A DNA stretch of 64,000 bases from Hymenobacter negativus (lineage in GTDB: Bacteria > Bacteroidota > Bacteroidia > Cytophagales > Hymenobacteraceae). The notes below the pieces were generated by a model that was not told where the DNA came from, did not search any database, and worked only from the letters and a program-made list of their open reading frames with translations. The stretch lies in NCBI RefSeq assembly GCF_017571495.1, contig NZ_JAGETZ010000001.1, forward strand, positions 744,001 through 808,000, in the 5' to 3' direction. Each line of letters begins with the position of its first letter. The stretch's first letter is position 1. Shown piece by piece: positions 1 to 64,000 of the stretch. A program made the position numbers and the translations under genes.

Positions 1-737
1 ACGGGCACCGCCGCCCCGGTGCTGAATTGTCGGGCCGCTACGGCCCGGGCCAACACTACGGGGGCAACCAGGCAGCCCACTCCCCAGCCAGTCAGAGCCA
101 ATGATTTAGAGAAGCCACTTATCACCACATGCTGCTCGTGCGAGCCGGGCATGGCCAGCAGCGTCGTTACTGGAGCATCTCCAAAGCAAATGCCTTCATA
201 AATCTCGTCGCTGAGTATCCACAGGTTGGGGAATTCGGCGGTGACACTTAGCAGCGCGGCCCACTCCTCTCGGGCATAGACACGACCCGTGGGGTTATTG
301 GGGTTGCTGAGGATGAGCAGCCGTGTAGCCGGCGTGAGGGCCTGGAGTAGCGTTTCGGGTGTAAGAGCGTAGTTGTCGGCTGCCGCCAGGGGGAACGTGC
401 GCAGCTCACCGCCGGCCCGTCGCACCAAGTCAAAGAAACCAAACCAGTTGGGGGTGGGCATCAACACCTCATCGCCAGAGCACAGCAGTTCGCTGAGCAC
501 TGCAAACAGGCCGGACTTAGCGCCGCCCGTAATGATTACCTGCTCAGCAGTAACAGCAACTGCACCGCGTTGCTGGTAGCGTTGGGCCATGGCCTCGCGC
601 AGGGCCGGCAAGCCCGCAGCCGGGCTCACAACCAGCGGAACGCCTTGGGCCTGGGCATCACGCAATACTGCTTTAGCGGCTTCCAGCGCCACTTCAGGCG
701 CTGCAAAATTTCCATATCCGGAAGCGAGACTGACCAC
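1..737 (-). CDS. Class I/II pyridoxal-phosphate aminotransferase, C-terminus cut by the window edge
   Basis: This is a fold-type I aminotransferase of the aspartate/aromatic aminotransferase family, which moves amino groups between amino acids and 2-oxo acids. In reading order it shows a VVSLASGYG start, GGAKSGL, the NPNNPTGR substrate loop, SDEIYEG (PLP-ring aspartate and tyrosine) and SGFSKSLALTGWGVG, whose lysine would bind PLP. The carboxy-terminal domain lies outside the window. A stop codon sits 12 codons before the GTG at 737 and no ATG lies between, so GTG is the likely start. The protein would then lack the 20-30 residue arm usual in the family, so the 5' end may be shortened. The exact substrate cannot be told. 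Confidence 0.85.
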   Translation of the reverse strand, partial: MVSLASGYGNFAAPEVALEAAKAVLRDAQAQGVPLVVSPAAGLPALREAMAQRYQQRGAVAVTAEQVIITGGAKSGLFAVLSELLCSGDEVLMPTPNWFGFFDLVRRAGGELRTFPLAAADNYALTPETLLQALTPATRLLILSNPNNPTGRVYAREEWAALLSVTAEFPNLWILSDEIYEGICFGDAPVTTLLAMPGSHEQHVVISGFSKSLALTGWGVGCLVAPVVLARAVAARQFSTGAAVP

Positions 738-789
738 TTGGGAGAATATATGAGTTATGAAGTACGAATGACTTCAGCTGGTGCTGTAT

Positions 790-893
790 CTGTCATCCTG
801 AGCAGCGCGAAGGACCTTCTTACGTCGCAACTGGTTGCATTGGATTAACTGGACAAGCGGGGTAAGGCCTTTCGCTACGCTTCAGAATGACAG
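790..893. repeat. REP-like imperfect inverted repeat
   Basis: The left arm (790-818) begins CTGTCATCCTGAGCAGCGCG and the right arm (864-893) is its near reverse complement, with a loop of about 45 bases. The arms carry the GAAGGACCTT core also seen near 16.0 kb. It lies between the aminotransferase and egtD, outside any convincing gene. It resembles the short palindromic intergenic repeats scattered in GC-rich Bacteroidetes. Confidence 0.6.
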
Positions 894-915
894 TCTAGAA
901 TAATGGTACGAGTGC

Positions 916-1869
916 TTATACAGCCAGCACCACATCGGCAAAGTCGCCGGCCGCGTCTGTGAACGAGGCCACCACGCGCAAGCCAGCCTCTGTGGCCAGG
1001 GCTTCAATCTGAGGCATGGTGAATTTATAGGAATTCTCGGTATGAATCACCTCCCAAGCCGCGAAATCGAAGGTTTCCTCCAACGTCGCAACGCGCACTT
1101 TTTGCGCACGGGTGCTCACCAAAAAGGAGCGCACAGCCCCGTTCAGGGGGCTATAGTCGGTGTAGTGCTGCCAATAGGCGAGGTCAAAATCGGCGCCTAG
1201 CTCCCGGTTGAGACGGGTGAGCAGGTTGAGGTTGAAAGCAGCAGTCACGCCCTGCGCATCGTCGTAGGCGGCGCGAATGCGGCGCGGGTCCTTCTGCAAA
1301 TCGAAGCCAACGAGCAGGCGGTCGGCCGGAGCCAAGGGCGCGGCCAGCTGCCGTAGGAAATCGAGCCGCTCAGCCGGGCCGAAGTTGCCAATATTGGAGC
1401 CCAAAAACAGCACGGCCTTGCTGCCGGGCCAGGTACGCAGTTGGTCGAGGGCCGTGGCATAATCCTCCACCACGGGCTCCACACGTAGTGCTGGCAGTTC
1501 CTGCTGCAACGCAGCCACCAACCCCGTCATGGCACCCGCCGAAATATCAACCGGTGCGTAGGTAAACCCCGGACCAGCCGCCAGTAATTCGCGCAGCAGC
1601 AGCTTGGTTTTGGCGCCATCGCCGGCGCCCAGCTCCACCAGTGCAAACTCGCCGCCATCGGCGGGGCTCAAAGCAGCCACAATGGCCGCCCCGTGCTCCC
1701 GAAAAATAGCAAACTCCGTGCGGGTAGGATAATACTCCGGCAAATCCATGATTTGCTGAAACAGACGGCTACCAATGTCATCGTAGAAATACATCGACGA
1801 CAACGTTTTAGGCATGCGCCGCAGGCCTTTAGCCACATGCTGCGCCAACTCAGTTAAAACATTCAACAT
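916..1869 (-). CDS. egtD: L-histidine N-alpha-methyltransferase (ergothioneine biosynthesis)
   Basis: EgtD trimethylates the alpha-amino group of histidine with S-adenosylmethionine to give hercynine, the first step to ergothioneine. The 317-residue length fits the family. Visible landmarks are YDDIGSRLFQQI (about 29-40), the SAM loop ELGAGDGAKT (79-88), PVDIS (106-110), FLGSNIGNF (155-163), GFDLQKD (188-194) and the substrate-pocket stretch HTENSYKFT (276-284). The gene follows egtB on the same strand with about 115 bases between them, and the pairing strongly supports the call. No egtA, egtC or egtE is adjacent. The last sulfur-removal step must be encoded elsewhere or be done by a general PLP lyase. 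Confidence 0.93.
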   Translation of the reverse strand: MLNVLTELAQHVAKGLRRMPKTLSSMYFYDDIGSRLFQQIMDLPEYYPTRTEFAIFREHGAAIVAALSPADGGEFALVELGAGDGAKTKLLLRELLAAGPGFTYAPVDISAGAMTGLVAALQQELPALRVEPVVEDYATALDQLRTWPGSKAVLFLGSNIGNFGPAERLDFLRQLAAPLAPADRLLVGFDLQKDPRRIRAAYDDAQGVTAAFNLNLLTRLNRELGADFDLAYWQHYTDYSPLNGAVRSFLVSTRAQKVRVATLEETFDFAAWEVIHTENSYKFTMPQIEALATEAGLRVVASFTDAAGDFADVVLAV

Positions 1870-1983
1870 GTAGTTAGGTAACGTTTAGCATTCCGCTGCA
1901 CAGCATGCATACAACTGGAAGCTTTGGTGGAAATTTTGGCAGCTGGCAATGAATGACAGGACATCATAATGAGCAACGCGTTG

Positions 1984-3294
1984 CTAGCTGTTCACTGACT
2001 TCGCCAGCCGAATGCCTGTGAACTGCCAGCGTTTGTCGGCGTGGAAAAAATTACGATAGCTGATGCGGATGTGGTTTTTGGGCGTGGCACACGAGCCGCC
2101 CCGCAGCACTAGCTGGTTTACCATAAACTTACCATTGTACTCGCCCAAGGCGCCGGCCGCACGCCGGTAGCCGGGGTAGGCATGGTAGGCCGAGTAAGTC
2201 CACTCCCAGCAGTCGCCCAGCAGCTGGTGGCACTGGGCGGGGTTGGCTTCGGTGGGCAGGGGCTGCGGGTCGAAGCAGGCGCTTTCCAGCCAAGTGCCGG
2301 CGCGTGAGGTGGCTCCAAAGTGGCGAGCAGCCGTTTCCCATTCGGCCTCCGTGAGCAAGCGGGCACCCGCCCAGTTGGCATACGCGTCGGCCTCGTAGAA
2401 GCTGACGTGCGTGACCGGGGCCGACAATACCACCGGCCGCAGGCCATGATGCGTGAAGCGATACCACTCCCCATTGCGCTGTACCCAGTACAGCGGGGCC
2501 TCCCAGCCTTGCGTCTGGGCTAGGTCCCAGCCCTCGCCCATCCAGTAGCGAAAATCGCGGTAGCCTCCTGCTTCCATAAATGCCAAGTAGTCGGCATTGG
2601 TCACTAGGCGGTTCTGGATTTCGAAGGGTGCTACTAAGACCTCGTGCACGCCCAGTTCATTGTCAAAACAGAAACCTTTTTCCTGAAATCCTACCCGATA
2701 GATTCCGCCCGGCACGGGCAGCCACGTTGCGGACGCAGGTGCTGCTTCCGCCTCCATTAGCAGGGTGGAGGCCGGCAGATACTCGGGCGCCAGCGGGCTC
2801 GTGCTCAGAATGTATTTGATGTCGGTTACCAGCAGTTCCTGGTGCTGCTGCTCGTGCTGTAGGCCCAGCTCCAGCAGTTCGTAGAAGGTAGCCGGCAGTT
2901 CTTCGCCTTGGCTGAGCAGCACCACCATGGCCGCATCGGCATGGGCGCGGTAGGCCAGCACGTCGGCCAGGGCTGGGCGCGAAAGCGTGCCCCGGTCGGC
3001 CCGGTTCACCCGCGAACCCAGTGAGTTATAATAGGAATTGAACAGATACGCGTATTCGGGGTGAAATAGCTGGTAGCCCGGTGCGTATTCTTTCAGCAAG
3101 AAGGTTTCCCAAAACCAGGTGGTGTGGGCCAGGTGCCATTTGGGTGGGCTCACGTCGAGCGTGGGCTGCACCACGGTGTCTTCGGGCAGCAGGGGTGCGC
3201 ACAGGGCCTGGCTTTGGGCACGCACTGCCTGGTAGCGGCCCAGCCAGGAAGAGGATACACGGGCCGGAGCCGCCGAGATGTGAAGTTGGTGCAT
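1984..3294 (-). CDS. egtB: Ergothioneine sulfoxide synthase (iron-dependent, EgtB family)
   Basis: EgtB is a mononuclear iron enzyme that joins hercynine to a thiol donor using oxygen. The 436-residue protein has the two-part fold of the family. The N-terminal DinB-like domain holds iron-ligand candidates in KWHLAHTTWFWE (His54, His57) and LQHEQQHQE (His147, His151). The C-terminal formylglycine-generating-type domain runs from VPGGIYRVG (about 185) to LRGGSCATP and RNFFHADKRWQFTGIRLAK. The start at 3294 (MHQLHIS) fits the family N-terminus; an in-frame extension to 3486 has no family character. Whether the donor is gamma-glutamylcysteine or cysteine cannot be read here, but no egtA or egtC is nearby. 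Confidence 0.92.
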   Translation of the reverse strand: MHQLHISAAPARVSSSWLGRYQAVRAQSQALCAPLLPEDTVVQPTLDVSPPKWHLAHTTWFWETFLLKEYAPGYQLFHPEYAYLFNSYYNSLGSRVNRADRGTLSRPALADVLAYRAHADAAMVVLLSQGEELPATFYELLELGLQHEQQHQELLVTDIKYILSTSPLAPEYLPASTLLMEAEAAPASATWLPVPGGIYRVGFQEKGFCFDNELGVHEVLVAPFEIQNRLVTNADYLAFMEAGGYRDFRYWMGEGWDLAQTQGWEAPLYWVQRNGEWYRFTHHGLRPVVLSAPVTHVSFYEADAYANWAGARLLTEAEWETAARHFGATSRAGTWLESACFDPQPLPTEANPAQCHQLLGDCWEWTYSAYHAYPGYRRAAGALGEYNGKFMVNQLVLRGGSCATPKNHIRISYRNFFHADKRWQFTGIRLAKSVNS

Positions 3295-3565
3295 ACAGAA
3301 TCTGCGTGGGTGAGAACTTATTGCACTAACTGGATTAGCAGGGCGGAGGTTATTACGGAACCGTTTTTTAGCGTAAGTCAGTGGTTTTGCCACCATAACG
3401 AACAAACACGTTTGGGCAGCAGAAAAGTACGTAGAAGCTCTTCCGTAGAAAGTGGTATTTATGCGCACTTTCGGCCAAAAATCCAACTAATTGAGCCAGG
3501 AACGGTACGGGTGTAAAGACGATGCACTACAATTGTACTACACATTCCAGTCCCCTAATACTCCA

Positions 3566-3835
3566 ATGGCAACTTCCCTTTCCAACAATGGTACTGCTCC
3601 CAACACGGCAGCAGCCCCCAAAGCTACTACCCGTCCTGCCAACCGCGTAGGCACCAAGAGCCGCCGCGGCTTCGCCGCCATGAGCCCCGAAACCCAGCGC
3701 CGCATTGCCAGCGAAGGCGGCAAGGCTTCGCACGCCAGTGGCCGGGGTCACCGCTTTTCGGCCGATGAGGCACGGGATGCCGGTCGCAAAGGCGGTCTCG
3801 TGAGCCGTCGTGGCAAGGCCAGCGACAGCAAGTAG
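3566..3835 (+). CDS. KGG-motif stress-induced small protein
   Basis: An 89-residue, very hydrophilic, glycine- and basic-rich protein of the KGG/GsiB-like stress family. The low-complexity Ala/Pro/Thr N-terminus (1-30) leads into RGFAAM (34-39), EGGKASH (50-56) and GRKGG (73-77), the motifs of the family. These proteins are thought to act as disordered desiccation or stress protectants. I chose the ATG at 3566 because residues upstream of it look unlike the family. It is transcribed away from egtB, and the roughly 270 bases between them would hold both promoters. Confidence 0.85.
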   Translation: MATSLSNNGTAPNTAAAPKATTRPANRVGTKSRRGFAAMSPETQRRIASEGGKASHASGRGHRFSADEARDAGRKGGLVSRRGKASDSK

Positions 3836-3868
3836 TCTGGCTTTGGGCCACAACCGAAGCATGGCGCC

Positions 3869-3876
3869 CATCTTTG
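3869..3876 (+). promoter_or_regulatory. Probable -7 box of menC, 4 bases from the ATG
   Basis: CATCTTTG is one mismatch from the Bacteroidetes TAnnTTTG element and ends four bases before the menC ATG. The 18-base string GCCCATCTTTGCGCCATG recurs exactly at the metallophosphoesterase start near 13.5 kb. This placement puts the transcription start at or next to the ATG. No clear TTTG -33 box is seen at the usual distance. Confidence 0.45.
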
Positions 3877-3880
3877 CGCC

Positions 3881-4951
3881 ATGCTTCGTCTTACCTTTTC
3901 GCAGCGTGCGCTGCGCTTCAACTTTCCAGCCCGCACTTCCCGCGGGGCTTTAGCCGAACACGTAGCCTGGTACCTGTACCTGGCCGATGACGCCACACCC
4001 GGCGTTATCGGCTTAGGCGAAGCAGCTCCCCTTGCTGGTCTCAGCCCCGAGTTCGGTGCTCATTTCGGAGCAGCGGTTGCGGACTTGTGCCAGCGTTTCA
4101 ATGCCGGGGCATTGGCTTCCTTTGTGGCAGCCGATGCCCCGGCGTTTGTAGGTTCGGGCCTGCCGTCGCTCACGTTTGCCCTCGAAACAGCGGCGCTCGA
4201 CTTGGCTGCTGGCGGCCGACGCCAGCTCTACGCCAATGCCTTCAGCCAGGGTCAGGCTGCCCTGCCCATCAACGGATTGGTGTGGATGGGCGATGCGGCC
4301 TTCATGCGCGAACAAATTCAGCAGAAGCTCACCGCCGGATACTCCTGCCTCAAGCTGAAAATCGGGGGGCTTGATTTTGCCACCGAGCTGGCAATCCTAG
4401 CCGAAATCCGGGCCGTAGCTGGCGCCGAGAAACTCACACTGCGCGTTGATGCTAACGGCGCGTTTACGCCTGCTGATGCGCCGGCCAAACTGGCGCAGTT
4501 GGCCGCGTTTCATATTCATTCCATCGAGCAACCCATTGCTGCCGGCCAGCCGGCCGTGCTGGCGGAGCTGTGCCGCACCTCTCCCCTGCCCATTGCGCTG
4601 GATGAGGAGCTGATTGGGGTGAGCGACCCAGCCCGGCAGGCTGCCTTGCTCGACGAAGTCAGGCCGGCTTATGTGGTCCTGAAACCCACGCTATTAGGTG
4701 GACACGCTGCCGCTCACCACTGGATTGCCCTGGCCGAAGCCCGGGGCATTGGCTGGTGGATTACCTCGGCCCTGGAATCGAATGTGGGCCTGAATGCCGT
4801 AGCCCAGCTCACGGGCCAATACGATGTGCAGGGCTTTCCGCAGGGCTTGGGCACGGGCCAACTCTACCACAACAATGTGGCTGCGCCGCTGCACATCGAG
4901 CACGGCGCCCTGCGCTACGACCCGGCCGGTACGTGGGAGCTACCCGACTAG
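3881..4951 (+). CDS. menC: o-Succinylbenzoate synthase-like enolase superfamily enzyme
   Basis: MenC dehydrates SHCHC to o-succinylbenzoate in menaquinone synthesis. The 356-residue protein shows the superfamily catalytic set: KLKIGG with the KxK pair (Lys158, Lys160), the metal ligands Asp190 (RVDANG), Glu216 (EQP) and Asp241 (ALDEE), and Lys268 (VLKPT). SALESNVGLNA near the C-terminus is typical of MenC and close kin. Dipeptide epimerases and N-acylamino-acid racemases share this scaffold. The MenC call is favoured by Bacteroidetes menaquinone use and by menF in the same window, although that gene is 59 kb away. The ATG at 3881 is preceded by a likely -7 box. Confidence 0.82.
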   Translation: MLRLTFSQRALRFNFPARTSRGALAEHVAWYLYLADDATPGVIGLGEAAPLAGLSPEFGAHFGAAVADLCQRFNAGALASFVAADAPAFVGSGLPSLTFALETAALDLAAGGRRQLYANAFSQGQAALPINGLVWMGDAAFMREQIQQKLTAGYSCLKLKIGGLDFATELAILAEIRAVAGAEKLTLRVDANGAFTPADAPAKLAQLAAFHIHSIEQPIAAGQPAVLAELCRTSPLPIALDEELIGVSDPARQAALLDEVRPAYVVLKPTLLGGHAAAHHWIALAEARGIGWWITSALESNVGLNAVAQLTGQYDVQGFPQGLGTGQLYHNNVAAPLHIEHGALRYDPAGTWELPD

Positions 4952-5016
4952 TGCAGCCCCGGTGAAAATGGCAGTTCTTTTCGCTTTATTTACCGGACCG
5001 GTTGTGCTTCGTATCC

Positions 5017-6282
5017 ATGCTTATCCTGCGCCTTGTGTGTTTGCTGGTTTTCCTGAGCTTTTGCGGGGAAATGAGCCAGCCTGCGTGCGCTCAACGCATT
5101 GTCCAACGGGCTCCGTTTCAATTTAAATCAGCTCGCCGCCACCGGGTGCTCATCCCCATGCAGCTGCAACGCAACCTGCTGGTGGTTAATGCCTGGCTCA
5201 ACGGGTACGGGCCCTTCAACTTTTTGCTCGATACCGGCGTCTCCACGTCCATTATTACTTCCCCTGCCCTGGCCGACTCGCTCGGGCTGTCGCACGGTGA
5301 ACGGTTCCGGGTGGTGGGAGCTGGCGGCAGCGATACCGGCCTTCTGGCTTACCAGTCTGATAATGTACAGGTCACTATGCCCGGTATCATAGCTCCGCGC
5401 ATGAGCTGGCTGGTGCTGTCCGAAGACGTACTCAACCTCTCAGGCTACGTAGGCATACCGATTCACGGCATTCTGGGCTCCGAATTATTCCGCAGCTTCG
5501 TTGTCACCCTCAAGCCTGAGGCAGGCCATCTGCTACTCAACGATTCTGCTACGTACCGGGCTCCCAAAGGCCGGAAGTGGGCGAATATTCCGCTGTCGCT
5601 GGAGCGCGGCAAGGCTTATTTCACGGCACCGGTCCAGCTTTCCGACTCGGTTAATATGTCACTCAAACTGGTGCTTGATACCGGTGCCAGCCATGCACTG
5701 TCGCTGGAGCTCGACTCCGACCCACGCCTGGTGGGGCCGGCCAAGCGCCTCCCTACCGACCTTGGCCGCGGCCTTACGGGCATCGTGCAGGGCTACCTGG
5801 GGCGGGTGCCCCGCCTGCAGTTGGGCCACTTCCAGCTACCGTCGGTGCTCACCTCCTATCCCAATTCGGGCGACGTACACCAGCGCATTGATGTGCCGCG
5901 CAATGGCAATGTGGGCTATGAATTGCTGAAACGCTTTCTGCTCGTCATCGACTATCCCCATCGGCGCATGCTATTGCGGCCCAACACACACTTCCGCGAT
6001 GCTTTTGAGCACGATATGAGCGGCATGGAGCTGCTAGCCACCGGGCCCGATTATCGCCGCTTTCTGGTGTTGCGCGTCATGCCCGATTCGCCGGCAGCGG
6101 TAGCTGGCCTCGAAATCGACGAAGAGCTACTGAGCATCAACTTCCTGCCAGTTAGCGTTTTTACACTCACCCAGCTTAGCCACATGCTGCACTCGCAGGA
6201 TGGCCGCACACTGCTCCTGTTGCTGCGCCGCCCCAATGGCGAGTTGCACAGCACCACCATCCGCCTCAAGCGCCAAATCTGA
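5017..6282 (+). CDS. Secreted retropepsin-like aspartyl protease with a C-terminal PDZ domain
   Basis: A 421-residue exported protein. A hydrophobic signal segment (1-25, ending ACAQ) is followed by two aspartyl-protease lobes, each with its own DTG: LLDTGVSTSII (Asp72) and LVLDTGASHALSL (Asp221). A PDZ domain (about 330-421) holds VLRVMPDSPAAVAGLEIDEELLSIN. This layout is common in Bacteroidetes periplasmic proteases, whose substrates are mostly unknown. I chose the ATG at 5017 because it begins directly with the signal peptide; an ATG at 5002 adds five residues. It lies 65 bases after menC on the same strand but shows no functional link to it. Confidence 0.85.
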   Translation: MLILRLVCLLVFLSFCGEMSQPACAQRIVQRAPFQFKSARRHRVLIPMQLQRNLLVVNAWLNGYGPFNFLLDTGVSTSIITSPALADSLGLSHGERFRVVGAGGSDTGLLAYQSDNVQVTMPGIIAPRMSWLVLSEDVLNLSGYVGIPIHGILGSELFRSFVVTLKPEAGHLLLNDSATYRAPKGRKWANIPLSLERGKAYFTAPVQLSDSVNMSLKLVLDTGASHALSLELDSDPRLVGPAKRLPTDLGRGLTGIVQGYLGRVPRLQLGHFQLPSVLTSYPNSGDVHQRIDVPRNGNVGYELLKRFLLVIDYPHRRMLLRPNTHFRDAFEHDMSGMELLATGPDYRRFLVLRVMPDSPAAVAGLEIDEELLSINFLPVSVFTLTQLSHMLHSQDGRTLLLLLRRPNGELHSTTIRLKRQI

Positions 6283-6302
6283 GCCTTGGGCGGGTCCGGC
6301 GC

Positions 6303-6310
6303 TATCTTTG
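6303..6310 (+). promoter_or_regulatory. TAnnTTTG -7 box upstream of the DUF423 gene
   Basis: TATCTTTG is an exact match to the Bacteroidetes -7 consensus and lies 54 bases before the ATG at 6365, in the gap after the protease stop. No convincing -33 TTTG is seen at 19-21 bases. Confidence 0.4.
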
Positions 6311-6364
6311 CCCCCGCGTGGCCGGTGGCTGCCGGCCTGGCGCTAACTCATTTTACTGATTGTT

Positions 6365-6742
6365 ATGACTGCTCGACTTTTAATTCAGCTCGCCGCCGTT
6401 TTCGGGGGGCTTGGGGTTGCCATCGGGGCTTTTGGGGCTCATGCTTTGCACGATATGCTGGTGAAAGCGGGCCGCTTCGACACTTTTGAAACCGCCGTGC
6501 GCTATCAGTTCTACCACGCGCTGGCGTTGCTGGCCATTGGGGTGCTTTGGACAGTACGCCCCGAGTTGCGCGCCTTGGGCACCACGGGCTGGCTGTGGGC
6601 CGGCGGCATTGTGGTGTTTTGCGGGTCGCTCTACACGCTGTGTTTCACGGGCGTCACCAAGCTTGGGGCCGTGGCACCCATTGGCGGGCTGCTGTTTCTG
6701 GCTGGTTGGGTGAGCCTCATTCTGGCCGTGCGCGAGCTCTAA
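6365..6742 (+). CDS. DUF423 family small membrane protein
   Basis: A 125-residue protein with four predicted membrane helices and the DUF423 signature GAFGAHALHDML near the N-terminus, followed by FETAVRYQFYHALALL. Family members (YgdD-like in enterobacteria) sit in the inner membrane and have no settled function. Length and motif order match the family. It converges on the DUF1573 gene, and the two share one bidirectional terminator. Confidence 0.85.
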   Translation: MTARLLIQLAAVFGGLGVAIGAFGAHALHDMLVKAGRFDTFETAVRYQFYHALALLAIGVLWTVRPELRALGTTGWLWAGGIVVFCGSLYTLCFTGVTKLGAVAPIGGLLFLAGWVSLILAVREL

Positions 6743-6763
6743 TCAGCGGCTGTACTATTAAAT

Positions 6764-6797
6764 AAAAAAGCCGTTCGCATCAGCGAACGGCTTTTTT
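6764..6797. terminator. Bidirectional intrinsic terminator
   Basis: An 11-base GC-rich stem (AGCCGTTCGC / GCGAACGGCT) with an ATCA loop is flanked by A-tract and T-tract on its two sides. It can end both the DUF423 gene and the convergent DUF1573 gene. Confidence 0.9.
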
Positions 6798-6819
6798 ATG
6801 CCTTATGGATGGAAGCTAA

Positions 6820-7347
6820 TTACTTCGTTTTGGCTTTAATCTTGGCACCATCAGCCTTTTCTTTCACCTTTTTGCCATCGGCTTTGGTCATTGCGGCAGG
6901 AGCGGCTTCGGCAGCAGCGGGAGTAGCAGCAGCAGTAGCGCCGGCTTCTTTCACTTCGCCCACCAGCGACACGGTGGTGCTGCCACCGGTGGCGTTCGAC
7001 TCAATAGTCAGCACTTTGTTCTGCATGCCCATTTTGCCGGTCGAGTTGAAGTGAGCCGAGATGGTACCAGTTTTGCCGGGTGCCACGGGGTCCTTGGTCC
7101 ACTCCGGCGTGGTGCAGCCGCAGCTCACACCGATGTTCGAAATCACGAGAGGCGCAGTGCCGGTGTTCTTGAACTTGAAGGTGTGGTCAACGGTACCACC
7201 CTGAACCACAGAGCCGAAGTCGTACTTCACTTCTTCGAACGTGATGGCCGGACCAGCAGTCGTGGCGGCTTTGGTAGCCGGGGCCTGGGCTTGCGCGGTG
7301 TAAGCAGCAGCAGTCAGGCTCAGAGCGAGGAGCAAGGTTTTTTTCAT
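6820..7347 (-). CDS. DUF1573 exported protein
   Basis: A 175-residue secreted protein. The signal peptide starts MKKTLLLALSL and ends near AQAQ. One DUF1573 domain (about 35-125) follows, an immunoglobulin-like fold recognised by YDFGSVVQGG, FKFKNTGTAPLVISN and the SCGCTTPEW cysteine motif. The C-terminal 40 residues are Ala/Lys-rich and low in complexity. DUF1573 proteins are abundant in Bacteroidetes envelopes, but their role is unproven. The start at 7347 is preferred over 7356 because MKK is the normal signal-peptide opening. A good promoter lies upstream. Confidence 0.87.
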   Translation of the reverse strand: MKKTLLLALSLTAAAYTAQAQAPATKAATTAGPAITFEEVKYDFGSVVQGGTVDHTFKFKNTGTAPLVISNIGVSCGCTTPEWTKDPVAPGKTGTISAHFNSTGKMGMQNKVLTIESNATGGSTTVSLVGEVKEAGATAAATPAAAEAAPAAMTKADGKKVKEKADGAKIKAKTK

Positions 7348-7390
7348 AAAAATCAAAAGAGAGGAAACGTTAAAGGGCCTTGGGGTTTAA

Positions 7391-7421
7391 CAAATTTAGT
7401 GCTTTCAACCACACTCGCAAA
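7391..7421 (-). promoter_or_regulatory. Bacteroidetes-type promoter of the DUF1573 gene
   Basis: Read on the minus strand, TTTG (7421-7418) is followed after 19 bases by TAAATTTG (7398-7391). This matches the -33/-7 pattern used by Bacteroidetes sigma factors. It is about 45 bases before the start codon and is one of the two clearest promoters in the window. Confidence 0.65.
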
Positions 7422-7515
7422 TTTCTGACCAAACTAGCCAAGCATAGCTGAAGGAACGGTGAAGTCTGCACGTAACGAAGCCGATGCGCGTAAAATTCCG
7501 TGCTTCAGGGCTGAT

Positions 7516-8946
7516 TTAGTCTTCCTCCACTGGGTCGCTGATGAGCTTCTGCTGGAAGTTAAGCAGAAACAGCCGCTCCGACGCCCGCGTGATGGCCGTG
7601 TAGAGCCAGCGTGCAAACTCCCCCGCCAGCGGCTCGTCGGGCTTCAAAAAACCATGGTCGACGAACACGGCCTGCCACTGGCCGCCCTGCGCCTTGTGGC
7701 AAGTCAGGGCGTAGGCAAACTTCACTTGCAACGCGTTGAGGTACGGGTCTTTGCGCATTTCCTTATAGCGCTCGGCTTTGGTTTTGAGGTGGGCGTAATC
7801 TTCGCTCACAGCCAGGTACAGCGCATTGTTGCGGTCCGAAGGCAGCGCAGGGCTTTCGGTGTGCAGCGTATCGAGCAGCAGTTTTACTTCAATTTCGGGC
7901 TCGTCGGGGTAATCCACCAACCGTACCAGCGCCTGGGCAAAGTGGAAACCATACACCTCCTCCCGCCGAATTACTTTCCTGATTTCCAGAAAGTCACCAT
8001 TGGCCAGAAAGCCAATTTCTGACTCTTTCGGCAGCCAGAAGTAGTTGTTGCGCACCACCATCAGGTAGTCGCCACCCTCAATCTCCTCCTCGGCATCAAA
8101 CAAGGCTCGCCGAATAAGTTGGTTGTATTGGTTGGCGTTGCGGTTGGAGCGGCAGATGATGGTGGTATTCTCGTGGCCAAAGTTGCGGTAGGCCCAGCGC
8201 AGGCCGTCCTCCAGCTTGTCACCGCCCATCTTAAAAATATCACGGAAGCCCTTGGTGTGCAGTTGAATATTGGGCGCCTCTTCGCGCAATTCCTCCCGCA
8301 GCTCCGTGGCATTCACCAGAATGCCCGACTGCTGGGCCTGGCGCATCACCTGGCGTAGCTCCACGTGGCCCACATCGGCCCGGAAGCGGTGACCCAGCAG
8401 TTCGGGGTCGAGGGCCGGGCTCAGGAGCTGGCCCACCGGCGGCAGCTGCGCCGTGTCGCCGATGACCAAGAGCTTGTTGCTGGTTTTCTCAAACACAAAG
8501 CCCATCAAATCATCCAACAGGCCGTTTTCGCCGAAAGCTTTCTCGTCCGAAATCATAGAGGCTTCGTCCACGATGTAAAGCGTTTGCTCGGCGCGGTTAG
8601 GCTGGCGCTGGAAGTTGAGCCGCTCGGAGGGCGCACCGGACGTTTGGCGGTAGATTTTCTTGTGGATGGTGCTGGCGGCTACGCCCGCGTAGCCGGCCAT
8701 CACCTTGGCCGCGCGGCCAGTGGGGGCCATCAGGGTGTATTTGCGCTGCATTTTGTGTAGCCACTGTACCAAGGCACTCACCACGGTGGTTTTGCCGGTG
8801 CCCGCGTAGCCGCGCAGCACAAATACCTTACGGCCCGGCAGCTGGTCTTTCAAAAACGCATCAAGCTGCGTGAAAAGTAGGGCTTGGTCGTCGGTGGGTT
8901 CGTAGGGAAAGTAGTCGCGAACGGAAGGGGTACGAAGGGAGAGCAT
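7516..8946 (-). CDS. RecD-like superfamily 1 DNA helicase
   Basis: A 476-residue ATP-dependent 5'-3' helicase of the RecD2/Dda type. It shows motif I GYAGTGKTT (46-54), TLMAPTGRAA (71-80), motif II IVDEAS (125-130), motif III VIGDTAQLPPVG (161-172) and, near the C-terminus, LTCHKAQGGQW and YTAITRASERL (motifs V-VI). It is far shorter than full RecD2 (over 700 residues) and lacks its long N-terminal region. That matches the compact ATP-dependent RecD-like proteins common in Bacteroidetes. It probably works in repair or replication restart and stands alone here. Confidence 0.88.
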   Translation of the reverse strand: MLSLRTPSVRDYFPYEPTDDQALLFTQLDAFLKDQLPGRKVFVLRGYAGTGKTTVVSALVQWLHKMQRKYTLMAPTGRAAKVMAGYAGVAASTIHKKIYRQTSGAPSERLNFQRQPNRAEQTLYIVDEASMISDEKAFGENGLLDDLMGFVFEKTSNKLLVIGDTAQLPPVGQLLSPALDPELLGHRFRADVGHVELRQVMRQAQQSGILVNATELREELREEAPNIQLHTKGFRDIFKMGGDKLEDGLRWAYRNFGHENTTIICRSNRNANQYNQLIRRALFDAEEEIEGGDYLMVVRNNYFWLPKESEIGFLANGDFLEIRKVIRREEVYGFHFAQALVRLVDYPDEPEIEVKLLLDTLHTESPALPSDRNNALYLAVSEDYAHLKTKAERYKEMRKDPYLNALQVKFAYALTCHKAQGGQWQAVFVDHGFLKPDEPLAGEFARWLYTAITRASERLFLLNFQQKLISDPVEED

Positions 8947-8963
8947 TATTAGTAAACCGAAAA

Positions 8964-9128
8964 TTAGTCGAGATTATTCATCTCAATCACTTTATAAGTA
9001 GCACCGAACTTAATCTGATAACTGGCAGAAGAGCCCGGCTGATGGGTGTAGTGATAAATCTGCTCCTGCTGAAAGGTACTTACCTCTGCAGCCCTCCCCA
9101 TTATTACTCTGACCTGAGTTGTATCCAT
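8964..9128 (-). CDS. Possible small protein of 54 residues
   Basis: An ATG at 9128 opens a 54-residue frame that ends at 8964, 17 bases before the helicase start and on the same strand. It begins MDTTQVRVIMGRAAEVSTFQ, ends ATYKVIEMNNLD, and has mixed, protein-like composition. An AGGAG lies about 12 bases before the ATG. I do not recognise a family. It could be a real small gene leading the helicase transcript or the tail of a decayed gene. The next 160 bases (9129-9287) show nothing further. Confidence 0.35.
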   Translation of the reverse strand: MDTTQVRVIMGRAAEVSTFQQEQIYHYTHQPGSSASYQIKFGATYKVIEMNNLD

Positions 9129-9287
9129 ACCTATCCTTACACTCCTGATATTCTATGCCATATGCTTTGCAAGTATCGCTCTAGGGCTTAACTACGCATC
9201 TTAGTTATAGAACCAACAGTAAAAAAGGCGCCTATACAAGTCCAAGCTAGCCCCGATATTATCTTGAAAACACCCATGGCCAGTTGC

Positions 9288-9737
9288 TTAACTTGGCTCT
9301 ATTACGGCCATGGTGGCACTTGCTTTGGCAATGAGCAGTTCATCGCACCACACCTCGGCTTCGCAGAAGTGCAGGCGGCGGCCGGCCTTCAATACCCAGC
9401 CAATGGCTTTGATGCGCTTGCCTACGCCGGGGTGCAGGTAGGAGATTTTCAAATCGGAAGTGACTACGCCGAAATTATCGGGCACCAAGGTCACGGCGGC
9501 GAAGCCTGCTACTAAATCGGCGAGCGTGGCAATGAGGCCGCCATGGGCAAAGCCACGCTGTTGCAGATGCTTGTCGACCAAATCCAGTTCGGCCTCGACG
9601 CGGCCGGGAGTGATGGTGGTCAGGTCAGCTCCGATGAGATGCATGAAGCGCTGGCCGGTGAGCTTGCGCCGGATACGGGCCTCTAAATCGGTCGCGTTGC
9701 TAGAAGTAGGGGACTGATTATCTGAAATGAGAGACAT
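9288..9737 (-). CDS. PaaI-type hotdog-fold acyl-CoA thioesterase
   Basis: A 149-residue single-domain thioesterase. It shows ITPGRVEAELDL, then QRGFAHGGLIATLADLVAGFAA, the hotdog helix with the HGG motif, and finally SDLKISYLHPGVG. It would hydrolyse an acyl- or aryl-CoA; the substrate is not evident. I chose the ATG at 9737 (MSLISDNQ) because the in-frame extension to 9788 is a hydrophobic stretch foreign to the family. It is separate from the second hotdog protein at 62766. Confidence 0.83.
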   Translation of the reverse strand: MSLISDNQSPTSSNATDLEARIRRKLTGQRFMHLIGADLTTITPGRVEAELDLVDKHLQQRGFAHGGLIATLADLVAGFAAVTLVPDNFGVVTSDLKISYLHPGVGKRIKAIGWVLKAGRRLHFCEAEVWCDELLIAKASATMAVIEPS

Positions 9738-10087
9738 CAAATTGCTTAGCTTAGTAAATGCGTGCAGTAGGAACAGAAGATGGAACAAGTTTGTACCGAT
9801 TTGTACCAGACACTAAATTTTAGAACTTCTTAAACCCGCGAAACTGCCTTGACTATTAATCAGGGCCAGTTTATGCGACTACAGTCAAAGGTACTGCCAC
9901 GGTCCTGGGTATTGTTGCTCCCTAATGCCGGCAGTAGGGTTAGGTGGCAAGGATTGGTGCACGGCATCATGTGGACGAGTGCTCCATCTACAATTTCCTT
10001 TTATCCTTCGACGAATAAAACATTGTTGTGTATCGGGCGTTAGTCGTACACGCTACGATTTCCCCTCCATTTTCTTTTTCAATACTT
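9738..10087. other. 350-base divergent intergenic region
   Basis: It lies between the thioesterase and the divergent NUDIX gene. No credible gene is present; one 64-codon frame (9849-10043) has no protein character. TTTGTACC occurs twice with a 10-base period (9790-9797 and 9800-9807), which could be a regulator site near the thioesterase promoter. I see no terminator. Confidence 0.4.
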
Positions 10088-10591
10088 ATGCCCGAGCTAC
10101 AACCTGCTTCCTCCGACATTCTGCTTCAGGCCTATGCTGGCAAGGTGCGCGTACGTGTGGGCGGTCTGTTGGTGCGCAACGGCATGGTACTGCTCGCGGC
10201 GCATCGCGGCCTGCTGCCCAAAGAGGCCCCGTTCTGGTCGCCACCAGGCGGCGGCTGGCAGTTTGGCGAAAGCATTCAGCAGGCTCTGGTGCGGGAGTTT
10301 CGGGAAGAAACCGGCCTGACTGTGGAAGTCGGCCGCTTCCTGCACCTGCACGAGTTCAGCACCGACAAGCTTCAGGCGCTGGAGTTATTTTTTGAAGTTC
10401 TGGCTGATACTAACGCCCAGCCGCAGCTTGGCCATGACCCTGAACATTCGGCTGGTGAGCAGTTGATTACGGAGCTAGCGTGGCAAACGCCCCGGCAACT
10501 GTTGCACTTGCCGCCCGTCCAGGTCCACCCGGTACTGCGCATGGTGCTCAGCCCCGACGACCTGTTTGTGCCGCAAACGCACTTCGTTTAA
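10088..10591 (+). CDS. NUDIX hydrolase
   Basis: A 167-residue NUDIX pyrophosphohydrolase with a complete box, Gly55-x5-Glu61-x7-REFREETGL (55-77), that binds the metal needed to split a nucleoside diphosphate linked to another group. The start at 10088 (MPELQPASSD) is preferred over the frame's opening at 10028, which adds 20 residues before the fold. The substrate cannot be told from the box alone. It stands alone, and a second, longer NUDIX protein lies at 12707. Confidence 0.87.
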   Translation: MPELQPASSDILLQAYAGKVRVRVGGLLVRNGMVLLAAHRGLLPKEAPFWSPPGGGWQFGESIQQALVREFREETGLTVEVGRFLHLHEFSTDKLQALELFFEVLADTNAQPQLGHDPEHSAGEQLITELAWQTPRQLLHLPPVQVHPVLRMVLSPDDLFVPQTHFV

Positions 10592-10755
10592 TCGCGCGGC
10601 AATCTGCCTTCATGCGGCTATAGCCCTGATTTTGCTGCTATTTTACAAGAGATGTAACACCGATATGGGCCAGCCTCAAGCGGGCCATAGGTACCCCCTC
10701 CCGGCGCGAAGCATTATCTTTAGGGCCGGCCACTGGGCCGGTTTAGCTTCAATTC

Positions 10756-11622
10756 GTGCCTGCTACTGCTCCTTCTGCGTCATCGGCTGCCTTGCCCACT
10801 CTGCTGCGCCTGCGCGACGAAACCTTTGACCCGGCCAACCCGGGTGCTTATAATCTGTACCTGCTGGCGAGCCCCGGTCGCCTGTGCCTGGCTGTGGCCG
10901 ACGTAGAGCGCCGCAAATTTGTGGCGCTCGAAGAATACCAGCTGACCACCGGCGGGGTGCCCGCGCTGGCCGAGCAACACGATTTCCTGAGCCTGCGCGG
11001 CTGGAACGCGGTGCGGCTGGCGGTTACGGGCCGGGCCTTCACCCTGTTGCCGTCGCCGTTGTTTCGGGCCGGCGATGAGTTAGCCGCCCTGCGCCTGCAC
11101 CACACCCCCACCCCGACCGAAACCGTGCGCCATACCACCCACCCTGGCCTGGAGCTGGTGAATGTGTTTGCCGCCGATGCAGCGCTGGCCGACTGGCTGA
11201 CCGCCACTTACGGTGCGACGGGCCGCATGCTACACCACACCAGCGCCTTGCTGGCTGGCATTGTGAACCAGCGCGGCGCAGCTTCGCCCCGCCGACTCTA
11301 CCTCAATCCTGGTCCACAGGAACTCACCTTGGTAGTACTGGGCCAGCATCTGGAATACTGCAACGTGTTCGCCTGCACCACTGCTGAAGACGTGGTGTAC
11401 TACACCATCCTGGTAATGCAGGAGCTGGGCCTCGATCCGGAGCAGGACGAAGTAACCGTGTGGGGCGAGCTAATGCCTGATTCGGCCGTGTTTAGCTTGC
11501 TGCGTACCTATATCCGCAACGTACGCTTTGGGTTTCGACCGGGCAATGTGCAGTACAGCTACCGCCTGAACGACGTGTTTGAGTACCGCTATTTCGATTT
11601 ACTCAGCCTGCACTTCGCTTAG
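10756..11622 (+). CDS. DUF3822 family protein
   Basis: A 288-residue cytoplasmic protein matching DUF3822, a Bacteroidetes-restricted family usually found beside coaD or rsmD, as here. Recognisable stretches are YNLYLLASPGRLCLAVAD, LFRAGDELAALRLHH, RLYLNPGPQELTLVVL and FRPGNVQYSYRLNDVFEYRYFDLLSLHFA. The actin-like layout of the C-terminal half recalls a degraded ATPase fold, but that is inference. Translation appears to start at GTG 10756. coaD follows after 94 bases on the same strand. Confidence 0.8.
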   Translation: MPATAPSASSAALPTLLRLRDETFDPANPGAYNLYLLASPGRLCLAVADVERRKFVALEEYQLTTGGVPALAEQHDFLSLRGWNAVRLAVTGRAFTLLPSPLFRAGDELAALRLHHTPTPTETVRHTTHPGLELVNVFAADAALADWLTATYGATGRMLHHTSALLAGIVNQRGAASPRRLYLNPGPQELTLVVLGQHLEYCNVFACTTAEDVVYYTILVMQELGLDPEQDEVTVWGELMPDSAVFSLLRTYIRNVRFGFRPGNVQYSYRLNDVFEYRYFDLLSLHFA

Positions 11623-11716
11623 TGCTGGGATTGAACCTGCTCAAAGGGGCAATTGAACTTCATGCTGAGCTGGCCGAAGTATGGCCGTCTTTTCCTAAAA
11701 CCTATAATCCCATCCA

Positions 11717-12184
11717 ATGTCCCGCATCGCTATTTTTCCCGGCTCCTTCGACCCGTTCACCAACGGCCACCTGGACATTGTGCAACGTGGTATGGCGCTT
11801 TTCGACCAGGTCATCGTGGCTATCGGCACCAACAGCAGCAAGCAGCGCTACCTGCCGATAGAACAGATGCAGGAGTTCATTGCCGGGTTGTTCGAAGACG
11901 AGCCCCGGGTATCGGTGCGCACGTTCAAAGGGCTTACGGCGGAATTTGCACGCGAAACCGGGGCCAGGTTTCTGCTACGCGGCCTGCGTAACAGCCCGGA
12001 TTTCGAGTACGAGAAGCCCATTGCCTACGGCAACCAGCACGTTTATCCCGGTTTGGAGACGGTTTTTTTGCTTACATCCGCTACGTTGGGAGCCGTTAGC
12101 AGCACCATCATTCGCGACATTCACCGGTTTGGTGGCAATGTGGATGCGTTTGTGCCTTTTCCGATGCCTGCCCGCGCCGAATAG
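11717..12184 (+). CDS. coaD: Phosphopantetheine adenylyltransferase
   Basis: CoaD makes dephospho-CoA from 4'-phosphopantetheine and ATP, the fourth step of coenzyme A synthesis. The 155-residue protein shows IFPGSFDPFTNGHLDIV (5-21, including the TxGH nucleotidyltransferase motif), LLRGLRN (residues 92-98) and the late SSTIIRD motif. Length and motifs are exactly those of bacterial CoaD. The gene converges on the lipoprotein gene at 12201 with only 16 bases between the stops. Confidence 0.96.
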   Translation: MSRIAIFPGSFDPFTNGHLDIVQRGMALFDQVIVAIGTNSSKQRYLPIEQMQEFIAGLFEDEPRVSVRTFKGLTAEFARETGARFLLRGLRNSPDFEYEKPIAYGNQHVYPGLETVFLLTSATLGAVSSTIIRDIHRFGGNVDAFVPFPMPARAE

Positions 12185-12200
12185 GAATAGCGACGATTTC

Positions 12201-12686
12201 CTAACGAGTGTTTAGAGCAAGCACGCGCAGACCCATCAGTTTCGTTGGACGCTCCCGCTGAAAAACCGGCAGCACCAGGTATTCTGACTTGCCAAGCTGT
12301 AGCTGGCACCGTTGCATCAGCTCGTCCTCATTGCCGCCCACTACCAGCAGGTCTTTCACTGCCCGGGAACGATGGTCATAGGTAACCACCATGTTCAAGC
12401 CGCGGTACTCAAACCATGCCGTAGAATCGACGTGCTCCCCTTTTTGCTGTAGCGGAGGCAATGTGGGGTCCCTAAAATTCAGGGGGACCGGCCGCGAATG
12501 GCCAATTTGCTGCCCCAACTCATCGATGGTGAGACTGAGCAGGACGGGAACGTTTAGCCGGGGAGCATTGCTCAATGGTGCCGCCGCTGTGCTTGTATGC
12601 TCGTGTCGGGATTCGTGTGCCCCTGAGCAGGCGCCCACAAACCCCAGCACGAGCATACTTACCAAAGAATGTACAGCTAGCCGCAT
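12201..12686 (-). CDS. Putative lipoprotein of unknown function
   Basis: A 161-residue protein starting MRLAVHSLVSMLVLGFVGAC. The hydrophobic segment ends in a cysteine that would carry lipid after signal-peptidase II cleavage. A His/Ser/Thr-rich linker (ESRHEHTSTAAA) leads to a compact domain with LNVPVLLSLTIDELGQQIG and VVTYDHRSRAVKDLLVVGG. I do not recognise the domain. The start at 12686 lies 20 bases after the NUDIX stop on the same strand, so the two are probably co-transcribed. Confidence 0.65.
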   Translation of the reverse strand: MRLAVHSLVSMLVLGFVGACSGAHESRHEHTSTAAAPLSNAPRLNVPVLLSLTIDELGQQIGHSRPVPLNFRDPTLPPLQQKGEHVDSTAWFEYRGLNMVVTYDHRSRAVKDLLVVGGNEDELMQRCQLQLGKSEYLVLPVFQRERPTKLMGLRVLALNTR

Positions 12687-12706
12687 AGCCGACAATTTAC
12701 CGCTAT

Positions 12707-13408
12707 TTATTTTCCGTTGGCCGGAGCTTTGGAGGGCTTGCCGGCCATGTTGGTAAGGTAATGCCGCACTACCAGCGCAATCGAAGCGTAGGAATCGTCC
12801 AGTTTGGCCAGTGCCTCCTGAGGCGACATCCAACGCACCTCCTCAATATACTCCTCGGTCTGGGGCTTCATTAGGCTGTCGTCGAGGGACTTCATGAGGT
12901 ACCAGCTGGTTTTTTTCAGCATCTTATTGCCTTTGTAGGCATAGCTATGCCAGGTGCTGGGCAGCTTTTCGCCCAGTTCCAGCTTGATGTTTGTTTCCTC
13001 TTCTACTTCGCGCAGGGCACCCGCGGCCTGGTCCTCGTCGCTCTTGAGCTTGCCCTTGGGCAGGTCCCACTTGCCGAGGCGGTAAATCATCAGCACCTGG
13101 TCGCCTTTGGTGACGAGTCCACCGCCGGCTTTGGCGATTTTAAACTGGTCTTTGAAGTGCAGGGTGATGAATTTTTTCTTTTTGACCAGCATGGTCAGGG
13201 ATTTCAGCTTTTTCAGCTTTTTCACCTCCATCAGACGCAGCAGACGGTCGATGAACAGGGGACCAGCGTCGCGCACCAACACATCGCCCACCAAATCCTT
13301 CGACGTAAAGTCATCGTCTGGATTGAGTATCAGGTCGAACTTGTGCTTATACACTTTTTCGCTGAGCTTCTTGATAACCAGCGGAATGTCGTTGATGAAA
13401 ATATTCAT
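12707..13408 (-). CDS. NUDIX hydrolase with an extra N-terminal domain
   Basis: A 233-residue protein. The first 90 residues (MNIFINDIPLVI...) are charged and lysine-rich, with the run VKKLKKLKSLTMLVKKKKF. The NUDIX domain follows, with box GKLKSDEDQAAGALREVEEETNI. The normal Gly near the end of the box (EExGU) is Asn here, the only deviation. Similar two-part NUDIX proteins are widespread in Bacteroidetes, with unknown substrate. The start at 13408 is chosen because the upstream extension overlaps the divergent phosphoesterase promoter. The C-terminal tail is KPSKAPANGK. Confidence 0.82.
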   Translation of the reverse strand: MNIFINDIPLVIKKLSEKVYKHKFDLILNPDDDFTSKDLVGDVLVRDAGPLFIDRLLRLMEVKKLKKLKSLTMLVKKKKFITLHFKDQFKIAKAGGGLVTKGDQVLMIYRLGKWDLPKGKLKSDEDQAAGALREVEEETNIKLELGEKLPSTWHSYAYKGNKMLKKTSWYLMKSLDDSLMKPQTEEYIEEVRWMSPQEALAKLDDSYASIALVVRHYLTNMAGKPSKAPANGK

Positions 13409-13528
13409 CGGGAAAAGCGAGTTGAAAAAAGACGTTGAGCCGCAACGGTCACTAACATCTAAAGAAAAAATACGAATACCAGCGTCGGCACCGGGCGCAA
13501 GATACGGGGCCGAACCGATTCGCCGGCC

Positions 13529-13536
13529 CATCTTTG
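13529..13536 (+). promoter_or_regulatory. Probable -7 box 4 bases from the phosphoesterase ATG
   Basis: CATCTTTG is followed by CGCC and the ATG. The 18-base context is identical to that at menC (3866-3883), which suggests a conserved promoter form giving a leaderless or nearly leaderless transcript. Confidence 0.45.
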
Positions 13537-13540
13537 CGCC

Positions 13541-14044
13541 ATGACACGCATAGGCCTGCTTTCCGACACCCACGGCTACCTCGACGAGCGCATAGCGCAC
13601 CATTTGCGCGGCTGCGACGAGATATGGCACGCCGGCGATTTTGGCGACGCCCGTGTAGTGGACGAACTGCAGGCCCTAGCGCCGCGCTTCCGGGGCGTGT
13701 ACGGCAATATCGACGGCACGGACGTGCGCCAGACCCAGCCCTTGGTACAAGATTTTGAAATTGAAGGCCTCCGGGTGCTGATTACGCACATTGGCGGCTA
13801 TCCGGGGCACTATGCGCCAGCAGCCCGCCCCCTGCTGGCCAGCCGGCGGCCCGGCCTGTTCATCACCGGCCACTCGCACATCCTGCGGGTGATGCCGGAC
13901 AAAAAGCTCGGCCTGCTGCACCTGAACCCCGGCGCCGCCGGCCAGCACGGCTTCCATCAGGTGCGTACGCTGCTGCGCTTTGGAATTGACGAGGGGAAAG
14001 TAGTGGACTTGCAGGCGGTGGAGCTGGGCAAGCGCGGGCGCTAG
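13541..14044 (+). CDS. YfcE/MJ0936-type metallophosphoesterase
   Basis: A 167-residue calcineurin-like phosphoesterase. The metal-binding series is complete: LSDTHG (7-12), HAGDFGD, YGNIDG, ITHIGG and TGHSHI, followed by LNPGAAGQHGFHQ. Members hydrolyse phosphodiesters, typically model substrates or cyclic nucleotides; the natural substrate is unknown. It is transcribed divergently from the NUDIX gene, 132 bases away. Confidence 0.87.
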   Translation: MTRIGLLSDTHGYLDERIAHHLRGCDEIWHAGDFGDARVVDELQALAPRFRGVYGNIDGTDVRQTQPLVQDFEIEGLRVLITHIGGYPGHYAPAARPLLASRRPGLFITGHSHILRVMPDKKLGLLHLNPGAAGQHGFHQVRTLLRFGIDEGKVVDLQAVELGKRGR

Positions 14045-14098
14045 CGCTTTTGGTAGTTTCCTTTCAGCGGAAACTGCTTTTAGTTACCTGTGCGTCCT

Positions 14099-14185
14099 GG
14101 CGAGCGCAGTGAAGCATTTCGCTTGCAGTAGCAATCCATTTGATTGAGTCCAGTACACGCGAGATGCTTCGCGCCGCCCGGCAGG
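14099..14185. repeat. Degenerate REP-like palindrome
   Basis: GCGCAGTGAAGCATTTCGC near 14104 and GCGAGATGCTTCGCG near 14160 are imperfect inverted copies around a 40-base loop. The GAAGCATCTCGC core is shared with the perfect palindrome at 58173-58272. It lies in the 295-base gap after the phosphoesterase gene. Confidence 0.5.
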
Positions 14186-14228
14186 AAGGTATAACCTTGC
14201 TTGTTGGGATAACCTAAAGCCAACAAGC

Positions 14229-14268
14229 CCCGCAACCTGCTTGAACAGGGAACGGGGCTTGTCGTAGT
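14229..14268. terminator. Hairpin terminator downstream of the 14340 gene
   Basis: ACAAGCCCCG and CGGGGCTTGT form a 10-base stem around a 20-base loop. It lies beyond the stop of the small minus-strand gene at 14340. The T-tract is poor, so it may act mainly as an mRNA 3' end. Confidence 0.45.
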
Positions 14269-14339
14269 CAATAGACTGCCTGCTGAGGGAAAGCACAACT
14301 TGCGTCGTCTCGCCTTCCGAGCAAAGACAGCGAAAAACC

Positions 14340-14657
14340 TTACAGCGCGATTTCGGGCTTGGGGTGCTCGCCTTCCTGACCGTCTTCGTTAACGGGCTTG
14401 GTCACGGCTTCGGCGTCGTCGAAAGCCTCAGCGTTAGCAGCAGTTTTGGTTTCGGCTTTAGCAGCAGTTTTGGTTTCGGCTTTAGCAGCAGGAGCGGCAG
14501 CTGTAGTAGCACCAGTCGTGGTGAAGCGCGACTTCAACTCCTCGATGTCCACGTTCTTCAGAACGGGCGTGCGGAGCAACTCCTTGATGATGTGCTGCTT
14601 GTTGTTGGCGCGGGCAATGTTCTTGCGGTGCTTGCGCTTGAGGCGGGTAACGGTCAT
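14340..14657 (-). CDS. Small basic protein with an acidic low-complexity tail
   Basis: A 105-residue protein. The first half (MTVTRLKRKHRKNIARANNKQHIIKE...) is basic and likely helical. The second half is low in complexity, with two exact DNA copies of a 24-base unit encoding KAETKTAA, and ends acidic (EDGQEGEHPKPEIAL). I recognise no characterised family. The basic head would suit RNA or DNA binding, but that is inference. It is divergent from ltaE. Confidence 0.6.
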   Translation of the reverse strand: MTVTRLKRKHRKNIARANNKQHIIKELLRTPVLKNVDIEELKSRFTTTGATTAAAPAAKAETKTAAKAETKTAANAEAFDDAEAVTKPVNEDGQEGEHPKPEIAL

Positions 14658-14879
14658 GGTACCGGGATGATTAAAGTCTAGGGCTTACGAAACGGAGGGC
14701 AAAAGTAGGGATTTCAGGTTGAAAGTGCAAGCCCATGAGGCATTTTGCTGAATTACTGCACATTCAGACCGATGAAATATGGGCGATTTCAGGCGCTACT
14801 TTTGCCATTCCGGCTGCTGATGGCCCCTGATTTTGCTTTCCAATTTATCTTTTGCTTCGGTCCATTTCCTCTTTTTAAT

Positions 14880-15926
14880 ATGTCTTCTGAAACCGCCTCC
14901 CTGCCCGTAATTGACCTGCGCTCTGATACCGTGACGCGGCCCACCCCAGCCATGCTGGCAGCCATGTTTGCCGCTTCCGTCGGCGATGATGTGTACGACG
15001 AAGACCCCACGGTGCGCCGCCTCGAGGAAATGACCGCCGCACGCTTTGGCCTCGAAGCAGGCCTGTTTTGCCCCTCGGGCACCATGACCAACCAGATTGC
15101 CATCAAGGCCCACACCGAACCGCTGAGCGAGGTTATTTGCGAGCAGACGGCCCACGTTTACCTCTGGGAGGTGGGCGGTATTGCCTTCCACTCAGGGGCA
15201 TCGGTGGCGCTGCTGCCTGGCAACCGGGGTCGCCTCACCGCTGCGCAGGTCGAGGCTGCTATCCGGCCCGAGAACGTGCATTATCCCACCACGCGCCTCG
15301 TGTGCCTCGAAAACACCCACAACCGGGGCGGCGGCACCTGCTACAGTCTGGAAGACCTGGCGGCCATCAGCAGCGTAGCGAAGCGGTACGGCATTGCGCG
15401 GCACCTGGACGGGGCCCGCATTTTCAACGCACTGGTGGCCACCGGGCAACGCAGCGAAGACTATGGGCAGCTTTTCGATTCAATTTCGGTGTGTCTGAGC
15501 AAAGGCCTGGGCACACCGGTGGGCTCGGTGCTGCTGGGCTCGGCCGATTTTATCCGGAAATGCAAGCGCATCCGCAAGGTGATGGGTGGGGGCTGGCGGC
15601 AGGCTGGCTACCTGGCGGCCGCCGGCATTTATGCCCTGGAAAATAATGTAAGCCGCTTAGCCGACGACCACCGCCGCGCCGCTCGCCTGGCCGACGTACT
15701 ACGCCAGCAGCCCTACGTGGCCGAGGTGCTGGCCCCGGAAACTAACCTCGTGATTTTCCGGCTGCACGACAGCCACCCGGCCGCTGATTTCTTGACCACA
15801 CTGGAGCGGCAGGGTATCCGGGCCAGCAGCTTTGGGCCGCAGTGGATTCGGTTTGTGACGCACCTGGACGTGGACGATGCCATGCTGGCCCGTATTGAGG
15901 CGGCGCTCGGGATGGTGGGTGAGTAG
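14880..15926 (+). CDS. ltaE: Low-specificity L-threonine aldolase
   Basis: A PLP enzyme that splits threonine (and allo-threonine) to glycine and acetaldehyde. The 348-residue protein opens [21 protein letters not shown], the family signature, followed by [29 protein letters not shown] (175-180) and [13 protein letters not shown] with PLP-lysine Lys208. The ATG at 14880 fits the family N-terminus; an upstream in-frame ATG at 14745 adds 45 residues unlike any member. The last codons fall inside a long inverted repeat that extends to the phosphatase gene. Confidence 0.93.
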
Positions 15927-16063
15927 GTAAAAATGGGGCAGGCAGGGCGCCGTAAAGGGCTTTCTAATGTCTGAGCCGATTGAATTACTACGAGTCGTTT
16001 GAATGTTAGAAGGTCCTTCGGCAGTGCTCCGGCTGCCCCATTTTCACCTACTCACCCACCATC
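15911..16063. repeat. Long inverted repeat overlapping the ltaE 3' end
   Basis: The left arm (15911-15969) starts GATGGTGGGTGAGTAGGT inside the last codons of ltaE. The right arm (16005-16063) is its reverse complement. The outer 30 bases match at 29 positions; the inner 29 are diverged and carry the GAAGGACCTTCTAA core seen in the repeat at 790. The loop is about 35 bases. It would form a very strong hairpin in transcripts of either gene. Confidence 0.75.
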
Positions 16064-16070
16064 TACTTCC

Positions 16071-16760
16071 ATGAATCTGTTCATCATTGGCGATGTGCAC
16101 GGGTGCTTTCATACCTTCAACAGCTTACTCGCGCACTGGGACCCAACCACCGACCACCTCATTCAGGTAGGCGACCTGGTGGACCGGGGCGCGCACATTC
16201 CGGCCGCGGTGGAACTGGCCCGGCAGCTAAGCCACGACTATCCCGACTCGACCACCTTTCTGAAGGGGAACCATGAGGATGGGCTGCTGTATCACTTTGG
16301 ACCCAATGGCCCCTATACCGGCTGGCTAAGCTGGGGTGGCCGGAGCACCGTTAGTCAATACAAACTGCGGCCGAATCTGCTGGTCCATCATCTGGCCTGG
16401 CTGGAGAAACGCCCGTTGCTGTGGCAAAACGAGCATATACTGGTGAGCCACGCCGGCATCAGCACTTCGCCCAATGCCTTCGACTCGGAAAGCTATGATG
16501 GGCTGCTCTGGGCGCGCGGCACGCTTAAGCGGCTCGATGGGCAGATTCAGGTAGTAGGCCATACACCCAATGAGGAGCCGTACTTCGACCGGGAATCCAA
16601 CACTTGGTACATTGATACGGGGGCTTGTTTTGGGGGCAGCCTCACGGCCCTGCGCCTGACGCCACTCGGCGAGGTGCTCGACGTTATCAAGCTGCCGGTG
16701 ATTCCAGCCGATTTGCCGGATGCCTCTACGTTCACTCACATTTCTTCCCGTAATGCTTAA
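16071..16760 (+). CDS. PPP-family serine/threonine-type metallophosphatase
   Basis: A 229-residue phosphatase of the PrpA/ApaH-like branch. Metal-site motifs are GDVHG (7-11), GDLVDRG (34-40), GNHE (66-69), VSHAG and VGHTP. It may remove phosphate from proteins or split dinucleoside polyphosphates. The start at 16071 begins directly with the first strand (MNLFIIGDVHG). It lies 8 bases after the long inverted repeat, and its end overlaps the glycosylase start by 8 bases, so the two are translationally coupled. Confidence 0.87.
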   Translation: MNLFIIGDVHGCFHTFNSLLAHWDPTTDHLIQVGDLVDRGAHIPAAVELARQLSHDYPDSTTFLKGNHEDGLLYHFGPNGPYTGWLSWGGRSTVSQYKLRPNLLVHHLAWLEKRPLLWQNEHILVSHAGISTSPNAFDSESYDGLLWARGTLKRLDGQIQVVGHTPNEEPYFDRESNTWYIDTGACFGGSLTALRLTPLGEVLDVIKLPVIPADLPDASTFTHISSRNA

Positions 16761-17385
16761 TCAAGCTGCTATTCAGCATCTTTCGACCGCTGACCCCATT
16801 ATGGCCGGCATCATTGCCAACGGGCGTGATATTCACCCCCGGCCCCACGAAGACCTGTACCTGTCGCTGTTGCGGGCCATTGTCAGCCAGCAGATTTCGA
16901 CTAAGGCGGCGGCGGCCATCTGGAAGCGCTTCCAAAGCCTGTTTCCGCCCGAAGGCTACCCCGAGCCACGCGAAGTGCTGGCCCTGAGCGAAGATGAGCT
17001 GCGCGCCGCCGGCCTCTCGCGCCAGAAGGCGGGCTACCTCAAGGCTATTGCCGAGTATAACGAGCGGGGCTTGCTAGAATACGACCACCTGACCGGGCTT
17101 TCGGAAGAAGCCTTCACCCAGCACCTTACGGCCATTAGAGGGGTAGGCCGCTGGACGGCCCAGATGCTCCAAATGTTTGCCCTCGACCAGCCCGACGTGT
17201 TTGCCGAAGGCGACCTGGGCGTGCAAAACGCCATGCGCAAGCACTACGGCCTGCCCGAAACCGGCCGCGCGCTGCAAAAGCGCATGGTGACCATTGCCGA
17301 AAGCTGGCGGCCGTACCGCTCGCTGGCCTGCAAGTACCTCTGGCAGAGCCTCGACCAGGGCACCCAGATTCCTCCGACAGTTTAG
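16753..17385 (+). CDS. DNA-3-methyladenine glycosylase, AlkA-like
   Basis: A 210-residue HhH-GPD base-excision enzyme that removes alkylated purines. It has SQQIS (45-49), AGLSRQKAGYLKAIA (86-100), a helix-hairpin-helix at LTAIRGVGRWTAQMLQMFAL (126-144) and the catalytic aspartate Asp154 in EGDLGV. It lacks the N-terminal domain of E. coli AlkA, as many bacterial forms do. The ATG at 16753 overlaps the phosphatase stop by 8 bases; a start at 16720 would add 11 residues within the upstream gene. Confidence 0.88.
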   Translation: MLNQAAIQHLSTADPIMAGIIANGRDIHPRPHEDLYLSLLRAIVSQQISTKAAAAIWKRFQSLFPPEGYPEPREVLALSEDELRAAGLSRQKAGYLKAIAEYNERGLLEYDHLTGLSEEAFTQHLTAIRGVGRWTAQMLQMFALDQPDVFAEGDLGVQNAMRKHYGLPETGRALQKRMVTIAESWRPYRSLACKYLWQSLDQGTQIPPTV

Positions 17386-17396
17386 AAAAGAACAGA

Positions 17397-17431
17397 AAAG
17401 TCCGGCAGTGCACTGTCGGACTTTCTTTTTT
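17397..17431 (+). terminator. Intrinsic terminator after the glycosylase gene
   Basis: AAAGTCCGGCAGTG and CACTGTCGGACTTT pair with one mismatch and lead into CTTTTTT. It is preceded by an A-rich stretch, so it may also serve the convergent gene ending at 17446. Confidence 0.85.
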
Positions 17432-17445
17432 GACGTCGTCCCTGG

Positions 17446-18114
17446 TTATGATTCCTGGGTGCTTTCCGCAGCTTCTTTCTGCTTTTTAAGCACCTTTCCG
17501 CCCATTTTAAATACCTCTTCTTTTACGAATAGTTCGCCTTCCTGTCGTAGAATGGCGAGGTTATCGATGGTGATTTGGAGGTTGTAAGTTTCCTGGTTAA
17601 GCAGGGCCAGTACGGGGCCCAGCAGGTCGGGGGTGGTGTCGTGCAGGGCCAGCGAGATATGCGGCAGCCAGCAGTCGGGCCCGCTGAACTTATCGGTGCG
17701 CAGGCACAGCGGAGCCGTGGCGTCCAGGATGCGCCGGTGCAGGGCGTTGAGCGCATCGGAGCGCAGCACGGGGATGTAGATAACCGGATTTTCGCCCGGA
17801 AACACGCCCAGACCGGTGGTGAAGGCTGGAAATGGCTCGGTGGTGGCGGCCACTTCGGCCAGCACCTGCTTCAGGGAGCTCAGCTTGCGCACGCCCGCCA
17901 GCTGGTAGGTCAGGTGTGGGTCGAGGGTAGCTTGTACGTCGTCGAGGCCGAATTTTTCTTCCAGCCGCTTGATGATGGCGTTGATGCGTAAGACGTGCGG
18001 CGGGCTAAGCAAAGAGGTGATGGCGAGCATGGGACTGGTACGTTCTTTTTCGACTTCCTGCTGAATAACCGCGTCTACGTCCCGAAGGATTAGAAATTTA
18101 TCGTCGTGCTGCAT
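17446..18114 (-). CDS. 2H phosphoesterase / 2'-5' RNA ligase-like protein
   Basis: A 222-residue protein with the two HxT/S motifs that define the family: PHLTYQL (His67, Thr69) and PHISLAL (His151, Ser153). Members hydrolyse or ligate 2',5' and cyclic phosphodiesters of RNA or nucleotides; no substrate can be assigned. A start at 18030 (MLAITSLLSPPH) is an alternative that begins directly with the fold. The C-terminal tail is Lys/Glu-rich. The DinB-family gene lies 10 bases upstream on the same strand, so they probably form an operon. Confidence 0.82.
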   Translation of the reverse strand: MQHDDKFLILRDVDAVIQQEVEKERTSPMLAITSLLSPPHVLRINAIIKRLEEKFGLDDVQATLDPHLTYQLAGVRKLSSLKQVLAEVAATTEPFPAFTTGLGVFPGENPVIYIPVLRSDALNALHRRILDATAPLCLRTDKFSGPDCWLPHISLALHDTTPDLLGPVLALLNQETYNLQITIDNLAILRQEGELFVKEEVFKMGGKVLKKQKEAAESTQES

Positions 18115-18124
18115 GGGGTAGTTT

Positions 18125-18682
18125 TTAGCGGGCGCTGGTCATTTGCTGGTTGAACTGCTCGCTCTGACCGCGGGGAATGCTTAGGGACTGAAAGGCTTCA
18201 CCGCGGATAAGTTTGGCCAGCAGCACCAGCTGGCCGGCGTGGTAGGCATAGTGCGTCGCCTGCCGCTGGATAGCGGCCAGCACCGTATGCGCTTCTCCCC
18301 GAATGGTAACAGTACGCAGCAAATCCTCAGGTTGTAGCGACTCAAGCAAGTAGAACAGGATAGGCCAGGCGGCTTCCCAGGCCTGTTTCAGGGCTGGAAT
18401 GGCGGTGGCGTCCTGCGGCTCGGCAAATTCCTGGTCGCGCTGACGGCTGGGCTTTTCGCCGTCGGTGGTCAGGAAATCGGTGAAGCGGGAGCGCAGGTTG
18501 CCCACCATGTGCTGCACTATGACGGCCGCGCTGTTGCTGCCCGGCGCGGGCCGGTACAGCCATTCGGCTTCGCTCAGTTGAGCCAGCGCACGGTCGGAAA
18601 GGGCTTTGTACTGCTGAAAGTTGTGGCGGAAGGAGGCCAGCAGCGCGGCACCAACAGCATCGGGAGAGGAAGGCTTGTGCAT
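18125..18682 (-). CDS. DinB/DUF1572-family protein
   Basis: A 185-residue four-helix-bundle protein of the DinB superfamily, whose members bind a metal with three histidines. Candidate ligands are in VIVQHMVGNL and in THYAYHAGQLV. The LYRPAPGSNSAAVIVQHM stretch is typical of the DUF1572 branch. Such proteins are often thiol-dependent transferases, but this one's role is unknown. The ATG at 18682 is preferred because a -7 box lies only three bases upstream and the longer frame would overlap the divergent gene's promoter. Confidence 0.8.
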   Translation of the reverse strand: MHKPSSPDAVGAALLASFRHNFQQYKALSDRALAQLSEAEWLYRPAPGSNSAAVIVQHMVGNLRSRFTDFLTTDGEKPSRQRDQEFAEPQDATAIPALKQAWEAAWPILFYLLESLQPEDLLRTVTIRGEAHTVLAAIQRQATHYAYHAGQLVLLAKLIRGEAFQSLSIPRGQSEQFNQQMTSAR

Positions 18683-18685
18683 GCC

Positions 18686-18693
18686 CAAATGTA
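18686..18693 (-). promoter_or_regulatory. TAnnTTTG -7 box 3 bases from the DinB-family ATG
   Basis: TACATTTG on the minus strand matches the -7 consensus exactly and ends three bases before the start codon. The transcript would start at or inside the ATG, so this is another candidate for leaderless expression. Confidence 0.4.
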
Positions 18694-18849
18694 GGGCCTG
18701 CGGCCAATGTGTGCCCGACGGGGTGCCGGGCGCGAGGAGCATTTAGGGACGGGCTGGTCGGGAAAACGGCTGTTTCCATCGACTCGGGCCGCCCTGCGCA
18801 CAACCCTAGCCGGGACCTTTCCCGTTACGCTACTCTTGCCCTGCTTCCC

Positions 18850-21525
18850 GTGTCCGAAACCGTTCGCCCTGTCAACTCCTCTCCTGCTGCTACTCCTGCC
18901 CACGGCCGGCGCTGGGGCTGGTGGCTATTGGGAATAGCTGGGCTGCTGCTGGCAGTCGCGCTGGTGGGGCTGCATTTTCTGGATGCCTGGTTGCTGAACA
19001 CGCTGGAAAAGCAAGTCAACAAGCAAACCCACGGCCAGTATCGGCTGCAAATTTCAGACCTGAATACCAGCCTGATGCAACGCGCCATCCGGCTGCGCGG
19101 GGTACGCCTGCGCCCCGCCGCCCAGGTCGCCGACACCCTCCCCCGCCTGCGCCTCGACGCGGCCGAGCTGAACGTGACCGGTGTGGGCCTGCTCGCGCTG
19201 CTGCGCAGGGGCGAGGTGCCCGTTGACAGCGTGGTGCTCGATTCGGTGCGCCTCGACGTATTGGCTCTGGCAACACAGCCTACCCACAACGTCAGCCAGC
19301 CCCTGCACCAGCGCCTGCCACTTAAGCTAAAAGGGCTTGACATCAACTACTTTGGCTTGCAGCATACGCAAGTCTCCTACCTGCCCGATAGCACCCAAAC
19401 CACCGTCCGCCTGCAGCGTGCCGACCTCAGCGCCAACAACCTGCTCATCAGCTCCGAAGGCGCCGCCGATTCGCAACGGCTGGGTTATGCGGAAGCTTGG
19501 AGCTTGAAACTGCAACGCAGTCAGGGCCGGGCCTTGGGCCATTCGCTGGCACTGGCCGGGCTGAATATTTCTACCGCCGACAAAAGGGTGGGGCTCGATT
19601 CAGTCCGGATTCTACCCCTCGCAGCCAGCAAACCCGGTAACCTGCGCCTCGACCTGGCCCTGCCCCGCCTAGTACTGACTGGTTTGGATGCGGCTATGTT
19701 GCAGCACCAGCATCGTTTCCGGGCCGATTCGCTGCTGGTGCAGGGGCCACGGCTGACCATGACGCCCGCCAAAGCTTCTTCGCCTAAACCGAGCACTGCG
19801 CCAGCCTTTCTGCAGGGGCTTGACGTGGCGCATCTGGCCGTGCGTGGCGGCTACCTGCACTTGGCCGGCACACCGGAGAACCCTATTATCCGGCAGCTGG
19901 AAATGGCGGCAACGGCCATTCACTATGATTCGGCCACGGCGGCAAATGGTCGTAGTGTGTTCTTTGCCAAAGCCTGGAAGGTCGACCTGGGACCCAGCCA
20001 GGCCACGCTGGCGGCCCATGCGGTAGCGCTAAGCAGCCTGCATTTATCAACCGAAACCGGCACGTTCGACCTGCGCTCCTTGCGGGTGCGCCAGCCTGTG
20101 ACGGGCCAGGGCAAGCCGGGCGGCGTGCGCGTCAACCTGACGCTGCCGCGCTTGGCTCTCACCGGCTTTGATGCCGCGCAGCTGCAGCATCAGCAGCACT
20201 TTCAGGCGAAGCAGCTTGAATTAGATGGGGCGAAGCTTCTCTTCATTCCGCCTACCCAGCCGCCGCCCCCGCTATGGCAGCTGCTGAGCAAAGTAGCCTA
20301 CCGCTCCGACCTGACGCAGCTGCGCGTGCGCAACGCCGAAGTCCGTATTGGCCGCTGGCGCCATTCGCCCCACATCTGCGCCCTGGATTTGACGGGCCGT
20401 GAAATCCGCATCGACCAAGCGGCCAGCGACGAGTCCAGCCGCATTGCCTACGCGCGGTCCTGGCAGGGACAGTCGGGCCGGCTGTCGTCGCCATTCGACC
20501 CACCCTTCTATTTTGCCAGCACCGAGCGGGTGAAAATTGATACCGACGCCCGCCTGCTGCGTTTCGAAGACATGCGACTGAAACCCAGCTACTCGCCCGT
20601 GGGCATGAACCTGCACAAGGGCTACCAGGCGCCGGCTGTCACCCTCAAGGTAGCTTCGCTGACGCTGGCCGGTCTTGACTACCCCAACCTGGTGCGCCAC
20701 GGCGACTTCCGCCTGACGCGGGCCACGGCCCAGAGCCCACGGGTACTCATTGCCTCCGACGGCCGCGGGCCCATCAATCCGAACCTTTCGAAAATCTCGC
20801 CCGAGGAAATGCGCAAGCTGCCTATCACGGTGGATGTGCGCCGCCTTGACCTTGTGAACGGCAACCTCTACACCACTTACCGCAGCCCGCGCACGCCCAT
20901 TGTGGGCACGATGAGCATTAACCGCTTCAACGGCAGCTTCTTCAATCTGAGCAACGACCGCCGCCACATGACGCCCGCCACGCCCCTTACCGGCCGGGCC
21001 ACCACCTACCTCCAGAACAAGTGCCGGATTGACGCGCAGATTTCGGCGTACGTGCTCGACCCCAAGGGCCGGCACCGGGTATGGGGCAGTTTCGGCCCGG
21101 GCCAATTCGCCCTCGTCAACCCCATGACGGTGCCCACCCGGCTGGTCAAGTTCAAGAGCGGCGACGTGCAGCGCATCCGCTTCAGCCTGCAGGCCGACCG
21201 CCAGCGCGTGACTGGTACTATGCGGACCGAATACACGGGCCTGCAAATGGAGCTGCTGGGCTATCAGGACGAGGAAATGAAAAAAACGTTGTTAAAGCGC
21301 GTCATTTCAAAAGCGGCGAATGTCATCGTCATCCGCGACCAGAACCCGCGCAAGCGCGGCAAGCTGGTATCGGGCGAAATGAGTAGTACCCGCGAGCCAC
21401 GCTTTTCGGTATTCACGCTCTGGCGGCAGGGCGTGGTAAGCGGCCTGTTCAACAACGTGGGTGTGCCCCAGAAGCTGGCCCAAAAGCTCAGCGAAAGCGC
21501 CGACGAAGCACCGCTGCCGAAATAG
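18850..21525 (+). CDS. Large AsmA-like inner-membrane-anchored protein
   Basis: An 891-residue protein. A short cytoplasmic head (rich in Pro/Ala/Ser) and one membrane helix (WWLLGIAGLLLAVALVGLHF) precede a long periplasmic part of repeated beta-rich modules. The opening LEKQVNKQTHGQYRLQISDLN and recurring LPRLRLD, LTGLDAAML and LTGFDAAQL phrases resemble AsmA/DUF748-type proteins, which act in lipid transfer or outer-membrane assembly. The four or so modules look like internal duplications. I take GTG 18850 as start, since an ATG at 18709 would run over the divergent DinB promoter. Confidence 0.7.
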   Translation: MSETVRPVNSSPAATPAHGRRWGWWLLGIAGLLLAVALVGLHFLDAWLLNTLEKQVNKQTHGQYRLQISDLNTSLMQRAIRLRGVRLRPAAQVADTLPRLRLDAAELNVTGVGLLALLRRGEVPVDSVVLDSVRLDVLALATQPTHNVSQPLHQRLPLKLKGLDINYFGLQHTQVSYLPDSTQTTVRLQRADLSANNLLISSEGAADSQRLGYAEAWSLKLQRSQGRALGHSLALAGLNISTADKRVGLDSVRILPLAASKPGNLRLDLALPRLVLTGLDAAMLQHQHRFRADSLLVQGPRLTMTPAKASSPKPSTAPAFLQGLDVAHLAVRGGYLHLAGTPENPIIRQLEMAATAIHYDSATAANGRSVFFAKAWKVDLGPSQATLAAHAVALSSLHLSTETGTFDLRSLRVRQPVTGQGKPGGVRVNLTLPRLALTGFDAAQLQHQQHFQAKQLELDGAKLLFIPPTQPPPPLWQLLSKVAYRSDLTQLRVRNAEVRIGRWRHSPHICALDLTGREIRIDQAASDESSRIAYARSWQGQSGRLSSPFDPPFYFASTERVKIDTDARLLRFEDMRLKPSYSPVGMNLHKGYQAPAVTLKVASLTLAGLDYPNLVRHGDFRLTRATAQSPRVLIASDGRGPINPNLSKISPEEMRKLPITVDVRRLDLVNGNLYTTYRSPRTPIVGTMSINRFNGSFFNLSNDRRHMTPATPLTGRATTYLQNKCRIDAQISAYVLDPKGRHRVWGSFGPGQFALVNPMTVPTRLVKFKSGDVQRIRFSLQADRQRVTGTMRTEYTGLQMELLGYQDEEMKKTLLKRVISKAANVIVIRDQNPRKRGKLVSGEMSSTREPRFSVFTLWRQGVVSGLFNNVGVPQKLAQKLSESADEAPLPK

Positions 21526-21710
21526 CTGCGCTCGGCATGATGGGCTTTTTACCTCAAAGGCCCAGCCCTGCTTCGGCTCGGCCACAATTCATACAACTGA
21601 GATTAGCTGTACCTTGCCCCAGCACTAGCCAAAGCGAAGCAACTGAGCCACACTAAATAGGTCTCCGGGTTTCTTTTTTCGACCTGCGAGCTAACCTATT
21701 TATTTCCTTG

Positions 21711-22463
21711 ATGGCTATTCTCCTGTTTTTTGTCGGGCACTGGTATTTGTCGCTTTTTACGCAGACGTTTTTTCAGCATCGCTACGCTGCGCACCGCATG
21801 TTCACGATGTCACCACTGGCCGAGCGGCTGTTTTTCATCTTGACGTATGTGGCGCAAGGCAGCAGCTTTATGTCGCCACGGGCCTACGCGCTGCTGCACC
21901 GCATGCACCACGCCTATTCTGATACGCCCAACGACCCACACTCGCCCCATAACAGCGCCAACGCCTTTGCGATGATGTGGAAAACGCGCAATACGTACCA
22001 GGAGTGCATTCAGGGCACTTCGGTGGCCGCGCAACGCTTCGAGGGCGACTACCCGGAATGGCCGGTGCTGGAAGATTTTGCCCACCGCTGGTACTCGCGC
22101 CTGGCCTGGGGCACAGCTTACATGCTGTTCTACATCAACTTTGCCACGGCCTGGTGGCAGTACCTGCTTCTCCCCATTCACCTCATGATGGGCGCGGTGC
22201 ACGGGGCCATTGTGAACTGGGCCGGCCACAAATACGGCTACCAGAACTTCGACAACCACGACAAAAGCCGCAACTCGCTGTTTTTCGATTTTCTAACCGG
22301 CGGCGAATTGTTTCAGAACAACCACCACAAGCTACCCAGCCGTGTCAATTTCGGCGTCAAGAAATGGGAGTTCGACCCCTCCTACCCGGTTATTGTGGCG
22401 CTGGACAAGCTGGGTATCATCCAGCTAAAAGCTCCAAGGCACCTCTCCGAAGTAGTAGCTTAG
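21711..22463 (+). CDS. Membrane fatty-acid desaturase (acyl-CoA delta-9 type)
   Basis: A 250-residue di-iron desaturase that adds a double bond to acyl chains, helping membrane fluidity. The histidine boxes are HRYAAH (23-28), HRMHH (63-67) and NNHHK (about 201), with NWAGHKYG between them. It has four membrane segments. It is shorter than eukaryotic SCD but normal for the Bacteroidetes form. The ATG at 21711 is used. No terminator is evident, and the gene converges on the secreted protein gene at 22503. Confidence 0.88.
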   Translation: MAILLFFVGHWYLSLFTQTFFQHRYAAHRMFTMSPLAERLFFILTYVAQGSSFMSPRAYALLHRMHHAYSDTPNDPHSPHNSANAFAMMWKTRNTYQECIQGTSVAAQRFEGDYPEWPVLEDFAHRWYSRLAWGTAYMLFYINFATAWWQYLLLPIHLMMGAVHGAIVNWAGHKYGYQNFDNHDKSRNSLFFDFLTGGELFQNNHHKLPSRVNFGVKKWEFDPSYPVIVALDKLGIIQLKAPRHLSEVVA

Positions 22464-22502
22464 GCGGCCTGATACGCTTCGCGGGCAACGTGCTTGAGGC
22501 CT

Positions 22503-23483
22503 CTAGTGCCGCCCCCAGAAGCGCGGTATCCATTCGATGCGGGTTTCGCCGCAGCGACCATGCAAAACGGTTTTGCGGTAGAGTAAGCCGCGCAACGGCA
22601 ACACCACCGGCCGGCTCACCCAGGCTACGCCACCCACTACCTGCCGGGCCCGGTAGCCCAGCGCCAGCCGCGCCAGCTTTTCGCGAAATGGACGCGGCTG
22701 CTCCAGTGGGTGCACTGTCATCGGCTGAAAGTTGGTTTTCTTGGTAGTTACCTGATACTGCCGGGCGGGCAGGCGGAAACGCTCATTGCGCACGGCTTTC
22801 AGCAACAGGCCCCGGCTGCGACTGGAAAGCTTGGTTTTGGTGCGAGTGGCATCAACGCCCACGCCCACTACCTGGCCATTATCACTTAGTGTAAAGACCA
22901 GCACGGGCAGCGCCTGCTCCAGCTTGCGCATTTTGCTGGCTTTTTCGCGCAACACCATGCTCAGGCGCTCATACTCCACTGCCCGGCGCTCCAAGTCCAA
23001 GTCGTCCATGTAGTTGTTGAGCTGCCGCAGGCCGGCCGTGGTTTTCCAGTGCCCCCGGTTCCGGGGTTTCAAATCGAACTGCAGGTGGCTGAATTGCATC
23101 AGCGCGCTGTTCGGCGTCCAGCCATAGCCAGTAGACTTGTACTTCACCCACTGATTAAAGCCCAATTGATTGCGCTCACCTACGCTCAAATTGTTAGGGC
23201 AATATAAATTCCTTCCCCGCAGCCCTACTGCATGATTGCCGATGCCAGCCCACACCGGCTGTGTCCGGTAGCGCAGGGTTTGCGAAAATTCATCCCACTC
23301 TGCGCGCTCCAACTCCGGGCCCAACGCATAGGCGCGCCGCGTCAGGGCAGAATCGAGGGCCGGGCGGCCAGGGTTTGGGCTGGCCGTGGCGGGGTGGGCG
23401 GCGGCCATCGAAACCAGCCAAGCTCCTGCCAGGCAGGCAACAAGGCTAACGCGGGAGGAACGTAACGGAGTAGAATTGAGCAT
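22503..23483 (-). CDS. Secreted protein of unknown function
   Basis: A 326-residue protein with a clear signal peptide (SRVSLVACLAGAWLVSMAAAHPATA). The mature part has aromatic and Asn-rich stretches (GNHAVGLRGRNLYCPNNLS, FNQWVKYKSTGYGWTPNSALMQFS), then a charged helical middle (LERRAVEYERLSMVLREKASKMRKLEQ) and a basic C-terminus. I do not recognise a family. It probably acts in the periplasm or outside the cell. Confidence 0.6.
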   Translation of the reverse strand: MLNSTPLRSSRVSLVACLAGAWLVSMAAAHPATASPNPGRPALDSALTRRAYALGPELERAEWDEFSQTLRYRTQPVWAGIGNHAVGLRGRNLYCPNNLSVGERNQLGFNQWVKYKSTGYGWTPNSALMQFSHLQFDLKPRNRGHWKTTAGLRQLNNYMDDLDLERRAVEYERLSMVLREKASKMRKLEQALPVLVFTLSDNGQVVGVGVDATRTKTKLSSRSRGLLLKAVRNERFRLPARQYQVTTKKTNFQPMTVHPLEQPRPFREKLARLALGYRARQVVGGVAWVSRPVVLPLRGLLYRKTVLHGRCGETRIEWIPRFWGRH

Positions 23484-23654
23484 AGTCCAAAGTTAGGGAG
23501 CCGGGCGCGTTTCGAGCGTGACCTCATTTCTGGCAAGTGGCGCCTGCGGATTAATACGCAGTCATGTAAGCACTGGCAAGGTTATGCGCAGCTGTGCTCA
23601 GGCTGGAATTTTCATCGGCGACGAGGCAAGTCGTTGGCAGGGCAATTCTGTGCA

Positions 23655-23682
23655 ATATTTGCATGCGTTTTTGCATCAATAT
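23655..23682. promoter_or_regulatory. Possible operator upstream of the LacI-type regulator
   Basis: ATATT-TGCA near 23655 and TGCA-TCAATAT near 23672 form an imperfect inverted repeat about 50 bases before the regulator's GTG. LacI-family genes often control themselves through such sites. Symmetry is weak, so this is only suggestive. Confidence 0.25.
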
Positions 23683-23731
23683 CTTGCGAAGCAACGTAGC
23701 CAACGCCGCACCCGGCCTTCCCTTCCTTACT

Positions 23732-24784
23732 GTGGCAAAAAAACGCGCCTCTATCACCGATTTAGCCAAGCAGCTTAACGTTTCTGTTTCCACGGTTTCG
23801 CGGGCGCTTAGCGGACACCCCGCCATCAGCGAAGCCACCGTGAAACGCGTGACCGACCTGGCCCAGGAACTGGGCTACCACCCCAACAGCCTGGCTTCGG
23901 GCCTGCGCCGGGGCCGCAGCAACATGCTGGGCGTGGTGGTGCCCCACATCGACGGTAACTTCTTCTCGCAGGTGGTCAAAGGCATCGAGGCCGCGGCCAG
24001 CCAGGCGGGTTACCACGTCCTCATCTGCCAGTCGAACGAAGACTTGGTGCACGAGCGCGAGAATCTGGAAATTCTGATGAATGCTCAGGTAGAGGGCATC
24101 CTGGTGTCGGTTTCACGCACCACCACCGAGTTCAAGCACTTCGAGAAAGTACGCAAGCGTGACATTCCGCTGGTGTTTTTCGACCGCATTCTGGAAGGCT
24201 ACCAGGTGAATGCCGTGGTGCTCGATGACCGCACTGGTGGCTACCGCGCCACCCGCCACCTGCTGGCCCAGGGCTACCGGCGCATTGCCCACTTCAGTGG
24301 CCCGCAGCAGCTCAGCATCTACAAGCAGCGCCGCCAGGGCTACGAGGATGCCCTGCGCGAGTACGGCCTTCCGGTGCAGGAAGACCTCATCCTCGTGAGC
24401 GACATGACCATGCAGGATGGCCGCGCCGGAATGCACCAGCTGCTGGCCCTGCCCCAGCCACCCGATGCGGTGTTTTCGGGCAGCGACTTTTCAGCCGCCG
24501 GGGCCCTTGAACTGCTTCAGGAGCGGGGCCTGCGCGTGCCGGAAGACATTGGCCTGGTAGGCTTCAGCAACGAAGTTTTTTCGCGCCTTACCGTACCCAA
24601 AATCACCTCCATCGACCAGCATTGCGAGCTGATGGGACGGTCGGCCACCCACCTGCTGCTCCAGATAATGCAGGAGCAAAACCAGCCCTTTACCCCACGC
24701 CACCTGGTGCTCCAGCCTGATTTGTACATCCGGGCTTCTTCGCTGCGAACCGGGCAAGCCGAAAGCGGCCGGGAGCATCCATAG
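23732..24784 (+). CDS. LacI/GalR-family transcriptional regulator
   Basis: A 350-residue regulator. The DNA-binding head SITDLAKQLNVSVSTVSRALSGHPAISEATVKRV (about 8-42) and hinge helix NSLASGLRRGRS lead into a periplasmic-binding-protein-like sensor domain (about 60-340) with NMLGVVVPHIDGNFFSQVVKG and VFSGSDFSAAGALELLQERG. It would respond to a sugar or nucleoside. Translation most likely starts at GTG 23732, because the frame upstream is not family-like. No sugar-use genes are adjacent, so its target is not shown by context. Confidence 0.9.
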   Translation: MAKKRASITDLAKQLNVSVSTVSRALSGHPAISEATVKRVTDLAQELGYHPNSLASGLRRGRSNMLGVVVPHIDGNFFSQVVKGIEAAASQAGYHVLICQSNEDLVHERENLEILMNAQVEGILVSVSRTTTEFKHFEKVRKRDIPLVFFDRILEGYQVNAVVLDDRTGGYRATRHLLAQGYRRIAHFSGPQQLSIYKQRRQGYEDALREYGLPVQEDLILVSDMTMQDGRAGMHQLLALPQPPDAVFSGSDFSAAGALELLQERGLRVPEDIGLVGFSNEVFSRLTVPKITSIDQHCELMGRSATHLLLQIMQEQNQPFTPRHLVLQPDLYIRASSLRTGQAESGREHP

Positions 24785-24972
24785 AGGCCACTTCTTCGGA
24801 ACGGCATACCCGATTTTACGGCCTTCGTTCTGCCACTGGTGCTTCACCTGTGTCCGGTACTTTGTCGCGGCCAAGCGGCTTGTAGGCTTATCCATGCACT
24901 TTTCGGCGCCAATTGTTGGTTAAGAAACCGGCCCGTCGCTTTTTAATGGACGGTAGCCCCAAGCGTAGGCCG

Positions 24973-24980
24973 TACCTTTG
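24973..24980 (+). promoter_or_regulatory. TAnnTTTG -7 box of the ABC-F gene
   Basis: TACCTTTG is an exact consensus match 22 bases before the ABC-F ATG at 25003. A T-rich stretch lies near the expected -33 position without a clean TTTG. Confidence 0.45.
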
Positions 24981-25002
24981 TGTCCGAATACCCCGCGACT
25001 CC

Positions 25003-26913
25003 ATGATAAGCATTTCCGACCTCGACTTCCACTTCGGCTCCCGTACGCTGTACGACAACGCCAGCCTGCACATCAAGCCCAAGGATAAAATCGGCCTCAT
25101 CGGCCTCAATGGCACTGGTAAATCGACCTTGCTGCGTCTGCTGGTGGGCGAGTACAAGGCCGACGGCGGCTCGATTTCGATGAGTAAGGAAGTGAGCCTG
25201 GGCTTCCTTAACCAGGATTTGCTGAGCTATGACACCCACGAGAGCATCCTGCACGTGGCCATGCAAGCCTTCGAGGAAGCATTGGAACTGCAGAAGAAGA
25301 TTGATGAAATCCTGGTGCTGTTCGAAACCGACTACTCCGATGATTTGGTGGACAAGCTGGCCACCATGCAGGAGCGGTTTGAGGCGCTGGGCGGCTACAC
25401 CATGCAGGCCCGCGCCGAGGAAATCCTGGAAGGCCTGGGCTTCTCGACCGAAGACCTGGCCAAGCCGCTCAAGAGCTTTTCAGGTGGCTGGCGCATGCGT
25501 GTAATGCTGGCCAAAATCCTGCTTCAGCAGCCTTCCCTCCTGCTCCTCGACGAACCCACCAACCACCTGGACTTGCCGAGTATCAAGTGGATTGAAAACT
25601 ACCTGGCCGACTACGAGGGCGCCGTTATCATCGTGAGTCACGACCGCGCCTTTCTGGACCGCACCACCAATACAACGGTGGAGGTAACCGGCGGCAAGCT
25701 GGTGCCTTACGCCGGCAACTACTCCTATTACCTAGAAGAAAAGGAGGAGCGCAACCTCATCCAGAAGGGTGCTTTTGAAAACCAGCAGGCCCAGATTCGG
25801 CAGGCCGAGCGCTTCATCGAGCGCTTCAAGGCCAAGGCCAGCAAGGCCAAGCAGGCCCAGAGCCGTGTGAAAGCCCTCGACAAGCTGGAGCGCATCGAGG
25901 ACGTGGCCCAGGACGCGGCCAAAATCAACATGAAGTTTACCTTCAAAGTTGAGCCCGGCCGCCACATCCTTCGCATGGAGCATGTGACGAAGAAGTACGA
26001 CCAGAAGCTCATCTTCCGCGATACCAATGTGCACATTGAGCGGGGCGACAAAATCGCGCTAATTGGTGCCAACGGCAAAGGCAAATCGACACTGATGCGC
26101 CTCGTGGCCGGCACCGAGGCCCCCACGAATGGCAAGCACCAGCTGGGCCACAACGTGATTATGTCGTTCTACGCCCAGCACCAGCTGGAATCCCTGACGC
26201 TCGACAACGAGATTTTACAGGAGATGAGCGAGGCCGGCTCGAAGCGCAACGACATGGAATTGCGCTCGGTACTGGGCTCGTTCCTGTTCACGGGCGAGGA
26301 GGTTTTCAAGAAAATCAAGGTGCTGAGCGGCGGCGAAAAAAGCCGCGTGGCGCTGGCCAAAACCCTGATTTCAGAAGCCAACTTCCTGCTGCTCGACGAA
26401 CCGACCAACCACTTGGATATGGTGTCGGTCAACATCCTCATCCAAGCGCTGGAGCAGTACGAAGGCACGTTCATCGTCATCAGCCACGACCGGTATTTCG
26501 TGGAGAACGTGGCCACCAAAATCTGGTTTATTGAGGACTACCAGTTGAAGGAGTACCCCGGCACCTACGTGGAGTACGAGCAGTGGCAGGAAGACCGGGA
26601 GAAAGCCGCCAAGAAAGCCGGCCTGCCCAGCCCCTCGGCCAATAAGCCCCAGCCGAAGGAGGACAAAAAAGCCGAAGCCATGCCCGCCAAAACTTCGTCG
26701 CCCGACCAGAAGAAAGCCCTCAAGGAGCTGGCCGAAGTAGAAGCCAAAATCGACACGCTGGAAAAGGAATTGGCCGGCTACGAAAAGCAGCTCGCCGACC
26801 CGAAAATCTACGAAAACGCCGCGCAGCTGAAAGATGCGACGATGAAGTTTGAAACCGTTAAAAAAGAGCTGGCCCAGCTAAATGACCGTTGGGAAATACT
26901 GGCAGAGATGTAA
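25003..26913 (+). CDS. ABC-F ATPase (Uup/EttA-like ribosome-associated factor)
   Basis: A 636-residue soluble protein with two ABC domains and no membrane part. Walker A sites are GLNGTGKST and GANGKGKST; signature motifs are FSGGWRMR and LSGGEKSRVALAK; both Walker B/linker sites read LLLDEPTNHLD. Between the domains is the ABC-F linker (YAGNYSYYLEEKEERNL). A charged C-terminal coiled coil (about 550-636) resembles Uup. Family members act on the ribosomal E site or protect ribosomes. The subtype cannot be fixed, though a housekeeping role is likelier than antibiotic resistance. Confidence 0.92.
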   Translation: MISISDLDFHFGSRTLYDNASLHIKPKDKIGLIGLNGTGKSTLLRLLVGEYKADGGSISMSKEVSLGFLNQDLLSYDTHESILHVAMQAFEEALELQKKIDEILVLFETDYSDDLVDKLATMQERFEALGGYTMQARAEEILEGLGFSTEDLAKPLKSFSGGWRMRVMLAKILLQQPSLLLLDEPTNHLDLPSIKWIENYLADYEGAVIIVSHDRAFLDRTTNTTVEVTGGKLVPYAGNYSYYLEEKEERNLIQKGAFENQQAQIRQAERFIERFKAKASKAKQAQSRVKALDKLERIEDVAQDAAKINMKFTFKVEPGRHILRMEHVTKKYDQKLIFRDTNVHIERGDKIALIGANGKGKSTLMRLVAGTEAPTNGKHQLGHNVIMSFYAQHQLESLTLDNEILQEMSEAGSKRNDMELRSVLGSFLFTGEEVFKKIKVLSGGEKSRVALAKTLISEANFLLLDEPTNHLDMVSVNILIQALEQYEGTFIVISHDRYFVENVATKIWFIEDYQLKEYPGTYVEYEQWQEDREKAAKKAGLPSPSANKPQPKEDKKAEAMPAKTSSPDQKKALKELAEVEAKIDTLEKELAGYEKQLADPKIYENAAQLKDATMKFETVKKELAQLNDRWEILAEM

Positions 26914-26934
26914 CCAGCAAGGCTATTAAAACCG

Positions 26935-26975
26935 AAAGCCTCTCCCGAAGTCAGTAGCTTCAGGAGAGGCTTTTC
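26935..26975 (+). terminator. Intrinsic terminator after the ABC-F gene
   Basis: AAGCCTCTCC-CGAAG and CTTC-AGGAGAGGCTT form a long stem with a seven-base loop, followed by TTCTTATT. It lies 20 bases past the stop codon and marks the left border of the AT-rich segment. Confidence 0.85.
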
Positions 26976-27098
26976 TTATTGACAACAGTTTGCGAATATT
27001 TGAGGAATTTTACTTTTTAGTAGCAATCCTTATATGCAGAAACAATATTAACTACTACATAAAAATGTACCAATGATGAAAGCGTAGTGCTTTGGCTT

Positions 27099-27686
27099 TT
27101 AGTGCATACAGCCCACATAAATAGTTGATTTAATTTTAAACGCTCCTTTCTCTACCTTTCGCAAAACAGTCGCTACACTGTCCGCACTTTTATCTGTCTC
27201 GTAAATACCAGCCACCAAAGCAATTGTTTTTTCTCCTGCGTGTTTTTGGTAGCAATTCAAATACTCTAAGCTTAAGTTCTCTGACAGGGTACGCCTCGGA
27301 AAGTAATCACCCGCATACATTTCATCTTCATCATTATCAGGCAGGGCAATAAGATTCTTTGTCTTGTTATAAAGTCTTCCCATTGTGTCAATAGGTATAC
27401 TTAGCTGATTACTGAGACTAAACATTTCCTTGTGAAGAATATGGTAGTCAAAGCTCGTATCCGCTACCACGATATAATAGGTAGCATAATCAGCATTGCT
27501 ATAGTCGGTTGTGTCATCTACTAAAGCTTGTTTGGTCGAAACATCAGTATGTACGATTGCTGTTGAGTCGACTTTGGGATACTCAATTCCCCTTCCCTCA
27601 GCATTCTTATTAGTTGACCTCACCTCACAAGAAGTTAGAATAATTACTAGCAATAGGCAAGTATGTCGTGCAATAAATTTACACAT
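27099..27686 (-). CDS. AT-rich lipoprotein, possible SPOR-like C-terminal domain
   Basis: A 195-residue protein. The signal region CLLLVIILTSC ends in a lipobox cysteine. The middle is acidic (DEDEMYAGDYFPRR). The C-terminus ALVAGIYETDKSADSVATVLRKVEKGAFKIKSTIYVG resembles the strand-helix pattern of SPOR-type domains, but this is weak. ATG 27686 gives the tidiest signal peptide; ATG 27716 is also possible. Base composition is clearly more AT-rich than the surroundings. It follows the PP2C-like gene by 10-40 bases on the same strand. Confidence 0.6.
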   Translation of the reverse strand: MCKFIARHTCLLLVIILTSCEVRSTNKNAEGRGIEYPKVDSTAIVHTDVSTKQALVDDTTDYSNADYATYYIVVADTSFDYHILHKEMFSLSNQLSIPIDTMGRLYNKTKNLIALPDNDEDEMYAGDYFPRRTLSENLSLEYLNCYQKHAGEKTIALVAGIYETDKSADSVATVLRKVEKGAFKIKSTIYVGCMH

Positions 27687-27726
27687 AGCAGTTATTTTAA
27701 GTAAGTCAATATTCATTATCAGAAAA

Positions 27727-28461
27727 TTATGCTATAATCCTAATCATGGCAAAATCATCTGTTGGCCTCAAACCGCAGCTATATTCTAGCTTTTTTAATT
27801 TCATACTTAACATTTCTTCTTTTTCCGCATTTGTCTTATCAGTTATTAAAAAATTTATTGGGTCGATTACACTTACTTGGCCAACCTTCTTTACTTGTGA
27901 AAACATAAAAATTCCATCCGTAGCAATGCTGATATCTTGAACGCTATCAAATACTATTTTTTGACCTTGACTATTGTACCATTTATCAAAGTCCTCATTC
28001 AAATAAAAGCCTAGGTAATCTGGTTTATTATCCTGGTCAAATTCAGTAACAACACCATTTATGCTTACCAGTCCATCGCCGACAACCATCACAATCCCTT
28101 TGTCAGTTTGCTTGTCAACAAGTAGAATGATAAGAGTTGTCAATAATTCTTTCTGGTCAAGCATAAGCTGATGCTTAGTTATAGTCAACTCCTTAAACAA
28201 ATCTTTTAATATTGACTTCAAATATTCGTCAACATCCAAAGAAACTTCAGTGTTATACAGTTCCTTATATCCTTTTTCTGTCACTATTTTCCGAAGTATT
28301 TTTCCAACCAGAGTTGATACAAAATAACTATCTATTGCCATTGTACAACCATCCATAACGGCGCACAGCACCTTGTTATCGCCGATATCTCCAACAAATA
28401 GATAGTCTTCGCAGTGGTTTATGTGGTACTCACCGATTTGTAGTGCTGAATAAATTTTCAT
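27727..28461 (-). CDS. PP2C-like protein phosphatase
   Basis: A 244-residue protein that fits the PP2C fold by motif order: CEDYLF (Asp19), VLCAVMDGCTMA (Asp37-Gly38), VVGDGLVSING, ISIATDGIFMF and the closing PTDDFAMIRI. These supply the aspartates that bind the two metals. The usual DGxGG is replaced by DGCTM, so activity is uncertain. Asn, Lys and Ile are frequent, unlike neighbouring genes, which suggests horizontal transfer. It is paired with the lipoprotein gene downstream; no kinase is nearby. Confidence 0.65.
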   Translation of the reverse strand: MKIYSALQIGEYHINHCEDYLFVGDIGDNKVLCAVMDGCTMAIDSYFVSTLVGKILRKIVTEKGYKELYNTEVSLDVDEYLKSILKDLFKELTITKHQLMLDQKELLTTLIILLVDKQTDKGIVMVVGDGLVSINGVVTEFDQDNKPDYLGFYLNEDFDKWYNSQGQKIVFDSVQDISIATDGIFMFSQVKKVGQVSVIDPINFLITDKTNAEKEEMLSMKLKKLEYSCGLRPTDDFAMIRIIA

Positions 28462-28552
28462 TTGAAGATTTGTAAACGCAAAAGGCTATTTAGGCAGGAA
28501 TTCCATTTATGCACAGAAGCTTATCACTGTCCGCTTACTGGCTGAAATGGGC

Positions 28553-29344
28553 TTACTGTATTGTTAAAATGGTTTCCCAGATGGCGGCCGATGTCATTGC
28601 TAATGCGGCTTCATTCAGCTTTTCATAGGTATCGGTGGGCTGGTGGTAATGCCTGAAAAGCGGGGCCTGCGTCAGAATAGCCATTAATTTGCTGGTATCG
28701 GCTTGTTGCTCTACTGCTTGAAAGTAGTGCTGCGCAGTAGCAATATCCTGGTCGGTGATGCACGTTATGGTGAAGGCGTCGCGCAGTCCAGCCTGGCGAA
28801 AAGGCAAGTGGTCGGCGGTGTTCGTTACTATCTGGTCGAACCGGCTGCTGCTCACCTGCTGCTGCCTGGCCACGGTTTCAAACGCGTTGAGCAACGGCCC
28901 GCTGCCAGAGGCGTCTACGGGCCACAGAGCAAATTTGTCGCCCATGCCAACCAGCTCCATGTTGAGCAGTCCCGTCAGGTTCTGGATACCGTACTGGGCG
29001 ACGTAGGTCCGCGAGCCCTTCAGGCCCGTTTCCTCCTCGTCAAAAAAGAATACCCGCACGCCGGCGGCACTGCCAGCCTCCTGGTGCTTGCGAATAATAT
29101 CCAAGCCAACGGCAATGGCCGAGCCATTGTCGTTGGCACCGGCCGAAACGGGCACGCGGTCAAAATGAGTACCTACCCCAATTTTACGTTCTGCCCGACC
29201 CAGGTCAACGAATAGATTGGTGCCGGTTGCGTACTTCTGCTCTACGTAGCGCACGTCCCATGCATCGAGGTGCTCAATAATCAACGCTCGCCGCGTGGCA
29301 TTGGGCTGGCCATCAAGCAATTTTACGATTTCCAGAAGTCTCAT
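28553..29344 (-). CDS. M28-family zinc aminopeptidase
   Basis: A 263-residue peptidase without signal peptide. Zinc-site motifs are GVGTHFDRV (His60, Asp62), AGANDNGSA (Asp72), FFDEEETGLKGS (Glu103-105), LNMELVG and, near the C-terminus, HYHQPTDTYEKL. These match M28 aminopeptidases such as those that trim N-terminal residues or glutaminyl peptides. The ATG at 29344 (MRLLEIVKLL) is preferred to 29416, whose extension is unlike the family. It is short for M28 but complete. Confidence 0.85.
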   Translation of the reverse strand: MRLLEIVKLLDGQPNATRRALIIEHLDAWDVRYVEQKYATGTNLFVDLGRAERKIGVGTHFDRVPVSAGANDNGSAIAVGLDIIRKHQEAGSAAGVRVFFFDEEETGLKGSRTYVAQYGIQNLTGLLNMELVGMGDKFALWPVDASGSGPLLNAFETVARQQQVSSSRFDQIVTNTADHLPFRQAGLRDAFTITCITDQDIATAQHYFQAVEQQADTSKLMAILTQAPLFRHYHQPTDTYEKLNEAALAMTSAAIWETILTIQ

Positions 29345-29477
29345 GTGTGTATGCTGAGGCTGTGTTTTTGAAATGGCAAGGGGTAGATATCTATCCCGAA
29401 CAGAGGAAACCTCCATGCGCTAGCAAGGCCGGCTGCTACTGGTGCGGGGCTCATAGTGCCCAGCGAATGTAGCGGAG

Positions 29478-29996
29478 CTACCGGAACTTGGCGTACAGGT
29501 CGTTTTCCCACAGAATGCCGATGGCGTGCTCGTCGATGACAATGGCCCCGCCGCTTTCCCAAAAATCTTCTAGGTCCAGGTTGGCCCGATAAATTCTGGC
29601 GCTGGTTGAATAGAAGCGGGGCTTATCGAACAGGCGCAGAAAAGAATGCACGATTCGGTTCTGGTCCGAGGGTGAGAACTCGCGGTTGATGCGCGTGTAG
29701 TTGATTTTCGAACTCAGTCCATACTTCATCGACGCAACTGCCTGCTGATATGTTATTTCACTTACCGCTGAGCCTTCCGGAAAAATCCGAATAGCTTGCT
29801 GGGAGAAGAAAGCCACCAGCAGTGGCTCAACGGCGTACCGGCTGCCCGCAACTTCAGACAGCTCCAGGATGATTTCGCCCGATTGGAGGCCATGGGACTG
29901 TACCTCCTGCTGCAGTTCTGCGAGCAGTTGGCGTTGGGTTTCGGTCAGCATGCGGGCGGAACAGCTATTTTGAGGATGTAAAACCTGGGTGTTCAC
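29478..29996 (-). CDS. Hypothetical protein in the immunity-like cluster
   Basis: A 172-residue soluble protein I cannot assign. It has a helical, Gln/Glu-rich start (MLTETQRQLLAELQQEVQSHG), then alternating strand-like segments (YAVEPLLVAFFSQQAIRIFPEG) and a C-terminus with DLEDFWESGGAIVIDEHAIGILWEND. ATG 29951 is an alternative start. Its frame begins one base from the stop of the next upstream gene, so translation is probably coupled. Size, soluble nature and neighbours recall immunity proteins of polymorphic toxins, which is inference. Confidence 0.6.
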   Translation of the reverse strand: MNTQVLHPQNSCSARMLTETQRQLLAELQQEVQSHGLQSGEIILELSEVAGSRYAVEPLLVAFFSQQAIRIFPEGSAVSEITYQQAVASMKYGLSSKINYTRINREFSPSDQNRIVHSFLRLFDKPRFYSTSARIYRANLDLEDFWESGGAIVIDEHAIGILWENDLYAKFR

Positions 29997-30707
29997 TCAC
30001 GGAAAGAGCCCGATGTTGTGTTCAATCAACTCGTACAGGGCTTGCACAATGCGCGGGCGCTGTGCCTCAAATGCCACACTGGCTGCCTCAAACTCCAGTG
30101 TGGGCATGAAGCTGCCAGTACGGGCCAAATCGCGACGACGGGACTCGGCCTGCGCATGTTCCAGGGTAGCAACGTGCCGCAAGGCCTGGCTGGCCTGTGG
30201 GAGTGCCAATGACTGGTCGAGGCAGGCCAGCACCGCATCGAGGTGGAAGTATACGGCTGCGTCCAGGCCCTCCCAGTCTTCATAGGCCAGCCACTCGCTC
30301 ACCACCAGCACGCAGGCCAGGGGTGACGGTAGCAGCTGGGCGGCATCAATGCAGAGCCAGTGCTTGCGGGGCATCTGCCGGGCCTCCTCCACGGCGTCGG
30401 CCACTCGGCGCACGGCGTTGGCGGGCTCGCGATACCGCCGTAGAATGCGCTGCGTGAGCGAGTAACGGGCTTGTTCCAACTGCTGCAACGCCTGCGGCAC
30501 GTTGTAGCCGGCAAGTTCCAAGGCTTGGCGGGCGGCGGCTTCGGGCACGTCGGCTTTTTGTGCCACTAGCTGCGTCAGTTCCAGCCGAAACAGGGCTTCG
30601 GCAGCCGCGACATCGCCATTGGTTTGGTGTAGCAGCGCCAGGCCGTGCCGCACCCCGGTGGCGGCGCGCTGGCGCAACGCGCTCAGTTCTTCCAGATACA
30701 GTCCCAT
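29997..30707 (-). CDS. Hypothetical helical protein in the immunity-like cluster
   Basis: A 236-residue, almost wholly helical protein (Ala, Leu, Gln, Arg-rich) of unknown family. The N-terminal GLYLEELSALRQRAATGVRHGLALL is followed by AEALFRLELTQLVAQKADVPEAAARQALELAGYNVPQALQQLEQ, which looks like tandem helical repeats with a UBA-like AGYNVPQALQQLE phrase. The middle has LACVLVVSEWLAYEDWEGLDAAVYFHLD. It lies between two same-strand genes with 0 and 6 bases of spacing. Confidence 0.6.
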   Translation of the reverse strand: MGLYLEELSALRQRAATGVRHGLALLHQTNGDVAAAEALFRLELTQLVAQKADVPEAAARQALELAGYNVPQALQQLEQARYSLTQRILRRYREPANAVRRVADAVEEARQMPRKHWLCIDAAQLLPSPLACVLVVSEWLAYEDWEGLDAAVYFHLDAVLACLDQSLALPQASQALRHVATLEHAQAESRRRDLARTGSFMPTLEFEAASVAFEAQRPRIVQALYELIEHNIGLFP

Positions 30708-30713
30708 ATGGCG

Positions 30714-31634
30714 CTAGCCTGCTAGTTGCGCGGTGCGGTATTGGCCGTTTTTATCAACCATGATTTCGATGGTATGCCCGAAGAACATGTCATCGTCGTC
30801 GCAATAAATGGCGGCCGAACCGTCGGCATAAAAGGTCACGTCGCTGATGGTTGCGCGCTGCTGGAATTCTTCCTTGCGAAGTTCCTGCTCGCCTTCGTCA
30901 TCGTCAAGCCACGTCTCGTTTTTCAAGGCCAGCATCTGGTCGGTCATGGCTACCAGCATTGGTTCCCAAAAGCGCGCCCGTAGCTGCTGCTCCACCCAGG
31001 CCAGTTGCGGCGTCAGCTGCGGCGGGGCCACATAGGCCACGGTAAGCGCCACGGGCTGGTTGTCAACCACAATTTTGCCTTCGTACCACTCGTAGCGGGA
31101 GTTATAAGTGAGCTTACCCGCGCTAGGCAACTCAATTTCCAGCGCATCTGGGGCGGGAGCGGCGGGCTGGCGGGGCGCGTAATACTCGTTGCAGAGGCGG
31201 CCAAAAGCAGCCCGCAGGGCGTCCTCGGCGAAGGTGCCCCAGAAATTGAGCTTACGAAGCAACTCCGTGATGTTGGTTGTCAGGGCTGGTGCGTCAGCCC
31301 GCAGCAGGTCCACTTCCTGGCCCCGCAGTTGCAGGCCATTATAGCTGAAACCCATAGGCAGATAGGCGTTGCTTTGAGCCCCACCGGTGTCGGAGTAAGT
31401 GGTGATGGTGATGCCGGGCTGAAAATTGAGCCCACCGGGCCGGCAGTTGAGCACCCGGCGCTGGTCCTGGCTGGATGCGGCGTCGAAGCGTCGCAGCACC
31501 AGCAGGGCGCTGTGGTCGGCGTTGGTAGCCGCTAGCGGGGCAAAACGGCTCAGGAAGTCGGTGAGGGGCGCCGACTGGCCCGCCCAGGCTTGTCTGAGCA
31601 AGCCCATCAGGTCGTAGTTCCAGGTGTCGTCCAT
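30714..31634 (-). CDS. DUF2262-domain protein
   Basis: A 306-residue soluble protein. The C-terminal part (about 150-300) matches DUF2262: GKLTYNSRYEWYEGKIVVDNQPVALTV, MLALKNETWLDDDEGEQELRKEEF and YCDDDDMFFGHTIEIMVDKNG. The N-terminal half is not recognised. DUF2262 proteins occur in variable gene clusters and are sometimes next to toxin-immunity genes, but have no proven role. The ATG at 31634 (MDDTWNYDL) is the natural start; the frame upstream crosses untranslated sequence. Confidence 0.7.
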   Translation of the reverse strand: MDDTWNYDLMGLLRQAWAGQSAPLTDFLSRFAPLAATNADHSALLVLRRFDAASSQDQRRVLNCRPGGLNFQPGITITTYSDTGGAQSNAYLPMGFSYNGLQLRGQEVDLLRADAPALTTNITELLRKLNFWGTFAEDALRAAFGRLCNEYYAPRQPAAPAPDALEIELPSAGKLTYNSRYEWYEGKIVVDNQPVALTVAYVAPPQLTPQLAWVEQQLRARFWEPMLVAMTDQMLALKNETWLDDDEGEQELRKEEFQQRATISDVTFYADGSAAIYCDDDDMFFGHTIEIMVDKNGQYRTAQLAG

Positions 31635-31765
31635 TGAGTTGACAATGAATATTAAATACAGGTGGCTGCCCAGCCGAGTGCCACCATGCTGCCCAGTTGT
31701 GGGCTGGCAAGCGCATGTCTTCGGGGTATCGCCCCGGCTCATTACGTTACCAATCTCCCAGCTGG

Positions 31766-32116
31766 CTAATCCAGCTCGGCCCGCGCGAACAAGGCCTGGG
31801 CTCGTTCCTCGTCGTCGCAGGCGGCTTTGAAATCAAGCGCAAAGCGTTGCAGCGCCGGTTTGTCGGCTGAGTAGGCGCAGAACATGCTGCCTTCAGGGTC
31901 GAAGCGAATGGCCTGCTGCATGGCGGCGGGCTGCTCCGCCAGAAACACGTCGGCCAACGAGGCCCAGTCGTAGCCAGTACCCTCAAAACCTTCGTCGGCG
32001 CGGGTAGCGAATAAATCAGTCCGGTAGCTTCCTACCTCCAGACACAATGAGGCGGTGGCGTCGTGTTCGGACCAGAAAAAAGGTTTAATGGCTTCTTTGA
32101 AGGCAGTTTGTTCCAT
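31766..32116 (-). CDS. Imm51-like immunity protein
   Basis: A 116-residue protein whose features fit the Imm51 immunity family: KPFFWSEHDATASLCLEVGSY, then FEGTGYDWASLADVFLAEQ, then IRFDPEGSMFCAYSADKPALQRFALDFKAAC. Imm51 members neutralise nuclease or other toxins of polymorphic toxin systems. No toxin gene is visible within the window, so it may defend against neighbours' toxins or be a solitary relic. It heads a four-gene same-strand run that ends at 29478. Confidence 0.6.
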   Translation of the reverse strand: MEQTAFKEAIKPFFWSEHDATASLCLEVGSYRTDLFATRADEGFEGTGYDWASLADVFLAEQPAAMQQAIRFDPEGSMFCAYSADKPALQRFALDFKAACDDEERAQALFARAELD

Positions 32117-34680
<2,564 letters not shown>

Positions 34681-34699
34681 CCAATAGCTTCGTTTAAAT

Positions 34700-34733
34700 A
34701 AAAAAGGTGGCCTTGTGAGAGGCCACCTTTTTT
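34700..34733. terminator. Bidirectional terminator after katG
   Basis: AAAAAGGTGGCCT and AGGCCACCTTTTTT form a 13-base stem with a six-base loop. The A- and T-tracts on either side let it serve katG and the convergent gene that ends at 34735. Confidence 0.9.
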
Positions 34734-34734
34734 G

Positions 34735-35688
34735 TTAAGATACCACTTGCTCGCTCCGTCGCTTTATTACTTCCAGAATCATTGTATTGAAGTCATCGAG
34801 CACGAAATCAGCCCACCAGCGGCTATAGGTCGGCAGGTTGGTGGTAACACGATAGGTGCAGGTGAGCGTGACGCGGCAACGGCCCGGACCGGCTGGCGCC
34901 AGGGAGTAGCTGCCGCGCACTACGTCAAAATACTCGCCGCCAATCATCACGTGCTCGTCGAGGGTGGTGGGTGGAATGGAGGCTGGGTCCACATCGATGT
35001 CGTATGCGAAGCCGGTGCTATCGTGCCAGGCCGTGATGCGCTCCTGAAACCGAATACCTTTTTCCCAGGTAATGCGTCGCACTCCACCCGCGCCGGGGTA
35101 GTCGAGTGCGCCGTCCAGGGGCTTGGGCACGCCCATCAGGTGCACAAAGTGCGTGGTTATTTCGCCGGGCCGAATGTGGCGAACATTCTGAACGTTAGAC
35201 CAAACCTGCGCCCGCGAAGCATCCACGTAAACTGATGTGGTGACCGTGTGAAATTGGTCGACGGGGTGGATGGCCTTTTCCACCAGCAGCGCCAGAAACG
35301 GCAGCAGCAGCGAGGCGTAGAGCCGCGTGCCATTGCCAGCGTCCCGTAGTTTGATGAACCGAAATAGCAGGGCGCCTAAGCTTCCCAGCAGCAGGAATGG
35401 CCCAATGATGATGACCAGGCAGATGAGGCCTTCAAAACCACTGATATAAGACAGGAAAAACACCGTCAGCACGATGCCCCACGGCAGCAGTATATAGTCT
35501 TTGTAAGCCTGAAGCTGCTCCCGCGTGGAGAACAGAACCGGCACCGCACCCAGCACCAACGGCAACACGTAGATGTAGCCAACCGAAACGCCGTCTTCAT
35601 TGGCCAGCACCACCAGCATGGCCAAAAAACCATAAGCCACGCCAGCTCCCAGGCCAATAAGCAGCGTCCGAAGTCGGGAGGGTTTCAT
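34735..35688 (-). CDS. Membrane protein with a C-terminal SRPBCC domain
   Basis: A 317-residue protein. The N-terminal 160 residues form four or five membrane helices (LLIGLGAGVAYGFLAMLVVLA, ...VLTVFFLSYISGFEGLICLVIIIGPFLLLGSLGALLF). From about 165 on comes a soluble SRPBCC-like lipid-binding domain: VTTSVYVDASRAQVWSNVQNV, HLMGVPKPLDGAL, GVRRITWEKGIRFQERITAW and CRVTLTCTYRVTTNLP. Such domains bind hydrophobic ligands; the role is unknown. The start at 35688 keeps it clear of the divergent T9SS gene at 35788. Confidence 0.72.
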   Translation of the reverse strand: MKPSRLRTLLIGLGAGVAYGFLAMLVVLANEDGVSVGYIYVLPLVLGAVPVLFSTREQLQAYKDYILLPWGIVLTVFFLSYISGFEGLICLVIIIGPFLLLGSLGALLFRFIKLRDAGNGTRLYASLLLPFLALLVEKAIHPVDQFHTVTTSVYVDASRAQVWSNVQNVRHIRPGEITTHFVHLMGVPKPLDGALDYPGAGGVRRITWEKGIRFQERITAWHDSTGFAYDIDVDPASIPPTTLDEHVMIGGEYFDVVRGSYSLAPAGPGRCRVTLTCTYRVTTNLPTYSRWWADFVLDDFNTMILEVIKRRSEQVVS

Positions 35689-35774
35689 GGCAAAAGGGGT
35701 TGTTTCAGCAATGGCTAAATGTAGCATCGGTAAGGCGAACCCGGCAGCGCATTTTACCTGAAGGCAAGCTTCCG

Positions 35775-35782
35775 TACCTTTC
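35775..35782 (+). promoter_or_regulatory. Probable -7 box 5 bases before the T9SS plug gene
   Basis: TACCTTTC differs from TAnnTTTG only in the last base and ends five bases before the ATG at 35788. It has the same near-leaderless geometry as the boxes at 3869 and 13529. Confidence 0.35.
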
Positions 35783-35787
35783 GAGCC

Positions 35788-37119
35788 ATGCGCATCCTTC
35801 CCTTCCTCTCCCTCCTCTCGCTTGCCGCTGCCTGCGTGCCGCTGGGCACGCCCATCACCAGTACCACGCCCGGAACCCAGAAGCCGCCGGAATATTACGC
35901 CGATAAATCCCTGCGCTACCAGGACTACACCTACTCGCCCGATGTGCGCAGCGTGCAGTGCTACACGGGCACGGGCCAGGCCAACGAAGTGTTTCAGCCG
36001 CCGGTGGTGCCGCTGGGCCAGTCGCCGGCCATCGTGCTGGAGTTTGATGTGCTGGGCGAACAAAGCCAGCGCTTCAACGCCAAGCTCATTCACTGCGATG
36101 CCAACTGGCAGCCCTCGGTGCTGACGGACATGCAGTTTCTGAACGAGATAAACGAGTTTCTGATTACCGATTACCGGGTGGGCACGGGCACCAAGGCGCC
36201 GTATTTCCACTACAAAACGCGGGCGCCGCAGGTGAAACTGAGCGGCAACTACCTGATGGTGGTGCAAACGCCAGCGGGGGTGCCGCTGCTTTCACGCCGG
36301 CTGCTAGTGTATGAAAACCAGGTGCAGGTGGGCCTGGCACCGGGCATCGTCATTGGCGGCAAAGAGCGGTTTACCATGCAGCAGCTCGATTTTAGCGTGG
36401 GCTACGGCAGTGTGGAGCTGGTGAACCCGGCCGTGGAAGTGAAGGTGGTGCTGCGCCAGAACTTCCGCTGGGACAATGCCAAGTACAACCTGCACCCCAC
36501 CTTCGTACGCGACACCGAGCGGCGGCTCGACTACCAATACTTCAACTTTGAAAACGCTTTTCCGGGCCTCAGCGAGTACCGGTATTTTGATACCCGCTCT
36601 ACCCAAACGGTGGGCCTGGGTGTGCTGCACGTCAACCCACGGGCAGTGCCCGTTACCACCGTGGAGCTGCAGCAGGAAGTAACCCGCAACCTCACGGCCT
36701 ACAACCAATACGTGGATTCCAACGGCCAGCGCGTGTTCGAAAGCCGTGAATATGGCAATGGCGCCACCAATGCCGACTACGCCGACGTCACCTTCCAGCT
36801 GAAAGCCGACCAGCCGGCGCCCGGCCCGGTGTACGTGTTTGGGGCCCTCAGCGACTGGCAGCTGAGGGACGAGTTCAAGCTGACTTACGACGAAACCAAG
36901 CAGCTTTACACCGGCCACGCCCTGCTCAAGCAAGGCTACTATAACTACGATTTTGCCGTAGCCGGCGCCCAGGGCACCGCTCCCAACGAAGTGTATTTCG
37001 AGGGCAGCCACTACGAAACCGAAAACCAGTACGACCTGCTGGTTTACTACCGCCCCCCCGGCACCCGCGCCGACCTGCTCATCGGCTACAAAGCCGTAGA
37101 TATGAACAGCCGGCAGTAG
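35788..37119 (+). CDS. Type IX secretion system plug protein (DUF5103)
   Basis: A 443-residue exported protein of the DUF5103 family, identified in Flavobacterium as the plug that closes the SprA translocon pore of the type IX secretion system. It has a lipoprotein-like signal (LPFLSLLSLAAAC), then KSLRYQDYTYSPDVRSVQCY, FNAKLIHCDANWQPS and EINEFLITDYRVGTGTKAPYFHYK, and the CBM-like C-terminal domain with VYVFGALSDWQLRDEFKLTYD and GYYNYDFAV. It is a marker of the Bacteroidetes secretion route. Other T9SS genes are not in the window. Confidence 0.9.
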   Translation: MRILPFLSLLSLAAACVPLGTPITSTTPGTQKPPEYYADKSLRYQDYTYSPDVRSVQCYTGTGQANEVFQPPVVPLGQSPAIVLEFDVLGEQSQRFNAKLIHCDANWQPSVLTDMQFLNEINEFLITDYRVGTGTKAPYFHYKTRAPQVKLSGNYLMVVQTPAGVPLLSRRLLVYENQVQVGLAPGIVIGGKERFTMQQLDFSVGYGSVELVNPAVEVKVVLRQNFRWDNAKYNLHPTFVRDTERRLDYQYFNFENAFPGLSEYRYFDTRSTQTVGLGVLHVNPRAVPVTTVELQQEVTRNLTAYNQYVDSNGQRVFESREYGNGATNADYADVTFQLKADQPAPGPVYVFGALSDWQLRDEFKLTYDETKQLYTGHALLKQGYYNYDFAVAGAQGTAPNEVYFEGSHYETENQYDLLVYYRPPGTRADLLIGYKAVDMNSRQ

Positions 37120-37164
37120 TATCGTTTCAATTGCTCATTGTCAGTTCAATAAATCAACAAGCAA

Positions 37165-38037
37165 CTAACGCCCCACGAGCTGCACGCTGGTTTTCAGGGC
37201 CAGCGGAGCCATTTGCTGGCCGCCGCTGTAGCCGCCACGGCCTCCGCCGCCGTGCGAGCCACCACGCATGCCCCCGCCACCCATTCCACCGCCGCCACGC
37301 ATACCCCCGCCCCCACCACGCATACCGCCGCCCTGCATGCCGCCTCCACCGCCCTGGCTGGGCATGGTGAGCTTGCCGCCGGCCAATGTGACGCCCACTG
37401 TGGCTTTCTGGCCGGTAGCCAGCGCAGGCAGCTTGTGATAGAGCAGTCGCAAAGGAACGGCCAGCTCGTACGTCAGGTCTTCCTGCGCATTGAGGGCCAC
37501 AGCAGCCTTCACGCCCAGCTGCGACTGGGCATCGGTCAGGGTGGGCTCCTTGCTGCCTTTGTAGTTGAGCAGCTCCATTTCGGTCATCTCGGCCAGGGCC
37601 TGGGTCATGCGGGCCTGGCGTTCGGCTTGGCGGTTGGGGGCTGAGGCATCGGGATTGTCGGGTTGGGAGCCGTTTTCACCCGCCGGGCCACGGCCAGTGC
37701 CCAGGCGCCCCAGCGGGTAATGCACGCCAAACTGGTGCTGGTTGCGGCCAGTGGTATCGAGCCAGATGGTGAGGCCCAGACGCACGATTTTGGCTTGCGT
37801 GATGGGGTCGGCGGCTTTGAGGCGCACATACACCATGCGGCCGTCGTTTAGCACTTGGTATTGGAGCTTGCTGGCAGGGTCGTAGTGCAGCGAGTCGGTC
37901 CACTCCGAGGCTTGCCCGTCGATGGTGGGTGGCGCGGCCGCAAACTGGCTGGCGCTACTAGCCGTGGGCTGGCGGCTGCACGCCCCAAACAAAAAAACGA
38001 CCGGCAGCCACACAGGCCAAAAACGAGAAATAGTCAT
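37165..38037 (-). CDS. Lipoprotein with a CBM9-like domain and Gly/Met-rich tail
   Basis: A 290-residue lipoprotein (lipobox VFLFGACS). A beta-sandwich like the CBM9/DOMON group follows: PPTIDGQASEWTDSLHYD, MVYVRLKAAD and LGLTIWLDTTGRNQHQFG. The region after about 100 is Gln/Glu/Asn-rich. Residues from about 225 on form a tail of repeated GGGMRGGG units with Met, Arg and His. Such Gly-rich tails are prone to length change and could be surface-exposed or metal-binding. The ATG at 38037 begins the signal peptide. The ligand is unknown. Confidence 0.7.
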   Translation of the reverse strand: MTISRFWPVWLPVVFLFGACSRQPTASSASQFAAAPPTIDGQASEWTDSLHYDPASKLQYQVLNDGRMVYVRLKAADPITQAKIVRLGLTIWLDTTGRNQHQFGVHYPLGRLGTGRGPAGENGSQPDNPDASAPNRQAERQARMTQALAEMTEMELLNYKGSKEPTLTDAQSQLGVKAAVALNAQEDLTYELAVPLRLLYHKLPALATGQKATVGVTLAGGKLTMPSQGGGGGMQGGGMRGGGGGMRGGGGMGGGGMRGGSHGGGGRGGYSGGQQMAPLALKTSVQLVGR

Positions 38038-38288
38038 TGAAACACAGGGCAAGTAAGCAGGTAAAACAGTTGCAATGCTACCCGCTGCCAGGTGTGTTTC
38101 AAGTGAAAGTGAGGAGTCTGGTCGCAAATTGGCAGGGAAATAGCCTATGGCGCATTGGTACTCGCCTTCGGCGTTAGCAATCCGACGACACTTTCACCTC
38201 CGGAAGCCTTGGCGTAACCGCGCCGGGCCTGCCGCCGTTGCAAGCCCATCCGTAGCTCGTATCGGGTAATTCCGCTTTATTTATCCTC

Positions 38289-39758
38289 ATGAATTCTTCT
38301 TTGTTCCGCTCCCTGCGCACCGGCGCTTTGTTTGCCCTGCTGCTGCCGCTGGCTAGTTCTTCCAGCATCACCGATTGGGCGGCCCGCAGCCCGGCTACCC
38401 CCAATATGCCCACTGCCAAGCCCTTGCAAGGCGCCAAGCCCGACCCGGCCGTCATCGCCCAGTTTGGCCTCTACAACAGCGCCACCCTGCAAAAGCTCAT
38501 CGACGCCAAGGGCAAGCAGATGACGGCCGTATCGGACCGCCCCGGCGACTACGGCTTTACGGTAGTTGATTCGCCCATTATCAACGCCTTTGCCACCCCC
38601 GATGGCCACGTGTACTTCACGCGTGGCATCATGGCCTATTTTAATAACGAAGCCCAGTTTGCCGGCGTACTCGGCCACGAGCTGGGCCACATTACCGCCC
38701 AGCACGGCAAAAAGCAGCAAACGCGCAGCACCATTGCCAGCATCGGCATGATACTCGGCTCGGTGGTTGCCCCTCGCGTGATGCAGTCGGTGGGCGGTGT
38801 GGCCCAGCAGGTAGTGGGCCTGGGCATGCTAAAATATGGCCGCGACGACGAGAACGAAGCCGACGGCTTGGGCGTGAAATACTCCACCAAAATAGGCTAC
38901 GACGCCAGCTACATGGCCGATTTCTTCCAGACGCTCCAACGTACCGAAGAGCAGAGCGGCAGCAGCATCCCCACCTTCCTCAGCACTCACCCCAACTCGG
39001 CCGACCGCTACACCCGCGTGAAGCAGCTGGCCGCTCAAGCCAAGCAATCGGTCGGCAACCGCACCCTGGCCGTGAACCGCGACCAGTACCTGCGCCAAAT
39101 CGAAGGCCTGAACTACGGCGAAGACCCACGCCAGGGCTTCGTGGAAAGCAGCGTGTTCTACCACCCCGACCTGAAATTCCGCTTCCCCATCCCCTCGGGC
39201 TGGAAGTCGCAAAACTCGCCCGAGCAATTCCAGATGCAGGAACCCAACGGCAAAGCCCTGCTTGTATTCCTGGGGGCCAGTGGCAACTCCCTGGATGAAG
39301 CCGGCCAAAGCCTGGCCAAGTCCATCGGCCTGGCCTCGGCCAACGCCAGCAAAACCACCATCAATGGCTTCCCCGCCCTCGTGTTTGAAGGCGACCAGCA
39401 GGCTTCCAGCCAGAGCTCCAGCTCCAGCACGCCGGCCCACGTCCTGGCCCAGCTCATTCAGGATGGCAAGAGCATCTATGCTTTTGTGGGCCTCGCCGCG
39501 CCGGCTTCGTTCAGCACCTACGCACCGCAGTTTCAGCAAGCGGCTCAAGGCTACGGCCGCCTCACCGATGCCAACAAGCTGAACCGCCAGCCCGAGCACA
39601 TCCGCATCAAAACGGCGGCTTCGGCTACTACACTGGCTTCAGCTCTCGCTGCTGCTGGGGTTCCTTCGAAGCGCTACGAGGAACTAGCCATTCTCAATGG
39701 CATGAAAACCACCGACAAGCTGAGCAAAGGAATGCTTTATAAGGTGGTGGGCAAATAA
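38289..39758 (+). CDS. Periplasmic M48-family metalloprotease
   Basis: A 489-residue exported zinc protease like BepA/LoiP. After a signal segment (1-25) come FATPDGHVYFTRGIMAYFNNEAQFAGVLGHELGH with HExxH at 130-134, a glycine-rich segment (IASIGMILGSVVAPRVMQSVGG), and EADGLGVKY with the third zinc ligand. The catalytic domain ends near 260. The C-terminal region has a lipid-binding-like GWKSQNSPEQFQ stretch and a LysM-like tail (AALAAAGVPSKRYEELAILNGM). It probably takes part in outer-membrane protein quality control. Confidence 0.85.
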   Translation: MNSSLFRSLRTGALFALLLPLASSSSITDWAARSPATPNMPTAKPLQGAKPDPAVIAQFGLYNSATLQKLIDAKGKQMTAVSDRPGDYGFTVVDSPIINAFATPDGHVYFTRGIMAYFNNEAQFAGVLGHELGHITAQHGKKQQTRSTIASIGMILGSVVAPRVMQSVGGVAQQVVGLGMLKYGRDDENEADGLGVKYSTKIGYDASYMADFFQTLQRTEEQSGSSIPTFLSTHPNSADRYTRVKQLAAQAKQSVGNRTLAVNRDQYLRQIEGLNYGEDPRQGFVESSVFYHPDLKFRFPIPSGWKSQNSPEQFQMQEPNGKALLVFLGASGNSLDEAGQSLAKSIGLASANASKTTINGFPALVFEGDQQASSQSSSSSTPAHVLAQLIQDGKSIYAFVGLAAPASFSTYAPQFQQAAQGYGRLTDANKLNRQPEHIRIKTAASATTLASALAAAGVPSKRYEELAILNGMKTTDKLSKGMLYKVVGK

Positions 39759-39761
39759 TGG

Positions 39762-40412
39762 TCAGTACAGCGGGGTAATTCGCGCACCACTTAATTCTAT
39801 CATTTTCTTGCCAAGACCGTAAAAATCACCTTTTCGAGGCGACCATCTGGCAACGACATGGTACTCGCCATTTTTCCTGCCTTCAACAATCCATTCTGAG
39901 CCATCACATCCGAAATCAGGTTTTTCAGTGGGCATATTCCAGAATGCAGTGCTGTTCAAGGCAGCAGTGAGCCGGGCCCAATCAGCTTCCGATAATGCTT
40001 TGGTTTCGTTTCTCACCAAATTCTTTGATGTATATCCGCCTGCGCCGTCTGAAATTTTCAGAACAAGCATTGTAATATCTCCCGTTTTATGGATGACGCG
40101 AATGGCAAAGGGTGCATGAAAAGTGCGGAGGCAGGTAAACCGATAAACTTCGCCTTCCCCTGCTTCGGTGAATAACACCGGCTCCTTCAATGCACGGAGC
40201 ATACCTGAATACCAATCGAGCTTGAAACTATTGCCCTTGGTGCTATCATTATAGTCCCGAAATGCTTTTTTCGGGAAATAATACGCTGATGTATCCACAT
40301 TATAAACCTCTGCATTTTCGGCAGTAGTCGCTTGGCCGTTGGTTGTTTTCACATCATTACACGCATGCACAGCAAGCGTAAAGGCGAGTAGCAGAACGGC
40401 CGATTTTATCAT
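39762..40412 (-). CDS. Small lipoprotein of unknown function
   Basis: A 216-residue lipoprotein with the short signal MIKSAVLLLAFTLAVHAC. The mature protein is rich in Lys, Asp and Thr and contains FTEAGEGEVYRFTCLRTFHAPFAIRVIH and FGCDGSEWIVEGRKNGEYHVVARWSP. I recognise no family; similar proteins may be lineage-specific. Its ATG lies directly at the edge of the long palindromic terminator of ychF, which leaves almost no leader. It converges on the M48 gene with three bases between stops. Confidence 0.6.
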   Translation of the reverse strand: MIKSAVLLLAFTLAVHACNDVKTTNGQATTAENAEVYNVDTSAYYFPKKAFRDYNDSTKGNSFKLDWYSGMLRALKEPVLFTEAGEGEVYRFTCLRTFHAPFAIRVIHKTGDITMLVLKISDGAGGYTSKNLVRNETKALSEADWARLTAALNSTAFWNMPTEKPDFGCDGSEWIVEGRKNGEYHVVARWSPRKGDFYGLGKKMIELSGARITPLY

Positions 40413-40462
40413 ATACCAAAATAAAAGCCCTGACGTAACGGTCAGGGCTTTTATTTTGGTAT
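40413..40462. terminator. Palindromic bidirectional terminator abutting a start codon
   Basis: A 21-base perfect stem (TACCAAAATAAAAGCCCTGAC and its complement) with a short loop. It ends ychF transcription (stop at 40476). On the minus strand its T-rich end runs straight into the ATG of the lipoprotein gene at 40412. Confidence 0.85.
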
Positions 40463-40475
40463 GCTTCGTACTTAA

Positions 40476-41576
40476 CTACACATTGAACCGGAAGTGCATG
40501 ATGTCGCCATCCTGCACCACGTAGTCTTTGCCTTCCACGGCCATTTTGCCAGCTTCTTTGATTTTGACTTCGGTCTTGTATTCCTGATAATCAGGCAGCT
40601 TAATCACCTCGGCACGGATGAAGCCTTTCTCGAAATCGGAGTGGATGACGCCGGCCGCGGCGGGCGCTTTGTCGCCGCGGTGGATGGTCCAGGCGCGCAC
40701 TTCCTGCACGCCGGCGGTGAAGTAGGTAATCAGGTTCAGCAGCTCGTAGCTGGCTCGGATGAGCTTGTTCAGGCCCGACTCGGTGAGTCCGTATTCGCCC
40801 AGGAACATGGCTTTTTCCTCGGGGTCTTCCATCTCGGCAATCTGGGCTTCGATGGCGGCTGACACCAGCACTACCTGGGCGCCTTCGGCTTTCACGTGCT
40901 CGCGCAGGGCCGTGACGTGGTTGTTGCCGTTGCTGGCAATACTGGCCTCGTCCACGTTGGCCACGTAAATCACAGGCTTGATGGTGAGCAGCTGCAGGTC
41001 GGCAATTGCCTCCAGGTCATCGGCCGAGGCGTCCACGGCGCGGGCATTCTGGCCGGCCTCAAGGGCAGCCTTGAACTTCTGCAGCGACACCACTTCCTTC
41101 TTGGCCACGGCATCGCCGGCCTTGGCGCTCCGCTCCGACTTCTGGAGCTTCTTCTCGACGCTTTCCAGGTCTTTGAGCTGTAATTCGGTGTCGATAACGT
41201 CTTTGTCAAACACGGGGTCCACACCGCCGGCCACGTGCACGATGTTGGGGTCGTCGAAGCAGCGCACCACGTGGATAATAGCGTCTACCTCGCGGATGTT
41301 GGCCAGGAATTTATTGCCCAGGCCCTCGCCTTTGCTGGCGCCTTTCACGAGGCCGGCGATGTCGACAAACTCAATGATGGTGGGCAGCACGCGCTTGGGG
41401 TTTACCAGGGCTTCCAGGATTTGGAGACGCTCATCGGGCACGGTGATGACGCCCACGTTGGGCTCAATGGTGCAGAAAGGGTAATTGGCCGATTCGGCCT
41501 TGGCGTTCGAAAGCGCGTTGAAAAGGGTGGATTTACCGACGTTCGGCAAGCCGACGATACCGCAGCGGAGGCCCAT
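40476..41576 (-). CDS. ychF: Ribosome-binding ATPase YchF
   Basis: YchF is a conserved Obg-family P-loop ATPase linked to ribosomes and stress responses. The 366-residue protein shows the G1 loop VGLPNVGKSTLFNAL (about 8-22), IEFVDIAGLVKGASKGEGLGN (switch II/G3) and VIYVANVDEA, which has lost the NKxD guanine motif as YchF proteins do. It ends with a TGS domain, YVVQDGDIMHFRFNV. Length and motifs are standard. It stands alone, with a -7 box about 55 bases upstream. Confidence 0.96.
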   Translation of the reverse strand: MGLRCGIVGLPNVGKSTLFNALSNAKAESANYPFCTIEPNVGVITVPDERLQILEALVNPKRVLPTIIEFVDIAGLVKGASKGEGLGNKFLANIREVDAIIHVVRCFDDPNIVHVAGGVDPVFDKDVIDTELQLKDLESVEKKLQKSERSAKAGDAVAKKEVVSLQKFKAALEAGQNARAVDASADDLEAIADLQLLTIKPVIYVANVDEASIASNGNNHVTALREHVKAEGAQVVLVSAAIEAQIAEMEDPEEKAMFLGEYGLTESGLNKLIRASYELLNLITYFTAGVQEVRAWTIHRGDKAPAAAGVIHSDFEKGFIRAEVIKLPDYQEYKTEVKIKEAGKMAVEGKDYVVQDGDIMHFRFNV

Positions 41577-41630
41577 TTATGTAGGGTTGAGTGTTGAATA
41601 TTGAGTGTTGAATTGCGGGCAATTCGGCCG

Positions 41631-41638
41631 CAAAGGTA
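41631..41638 (-). promoter_or_regulatory. TAnnTTTG -7 box of ychF
   Basis: TACCTTTG on the minus strand matches the consensus exactly, about 55 bases before the ychF start. A TTTTG lies only 15 bases further upstream, at the edge of the neighbouring terminator, which is closer than normal for a -33 box. Confidence 0.45.
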
Positions 41639-41656
41639 CGGCTTACGCCAACGCAA

Positions 41657-41692
41657 AACGGCGCGAATGGATGGCAGTCCATTCGCGCCGTT
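41657..41692 (-). terminator. Hairpin terminator after the DUF3276 gene
   Basis: AACGGCGCGAATGGA and TCCATTCGCGCCGTT pair perfectly over 15 bases with a six-base loop, followed on the minus strand by TTGC. It lies about 50 bases beyond the DUF3276 stop. Confidence 0.75.
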
Positions 41693-41742
41693 AAAATCTT
41701 AACCAGCTATCAGCTAATAGCTATTACCTAACAGCTTAAAAA

Positions 41743-42111
41743 CTAGTAGGCATCGTCGGCCCGGTTGGGGTCGAAGGCGGGGCGGTCGAACTCGCGGCGG
41801 GGTTGGTCGCGGTCATCATATTCGCGCGGGCGGTCAAGCTCGGCTACCTCTTCGGGGGTCAGCAGCTCTTCGCGCACGTAGTCCACAGCATCTTGCAGGG
41901 CATCAACGAACTTGAGAAAATCTTCCTTATAGAGGAAAATCTTGTGCTTTTCGTACGAGACGGAATCATCGCCATTCTGGCGGCGCTTGCTCTCGGTGAT
42001 GGTCAGGTAGTAATCCTGGCCGCGGGTGGCTTTCACGTCGAAGAAATACGTGCGCTTGCCGGCTTTAATGCGTTGGGAATAAATTTCTTCCTGTTCGTGA
42101 CGGTCGTCCAC
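41743..42111 (-). CDS. DUF3276 / PUR-alpha-like nucleic-acid-binding protein
   Basis: A 122-residue protein with one PUR-like repeat (about 8-85): IYSQRIKAGKRTYFFDVKATRGQDYYLTITESKRR and HKIFLYKEDFLKFVDALQDAVDYV. Bacteroidetes and Borrelia PUR domains bind single-stranded DNA or RNA as dimers. The C-terminal tail (REYDDRDQPRREFDRPAF) is charged and disordered. It is present as a single gene in most Bacteroidetes genomes. Confidence 0.88.
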   Translation of the reverse strand: MDDRHEQEEIYSQRIKAGKRTYFFDVKATRGQDYYLTITESKRRQNGDDSVSYEKHKIFLYKEDFLKFVDALQDAVDYVREELLTPEEVAELDRPREYDDRDQPRREFDRPAFDPNRADDAY

Positions 42112-42226
42112 GGGAATGGGCTGGGGGTATGGGTGGGAAATAGAAACAGTCGTTTGGTTGAAAGACCTAACTTACGAATTAGAGAACAAAGATAAACGCC
42201 GGACGCGGGGCGGGTGTTGAAGCAAC

Positions 42227-42283
42227 GAGACTATAAAGAACGTCGTGCTCCGCTGCGCGCTGCATGACGTTCTTTATAGTCTC
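42227..42283. repeat. Perfect palindrome, REP-like
   Basis: GAGACTATAAAGAACGTC and its exact reverse complement flank a core (GTGCTCCGCTGCGCGCTGCAT) that is itself partly self-complementary. It lies between the divergent DUF3276 and DUF58 genes. The GTCATGC/AGCGCGCAGCGGAG core recalls the other REP-like elements in the window. Confidence 0.7.
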
Positions 42284-42336
42284 AATAGTCTCTGTTCATT
42301 CCTTTCCGCTCCCTGCTACTCCCCTTCCCTGCTCTC

Positions 42337-43254
42337 ATGCCGCTCGACCTCGCTTCCATCCGCTCCTTCGAAAACCTTGAGTTTCTGGCCCGCCAGCTGG
42401 TTGACGGGTTCATCACGGGTTTGCACCAGTCGCCTTACCACGGCTTCTCGGTGGAGTTTTCGGAGCACCGCCTCTATAATCCCGGCGAGAGCACGCGCCA
42501 CATCGACTGGAAGGTTTTTGCCCGCACCGATAAACTGTTTGTGAAGCGCTACGAGGAAGAAACCAACCTGCGCGCCCACCTGCTGCTCGATGTGAGCCCC
42601 AGCATGTACTACCCGACGCCGGGCCACGACAAACTGAAGTTCAGCATTCTGGCTTCGGCAGCCCTCACCACGCTGCTCACCCGCCAGCGTGATGCTGTGG
42701 GCCTCGTCACCTTCGCCGACAGCATTGAGCTCCAAACGCCGGTGCGCTCCACCAGCACCCACCGCCATACGCTGCTACTGGCGCTGCAACAGCTGCTGGA
42801 GCGGCCACCGGTACCCAAATCGGGACGGGGCACCGATGTGGCCGGCACCATTCACGCCATTGCCCAACAGATTCCCAAACGCTCGCTCGTTATTGTTTTC
42901 AGCGACATGCTGGGGCGTGGCACTGCCGAGCAGGATGCGGCCCTGGCGGCCCTCCAGCACCTCAAGCACCAGCACCACGAGGTGCTCCTCTTTCACATCC
43001 TGGACCGCGCCACCGAAGCCAATTTCGACTTTGCCGAACGGCCTTATATTTTCGAAGACGTAGAAACTGGCCTCGAAATCAAGCTCCAGCCCTCCCAGAT
43101 TAAGGAGCAATACCAGGCTGCTATGACGGCCTACGAGCAGGAGCTGGCGCAGCGCTGCGGTCAGCTGCGCATCGATTTCGTGCCCGTAGATGTGCGCGAG
43201 CCCTTCGAGAAAGTGCTGTATGCCTATCTGGTAAAGCGCGGCAAGGTGCGCTAG
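42337..43254 (+). CDS. DUF58 protein with a von Willebrand A-like domain
   Basis: A 305-residue cytoplasmic protein of the DUF58 family. The core motif HRLYNPGESTRHIDWKVFARTDKLFVKRYEEE (about 48-78) is followed by a vWA-type fold whose metal site DVSPSM (DxSxS) is intact, plus GTDVAGTIHAIAQ and VIVFSDMLGRG. DUF58 proteins usually work with MoxR AAA+ ATPases and vWA membrane proteins of the BatA/BatB kind. No MoxR gene is adjacent here, so this copy may be separated from its operon. Confidence 0.87.
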   Translation: MPLDLASIRSFENLEFLARQLVDGFITGLHQSPYHGFSVEFSEHRLYNPGESTRHIDWKVFARTDKLFVKRYEEETNLRAHLLLDVSPSMYYPTPGHDKLKFSILASAALTTLLTRQRDAVGLVTFADSIELQTPVRSTSTHRHTLLLALQQLLERPPVPKSGRGTDVAGTIHAIAQQIPKRSLVIVFSDMLGRGTAEQDAALAALQHLKHQHHEVLLFHILDRATEANFDFAERPYIFEDVETGLEIKLQPSQIKEQYQAAMTAYEQELAQRCGQLRIDFVPVDVREPFEKVLYAYLVKRGKVR

Positions 43255-43381
43255 GCCGCGCCACCGGGCACGAGGTCCCCAAAGCTGAGTTTCGGCTCGC
43301 GGTGGAATTACTTACCCAACGTGGGCTAAAGTGGCATTTCGGGGGACTCTGTGCCATACTTCTTATATCCTTTCTCTTCTT

Positions 43382-43609
43382 ATGTTCTTCCTTCGCCTGC
43401 TGCTCATTTTCGGGGTTTCCCTGCTGGTCTTCGCCCCCATCACCGGGTACATTGCTTACAACTACGGCCGGTCGTTTTGGCGCTGGTTTGGCATTGGGCT
43501 ACTGCTGCCGTTTGTATCCGTATTTATCGCATTGTTTATGGCAATGCGCGACCGGCGGGCCCAGGACCTAGCCGAGCAACAGCAACGGCAGATGCCGCCA
43601 CGCTCTTAG
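43382..43609 (+). CDS. Small two-helix membrane protein, GRSFWRWFG motif (copy 1)
   Basis: A 75-residue protein with two membrane helices (FFLRLLLIFGVSLLVFAPITGYIA and IGLLLPFVSVFIALFMAM) joined by YNYGRSFWRWFGIG. The C-terminus is polar (RDRRAQDLAEQQQRQMPPRS). The next gene encodes a clear paralogue with the same joining motif, so the pair arose by duplication. Function unknown; the RSFWRWFG loop is strongly conserved between the copies, which argues for real coding sequence. Confidence 0.65.
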   Translation: MFFLRLLLIFGVSLLVFAPITGYIAYNYGRSFWRWFGIGLLLPFVSVFIALFMAMRDRRAQDLAEQQQRQMPPRS

Positions 43610-43651
43610 CTGCCGATGTCTACTAATACCGCCCCAACGAGCCAACAGCCG

Positions 43652-43659
43652 TACCTTTG
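43652..43659 (+). promoter_or_regulatory. TAnnTTTG -7 box between the paralogues
   Basis: TACCTTTG matches the -7 consensus exactly, 29 bases before the ATG of the second small membrane protein. The second copy may thus have its own promoter. Confidence 0.4.
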
Positions 43660-43688
43660 CCTGCGCGTACTGTTCCTGATTTATTACG

Positions 43689-43886
43689 ATGATTGAGGCC
43701 CTTATTGTCATTCTGACGCCATTGTTTTTCATGCCCATCATGACGGCTTTCATGGCTTATAGCCATGGCCGGTCGTTCTGGCGCTGGTTTGGCGTGGGGT
43801 GTGCACTGCCGTACGTGTCGCTGTTCGTGGTGATGTTTGTGGTGCACCGCGACAAGAAGCGGCTGGTGCTGGCAGCAGCTGGCTAG
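43689..43886 (+). CDS. Small two-helix membrane protein, GRSFWRWFG motif (copy 2)
   Basis: A 65-residue paralogue of the preceding gene: two membrane helices (ALIVILTPLFFMPIMTAFMAYSH and LPYVSLFVVMFVV) around GRSFWRWFGVGCALPYVSLF. It lacks the polar tail of copy 1 and ends RDKKRLVLAAAG. No family is known to me. It is followed by a four-helix membrane protein 53 bases downstream. Confidence 0.65.
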   Translation: MIEALIVILTPLFFMPIMTAFMAYSHGRSFWRWFGVGCALPYVSLFVVMFVVHRDKKRLVLAAAG

Positions 43887-43939
43887 TGCCAAATGGCCGG
43901 CTTTTCTAATTGATTTTTGCTTACCTATTTCCTCTTTTT

Positions 43940-44398
43940 ATGTACCAAACGCTTCTCGTTCTGCACTCCTGGTCCCGCTGGTTTGTGCTCATTTTCGGCC
44001 TTATTGCTGTGTACCGCGCCTACGTGGGCTGGACGGGCCGCCGCCCATTTGTGGGCGCCGACAATGGCATGAGTGCCGCTTTTTCGGGCTTTATGTGGCT
44101 GCAGGTGCTCATCGGGCTGGGCCTATACTTTGGCCTTAGCCCTTGGGGCCTCAATGCCATGAAGCAGGCCGGCGCCATGAAAGACCCGACTGCCCGCTTT
44201 TTCGGCATGGAGCATGTTGTGGTGATGATTCTGGCCGCTGTGCTGGCGCAGGTGGGTCGCATTGCCATGAAGAAAGCAACTGATTCGACCCTTAAGCACA
44301 AGAAATTATTCACCTATTTCGGCATTGCTTTGCTGCTGGTGCTGCTCATGATTCCGTGGGGCATCTGGAATCCGGCCCGGCCGCTGTTTCGTTTCTAA
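43940..44398 (+). CDS. Four-helix membrane protein of Bacteroidetes type
   Basis: A 152-residue integral membrane protein. MYQTLLVLHSWSRWFVLIFGLIAVY opens the first helix, with His9 and Arg13 conserved-looking; FMWLQVLIGLGLYFGLS, MEHVVVMILAAVLAQVGRIAM and FGIALLLVLLMIPWGIW form the others. Histidines in helices 1 and 3 (HSW, MEH) could hold haem as in cytochrome b-like proteins, but this is only a suggestion. The start at 43940 follows a T-rich leader. Confidence 0.7.
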   Translation: MYQTLLVLHSWSRWFVLIFGLIAVYRAYVGWTGRRPFVGADNGMSAAFSGFMWLQVLIGLGLYFGLSPWGLNAMKQAGAMKDPTARFFGMEHVVVMILAAVLAQVGRIAMKKATDSTLKHKKLFTYFGIALLLVLLMIPWGIWNPARPLFRF

Positions 44399-44483
44399 GT
44401 TTTCCACACTATGTTTGGAGTGGCTACGTACTGGCCGCAAACTGTCTGGCTATTTTGCCCGGTTGTCCTTTTCGTTTTTGTCC

Positions 44484-44657
44484 GTGTCCACCCCGTCGAA
44501 ACGTTCTTATTCCACCGAGGATTTCTCGGAGTTGATTAGCGCTCAGCTTCAACGACTGGAGAGCCACACGGAAGCCCGTCAGCGCTACGGCAGCCTGCTG
44601 GCGGTGCTACGGCAACAGGTCGATTCATACCGGCAGCGAAAAGCAAAAACCAAATAG
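44484..44657 (+). CDS. Possible small coiled-coil protein
   Basis: A 57-residue frame from GTG 44484 (STPSKRSYSTEDFSELIS...). It is helical and polar with SAQLQRLESHTEARQRYGSLLAVLRQQVDSYRQRKAK, which suits a short coiled coil. A TTG at 44415 is the only other start and adds a less protein-like head. A strong terminator follows 20 bases after its stop, which supports a real transcript. Family unknown. Confidence 0.45.
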   Translation: MSTPSKRSYSTEDFSELISAQLQRLESHTEARQRYGSLLAVLRQQVDSYRQRKAKTK

Positions 44658-44677
44658 CTTGTTTCCCAAAGTCATCA

Positions 44678-44716
44678 AAAAGGCCTTTCCATTACCCAAT
44701 GGAAAGGCCTTTTTAG
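44678..44716. terminator. Strong bidirectional terminator
   Basis: AAAAAGGCCTTTCCATT and AATGGAAAGGCCTTTTT form a 17-base stem with a short loop. It ends the small membrane-protein run. Confidence 0.9.
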
Positions 44717-44907
44717 TTTAAAAACAATTGTCATAAACTCGGTGCAACGGTCACAGATACAGGGCCCACAGATGCATGCAACCAACTGCCGACTGCACCG
44801 GTCAGGAGCATAGCGCCAAAGACTAAGAGCAACTTTCTAGCCACTACTTTGCCCAGGATAACAGGCGGGCCTGGCGCGCATTCACACTTATCCATTCGAC
44901 CCAGCAC

Positions 44908-45732
44908 ATGACATCAGCTACTCTTCTACGTGTTGTCACGCTTGGCTTTTTAGTGCTGACGGCGGCTTCCGGCTGCAAATCTGATAAAGCGGCGCCCAAA
45001 CTGCTTCCTTGTAGCGGCCCTTCGGCCTCGCCTGCAGGCAGGGTGGTGATGCAGCCGCGTGAATCGCTGCTTGCTACCGGGCCGGCTCTCATTCTGCAGT
45101 GCCGCGACGACGTCATGCACCCTTGCGTTAACTACTCCTTGCCGCGGACCGTTACCCCCGTCGACGGGGGCATGCAAATTGCCTTCGGAAGCGCTGTGGC
45201 CCCCAATATTTGCCTTACGTCCATTGGTCCGGCCAGCACCATCATCGACCTTGCCAGCACTGCGGTCGGTACTTACTCGCTCGGTTTAACGGCTGGCCTA
45301 AAGCGTACCACTGGCACCCTGCTGGTGCTGCCCGACCGCATAGAGCTAACAACCTGCGACAGCAACACCGTAGCTGTGCGCAACGGTATCCTTTACCGCA
45401 TCCCTGCCAATGCCATCTGGGGGCAGCTCTACGCCCGCTCTGCAGCTGCCCAAACCGCAGCCGTAGCCTTACTCGATTCGCTGCGGCGGGAAGGGGCGCA
45501 GGTGCTCACGCTACCCACCGGCAACTATGGCTATTTCCGGACCGATGCCAACGGCCAGCTGGTGCCCCTGCCCAATCTGCAAAACGGGCAGCCTGCTTCG
45601 GCTATCGCCACGCCGGTGCTGCTGACTTTCAGCGGCAATTTTGCGCGCATTAAAGGGGTGGTGCGTCGCCGGGCACAATACAGCGACCTCTCTGCTAGCC
45701 TAAGCTCCGCTCGTGGTGAATCTGCTTTTTGA
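44908..45732 (+). CDS. Putative lipoprotein of unknown function
   Basis: A 274-residue lipoprotein: signal VVTLGFLVLTAASGC, then KSDKAAPKLLPCSG. The mature part has several cysteines (LQCRDDVMHPCVNYS, NICLTSIG, LTTCDSN) and beta-strand-like runs such as TIIDLASTAVGTYSLGL and VLLTFSGNFARIKG. No recognised domain. It is preceded by about 190 bases after the terminator at 44716 in which I see no gene. Confidence 0.6.
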   Translation: MTSATLLRVVTLGFLVLTAASGCKSDKAAPKLLPCSGPSASPAGRVVMQPRESLLATGPALILQCRDDVMHPCVNYSLPRTVTPVDGGMQIAFGSAVAPNICLTSIGPASTIIDLASTAVGTYSLGLTAGLKRTTGTLLVLPDRIELTTCDSNTVAVRNGILYRIPANAIWGQLYARSAAAQTAAVALLDSLRREGAQVLTLPTGNYGYFRTDANGQLVPLPNLQNGQPASAIATPVLLTFSGNFARIKGVVRRRAQYSDLSASLSSARGESAF

Positions 45733-45802
45733 GCGTGACAGCACTGTTTGACTTACTTCCTGAACAGCTTCGCCATCTACAAGAGCCTTATCGATTAATA
45801 CG

Positions 45803-45837
45803 AAAAGCCTTCCCATCAAGGTATGGGAAGGCTTTTT
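45803..45837. terminator. Bidirectional terminator
   Basis: AAAAGCCTTCCCAT and ATGGGAAGGCTTTTT pair over 13 bases with a short loop. It sits between the convergent lipoprotein and SDR genes. Confidence 0.88.
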
Positions 45838-45866
45838 CATGTCGCGGCACAGTTCCTGATTCTGCT

Positions 45867-46628
45867 TTAAATGCTCTGGCCACCCGAGACCTCCAGGCGC
45901 TGAGCCGTTATCCAGCGGGCCTCGTCGGTGCAGAGGAAGGCCACTACCGGGCCAATGTCGTCGGCCAGGCCCACGCGGCCGAGGGCGGTGAGCGACACGA
46001 TGTAGTCCTGAAGCTCTTGGTTGTCGCGCACGCGGCCACCGCCGAAATCGGTGGCAATGGCACCAGGTGCTACGATGTTGACGGCGATGCCGCGGGCACC
46101 CAGCTCCTTGGCCTGGTACTTGGTCAGCACTTCCATAGCGGCTTTCATGCTGGCGTAGGCGGAGGAGTTGGGGTTGATGATGCGCGTCAGCCCCGACGAG
46201 ATGTTGATGATGCGGCCCCCATCGCGGAGCAACGGCAGTGCTTGTTGGGTGAGAAAAAACGGGCCTTTGAAGTGGATGTTCATGGCCTGGTCGAACTGCT
46301 CCTCGGTGGTTTCGGCGAAGGGGGCATATAAGCCCGTACCAGCGTTATTGATGAGAAAATCGAATTTCTCGGCGCCGAATATTTCCGTCAGCGTGGTGCC
46401 GACCTGGGCGAAGAAGGCCTCGAAGCTGGTCACTTTGGAAGCATCGAGCTGCAACGCGGCCGCACGCTGGCCATGCGCCTGGATTTCGGCCACTACGCTT
46501 TCGGCTTCGGCCTGCTGGGTGTGGTAGGTAAGAAGTACGTCGATGCCTTTCTTGGCCAGGTTCAGGGCCATGCTTTTGCCTAGGCCCCGGCTGCCGCCGG
46601 TGACGAGGGCTATTTTGGAACTGCTCAT
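45867..46628 (-). CDS. Short-chain dehydrogenase/reductase
   Basis: A 253-residue classical SDR oxidoreductase that uses NAD(P)H. It shows the cofactor loop TGGSRGLGKS (10-19), NNAG, the catalytic ISS...YASMK (Ser-Tyr-xxx-Lys) and VAPGAIATDF. The substrate is unknown. A divergent AraC-type regulator is not present; instead one lies 75 bases upstream on the same strand and may control it. Confidence 0.9.
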   Translation of the reverse strand: MSSSKIALVTGGSRGLGKSMALNLAKKGIDVLLTYHTQQAEAESVVAEIQAHGQRAAALQLDASKVTSFEAFFAQVGTTLTEIFGAEKFDFLINNAGTGLYAPFAETTEEQFDQAMNIHFKGPFFLTQQALPLLRDGGRIINISSGLTRIINPNSSAYASMKAAMEVLTKYQAKELGARGIAVNIVAPGAIATDFGGGRVRDNQELQDYIVSLTALGRVGLADDIGPVVAFLCTDEARWITAQRLEVSGGQSI

Positions 46629-46704
46629 CGGTTGAAGTAATTAGGGTGGATGATGAGGCAAAGTTCCAGGAGCGGCACGCCGGGTTTATGGTGAGTAGTT
46701 CAGT

Positions 46705-47124
46705 TTAAATGGTGACACCTTCCGATTCCGGAGCTTCGCGGCGGGCGGCCCACACCTGCTCGCGGTATTGCTTGGGCGTGCAGCCCTGAAAGTGCTTAAA
46801 GAACTTGGTGAAGTTGGAAGGGTCGTAGGTGAGGTTGGCGGCGATAGCAGCCACCGAGTACTTGGGGTCTTGCAGCAACTGCCGCGCCACGTCCATGATA
46901 CGGGCCTCGAAAAAGTAACATGGCGAGTGACCGGTGGCTCCCTTGATGGTGTTGCTCAGGTGCGTGGGGTGGATGCAGAGAATGCCCGCAAAGTCGCGGA
47001 TTTCGAACATTTCAGTGGCCCGTCCGGCCACGATATCGGCCAGGTGCCGGTCTACTTCGCGTAGGAAATCGGCGGTGATTTCGTGCTGGCGGGCGAAAAG
47101 CTTTTGGGGAATGGGCCTAGGCAT
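46705..47124 (-). CDS. AraC-family transcriptional regulator (DNA-binding domain only)
   Basis: A 139-residue protein that is almost only the AraC/XylS double helix-turn-helix: ILCIHPTHLSNTIKGATGHSPCYFFEARIMDVARQLLQDPKYSVAAIAANLTYDPSNFTKFFKHFQGCTPKQYRE. The sensor domain found in most members is missing, as in short Bacteroidetes AraC proteins. ATG 47160 is an alternative start adding 12 residues. It precedes the SDR gene on the same strand, which makes that gene its likely target. Confidence 0.85.
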   Translation of the reverse strand: MPRPIPQKLFARQHEITADFLREVDRHLADIVAGRATEMFEIRDFAGILCIHPTHLSNTIKGATGHSPCYFFEARIMDVARQLLQDPKYSVAAIAANLTYDPSNFTKFFKHFQGCTPKQYREQVWAARREAPESEGVTI

Positions 47125-47198
47125 GAGGATAATGGAAGGAATAAGCCGATAGTTAACCAATCAGACCAAGCGCAGTTTTAAAATACCAGCCGTCATCA

Positions 47199-47858
47199 TT
47201 AGCGGGGTGCCCGTAGCAGGGCTTTCACGGCCTGGTCGGCGGCGCGGGTGGTTTCGGGCAGGCGGTACGTCGGCGTCAGGCGCAATATCCAGTCGGTTGC
47301 CGTTTCCAGGCTCACTTTATGCCCCACGGAAACAAAGACGGGGTTTTTGCCCGTTTGGGTTCGCAGTGCCCGTCCCACTACCGCGCCCTCATCTACCAGG
47401 CTCTGGTAGGCACCCCGGTCGGCACCGAGTGGCTCGTATTCGCCAATCAGGCGGGTTTTGGCGCAGCCAATGGTGGCAATGCCCGTGACCACGCCCAGGT
47501 GGCAAGCCAGCCCAAACCGGCGCGGATGGGCGAGCCCTTGCCCATCGCACACGAGCAAATCGGGCTTCACGGGCAGTTGGTCGAGGGCGCTTAGCACGGC
47601 CGGTAACTCGCGAAACGAGAACAGGCCCGGGATGTACGGAAAGGTGGCCTCGCCGTGGTACGAGGCAATCCGGATAACCTGCAGGCTGGCGACGTCGAGC
47701 ACCGCCACGGCGGCAACCAAGCGGTTGCTGTTCTGCTCATATGCCACGTCAACGCCGGCCACCGTCCGAATCTCGGTAGGCAGCTCATCATGCACGATTA
47801 CGGTTTGGCGTAAGCGCTGCTGCAATTCCTCAGCAGCCTGGGTTTGGTCGTCAATCAA
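47199..47858 (-). CDS. nfi: Endonuclease V
   Basis: A 219-residue repair nuclease that nicks DNA (or RNA) next to deaminated bases, chiefly hypoxanthine. Family motifs are VAGVDVAY (first metal aspartate), the PYIPGLFSFRE wedge with its conserved PYxPG, LLVCDGQGLAHPRRFGLACHLGV and GCAKTRLIGEY. Length and motif order match bacterial Nfi. It ends about 75 bases before the AraC gene begins; no clear operon. Confidence 0.94.
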   Translation of the reverse strand: MIDDQTQAAEELQQRLRQTVIVHDELPTEIRTVAGVDVAYEQNSNRLVAAVAVLDVASLQVIRIASYHGEATFPYIPGLFSFRELPAVLSALDQLPVKPDLLVCDGQGLAHPRRFGLACHLGVVTGIATIGCAKTRLIGEYEPLGADRGAYQSLVDEGAVVGRALRTQTGKNPVFVSVGHKVSLETATDWILRLTPTYRLPETTRAADQAVKALLRAPR

Positions 47859-47884
47859 GGGGTGCTATTTTTAAACCGGAACGT

Positions 47885-48673
47885 TTACAAGTACGAAGAG
47901 CGCACTGCCTCAATGCCAAAGTATACGTGGAGCAGGTTGGCAATGCCTTCCGAAATGCCGCTAAGCTGCGGGTCGTGCTTTAGGTCCAGTTCAGCCAAAA
48001 AGGCCGTTAACTCCTCTTTAATAGCGGGGTCCTCTTCCTCCATACGACCAGCAGTTTCCTCATTGAAATACCCAAGGTAGCGCCGCAAAGCAGTTTGCTT
48101 ACTAGCGCTTGTTCCATAACGCCTTTGGCGAGAACTACCCTCTGATACCAGGTGGCTGGATGCCTGTTGTAGCATCCAGCCAGCGTAACGCTGTTTGCGG
48201 AATAATATCGAAAAATCGTCGAAAACCGTAAGGGCAAAATCGTAACGAAATGTATTTGCGTTACCTGTAGCCATCAGGAAAAGCGTGTCGTCATCTATAT
48301 GATATGCGCTTGTGCTACAAGTTTCAACGCGGAAAAATTTTGCCTCGGAATTCAATTGCAGGGTACCCCTATCAATGAGGTAATCAGCCGCATGAAAGTG
48401 GTGGTTCACCAACTGCACCGAATCAGGTAAACGGAGCGCTACACTGTGCAGCAAGCAGGTATCTTGGTCAAAGAGCAGCGTGTCCACAGCATCTCCCAAC
48501 CAGCTCCAGCTGCCACGCGATGCCACTGCTGAAGCCTCTAATTCGTACCCATCACAAAAAGCCCCAGCCCAAATACACCTGCCGGCCAAGTACCAGTCAG
48601 GCAGGTGAACGGTGGCTGTCCTTTTACCAAGCACTAGCTCGACTAATACATTATTTGTTAAGCCACACAGCAT
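47885..48673 (-). CDS. Hypothetical protein of unknown family
   Basis: A 262-residue soluble protein. It contains NVLVELVLGKRTATVHLPDWYLAGRC, LLHSVALRLPDSVQLVNHHFHAADYLIDRG and a C-terminal helical part (MEEEDPAIKEELTAFLAELDLKHD). I recognise no motif. ATG 48673 is preferred because the stop of the upstream gene lies 10 bases before it. It may form a two-gene unit with that gene. Composition is less GC-rich than the average gene here. Confidence 0.55.
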   Translation of the reverse strand: MLCGLTNNVLVELVLGKRTATVHLPDWYLAGRCIWAGAFCDGYELEASAVASRGSWSWLGDAVDTLLFDQDTCLLHSVALRLPDSVQLVNHHFHAADYLIDRGTLQLNSEAKFFRVETCSTSAYHIDDDTLFLMATGNANTFRYDFALTVFDDFSILFRKQRYAGWMLQQASSHLVSEGSSRQRRYGTSASKQTALRRYLGYFNEETAGRMEEEDPAIKEELTAFLAELDLKHDPQLSGISEGIANLLHVYFGIEAVRSSYL

Positions 48674-48683
48674 ATATAGAAAG

Positions 48684-48968
48684 TTAGCCGCTACAGAAAT
48701 ATGTGCACTGCACACGGTCGGTGTAGGGATGCCCTACAAAGGAGCTGCCCACTTGCAGGTAGCTGCTTTCAACGGCCTTGGTTCTTTCGGCCGGTAGCAG
48801 GTGCACACGGCCGTGCGACTCGCCCAGGGACAGGGTCGTTTCTACGTTGGCCTTGGCGCTAAGCCAAGTCACAAGCTCATTTGAGGGCGTGGTGTGAATG
48901 AAGCCGGAGTCGGAACAGGTGCTTTCTGCGCCTGCTGGGCACCGGGTAAAGGTAAGGCGGGCCGCCAT
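48684..48968 (-). CDS. Small hypothetical protein upstream of the 47885 gene
   Basis: A 94-residue frame (MAARLTFTRCPAGAESTCSD...) with mixed protein-like composition, strand-like segments (NVETTLSLGESHGRVHLLPA) and five cysteines. It ends 10 bases before the next same-strand gene, which suits an operon. Its start is 57 bases from the palindrome array. Family unknown; it could also be a fragment. Confidence 0.45.
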   Translation of the reverse strand: MAARLTFTRCPAGAESTCSDSGFIHTTPSNELVTWLSAKANVETTLSLGESHGRVHLLPAERTKAVESSYLQVGSSFVGHPYTDRVQCTYFCSG

Positions 48969-49024
48969 TCCGCCGGCTCGGCTGTTTCTGCGGTTATCGT
49001 TTGGGCCCAGCCCCTACCCTTGCT

Positions 49025-49285
49025 TCCAAACGTCGGGAAGGCAGGTTTTGGCGCTTAAGGGAGGCTTCCAAACGTTTGGAAAGGAGATTTGGGGCCAAAA
49101 CCTGTCATCCAAACGTTTGGAAGCAGGTTTTGGCCCTTGCACTGGCCATCCAAACGTTTGGAAGGAGGTTTTGGGGTCAAACCCTCCCCTCCCGACGTTT
49201 GGAAAGAGGTTTTGGGGTCAAACCCTCCCCTCCCGACGTTTGGAAAGAGGTTTTGAGCGGCAAGGAAGTCCTCCAAACGTTTGGA
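49025..49285. repeat. Array of seven palindromes with a 41-base period
   Basis: The 14-base palindrome TCCAAACGTTTGGA or a variant starts at 49025, 49067, 49108, 49149, 49190, 49231 and 49272. The steps are 42, 41, 41, 41, 41 and 41 bases. Copy 1 (TCCAAACGTCGGGA) is the reverse complement of copies 5 and 6 (TCCCGACGTTTGGA). Between them lies AGGTTTTGG, often paired with a CAAAACC or CAAACCC, a second weaker palindrome. The between-palindrome segments are related to each other, and two share GGTTTTGGGGTCAAACCCTCC-like sequence, so this is not a CRISPR. It fills the gap between divergent genes. Confidence 0.85.
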
Positions 49286-49371
49286 TGACTCCTTGCTACG
49301 GTGAAAATATTACTGGGAAGCAATAGTTTACCTACCTTACCACTTCCATAATCATTTATTCCCAGTTTCCC

Positions 49372-50076
49372 ATGTTCCTACCGTTTCTCAAGAACCCGTT
49401 CGCCTCCAAAAACCTGGCCCGCGAAGACTTCCGCGACCTCATGGCCGGCACCCTCACCCGCATGGCGGGTCAGAACGCCGCCGGCCTATACACAGCCCAG
49501 ATAGCCGCCCTGCAGCCCCACCACGACGCCTACGCGACCTTCCTGGGCACGCAGGATGTGAACCTGGGCCAGCGCATGGGCAGCACCGACGTGGTCAACC
49601 AGCTGCTGGCCGACTTCAGGCGCTTCGCCAAAGAAGAGCTGCTCGTCGACGTGGCCTACGTCTTCGGCCGCAAAACCCCCGATGCCGTGGCCCTGGCCGC
49701 TTTCCTGCCCCAGGGCCGCTCCGAATACAACGGCGTCACGCTGCTCACCCTGCCCACCCTGCTCGAGCGCGCGGCCACCCTCACCGCTACCTATAAGGAT
49801 GCCCTCGGCAAGGACCTGGCCGACAAAGCCGCCTCTTTCAAGAAGAACTACGACACGGACCGTGAGCTGCAAGGCCAAAGCAAAGGCGCCGTGCAGGGCG
49901 ACAGCAAGGCAGAAAAGAAGCTGCGCAAAGCCGCCGCCCGCCAGCTCAAGCTCAACCTGCTTGAGCAGGTGAAGCAACACATCGACACCCCCGACGACGT
50001 GAAGGCCCTCTACGACCCAAAAATTTTTACGCAGCCCACCAAGCCCGCTCCGGGCGCTGCCCCTACCGCCCCGTAG
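49372..50076 (+). CDS. Hypothetical helical protein downstream of the palindrome array
   Basis: A 234-residue, mainly helical soluble protein. The N-terminus MFLPFLKNPFASKNLAREDFRDLMAG is followed by NLGQRMGSTDVVNQLLADFRRFAKEELLVDVAYVFGRKTPDAVALAAFLPQGRSEYNG, then a charged helix with YKDALGKDLADKAASFKKNYDTDRELQGQSKG. The C-terminus is Pro/Ala-rich. No family is known to me. Its start is 86 bases after the last palindrome, so the array is in position to control it. Confidence 0.65.
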   Translation: MFLPFLKNPFASKNLAREDFRDLMAGTLTRMAGQNAAGLYTAQIAALQPHHDAYATFLGTQDVNLGQRMGSTDVVNQLLADFRRFAKEELLVDVAYVFGRKTPDAVALAAFLPQGRSEYNGVTLLTLPTLLERAATLTATYKDALGKDLADKAASFKKNYDTDRELQGQSKGAVQGDSKAEKKLRKAAARQLKLNLLEQVKQHIDTPDDVKALYDPKIFTQPTKPAPGAAPTAP

Positions 50077-50098
50077 CCCACCCCGCCCACGCCCAGGC

Positions 50099-50129
50099 AG
50101 CCCGCCCCACCTTGTTCGGGCGGGCTTTT
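50099..50129 (+). terminator. Intrinsic terminator
   Basis: AGCCCGCCC and GGGCGGGCT form a GC-rich stem followed by TTTT. It ends the gene at 49372 and precedes the DUF3667 gene. Confidence 0.8.
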
Positions 50130-50172
50130 CTGCTTTAATTTACCCACACTCACCACCTTCCTTTCTGCAAAA

Positions 50173-51087
50173 ATGGACCTTGCTACCTCCCCCACCGCGG
50201 GCACCGTCGCGGCCACCGAAGCGGCCCCACCCGCCGTCAGCCACGCCCACCCCATGGCCTGCCTCAACTGCGACACGCCCCTCACCGACAAGTTTTGCCC
50301 CCACTGCGGGCAGTCGGCTGCCACGCACCGCCTCAGCATGGGGCACCTGCTGCACGAGATTCCGCACACCATCTGGCACGTCGACAAGGGCATTTTCTAT
50401 ACCCTGCGCGAGTTGTTGCTGCGGCCCGGGGCCACCATTCTGGGCTACCTGCAGGGGCAGCGAGCCCGGCACTTTGCGCCCATCTCACTGCTGCTGCTCG
50501 TCACGGGCGTGACCAGCTTCGTGGCTGCCAAGCTGCACATCGGGGAGCTGGCCCAGACCGCCCTCGACCCCAATACGGTGGCCGAATTGCGCGAAGCCAA
50601 CGTGCACGCCAGCGAATGGGTAATGCGCTACATGGGGTGGCTCTATGTGGCCGCAGCACCTTTCATTGCCTTGTTTGCCCGGCGTGTGCTGCGCCGCAAC
50701 GGTCTCAACCTGGCCGAAAACCTCGTGGCCGTGCTCTACGTCACGGCCGCCGGCAACTTGCTGTCGCTGCTGCTCATGCCGGCCTACTACTGGGCCCGCA
50801 CCGGCCCCAGCTACGCAGCCATGTCTCTGGCGGGCTCGGTCGTCTTCACTCTCTACCAGACCTGGGCCTATGGGCAGCTGCTACTCGCAACGCCACTTAG
50901 TCGCTGGGGGCGCTGGTGGCGCGGCCTAGTCACCGCCCTGGCCACTTACGGGCTGGTCCTGGGCGGCACCCTCGTGGTCATGTTCGCCTCAAACTGGGGC
51001 GCTTACAAGAAAGGCTTCCAGAAAGAAGTGGAACGCCAGCGGGCCCTGCTGCCGAAGTCGGCGCCGGCAACCGCGCCCCGGCCGTAG
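50173..51087 (+). CDS. DUF3667 membrane protein with a zinc ribbon
   Basis: A 304-residue protein. A short zinc ribbon (CLNCDTPLTDKFCPHCGQ, four cysteines) sits about residues 30-50, followed by the DUF3667 signature HLLHEIPHTIWHVDKGIFYTLRELLLRPG and YLQGQRARHFAPISLLLLVTG. Five or so membrane helices fill the rest. The Bacteroidetes family has no known function. Start ATG 50173; a strong terminator lies 110 bases after the stop. Confidence 0.87.
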   Translation: MDLATSPTAGTVAATEAAPPAVSHAHPMACLNCDTPLTDKFCPHCGQSAATHRLSMGHLLHEIPHTIWHVDKGIFYTLRELLLRPGATILGYLQGQRARHFAPISLLLLVTGVTSFVAAKLHIGELAQTALDPNTVAELREANVHASEWVMRYMGWLYVAAAPFIALFARRVLRRNGLNLAENLVAVLYVTAAGNLLSLLLMPAYYWARTGPSYAAMSLAGSVVFTLYQTWAYGQLLLATPLSRWGRWWRGLVTALATYGLVLGGTLVVMFASNWGAYKKGFQKEVERQRALLPKSAPATAPRP

Positions 51088-51200
51088 GCTACCGTCTGAA
51101 CGAAGGCGCGGGCCGGCAGCCCGTGCTGGCTACGGGCAGGTCTCCGGGCCTGCAATCGTTGCACAATTTCTAAACGACGCGGGCCATCTGTGCTGCATCT

Positions 51201-51232
51201 GCCCCGCCGCTCTCCAGCGGCGGGGCTTTTTT
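51201..51232 (+). terminator. Intrinsic terminator after the DUF3667 gene
   Basis: GCCCCGCCGC and GCGGCGGGGC pair perfectly around TCTCCA and lead into a run of Ts. It separates the DUF3667 gene from the trans-sulfuration enzyme. Confidence 0.88.
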
Positions 51233-51297
51233 GGGGCCACTCAAAACAAAATACTACCTTCGCTCCACTTATTCTCCATCCCACCCAACCCCCCTTT

Positions 51298-52605
51298 ATG
51301 CCCACCCTTCACGACCACGCCCACATCGGCGGCCAACACCTGCGCCCCGAAAGTTTGATGATGAGCTACGGCTACACCCCCGCCTGGAGCGAGGGCGCCA
51401 TCAAACCGCCCATCTTCCAAACCTCCACCTTCGTTTTTAAAAGCGCCGAGGAAGGCAAAGCCTACTTCGAGCTGGCGTATGGCTTGCGCCAGGCCAACCC
51501 CGACGAGGAAATGGGCCTCATCTACTCCCGCCTCAACAATCCCAGCCTGGAGATTCTGGAGCACCGCCTCACCCTCTGGGACGGCGCCGAGGAGGCGGCC
51601 AGCTTCGCCAGCGGCATGGCCGCCATCAGCACCACGCTGCTGGCCCTGCTCAAGCCCGGCGATGTGGTGCTGCACTCCGAGCCCGTGTACGGCGGCTCCG
51701 ATTTCTTCCTCAAGAACGTACTGCCCAAGTTCGGCATCACCGCCGTGGGCTTCCGCCCCACCGCCACCCCGGAGGAGCTCACTGCCCAGGTGGCCGGCAT
51801 CGAGCAGGGCCGCCTGGCCATGATTTTCGTGGAAACCCCCGCCAACCCCACCAACCACCTCGTCGACCTGGAAGCCTGTGCCGCCCTGGCCCGCCAGCAC
51901 GGCACCACGGAGCACCCCATCCGCCTGGTGGTCGATAACACCTTCCTCGGGCCCGTCTTTCAGCATCCCATCAAACACGGGGCCGACGTGGTGCTCTACT
52001 CGGCCACCAAGTTTTTGGGCGGCCATTCCGACCTCATCGCCGGTGCGGCCCTGGCCAGCAAGCCCCTCATGAAGGAGATAAAAGCCATGCGCACCTTCAT
52101 GGGCACCATGTGCGACCCCAACACCGGCTGGATGCTCATGCGCTCGCTCGAAACCCTGAAGCTGCGCATGGAGCGCGCCGCCCAGAGTGCCCAGCTCATT
52201 GCCGATTGGCTGCGCCAGCACCCGCTGGTGGCCCGCACCTACTACCTCACCCACCTGGAGCACAGCCCCGCCCAGCAGGACATCTACCGCCGCCACTGCC
52301 TCTCGCCCGGCTCCATGATTTCGTTCGACATCAAAGGCGGCGAGCCCGAAGCCTTCCGCTTCCTCAACGCCCTGCGCCTCATCAAGCTGGCCGTAAGCCT
52401 CGGCGGCACCGAAAGCCTCGCCGAGCACCCCGCCACCATGACGCACTCCGACATTTCCGTCCCCGAGCAAGCCGAAATGGGCATCACCCCTCAAATGATA
52501 CGCCTCAGCATCGGCGTAGAAGATGCCCGCGACCTAATGCTGGACCTGGGCCAGGCCTTCGAGGCCGTGGGCGTGGCGCAAGAGCGAGAGCTGGAACTGG
52601 CGTAA
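51298..52605 (+). CDS. Cys/Met-metabolism PLP enzyme (trans-sulfuration family)
   Basis: A 435-residue fold-type I PLP enzyme of the cystathionine gamma-synthase / methionine gamma-lyase group. It shows TSTFVFKSAEEG, IYSRLNNPSLEILE, FASGMAAISTTLLALLKPGDVVL, PVYGGSDFF, ETPANPTNHLVD, VVDNTFLGPVFQHPI and YSATKFLGGHSDLIAG with the PLP lysine. The C-terminus SLGGTESLAEHPATMTHSDI is typical. Whether it makes or breaks a C-S bond is unclear; methionine gamma-lyase is my best guess. The start at 51298 is supported by family N-termini. Confidence 0.88.
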   Translation: MPTLHDHAHIGGQHLRPESLMMSYGYTPAWSEGAIKPPIFQTSTFVFKSAEEGKAYFELAYGLRQANPDEEMGLIYSRLNNPSLEILEHRLTLWDGAEEAASFASGMAAISTTLLALLKPGDVVLHSEPVYGGSDFFLKNVLPKFGITAVGFRPTATPEELTAQVAGIEQGRLAMIFVETPANPTNHLVDLEACAALARQHGTTEHPIRLVVDNTFLGPVFQHPIKHGADVVLYSATKFLGGHSDLIAGAALASKPLMKEIKAMRTFMGTMCDPNTGWMLMRSLETLKLRMERAAQSAQLIADWLRQHPLVARTYYLTHLEHSPAQQDIYRRHCLSPGSMISFDIKGGEPEAFRFLNALRLIKLAVSLGGTESLAEHPATMTHSDISVPEQAEMGITPQMIRLSIGVEDARDLMLDLGQAFEAVGVAQERELELA

Positions 52606-52619
52606 AGGCAGCGCTCAAT

Positions 52620-53060
52620 ATGGATACAATACAGCCTGAAGTCAGATTTGAAATTCCGGCAGGACAGCCAACGCCCGAACTGACGATGGCAGTAGCCATT
52701 AATAGGGTAGTAGTAGCGCCGAACTTTTCAATTGATATCCTGGCCCTTTACAATTCAGCCCAGGAATCGGGCGAGCATTTTATCTGGACCTGTTCCTGTG
52801 GAGTGCCAGAGTGCGCTGGCATCTATCATGGAATCCAGGTTTCGCTCTTCCATAACTCAGTAGTTTGGCAAGTACCCAAAATACCTTTCGAAAAAATGAC
52901 CCGATTCGAATTTAGCAGGACTGCTTACGTGGCCGCTGTTATAAATGGATTACACGAATACGTCAGGTATTTCAAATCCTACCGAGCAACCGGAATCGAA
53001 TTTGATACTGTCCCTCAGTGGCAACTAAGCGAAGTGATGGATAAAATGACCGCCCGTTAA
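52620..53060 (+). CDS. Hypothetical protein with a CSCGxxEC motif
   Basis: A 146-residue soluble protein starting MDTIQPEVRFEIPAGQPTPE. It has a cysteine cluster, WTCSCGVPECAGIYHGIQV (about 58-76), then VVWQVPKIPFEKMTRFEFSR and a helical tail. The CxC...C pattern could bind metal. I recognise no family. It lies 14 bases after the trans-sulfuration gene and may be co-transcribed. Its codon choice is visibly more AT-rich than its neighbours. Confidence 0.6.
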   Translation: MDTIQPEVRFEIPAGQPTPELTMAVAINRVVVAPNFSIDILALYNSAQESGEHFIWTCSCGVPECAGIYHGIQVSLFHNSVVWQVPKIPFEKMTRFEFSRTAYVAAVINGLHEYVRYFKSYRATGIEFDTVPQWQLSEVMDKMTAR

Positions 53061-53082
53061 TTTCGCTAATCGATTCAACGCC

Positions 53083-53118
53083 AAAGAGCCGGCCGCTTCA
53101 TCAGTGGCCGGCTCTTTT
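53083..53118 (+). terminator. Intrinsic terminator
   Basis: AAAGAGCCGGCC and GGCCGGCTCTTTT form a 12-base stem with an 11-base loop, 22 bases after the stop of the 52620 gene. Confidence 0.88.
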
Positions 53119-53202
53119 ACATGATGCCCCCGACGGGCGCGTATTCAGCACAACGCAACTCGCCCCCGTTGCGGGGAGTAGGGAATAGAAACCCCAACCA
53201 CT

Positions 53203-54054
53203 ATGGACCAACCGCCGCCCAAGCCTAACACGTCCACCGGTTCCGCCGCTCGTAGCATCCTGCTGGTAGTGGGTCTGTGCCTGATGGGCATGGCAGTGTG
53301 GCTTTTTTCCATTCTGTATTTCCTCTTCATCTTCTGCGTGCCCCTCTACATAGCAGGGGCCGTGCTGGTGCTGGTGTCGGGGCCGAAGCCGCCAGCGTGG
53401 CTCAAGGTGCTGGCCATTTTGTTTCCCATCCTGGCCTGGTTTGGCACGGCCGTAGTGAGCCAACGGCTGGCCAAAAAGCAGCCTGCCGCCACCTTCCTCA
53501 TTCCCGACGGCTACGAAGGCCCCGTGCTGCTGGTGCTGGGCGAGCCCTGCGGCCTGCCCCCCGAAAAGGTCGACGGACGCCTCATCTACCACGTGCCCGC
53601 CAACGGCATCGTTATCACCCAAAACCCAGCCTGGGACTCCAACGCCCCCGAAAACCAGTACCCCAACGAAGGCTACTACAGCACCTCCGACAACGAATAC
53701 TACGTGGTGGACCGCGCCGGCAAGCACCTGCGCGAACTCACGGAGCTATCCGAAAACTACGACGACGACCCCAACGCTGCCCCGTACTCCACCACCTCGT
53801 GGACGAGCCTGGGCCGCGACGACGTGGGCGTGTTTCCCCAAAGTCCTATCATCTTCTCCCCCACCGACGACTCGACCCGCTACGACTTCCAGGAGTTCAA
53901 CGTCAGCAGCTTCGCCCGCCTCCACCAACAGGAGAACAACGAACGCAGCAGCACGCAACGCGACATCGCCGACCGCCTGGTAGCGCAGTGCCGGCAGCGC
54001 GGCGGCCGCCCGTCGGCCCGCGTGCCCATACCCGCCGACACTACCGCTCTGTAG
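53203..54054 (+). CDS. Membrane-anchored protein, DUF6843-like domain
   Basis: A 283-residue protein. Two or three membrane helices lie between about 17 and 85 (ILLVVGLCLMGMAVWLFSILYFLF, VPLYIAGAVLVLV, VLAILFPILAWFGTAVV). The soluble part starts FLIPDGYEGPVLLVLGEPCGLPPEKVDGRLIYHVPANGIVITQN, which resembles DUF6843-type domains of Bacteroidetes. Acidic stretches follow (SENYDDDPNAAP). Function unknown. A terminator follows 23 bases after the stop. Confidence 0.65.
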   Translation: MDQPPPKPNTSTGSAARSILLVVGLCLMGMAVWLFSILYFLFIFCVPLYIAGAVLVLVSGPKPPAWLKVLAILFPILAWFGTAVVSQRLAKKQPAATFLIPDGYEGPVLLVLGEPCGLPPEKVDGRLIYHVPANGIVITQNPAWDSNAPENQYPNEGYYSTSDNEYYVVDRAGKHLRELTELSENYDDDPNAAPYSTTSWTSLGRDDVGVFPQSPIIFSPTDDSTRYDFQEFNVSSFARLHQQENNERSSTQRDIADRLVAQCRQRGGRPSARVPIPADTTAL

Positions 54055-54076
54055 CCCCGCCGCATTAGGCACTACG

Positions 54077-54114
54077 AAAAGAGCCTGCCGCTGATGAAGC
54101 GGCAGGCTCTTTTT
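54077..54114. terminator. Bidirectional terminator
   Basis: AAAAGAGCCTGCCGC and GCGGCAGGCTCTTTTT form a 15-base stem with a seven-base loop. It serves the 53203 gene and the convergent LuxR gene. Confidence 0.9.
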
Positions 54115-54156
54115 GCTTTTATTTTTCGATGTCGTCCGGCTGCCCGGGCCACTCAC

Positions 54157-54909
54157 TCAATTGCCCGCTACCACCCGCAGACAGGCAGCTGTGCGGTTGT
54201 CGACCCCCAGCTTGGCATAGATGCTTTGCAGGTGATTTTGGACGGTACGAGGGCTGATGCGGCACCAGTGCCCGATTTCCTTGTCGGTGCGGCCCAGGGC
54301 GAGTTGATGAACGATTTCAGCTTCCCGGGGCGTGAGGCCGAAATGCACTTGGACTGCCGCCGGGTCTGGTGCGGCCTGGCGCCTTGGCAACTGGCTCAGG
54401 CGCAGCAGCCCGGCCACGTGAGGCCGCACAAAGCCGAGCAGAATTCGTTCGCCATCGGTAAAATCGCGGCGACGCCGGAACAAGGCCCCCGTCACCAGCC
54501 CCTGGCCCGGCACCGGCACGGCCAGCATCAGGTGGTGGGTGAGGGCGCTGGCGCGGTACAGGTGGTTGTATAAGTCGGTGCGGGCAAACTGGGCCACTGT
54601 CACAAAGTCGCTGGTGCGCAGCGGCACCACGCTTTGCTTGACAATGAGTTCCGAAAACAACGGATGCTGCGACAGCAGCGGCCCCGTTTCCGCCAGTTTC
54701 TCTTCCGTGAACAAATGCTGCGGCCACGCGCCCAGAAACCTCGCCCCGCCCTGTTGGTCAAATAAATCAAAGCACACCGCTTCGGCCCCGAACAATCCCT
54801 GCAGGGCCGCCGCCAGCCGGTCGAACAGCGTGGCTGGGTCGGGCTGCGCATAGAGGGCCGCCAGCGCGTCGCTGAGCTGACTGGCGTGGTGGAGGCTAAG
54901 AACTTGCAT
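54157..54909 (-). CDS. LuxR/GerE-type transcriptional regulator
   Basis: A 250-residue regulator. The N-terminal 175 residues look like a GAF-type sensor (DRLAAALQGLFGAEAVCFDLFDQQG). The C-terminal helix-turn-helix is LTPREAEIVHQLALGRTDKEIGHWCRISPRTVQNHLQSIYAKLGVDNRTAACLRV, a textbook LuxR domain. It lacks a receiver domain, so it is not a normal response regulator. It is divergent from the secreted repeat protein at 55067, which it could control. Confidence 0.9.
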   Translation of the reverse strand: MQVLSLHHASQLSDALAALYAQPDPATLFDRLAAALQGLFGAEAVCFDLFDQQGGARFLGAWPQHLFTEEKLAETGPLLSQHPLFSELIVKQSVVPLRTSDFVTVAQFARTDLYNHLYRASALTHHLMLAVPVPGQGLVTGALFRRRRDFTDGERILLGFVRPHVAGLLRLSQLPRRQAAPDPAAVQVHFGLTPREAEIVHQLALGRTDKEIGHWCRISPRTVQNHLQSIYAKLGVDNRTAACLRVVAGN

Positions 54910-55066
54910 GAAAGGTACGAGGCCGAAATACGCCCTGCCGGCTTACGAATATACGGCGCCCCCCTGGGTAATCTTACCTATTTCTGCGGCTGAAAACGGC
55001 CAATAGTTTTGAGGATTGATTTGAAACCATGCGTGGAGGCGGGCCCGCGTTGCTATCCCTTTCCTT

Positions 55067-57094
55067 ATGAAATCATCTTTTCGCTTGTTGGCCCTCGTGG
55101 CCGCCGGCAGCCTGGCCGGCCACCGGGCCACCGCTCAAAGCGTCGGCATCGGCACCACCGCGCCCGATGCCAAATCCGCTCTGGAAATTCGGGCCACCGA
55201 CAAGGGCCTGCTCATTCCGCGTCTCACGCAAGCCCAACGCCTGGCCATCACCTCGCCCCCACAAGGCCTGATGGTCTACCAAACCGACGGTTCGGCCTCG
55301 GGCGGGGCGCAAACCGGCTTCTGGTACTATGTCGGCACCGGCGGCTGGGTGTACCTCGATGCGGCCAGCGGTAGTGGTGGCCTCACGTTGCCCTATTCCG
55401 GCACAGCCAGCACCATCGGCAGCGTGTTTCAAATCACCAACTCCGGAGGCGGAATTGGCCTGCGCGGGGCCTCGGCCAGTGGGCAGGGCGTGGTGGGCCG
55501 CGTGAACGGCACCGGGACCGGCCAGGGCGTGGTCGGCGTGAAAGGTACCACCGTACCCAACATTGAGGACGCGGGCGTGGTAGGCCTGGCTGACGCCGAC
55601 TACGCCGTGTACGGAGCCAGCAACAGCAATTCGGCCGTGGTGGCCACCACCAACGCCCGGGGCGCGGGCCAAGCCGCGGTGGTGGGCACGGCCGTCAACG
55701 CGACCAGCGGCACACTGGCGGCGGGCGTCAGCGGCAGCAGCAACGCCGACGACAACTCCACGGGCGGGGTGGTAGGCACCAACTACGGGGGCGGCGCGGC
55801 AGTAGGCGTGCTGGGCCAAACCAGCAACGGCTACGGCGTGCGCGGCACAGCTTCGGCCGCGGGCGGCTACGGGGTGAGCGGCGTCGCCACCGACAGCTAC
55901 GGCGTGACGGGCACGAGCAGCAGCGGCGTGGGCACCTACGGCATCAGCACCAGCAACAGCGGGGTGCAGGGATACAGCACCAGCAGCTACGGCGTGCAGG
56001 GCACCACCGCCGCGGGGGCCAGCAACGGCGCGGGCGTATTTGGCAGCAGCACCAACGGCGGCGTGGGCGTACTGGGTACTACCACTACCAGTTCGGCTGT
56101 GCGCGGGGTGGCCAGCGGCAGCAGCGGCTGGGGCATCAACGGCTCTGCCAGTGGCAATAGTGGCCGGGCGCTCAACGGCTTTGCCTCGGGCACGGCCGAC
56201 GGGCTAGTAGTGCAAGTCAGTGGCACCGGCCGCGCTGGCTACTTTAGTCAAAGCAATAGCGCCAGCACCGGCAACGCCGTCGAAATCATCACCTCTGGCA
56301 CAAATAGCGCAAAAGCCGGCCTGTATATCATCCATCCCAATGCCTCTAGCCTCGGCTCCAATAGTTATAACCGCGGCCTCGTCGTGGTCGATGCCGGCGG
56401 CAATTCCATCCTGACTGCCAACTCCGACGAGTTGACCCTTGCACAGCAGGGCAGCACGCCGGGCGTTACGCTGAGTCCTTTTGGTGGAGCGTTTTACAAC
56501 CTTGGCAACACCGCCAGCACCCCCCTGGTGGTATCGGCCACGGCGGGCAGCGCCAACAACGGCGCCTTCTCCGTAAGCGTTATGCAAGGCAAAGCAGCTA
56601 ATTTTCTCGGAAACGTGCAGGTTCAAGGCACGTTGGCCAAGAGCGGCGGTTCCTTCAAAATCGACCACCCGCTGGACCCCGAAAACCAGTACCTCTACCA
56701 CTCATTTGTGGAAAGCCCCGACATGATGAACGTCTACAACGGCAACATCACGCTCAACGCCCAAGGAGAAGCCACGGTGCAACTGCCCGACTGGTTCGAG
56801 GCCCTCAACCGCGACTTCCGCTATCAACTCACGCCCATTGGCGCGGCCTTCACGCCTTACGTGCTGGCCGAAGTGGCCGGCAACCGGTTCCGCATTGCCG
56901 GCCAGCCCGGCGGGAAAGTAAGTTGGCAGGTCACGGGCATTCGCCACGACAAGTGGGCCGACGAAAACCGCATTCCCGTAGTCGAGCCAAAAGAGCCCGA
57001 AAACCGGGGCAAGTATCTGGTGCCAGCCGCCTACGGCCGCCCCGCCAGTCAGGGCATCGGCTACCGCTCCAAGCCCGAAGCCGCCCGCCGCTAG
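55067..57094 (+). CDS. Secreted fibre-like repeat protein
   Basis: A 675-residue exported protein. The signal peptide ends near ATAQ. The head GIGTTAPDAKSALEIRATDKGLLIPRLTQAQRLAI is a common Bacteroidetes module. Residues about 120-420 form many imperfect GVxG repeats (YGVSGVATDSYGVTGTSSSGVGTYGISTSNSG...), like phage tail fibres or beta-helical adhesins. The C-terminal domain (about 525-650) is a known widespread module: SGGSFKIDHPLDPENQYLYHSFVESPDMMNVYNG and WFEALNRDFRYQLTPIG. No T9SS sorting tail is obvious. It is probably a surface or extracellular structural protein. Confidence 0.75.
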   Translation: MKSSFRLLALVAAGSLAGHRATAQSVGIGTTAPDAKSALEIRATDKGLLIPRLTQAQRLAITSPPQGLMVYQTDGSASGGAQTGFWYYVGTGGWVYLDAASGSGGLTLPYSGTASTIGSVFQITNSGGGIGLRGASASGQGVVGRVNGTGTGQGVVGVKGTTVPNIEDAGVVGLADADYAVYGASNSNSAVVATTNARGAGQAAVVGTAVNATSGTLAAGVSGSSNADDNSTGGVVGTNYGGGAAVGVLGQTSNGYGVRGTASAAGGYGVSGVATDSYGVTGTSSSGVGTYGISTSNSGVQGYSTSSYGVQGTTAAGASNGAGVFGSSTNGGVGVLGTTTTSSAVRGVASGSSGWGINGSASGNSGRALNGFASGTADGLVVQVSGTGRAGYFSQSNSASTGNAVEIITSGTNSAKAGLYIIHPNASSLGSNSYNRGLVVVDAGGNSILTANSDELTLAQQGSTPGVTLSPFGGAFYNLGNTASTPLVVSATAGSANNGAFSVSVMQGKAANFLGNVQVQGTLAKSGGSFKIDHPLDPENQYLYHSFVESPDMMNVYNGNITLNAQGEATVQLPDWFEALNRDFRYQLTPIGAAFTPYVLAEVAGNRFRIAGQPGGKVSWQVTGIRHDKWADENRIPVVEPKEPENRGKYLVPAAYGRPASQGIGYRSKPEAARR

Positions 57095-57110
57095 CCACCT
57101 CCCAACCAGC

Positions 57111-57147
57111 AAAAAAGCCCGCCGCTGAATAACAGCGGCGGGCTTTT
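57111..57147. terminator. Bidirectional terminator
   Basis: AAAAGCCCGCCGCTG and CAGCGGCGGGCTTTT form a perfect stem with a short loop. It lies between the convergent fibre gene and the deoxyhypusine-synthase-like gene. Confidence 0.9.
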
Positions 57148-57167
57148 CGCATTGTTATGAAGCCAGC

Positions 57168-58139
57168 TTACTGCCCCAGCACGATGGCGAACACCAGCGG
57201 GGCCACGATGGTGGCGTCCGACTCGATGATGAATTTCGGGGTTTTCTCGCCCAGCTTGCCCCAGGTGATTTTCTCGTTGGGCACGGCGCCGGAGTAGCTG
57301 CCGTAGCTGGTGGTGGAGTCCGAAATCTGGCAGAAGTAGCCCCACAGCGGCACCTCGTGGCGCTGCAAGTCCTGGTGCAGCATGGGCACCACGCAGATGG
57401 GGAAGTCACCGGCAATGCCGCCGCCAATCTGGAAGAAGCCAATTTTGCTTTCCTCCGTCGCGGTTTTGGTGTACCAGTCAGCCAGATACATCATGTACTG
57501 GATGCCCGTCTTCATGGTGTGCACATTCTTGATGTCGCCCGAAATCACGTGGCCGGCGTAGATGTTGCCGAGCGTGGAATCTTCCCAGCCGGGGCAGATG
57601 ATGGGCAGGTTTTTCTCGGCCGCGGCCAGCATCCAGGAGTTTTTGGGGTCAATCTGGTAGTACTGCTCCAGGTCGCCCGACTTCAGAATCTGGTAGAAGA
57701 ATTCGTGTGGGAAGTATGCCTCACCGGCTTGGTCGGCCTTTTCCCAGTGCTTGAGCACGGTGTGCTCGATGCGGCGCATGGCCTCCTCTTCGGGGATGCA
57801 GGTATCGGTCACGCGGTTCATGTGGCGCTTCAGCAACTCGTGCTCATCGGCGGCGGTGAGGTCGCGGTAGTGCGGCACCCGCTCGTAGAAGTCGTGGGCT
57901 ACGAGGTTGAAGATGTCTTCTTCCAGGTTGGCACCGGTACAGCTGATAATCTGCACCTTATCCTGCCGAATCAGCTCGGCCAGCTGGATGCCCATTTCGG
58001 CGGTGCTCATGGCGCCGGCCAGGGTTATCATCATCTTGCCGCCATCGGCGAGGTGCTTGTTGTAGCCATCGGCCGCATCCACAAGGGCAGCAGCGTTGAA
58101 ATGGCGGAAGTGGTGGCGGATGAAGTTGGTGATTTGCAT
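57168..58139 (-). CDS. Deoxyhypusine synthase-like protein
   Basis: A 323-residue NAD-dependent enzyme of the deoxyhypusine/homospermidine synthase family. It has FIRHHFRHFNAAALVDAADGY, ITLAGAMSTAEMG, IISCTGANLEEDIFNLVAHDFY, PIICPGWEDSTLGN, QIGGGIAGDFPICVVPM and SGAVPNEKITWGKL, which carries the active-site lysine. In eukaryotes and archaea the enzyme modifies eIF5A. Bacteria lack eIF5A, and bacterial members more likely make a polyamine such as homospermidine. No polyamine genes are adjacent here. Confidence 0.88.
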   Translation of the reverse strand: MQITNFIRHHFRHFNAAALVDAADGYNKHLADGGKMMITLAGAMSTAEMGIQLAELIRQDKVQIISCTGANLEEDIFNLVAHDFYERVPHYRDLTAADEHELLKRHMNRVTDTCIPEEEAMRRIEHTVLKHWEKADQAGEAYFPHEFFYQILKSGDLEQYYQIDPKNSWMLAAAEKNLPIICPGWEDSTLGNIYAGHVISGDIKNVHTMKTGIQYMMYLADWYTKTATEESKIGFFQIGGGIAGDFPICVVPMLHQDLQRHEVPLWGYFCQISDSTTSYGSYSGAVPNEKITWGKLGEKTPKFIIESDATIVAPLVFAIVLGQ

Positions 58140-58172
58140 GGGTTGGGGGAATTGTTGTCTGTAATAATTGAA

Positions 58173-58272
58173 CGTTGTGCTGAGCGTAGCCGAAGCATCT
58201 CGCTCGCACCGCAGTAATCAATACCGATTGCAGCGGTGCGAGCGAGATGCTTCGGCTACGCTCAGCATGACG
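58173..58272. repeat. Perfect 35-base inverted repeat, REP-like
   Basis: The arms at 58178-58212 and 58233-58267 are exact reverse complements (TGCTGAGCGTAGCCGAAGCA and on), with a 20-base loop; pairing continues imperfectly to 58173 and 58272. It stands between the deoxyhypusine-synthase-like gene and hslV. The GAAGCATCTCGC core is shared with 14099-14185. Confidence 0.85.
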
Positions 58273-58298
58273 TCCGGGTTGGCTGTGCAACTGAGAGC

Positions 58299-58841
58299 CT
58301 ACGAGGGCGACTCAATCATCAGGTTATGATTGGTGTAAATGCAGATGTCGGCCGCGATGTGCAGGCCTTCTTCCACCATCTGCCGGGCTGATAAATGCGG
58401 CGCGTGCTTCTTCAGCGCCAGCGCGGCTGCCTGGGCATACATCGCGCCCGAGCCGATGGCGGCCACGTCGGAGTCGGGCTCCAATACGTCGCCGGTGCCA
58501 CTGAGGATGAGCAGCTCGTCTTTGTCGGCCACCACCATCATGGCTTCCAGCTTGCGCAGGTACTGGTCTTTGCGCCAATCTTTGGCCAGCTCGATGGCAG
58601 CGCGCTTGAGGTTGCCGCCGTAGCTGGTCAGCTTCTCGTCGAAGCGGTCGAGCAGCATGAAGGCATCGGCCGTGGAACCGGCAAAACCAGTCACGACTTT
58701 GCCATCCTGCAGCTTGCGAATTTTACGCACATTGTTTTTGGCCACGTGCTTGTCCATGGTGGCCTGGCCGTCGGCTCCTACGGCGATTTCGCCGTTGTGG
58801 CGAATGCCGAGGACGGTAGTAGAGCGGATTTTTGCTTGCAT
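58299..58841 (-). CDS. hslV: ATP-dependent protease proteolytic subunit HslV
   Basis: HslV is the peptidase ring of the HslUV protease. The 180-residue protein begins MQAKIRSTTVLGIRHNGE and would be trimmed to the catalytic threonine Thr8. GADGQATMDKHVAKNNVRKIRKL, GFAGSTADAF, AMMVVADKDELLILSGTGDVLEPDSDVAAIGSG and YTNHN complete the family pattern. A start at 58859 adds six residues. HslU is not adjacent, as is usual in Bacteroidetes. Confidence 0.94.
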   Translation of the reverse strand: MQAKIRSTTVLGIRHNGEIAVGADGQATMDKHVAKNNVRKIRKLQDGKVVTGFAGSTADAFMLLDRFDEKLTSYGGNLKRAAIELAKDWRKDQYLRKLEAMMVVADKDELLILSGTGDVLEPDSDVAAIGSGAMYAQAAALALKKHAPHLSARQMVEEGLHIAADICIYTNHNLMIESPS

Positions 58842-58848
58842 AAGGGCG

Positions 58849-58856
58849 CAAAAATA
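58849..58856 (-). promoter_or_regulatory. TAnnTTTG -7 box of hslV
   Basis: TATTTTTG on the minus strand matches the consensus and ends seven bases before the ATG at 58841, giving a very short leader. No clear -33 element. Confidence 0.4.
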
Positions 58857-58916
58857 CAACGTCCTTCCTCCCCCATCAGCCCTAAAGTCGATTCGTTACT
58901 TATCCAATAATCGTTA

Positions 58917-60002
58917 TCAGCGGCCCGATGGCTTTTGGCTGACGGCATCGCTGGCCCACGCAAACAGGCGAACCCACTGGGGTCGTTGCTTCTCCAGTAA
59001 CAACCCGATGGCTACCGCCAGGAAAATAACGGTCGCCGTTGCCACCCCGAGTTGCCCGAAATCATTGGCTTGCAATCCGAATAAGACCCGCCACAGCACC
59101 AGCAGTGGGAAATGCAGCGTGTAGATTGGAAATGACAAATCGGCGATAGCGCGCAGGGATTTTGACCAGCTCCGGCCTTCCAGGCCCGGTCCGGCTGGCA
59201 AACACCAGATGGCCAAGGCGCAAATTCCACCCACCAGCCAATCCGTCAAAAACTGGCCGGCCATGAACAGCGGTTGGTCGCCCACTGTCATTGGCAGGGC
59301 CGGCAAATACGCCACCGCAACTGCCAGCACGCCAAATAAGCTGCCCACCAGCAGCCACGCAACCCCAGCGGAAAGACGATTCCGGGGCAAACGGTAGGCC
59401 GCCACGCCAAACAGCCAGATAGGCAGCAACAATAGAATCTTGGGGCCGGCAACGACGCCCGCCGCTAGCAGTGCCCAGCGTGCCCACCGCCGGCCGCTTC
59501 CGTAACACCAAATGCCAAAAAGTATGTAGTACCAGAATTCGTAGCTCAACGACCAGAGCGGAGAATTGAGGGGCGGAGCAGCTGACAAACTCCCGGATTC
59601 ATTCAGAAAAAGGGCGCTCATCACATAGCGCAGCCCCGCGTGCTCCCTTACATAACGCGCTGTGAGTGCCGCGTCGCCGTGCACCACCACCTCTACCAGC
59701 GCTGTAAGTAGCAGCGCTGGCACCAGCACAGCATACAGCCGACTCAAGCGGGCCACGGCGTAGCGACGCGCTCCACGATTATTTGTGGCTGTAGTAAAGG
59801 CAATAACGTAGCCCGAGATAACAAAAAATATGACTACTGCCGCATGCGACATCTTGCCCAGCGCGCTGTGAGCCGCCGGATAGCTTGTCAGCCACTGCCC
59901 ACTGGCGTGAAACACCACCACTACCAATGCTGCTACAATGCGCAGCACATCGAGCCCCACGCTGGTGCTGGCGCTCATTTCCTGGCGCGGGGCAGTAGTC
60001 AT
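58917..60002 (-). CDS. Acyltransferase 3 family membrane protein
   Basis: A 361-residue integral membrane protein with about ten helices. The N-terminal motif GLDVLRIVAALVVVVFHASGQW holds the catalytic-type histidine after the first helix, followed by AAVVIFFVISGYVIAFTT and RRYAVARLSRLYAVLVPALLLTAL. Family members acetylate or acylate exported polysaccharides, peptidoglycan or lipids. The acceptor is unknown. A terminator lies upstream, and no glycan genes are nearby. Confidence 0.88.
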   Translation of the reverse strand: MTTAPRQEMSASTSVGLDVLRIVAALVVVVFHASGQWLTSYPAAHSALGKMSHAAVVIFFVISGYVIAFTTATNNRGARRYAVARLSRLYAVLVPALLLTALVEVVVHGDAALTARYVREHAGLRYVMSALFLNESGSLSAAPPLNSPLWSLSYEFWYYILFGIWCYGSGRRWARWALLAAGVVAGPKILLLLPIWLFGVAAYRLPRNRLSAGVAWLLVGSLFGVLAVAVAYLPALPMTVGDQPLFMAGQFLTDWLVGGICALAIWCLPAGPGLEGRSWSKSLRAIADLSFPIYTLHFPLLVLWRVLFGLQANDFGQLGVATATVIFLAVAIGLLLEKQRPQWVRLFAWASDAVSQKPSGR

Positions 60003-60052
60003 ATTAGTTAGATTATGCAGAACAGGGTGGGCTTATCCCGATGCATTTTGGC

Positions 60053-60088
60053 AAAAAAAAACCAGCCCGCAAAGGCTGGTTTTTTTTG
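60053..60088. terminator. Strong bidirectional terminator
   Basis: AAAAAAAACCAGCC and GGCTGGTTTTTTTT form a symmetric hairpin with a short loop. It lies after the pyruvate dehydrogenase E2 gene on the minus strand and before the acyltransferase gene. Confidence 0.92.
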
Positions 60089-60101
60089 GTTAATATCAGG
60101 C

Positions 60102-61802
60102 TCAAATCATCAAACGCATGGGGTCTTCCAACAGGCTCTTCAGCGTTTGGAGGAATGCAGCGCCGGTAGCGCCGTCCACCACGCGGTGGTCGCAGCTCAA
60201 GGTCACCTTCATGATGTTGCCGATGGCGAGCACACCGTCCTTCACAATGGCCGTTTGCTTGATGCCACCCACGGCCAGGATGCAGGCATCGGGTGGGTTG
60301 ATGATGGCCGTGAATTCATCAATGCCGAACATGCCCAGGTTCGAGATGGTGAAGGTGCTTCCCTCCCACTCGGACGGCTGCAGCTTCTTGGATTTGGCTT
60401 TGCCGGCCAATTCCTTCACCTCGGTGGCAATGGCAGCGAGGCCTTTCTGGTCAGCATTGCGGATAACCGGCACCAGCAGACCTTCGTCTACGGCCACGGC
60501 CACACCCACGTTGATGACTTTATTCTGACGGATACGGTCGCCGAGCCACGAGGAGTTCACGGCCGGGTGCGAACGCAGCGCAATAGCCGCCGACTTCAGC
60601 ACGAGGTCGTTGAAGCTCAGTTTCACCGGCGACAGCTCGTTGAGCTTCACACGGGCTTCCATGGCCTTGTCCATGTTGATTTCCATCGTGAGATAGAAAT
60701 GCGGAGCCGTGAACAGACTTTCCGACAGACGCTTGGCAATGACCTTGCGCATCTGCGATACCGGCGTGTCGGTATAGGTATCGGTCGAGGCCGGCGCGCT
60801 GGCGGTCGGAGCCGGAGCAGCAGCGGGGGCAGTTGCCTGCGGAGCCGAAGCAGCGACCTGAGCAACTGGAGCAGCCGGAGCGGTTTGGGCTGCCGGGGCC
60901 GCAGCACCCGGCTGGAAGTTCTCCACGTCGCGCTGCACGATGCGGCCGTTGTCGCCGCTGCCTACTACTTGCGACAGGTTGATGCCTTTTTCTTTGGCAA
61001 TACTTTTGGCCAGCGGAGAGGCCAGAATACGACCGTTGTTGGCGGCAGCGGCCGGCTGAACCGGCGCGGCAGCGGGAGCAGCCGGGGCTTCAGCCGCAGC
61101 CGCAGCCGGAGCGGGAGCAGCCGCCGGAGCCGAACCACCACCCAGCAGGGCCTGAATATCGGCGCCTTCCTCGCCGATGATGGCCAGAATGCCATCGACG
61201 GCTACGGCTTCGCCGGCTTTGGGGCCGGTGTAGAGCAGGGTGCCGTCTTCGTAGTTTTCCAGTTCCATGGTGGCTTTGTCGGTCTCGACTTCGGCCAACA
61301 CATCACCCGACTTCACTTTGTCGCCCACGTTTTTCAACCAAGCGGCAATGGTGCCTTCGGTCATCGTGTCGCTCATCTTGGGCATGCGCACCACGGTGGC
61401 TTTTTTGCCATTGGCAGGCGCAGCGGGGGCGGCTGGCGCAGCAGCAACAGGGGCAGGGGCCGGGGCGGGCTCAGGAGCTTTGGGAGCAGGTGCTGCGGCG
61501 GGCGCGGGTGCAGCCGGAGCAGCACCGCCACTTTGGCCGTTCAACAAGCCAGAGATGTCTTCGCCTTCCTTGCCCACGATGGCCAGGATACCATCAACCG
61601 GCACAGCGTCCTTTTCTTTCGGCCCGATGTAGAGCAGGGTACCATCTTCGTAGTTTTCCAGCTCCATGGTGGCTTTGTCGGTCTCGACTTCGGCCAGGAT
61701 GTCCCCGGATTTAACTTTATCACCCACTTTTTTGAGCCATGCCGCGATGACACCTTCGGTCATCGTGTCGCTCATTTTGGGCATTTTTATGATTTCGGCC
61801 AT
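60102..61802 (-). CDS. Pyruvate dehydrogenase E2, dihydrolipoamide acetyltransferase
   Basis: The 566-residue E2 core of the pyruvate dehydrogenase complex transfers acetyl groups from lipoate to CoA. It has two lipoyl domains (about 1-76 and 128-204), each with VETDKATMELENYEDG carrying the lipoyl-lysine. Ala/Pro-rich flexible linkers follow, then a peripheral-subunit-binding domain (ILASPLAKSIAKEKGINLSQVVGSGDNGRIVQRDV), and the catalytic domain ending LSCDHRVVDGATGAAFLQTL with the HxxxDG active site. The start at 61802 (MAEIIKMPKMSD) is canonical. E1 and E3 genes are elsewhere. A good promoter precedes it. Confidence 0.94.
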   Translation of the reverse strand: MAEIIKMPKMSDTMTEGVIAAWLKKVGDKVKSGDILAEVETDKATMELENYEDGTLLYIGPKEKDAVPVDGILAIVGKEGEDISGLLNGQSGGAAPAAPAPAAAPAPKAPEPAPAPAPVAAAPAAPAAPANGKKATVVRMPKMSDTMTEGTIAAWLKNVGDKVKSGDVLAEVETDKATMELENYEDGTLLYTGPKAGEAVAVDGILAIIGEEGADIQALLGGGSAPAAAPAPAAAAAEAPAAPAAAPVQPAAAANNGRILASPLAKSIAKEKGINLSQVVGSGDNGRIVQRDVENFQPGAAAPAAQTAPAAPVAQVAASAPQATAPAAAPAPTASAPASTDTYTDTPVSQMRKVIAKRLSESLFTAPHFYLTMEINMDKAMEARVKLNELSPVKLSFNDLVLKSAAIALRSHPAVNSSWLGDRIRQNKVINVGVAVAVDEGLLVPVIRNADQKGLAAIATEVKELAGKAKSKKLQPSEWEGSTFTISNLGMFGIDEFTAIINPPDACILAVGGIKQTAIVKDGVLAIGNIMKVTLSCDHRVVDGATGAAFLQTLKSLLEDPMRLMI

Positions 61803-61832
61803 CGGATATAGAAGCGCTAGGGTTGAGAAGGC

Positions 61833-61863
61833 CAAAATTAGCCGGAAAAGTTGGCGGGGGCAA
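61833..61863 (-). promoter_or_regulatory. Bacteroidetes-type promoter of the E2 gene
   Basis: On the minus strand, TTG (61863-61861) is followed after 20 bases by TAATTTTG (61840-61833), a full -33/-7 pair with near-ideal spacing. It lies about 30 bases before the ATG at 61802. Confidence 0.6.
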
Positions 61864-61979
61864 TGTTATTGCCGGGAGAATGAAACTCTTCCCTATAATA
61901 ACGAAAAAAGTCGTCATACTAAAACGCCATGCTCATCCGGCGTCCGCCAAACCGATGCTATATAAGTAGGGGTGACTTC

Positions 61980-62627
61980 TCAACCAGCTGCTTGCAAATG
62001 CGCGACGTCCAGAAAGTTCTTGATGGTAAAAACCGAGCCGGTATATTCCAGCTTATACAAGCACAAGTTGCTGTGCTCGAAGCCTTCCATACAACTGAGC
62101 GGGTAGTTGAGCAGCTGGCAAAGCATGACGCGCATGGCCCGGCCGTGCATGCAGACGAGGACGGTTTGCTCGTCGTCGCGGGCTTTCAGCAGCTCAATGA
62201 ACGGGCGCTGGCGGGCGGCTACTTCGGCCGGGCTTTCGCCGCCGGTGAGGCGGGCGTTGTCGTCGCCGGCTACCCAACCAGCCAGCACTGCGCGGTATTC
62301 GGCGTCCTCGTCCATGGTGATGCGAGTGCCCTCCCGCACGCCCCAGCTTATTTCGTTGAGGCCGGCGTGGGCCTCGTGGGGTAAGCCAAGGTCGAGAAAC
62401 TGCTGCACCGATTCGTGGGTGCGGCGCAACGTGGAGGTGTAAACCTTATCGAAGGGAATGTGGCCATAAGCGGCGAAAAACTGCGCAGCCTGGCGGCGAC
62501 CGGTGTCGTTCAGGCTGGAATCGACGCCGCTGCCCTGCACGATGCCGCGCACGTTGAAATCAGTCTGGCCGTGGCGCAGCAGGAAAATGGTTCGGGGCCT
62601 CACGTTGCGTGTAATTTTGCGTAACAA
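61980..62627 (-). CDS. Histidine phosphatase family protein
   Basis: A 215-residue member of the phosphoglycerate-mutase-like branch. The phosphohistidine motif is LLRHGQTDFNVRG (about 16-28), then STLRRTHESVQQF, the acidic GLNEISWG and CMHGRAMRVMLCQL with the second active histidine. It may be a sugar-phosphate phosphatase or a cofactor-dependent mutase; the substrate is not clear. It is transcribed toward the E2 gene's upstream region and is divergent from the thioesterase. Confidence 0.88.
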   Translation of the reverse strand: MLRKITRNVRPRTIFLLRHGQTDFNVRGIVQGSGVDSSLNDTGRRQAAQFFAAYGHIPFDKVYTSTLRRTHESVQQFLDLGLPHEAHAGLNEISWGVREGTRITMDEDAEYRAVLAGWVAGDDNARLTGGESPAEVAARQRPFIELLKARDDEQTVLVCMHGRAMRVMLCQLLNYPLSCMEGFEHSNLCLYKLEYTGSVFTIKNFLDVAHLQAAG

Positions 62628-62765
62628 TCGGTCAACAATCCCTCAAAGTACGGGGTTTGACTTTTAGTGGTTCGTTGCGGATTGTTGGTTGTTAGCCCAA
62701 CAATGTCCGCAGGTTATTTCCTTCCACAGACTAACAACTGACAACAGATACCTGACAACGAACCT

Positions 62766-63200
62766 ATGACCCTGGAAGAAATACGGCGCTGGACCGCCTC
62801 CCGCCCTACTCTGGCCGATGCCCTCGGCATGGAGCTCACCGAAGTGACGGATGATTATCTGGAAGGCCGCATGCCGGTAGACGGCCGCACGCACCAGCCC
62901 ATGGGCCTGCTGCACGGCGGGGCCTCGGTGGCGCTGGCCGAAACGCTGGGCAGCATCGCTGCCATGTTGCGCGTGGACCGGACCAAGCAAGCATGCGTGG
63001 GGCTGGAAATCAACGCCAACCACATCAAAGGGGTGCGCGATGGCTGGGTGCGCGGCCGGGCCACGCCGGTGCACATCGGGCGCAGCACGCAGGTGTGGGA
63101 AATCCGCATCACGCACGAGGAAACGGGCGCGCTGGTCTGCCTCAGCCGCATCACGATGGCCGTGATTGACTTGCCGGCCGCTAGCCCAAAAGCTGTTTAG
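62766..63200 (+). CDS. menI: Hotdog thioesterase, likely 1,4-dihydroxy-2-naphthoyl-CoA hydrolase
   Basis: A 144-residue 4HBT/PaaI-type thioesterase. The helix HQPMGLLHGGASVALAETLGS holds the HGG motif and the catalytic glutamate in the order of the MenI/YdiI group, then NANHIKGVRDGWVRGRATPVHIGRSTQVWEIRI. In menaquinone synthesis MenI removes CoA from DHNA-CoA. The gene stops at 63200 and the menF ATG is the very next codon (TAGATG), so the two are coupled, which supports the role. Confidence 0.8.
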   Translation: MTLEEIRRWTASRPTLADALGMELTEVTDDYLEGRMPVDGRTHQPMGLLHGGASVALAETLGSIAAMLRVDRTKQACVGLEINANHIKGVRDGWVRGRATPVHIGRSTQVWEIRITHEETGALVCLSRITMAVIDLPAASPKAV

Positions 63201-64000
63201 ATGCAGGCCGGTCAACTTCGACAATTGCCCTGGCCGGCCGTGGCGGCCGAGCTCGATGCCCCGGCCCGGCTGCGCCATCTGGCGGCGGGGGCGCTGCGCA
63301 CCGGCCGGCCGCTGGCCATCTGGCGTGAGCCCGGCCAGGAGCACCCCCGCATGCTGGCGGCCCGCTCCCTCGAAGCCAGCTATACTGGTTTGCCGCCGGC
63401 TCTCAACGACCAGGCCCCGGCAGGATTTGCGTTCTTTCCCTTCCGCGATTCGGACCACAACCCGGCCCTGTTCCTGCCCGCTGACGTGCGCTACGACCTG
63501 GCCCAGCCCGAAACAGTGACCGTGACAGCCGCTGCCCGCGAGCTGCTGCCTGGCCTCACGGCCTGGCTAGCCATGCCGCCCCTGGCTGAGTTGGTCTGGC
63601 ACCATAGCCAGAACCCCGTGCCCCACACCGCCACCGAGGCCGAGTACACCGCGCTGGTCCGCACAGGCGTGGCAGCCATTGCCGGGAAATCGGTGGTGAA
63701 AGTGGTGTCGTCGCGGGCAACTCGCCGGGCGCTGTCGCCGGGCTTCGACCCGCTGGCGGCTTTCATGGAGCTGAGCGAGAAGTACCCACGGGCGTTTGTG
63801 TCATTGGTGAGCGCGCCGGGCGTGGGCACTTGGCTGGGCGCCTCGCCGGAACTGCTGGCGGAAGTGACGGCCGATGGGCAGTTTCACACCATGGCGTTGG
63901 CGGGTACCCAGCCGCTCAAGCCCGGTCTGCTGCCGCAGGATGCCATCTGGCGGCAGAAGGAAATTGAGGAGCAAGCGCTGGTGGCCCGCTACATTGTGAG
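63201..64000 (+). CDS. menF: Isochorismate synthase, C-terminus cut by the window edge
   Basis: A chorismate-binding enzyme that starts the menaquinone pathway by making isochorismate. The visible 266 residues run from MQAGQLRQLPWPAVAAELDA through FAFFPFRDSDHNPALFLPADV, VVKVVSSRATRRAL (start of the chorismate-binding domain), FVSLVSAPGVGTWLGASPELL and MALAGTQPL to QKEIEEQALVARYIV. The catalytic ending lies outside the window. Its close coupling to menI makes MenF likelier than a siderophore isochorismate synthase. Confidence 0.87.
   Translation, partial: MQAGQLRQLPWPAVAAELDAPARLRHLAAGALRTGRPLAIWREPGQEHPRMLAARSLEASYTGLPPALNDQAPAGFAFFPFRDSDHNPALFLPADVRYDLAQPETVTVTAAARELLPGLTAWLAMPPLAELVWHHSQNPVPHTATEAEYTALVRTGVAAIAGKSVVKVVSSRATRRALSPGFDPLAAFMELSEKYPRAFVSLVSAPGVGTWLGASPELLAEVTADGQFHTMALAGTQPLKPGLLPQDAIWRQKEIEEQALVARYIV

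Follow-up and report, generated by a model that had tools for sequence, protein, structure and literature searches.

A recurring DNA array often adjoins members of at least three poorly understood Bacteroidota protein families; its period, conserved across unrelated letters, comes in multiples of about 21 bp, equal to two turns of B-DNA. The best explanation, with a probability of about one half, is that the array serves in cis as a DNA platform for assembly of the adjacent gene's protein; the best guess for its role is chromosome-organising or anchoring.

The window (64,000 nucleotides of a Hymenobacter negativus contig) contains the following features; palindromes and array are given without strand.

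49025–49290: full extent of the alternating-dyad array; the secondary (B) dyads are offset by about 20.5 bp from the primary ones (centre to centre)
49025–49038: palindrome copy 1, variant TCCAAACGTCGGGA
49067–49080: palindrome copy 2, perfect TCCAAACGTTTGGA
49108–49121: palindrome copy 3, perfect 14-mer
49149–49162: palindrome copy 4, perfect 14-mer
49190–49203: palindrome copy 5, TCCCGACGTTTGGA, reverse complement of copy 1
49231–49244: palindrome copy 6, identical to copy 5 (TCCCGACGTTTGGA)
49272–49285: palindrome copy 7, perfect 14-mer
49333–49341, plus strand: TACCTTACC block in the array–gene gap, conserved in part among orthologs (alignment of 10)
49372–50076, plus strand: partner gene encoding a 234-aa protein of an unnamed family; 9 of 10 putative orthologs, this gene included, have an array no more than 450 bp upstream

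The seven 14-bp palindromes, four of them the perfect 14-mer, follow each other in steps of 42, 41, 41, 41, 41 and 41 bp, exactly as originally predicted, and copy 1 was confirmed as the reverse complement of copies 5 and 6 (TCCAAACGTCGGGA and TCCCGACGTTTGGA). The weaker second palindrome that had been proposed was also recovered; this element (GGTTTTGG..CCAAAACC) is imperfect and alternates with the primary palindromes. TRF returned period 41 and, with a higher score, period 82. On the alternating-palindrome detector (cut-off 9) the array scored 20, the rest of the window contained nothing at or above the cut-off, and the highest score in 5 simulations of the window by a first-order Markov model (the "shuffles" of this work) was 8. 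A 12-mer with up to 2 mismatches gave 10 matches in the window against 3.6 expected, a count that was also reached in 1 of 100 simulations; the striking feature of the array is its even spacing, and less so the 12-mer count. The flanking genes are divergent, as had been claimed; the upstream minus-strand ORFs (48684–48968 and 47885–48715) gave no Pfam match at E up to 0.1. These two ORFs overlap and could be a single gene with a frameshift.

Strong matches to the partner gene (55–100% identity, taken as orthologs) were found in 10 of 120 Hymenobacter genomes, own genome included, and weaker matches in 10 more. A 41–43-bp array was present in the 450-nt flank of 9 of the 10 orthologs (exception: G067), always upstream, and its palindromes differed (CCAAACGTTTGG, TTACCAACGTTGGTAA, TTACCATCGTTGGTAA, CTCCCATCGTCGGGAG and others). 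A profile of 19 relatives gave 122 matches, some of them fragments, in 39 of the 120 genomes, with up to 10 per genome; the family was also found in 20 of 395 genomes drawn across class Bacteroidia, 2 of those 20 being Hymenobacter. The orthologs are under purifying selection (dN/dS 0.28–0.59; 8 sequences, 28 pairs); predicted pI: median 8.9, 10th–90th percentile 4.9–9.6. Pfam and NCBIfam gave nothing above cut-off for 7 + 4 family proteins, and the window protein matched 0 Pfam families at E up to 1. No DNA-binding domain, ParB and helix-turn-helix included, was recognisable in Pfam, NCBIfam, PADLOC, PHROGs and PDB sequences; PADLOC returned one weak PglX match (E = 0.006) for 8 proteins, and PHROGs and PDB sequences returned weak matches only. 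Searches of plasmid, phage and viral collections with the window protein, and of plasmid and viral collections with the Carboxylicivirga DUF6261 protein, gave no match. AlphaFold2 models built without an alignment were of unusable quality (pLDDT 37 and 45) and contained mainly helices; the protein is small and probably helical.

Association of arrays with genes was measured by one autocorrelation (lags 12–65, score ≥2.6) on both 450-nt flanks. Forty Hymenobacter members were picked from the 122 matches regardless of their flanks, two of them (L173, L178) previously seen with arrays; control genes were taken from the same and other Hymenobacter genomes. A 41–43-bp period was found at 37 of the 40 members (30 arrays 3', 7 arrays 5'). 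The member loci found earlier (L113–L171; three loci without a member ORF were dropped) comprised 37 distinct genes, 35 of them outside the 40, and 30 of these 35 had a 41–43-bp array. In total, 67 of 75 Hymenobacter members had the array within 450 bp, 43 arrays 3' and 24 arrays 5'; the 75 include the 10 orthologs and hence the window gene itself, which was found through its array. The array was likewise present at 25 of 28 loci of the class search; two of the 28 are Hymenobacter, which leaves 26 members from other Bacteroidia, and 23 of those have the array, always 5'. No member locus was above threshold at a period other than 41–43 bp.

Among control Hymenobacter genes an array was scored at 10 of 636, including two flanks of L073, a repetitive stretch without visible palindrome array, and the neighbour of a member (L101). 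The earlier palindrome-based detector marked 28 of the 40 members and found 10 arrays in 1.2 Mb of background, one of them at a member; its background arrays L217, L223 and L225 lie inside ORFs. In 400 kb of other family-carrying Bacteroidia genomes a strong period was found at 18 of 246 control genes (lag 21 at eight, 42 at eight, 22 and 63 at one each), which counts against exclusivity of the gene–array linkage. Both control counts, being arrays away from family genes, also speak against the platform.

The DUF6261 (PF19775) genes resemble the window family in array period, with an array at 6 of 8 loci, all 5' (5 of 7 leaving out Carboxylicivirga, which was found through its array), although a sequence relation between the two families was undetectable (hhalign probability 1.5%) and the window protein did not match the DUF6261 profile. 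In two of the background arrays, L280 and L284, the gene that follows immediately downstream is small and unnamed (L280:7308–7958 and L284:6861–7499). The L284 protein gave weak matches to the window-family and DUF6261 profiles (E about 0.04–0.05). The L280 gene was used as seed of a third family (about 210 aa, weak fibronectin-III match in the C-terminal part), relatives of which occur in 14 of 149 class genomes. Of its 30 loci, seed included, 22 were above threshold, at lag 41–42 (10), 20–21 (10) or 63 (2), and none of the 30 at any other lag; 25 of 28 upstream flanks beat 20 of 20 simulations, 24 of them at lag 20–21, 41–42 or 63 and one at 14. The palindromes of this family are weaker (8 of 28 marked by the detector). 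Periods of 21 bp were observed at L296 and L300, and of 63 bp at L303 and L304. The repeat quantum thus seems to be two helical turns. Profile comparison suggests that the third family is distantly related to DUF6261 (E = 1.4e-4, probability 52%); the same comparison with the window family suggested no relation (probability 5%). Helical phasing, assumed in the original prediction for the window array, is strongly supported and general, the periods above threshold being 41–43 bp in the family of the window gene and 20–21, 41–42 or 63 bp in the third family; the proposal of a lineage repeat proved too narrow, since further families of Bacteroidia show the same geometry with other letters.

Distances between strong palindrome centres, counted at 83 loci with spacing unconstrained, peaked at 42 bp (137 against 3 simulated) and 84 bp (91 against 3), with a smaller peak at 21 bp (27 against 4); the 83-locus set, which also served for stem mismatches, pI and unit identity at lag 42, is without some DUF6261 misses and two orthologs that are included in the association counts. 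With 10.5 bp to the turn, 42 bp correspond to four turns. The letters of the array turn over faster than the adjacent protein: the L128 and L131 proteins are 88% identical over 216 aa, yet unrelated palindromes adjoin them. Such a pairing is odd for a sequence-reading protein, and on the platform reading either shape recognition or fast-evolving specificity must be assumed. Protein identity and motif similarity were compared over 37 arrays (616 pairs from different genomes, excluding L201 and any locus at which no palindrome was called): Spearman 0.08, Mantel p = 0.08; mean motif similarity was 0.64 above 70% protein identity (24 pairs) against 0.39 below 25% (473 pairs). Protein–motif coevolution, as a candidate, was weak in this Mantel test, and no specificity-determining protein segment stood out. 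Unit similarities of 0.69 against 0.63 and of 0.75 against 0.70 lend modest support, at unit level, to a concerted change of units. A passive minisatellite, arising by slippage and template switching at palindromes with no selected function, would account for the fast turnover, the homogenisation within arrays and the occurrence of arrays elsewhere; it is made very improbable by a helical period that stays constant over unrelated sequences and by the tight linkage to particular gene families.

Mismatches in the stems were read on the gene strand. The stems of 58 arrays contained G-T 55 and A-C 55 (5' arrays 25:35, 3' arrays 30:20), while terminator-like hairpins, taken as positive control, gave G-T 52 against A-C 23 in 154 with member loci included and 44:18 in 125 with member loci left out (p = 0.001; arrays against terminators p = 0.01). 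Since the stems lack an excess of G-T over A-C, selection probably acts on duplex DNA; an RNA-helix reading of the stems was not supported by these counts. Asymmetric palindrome variants occur in both orientations (14 against 10 over nine arrays; two arrays 3:0). A hairpin with T-run was found within 110 nt of the stop codon in 12 of 40 loci; in L180, L188, L189 and L208 this hairpin is itself the first unit of the array, which would place the remaining units beyond a terminator. A search restricted to 250 bp placed the last dyad centre 46–134 bp ahead of the start codon at 28 of 29 loci, and a TACCTTACC-like block occupies the array–gene gap of the window-gene orthologs. Taken together, the stem counts, the variants in both orientations, the upstream placement and the first-unit hairpins favour duplex DNA.

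These data bear on an RNA array, the transcribed tandem hairpins of which would bind the protein in the manner of type III toxin–antitoxin RNA or of TIGR-Tas-like guides, a reading that we regard as unlikely. On the coding strand, 5' arrays have B centres rich in A (461 A against 258 T), a strand asymmetry that counts against duplex DNA and could point to RNA loops; outside Hymenobacter the A palindromes of arrays are relaxed at their central bases; and the stretches between A palindromes of Hymenobacter 3' arrays are only 37–68% identical between units, which leaves room for variable spacers there. Besides the stems, the two orientations and the terminators, the periods in multiples of 21 bp argue against it, and 9 loci gave nothing in Rfam at gathering thresholds. 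Several arrays outside Hymenobacter (L232, L236, L237, L239, L240) are without variable spacers, because their units are 93–95% identical at lag 42 over the whole unit. In type III toxin–antitoxin systems the RNA repeats are transcribed ahead of the toxin gene, in one transcript; here 43 of 67 Hymenobacter arrays lie 3' and the stems show no wobble bias.

TIGR-Tas, in which some arrays consist of stem-loops and contain parts described as "variable but consistently palindromic", is the closest architecture in print among the literature searched, as far as the available part of the source goes (PMC12045711). There, too, two alternating repeats that differ between loci lie up- or downstream of a small protein gene, a Nop-domain gene, and this likeness is a further point for an RNA array. 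The present arrays differ in their units of about 42 bp against 36 nt, in stems without an RNA wobble signature, and in homogeneous arrays without variable spacers, the diverged Hymenobacter 3' arrays (37–68% identical) standing apart in this respect. Nop and IS110 gave no Pfam match here; the known Nop link is structural, and the single-sequence models have pLDDT 37 and 45. A CRISPR array is distinguished by unique spacers, the units here being homogeneous, and by cas genes, for which conserved neighbours were tested and none found.

Binding sites upstream of a gene, through which it and sometimes its neighbours are autoregulated, would fit the window locus, the last dyad centre of which lies 94 bp ahead of the start codon. 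Every array detected at a window-gene ortholog (9 of 9), a DUF6261 gene (6 of 6) or a non-Hymenobacter member (23 of 23) is 5'; the distance to the start codon and the TACCTTACC-like block in the orthologs are in keeping with such operators. The block is possibly a −7 promoter element, which would place the array upstream of the promoter; a promoter scan of the array–gene gap at 28 loci gave a mean excess of 0.01 ± 0.14, against 0.29 ± 0.15 upstream of the array. The operator for a dimeric regulator put forward in the original prediction thus suits the window locus and fails for the family, as 43 of 67 Hymenobacter arrays are 3' of the gene; this count rules out operators as the sole general reading. 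Some satellite arrays moreover sit between convergent genes, and operator arrays are altogether quite unlikely as an explanation. Autoregulation at 5' arrays, in addition to a platform, is possible.

The own genome, 7.1 Mb in 40 contigs, contains 7 copies of the exact 14-mer, 4 in the window array and 3 at C38:243317–243454, and 0 copies of the reversed, non-complemented 14-mer used as control. The second array, with steps of about 41 bp or twice that, sits between convergent genes read as SulP-like transporter and thioesterase. Scattered copies without phasing or conserved neighbours, which would have spoken against the original prediction, were not the pattern found. A search for two related palindromes 28–30 bp apart gave a match in 6 of 120 Hymenobacter genomes; in G011 an array lies between apparently the same convergent genes, with palindromes partly different and pitch unchanged. 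A de novo scan of 800 kb yielded, besides own-motif arrays, L092, L093 and L097 (in G104 and G069) with unrelated sequence and the same pitch, and also short matches of 2–4 centres, of which at least some resemble terminators; from the own genome, the 400 kb yielded only such short matches, and simulated sequence gave one match (score 9). The own-motif scan of genome contigs gave 9 stretches, two being Hymenobacter arrays; Carboxylicivirga sp. M1479 carries a true array with the same palindrome as the window and a different secondary element. In G000, G022, G069, G011 and G104 at least one array elsewhere has the palindrome of the gene-linked array; this sharing suggests that the arrays exchange sequence or have a trans factor in common. 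G104, G069 and G060 also contain arrays with palindromes unlike those of any linked array found, a result that counts against the platform. The strong arrays L212:18303–18533, L093:12163–12373 and L097:12209–12419 adjoin no recognised family gene, and their palindromes are unmatched to linked arrays; they may be satellites or partners of further families.

Satellite arrays could also be non-autonomous offspring of a REPtron-like element, the protein of which creates, mobilises or homogenises its own palindromic units. In REP/RAYT systems palindromes are tied to a dedicated gene and have copies elsewhere in the genome, according to the available part of the source (PMC3733652), and the gene paired with its own palindromes and satellites here resembles them. 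The distant arrays sharing a linked palindrome in five genomes are to be expected from such an element, as is the mixture of two unit kinds in one array (L044). An array-like run of CCGGACGTCCGG palindromes was also observed in frame within a leuS-like ORF (825 aa, 3' end open) at L052:1485–1652 of G132, where it adds a Pro/Gly/Ala-rich insertion; this run fits a mobile unit as well, and G132 is outside the 39 genomes with a family match. The proteins scanned here, however, gave no Y1 transposase match in Pfam, the array position is kept between species (9 of 10 orthologs), the own exact 14-mer is confined to two arrays, and the other arrays of G104, G069 and G060 have palindromes matched to no linked array found. 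The tight 21/42-bp phase and the absence of a GTAG or CGTC end tag from most consensus palindromes (by eye) are further differences from REP/BIME-RAYT, and a REPtron-like origin is judged unlikely. Another element of Bacteroidota, the BrickBuilt MITE of Porphyromonas gingivalis, likewise has intergenic tandem repeats with dyad symmetry (23 nt); it has a leader and tail, and no linked protein gene is reported in the available part of the article (PMC4596501).

The partition- or condensation-type site named in the original prediction provided the best analogy, F-plasmid sopC. The sopC site lies just 3' of sopB. As in ParABS/sopC, tandem palindromic sites at helical spacing were found near a gene: sopC consists of twelve 43-bp tandem repeats holding ten 16-bp inverted repeats, in the available text of PMC6238139, and the present arrays of about 42-bp repeats with 14–16-bp dyads and an adjoining protein gene. 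The resemblance does not extend to a conserved neighbour or to the protein. Clustering of neighbours (ORFs ≥120 aa, about 2.5 kb each side, 40 member loci) gave a largest cluster of 5 loci, hence no constant partner such as ParA, and the window-family proteins have no ParB or helix-turn-helix match. Unlike F-plasmid sopC, the arrays are chromosomal with many paralogs (two protein queries gave no match in the plasmid collection), carry dyads also midway between the main palindromes, and change freely in sequence. Each of TIGR-Tas, type III toxin–antitoxin, REP-RAYT and ParABS fails in a tested feature, and the interpretation first offered for the window array is, as a whole, partly supported.

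On the platform reading, the partner protein would bind the array as duplex DNA, probably cooperatively, because every site is on the same helix face. A nucleoprotein complex, comparable to that of SopB on sopC, would then build on the array and serve to condense DNA locally, to anchor it or to segregate it, and the same protein would recruit satellite arrays from other parts of the genome. In favour of the platform, the protein gene and the array are physically linked, the linkage is conserved across Hymenobacter and other Bacteroidia, and dyads alternate in the window family; the two-turn period, a turnover of letters faster than that of the protein, stems free of a wobble signature and the purifying selection on orthologs are further points for it. 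Points against it, besides those already named, are the lack of a recognisable DNA-binding domain, the A-rich B centres of 5' arrays, the modest support for concerted change and the spread of predicted pI. A wider reading, which is tentative and rather doubtful, is a phylum-wide module in which selection keeps only the DNA geometry (repeats, mostly dyads, in multiples of two turns) while the letters drift; the neighbouring proteins would read shape, phase or extruded cruciforms, and at least three families (the window family, DUF6261 and the family of about 210 aa) would share the module. If true, this would be a new kind of chromosomal nucleoprotein system.

The open-access literature searched (DUF6261; palindromic or tandem repeats in Bacteroidetes, Bacteroidota and Hymenobacter; subscription papers and preprints mostly outside its scope) did not describe the association of array and gene. 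Well over a hundred anonymous Bacteroidota genes are now tied to a concrete DNA partner (the 122 matches in Hymenobacter alone, fragments among them), which gives a first functional lead for the two unnamed families and for DUF6261. Should the proteins assemble on the arrays, they would represent an undescribed bacterial way to mark or organise chromosomal loci, and the arrays would be DNA conserved for helical geometry over sequence and missed by ordinary homology searches.

A secondary element resembling CCG(G)AAAAC was observed to recur in 5' arrays with differing main palindromes (L172, L175, L176, L177, L207, L239–L241); in some subfamilies the weaker dyad may be better conserved than the main palindrome.
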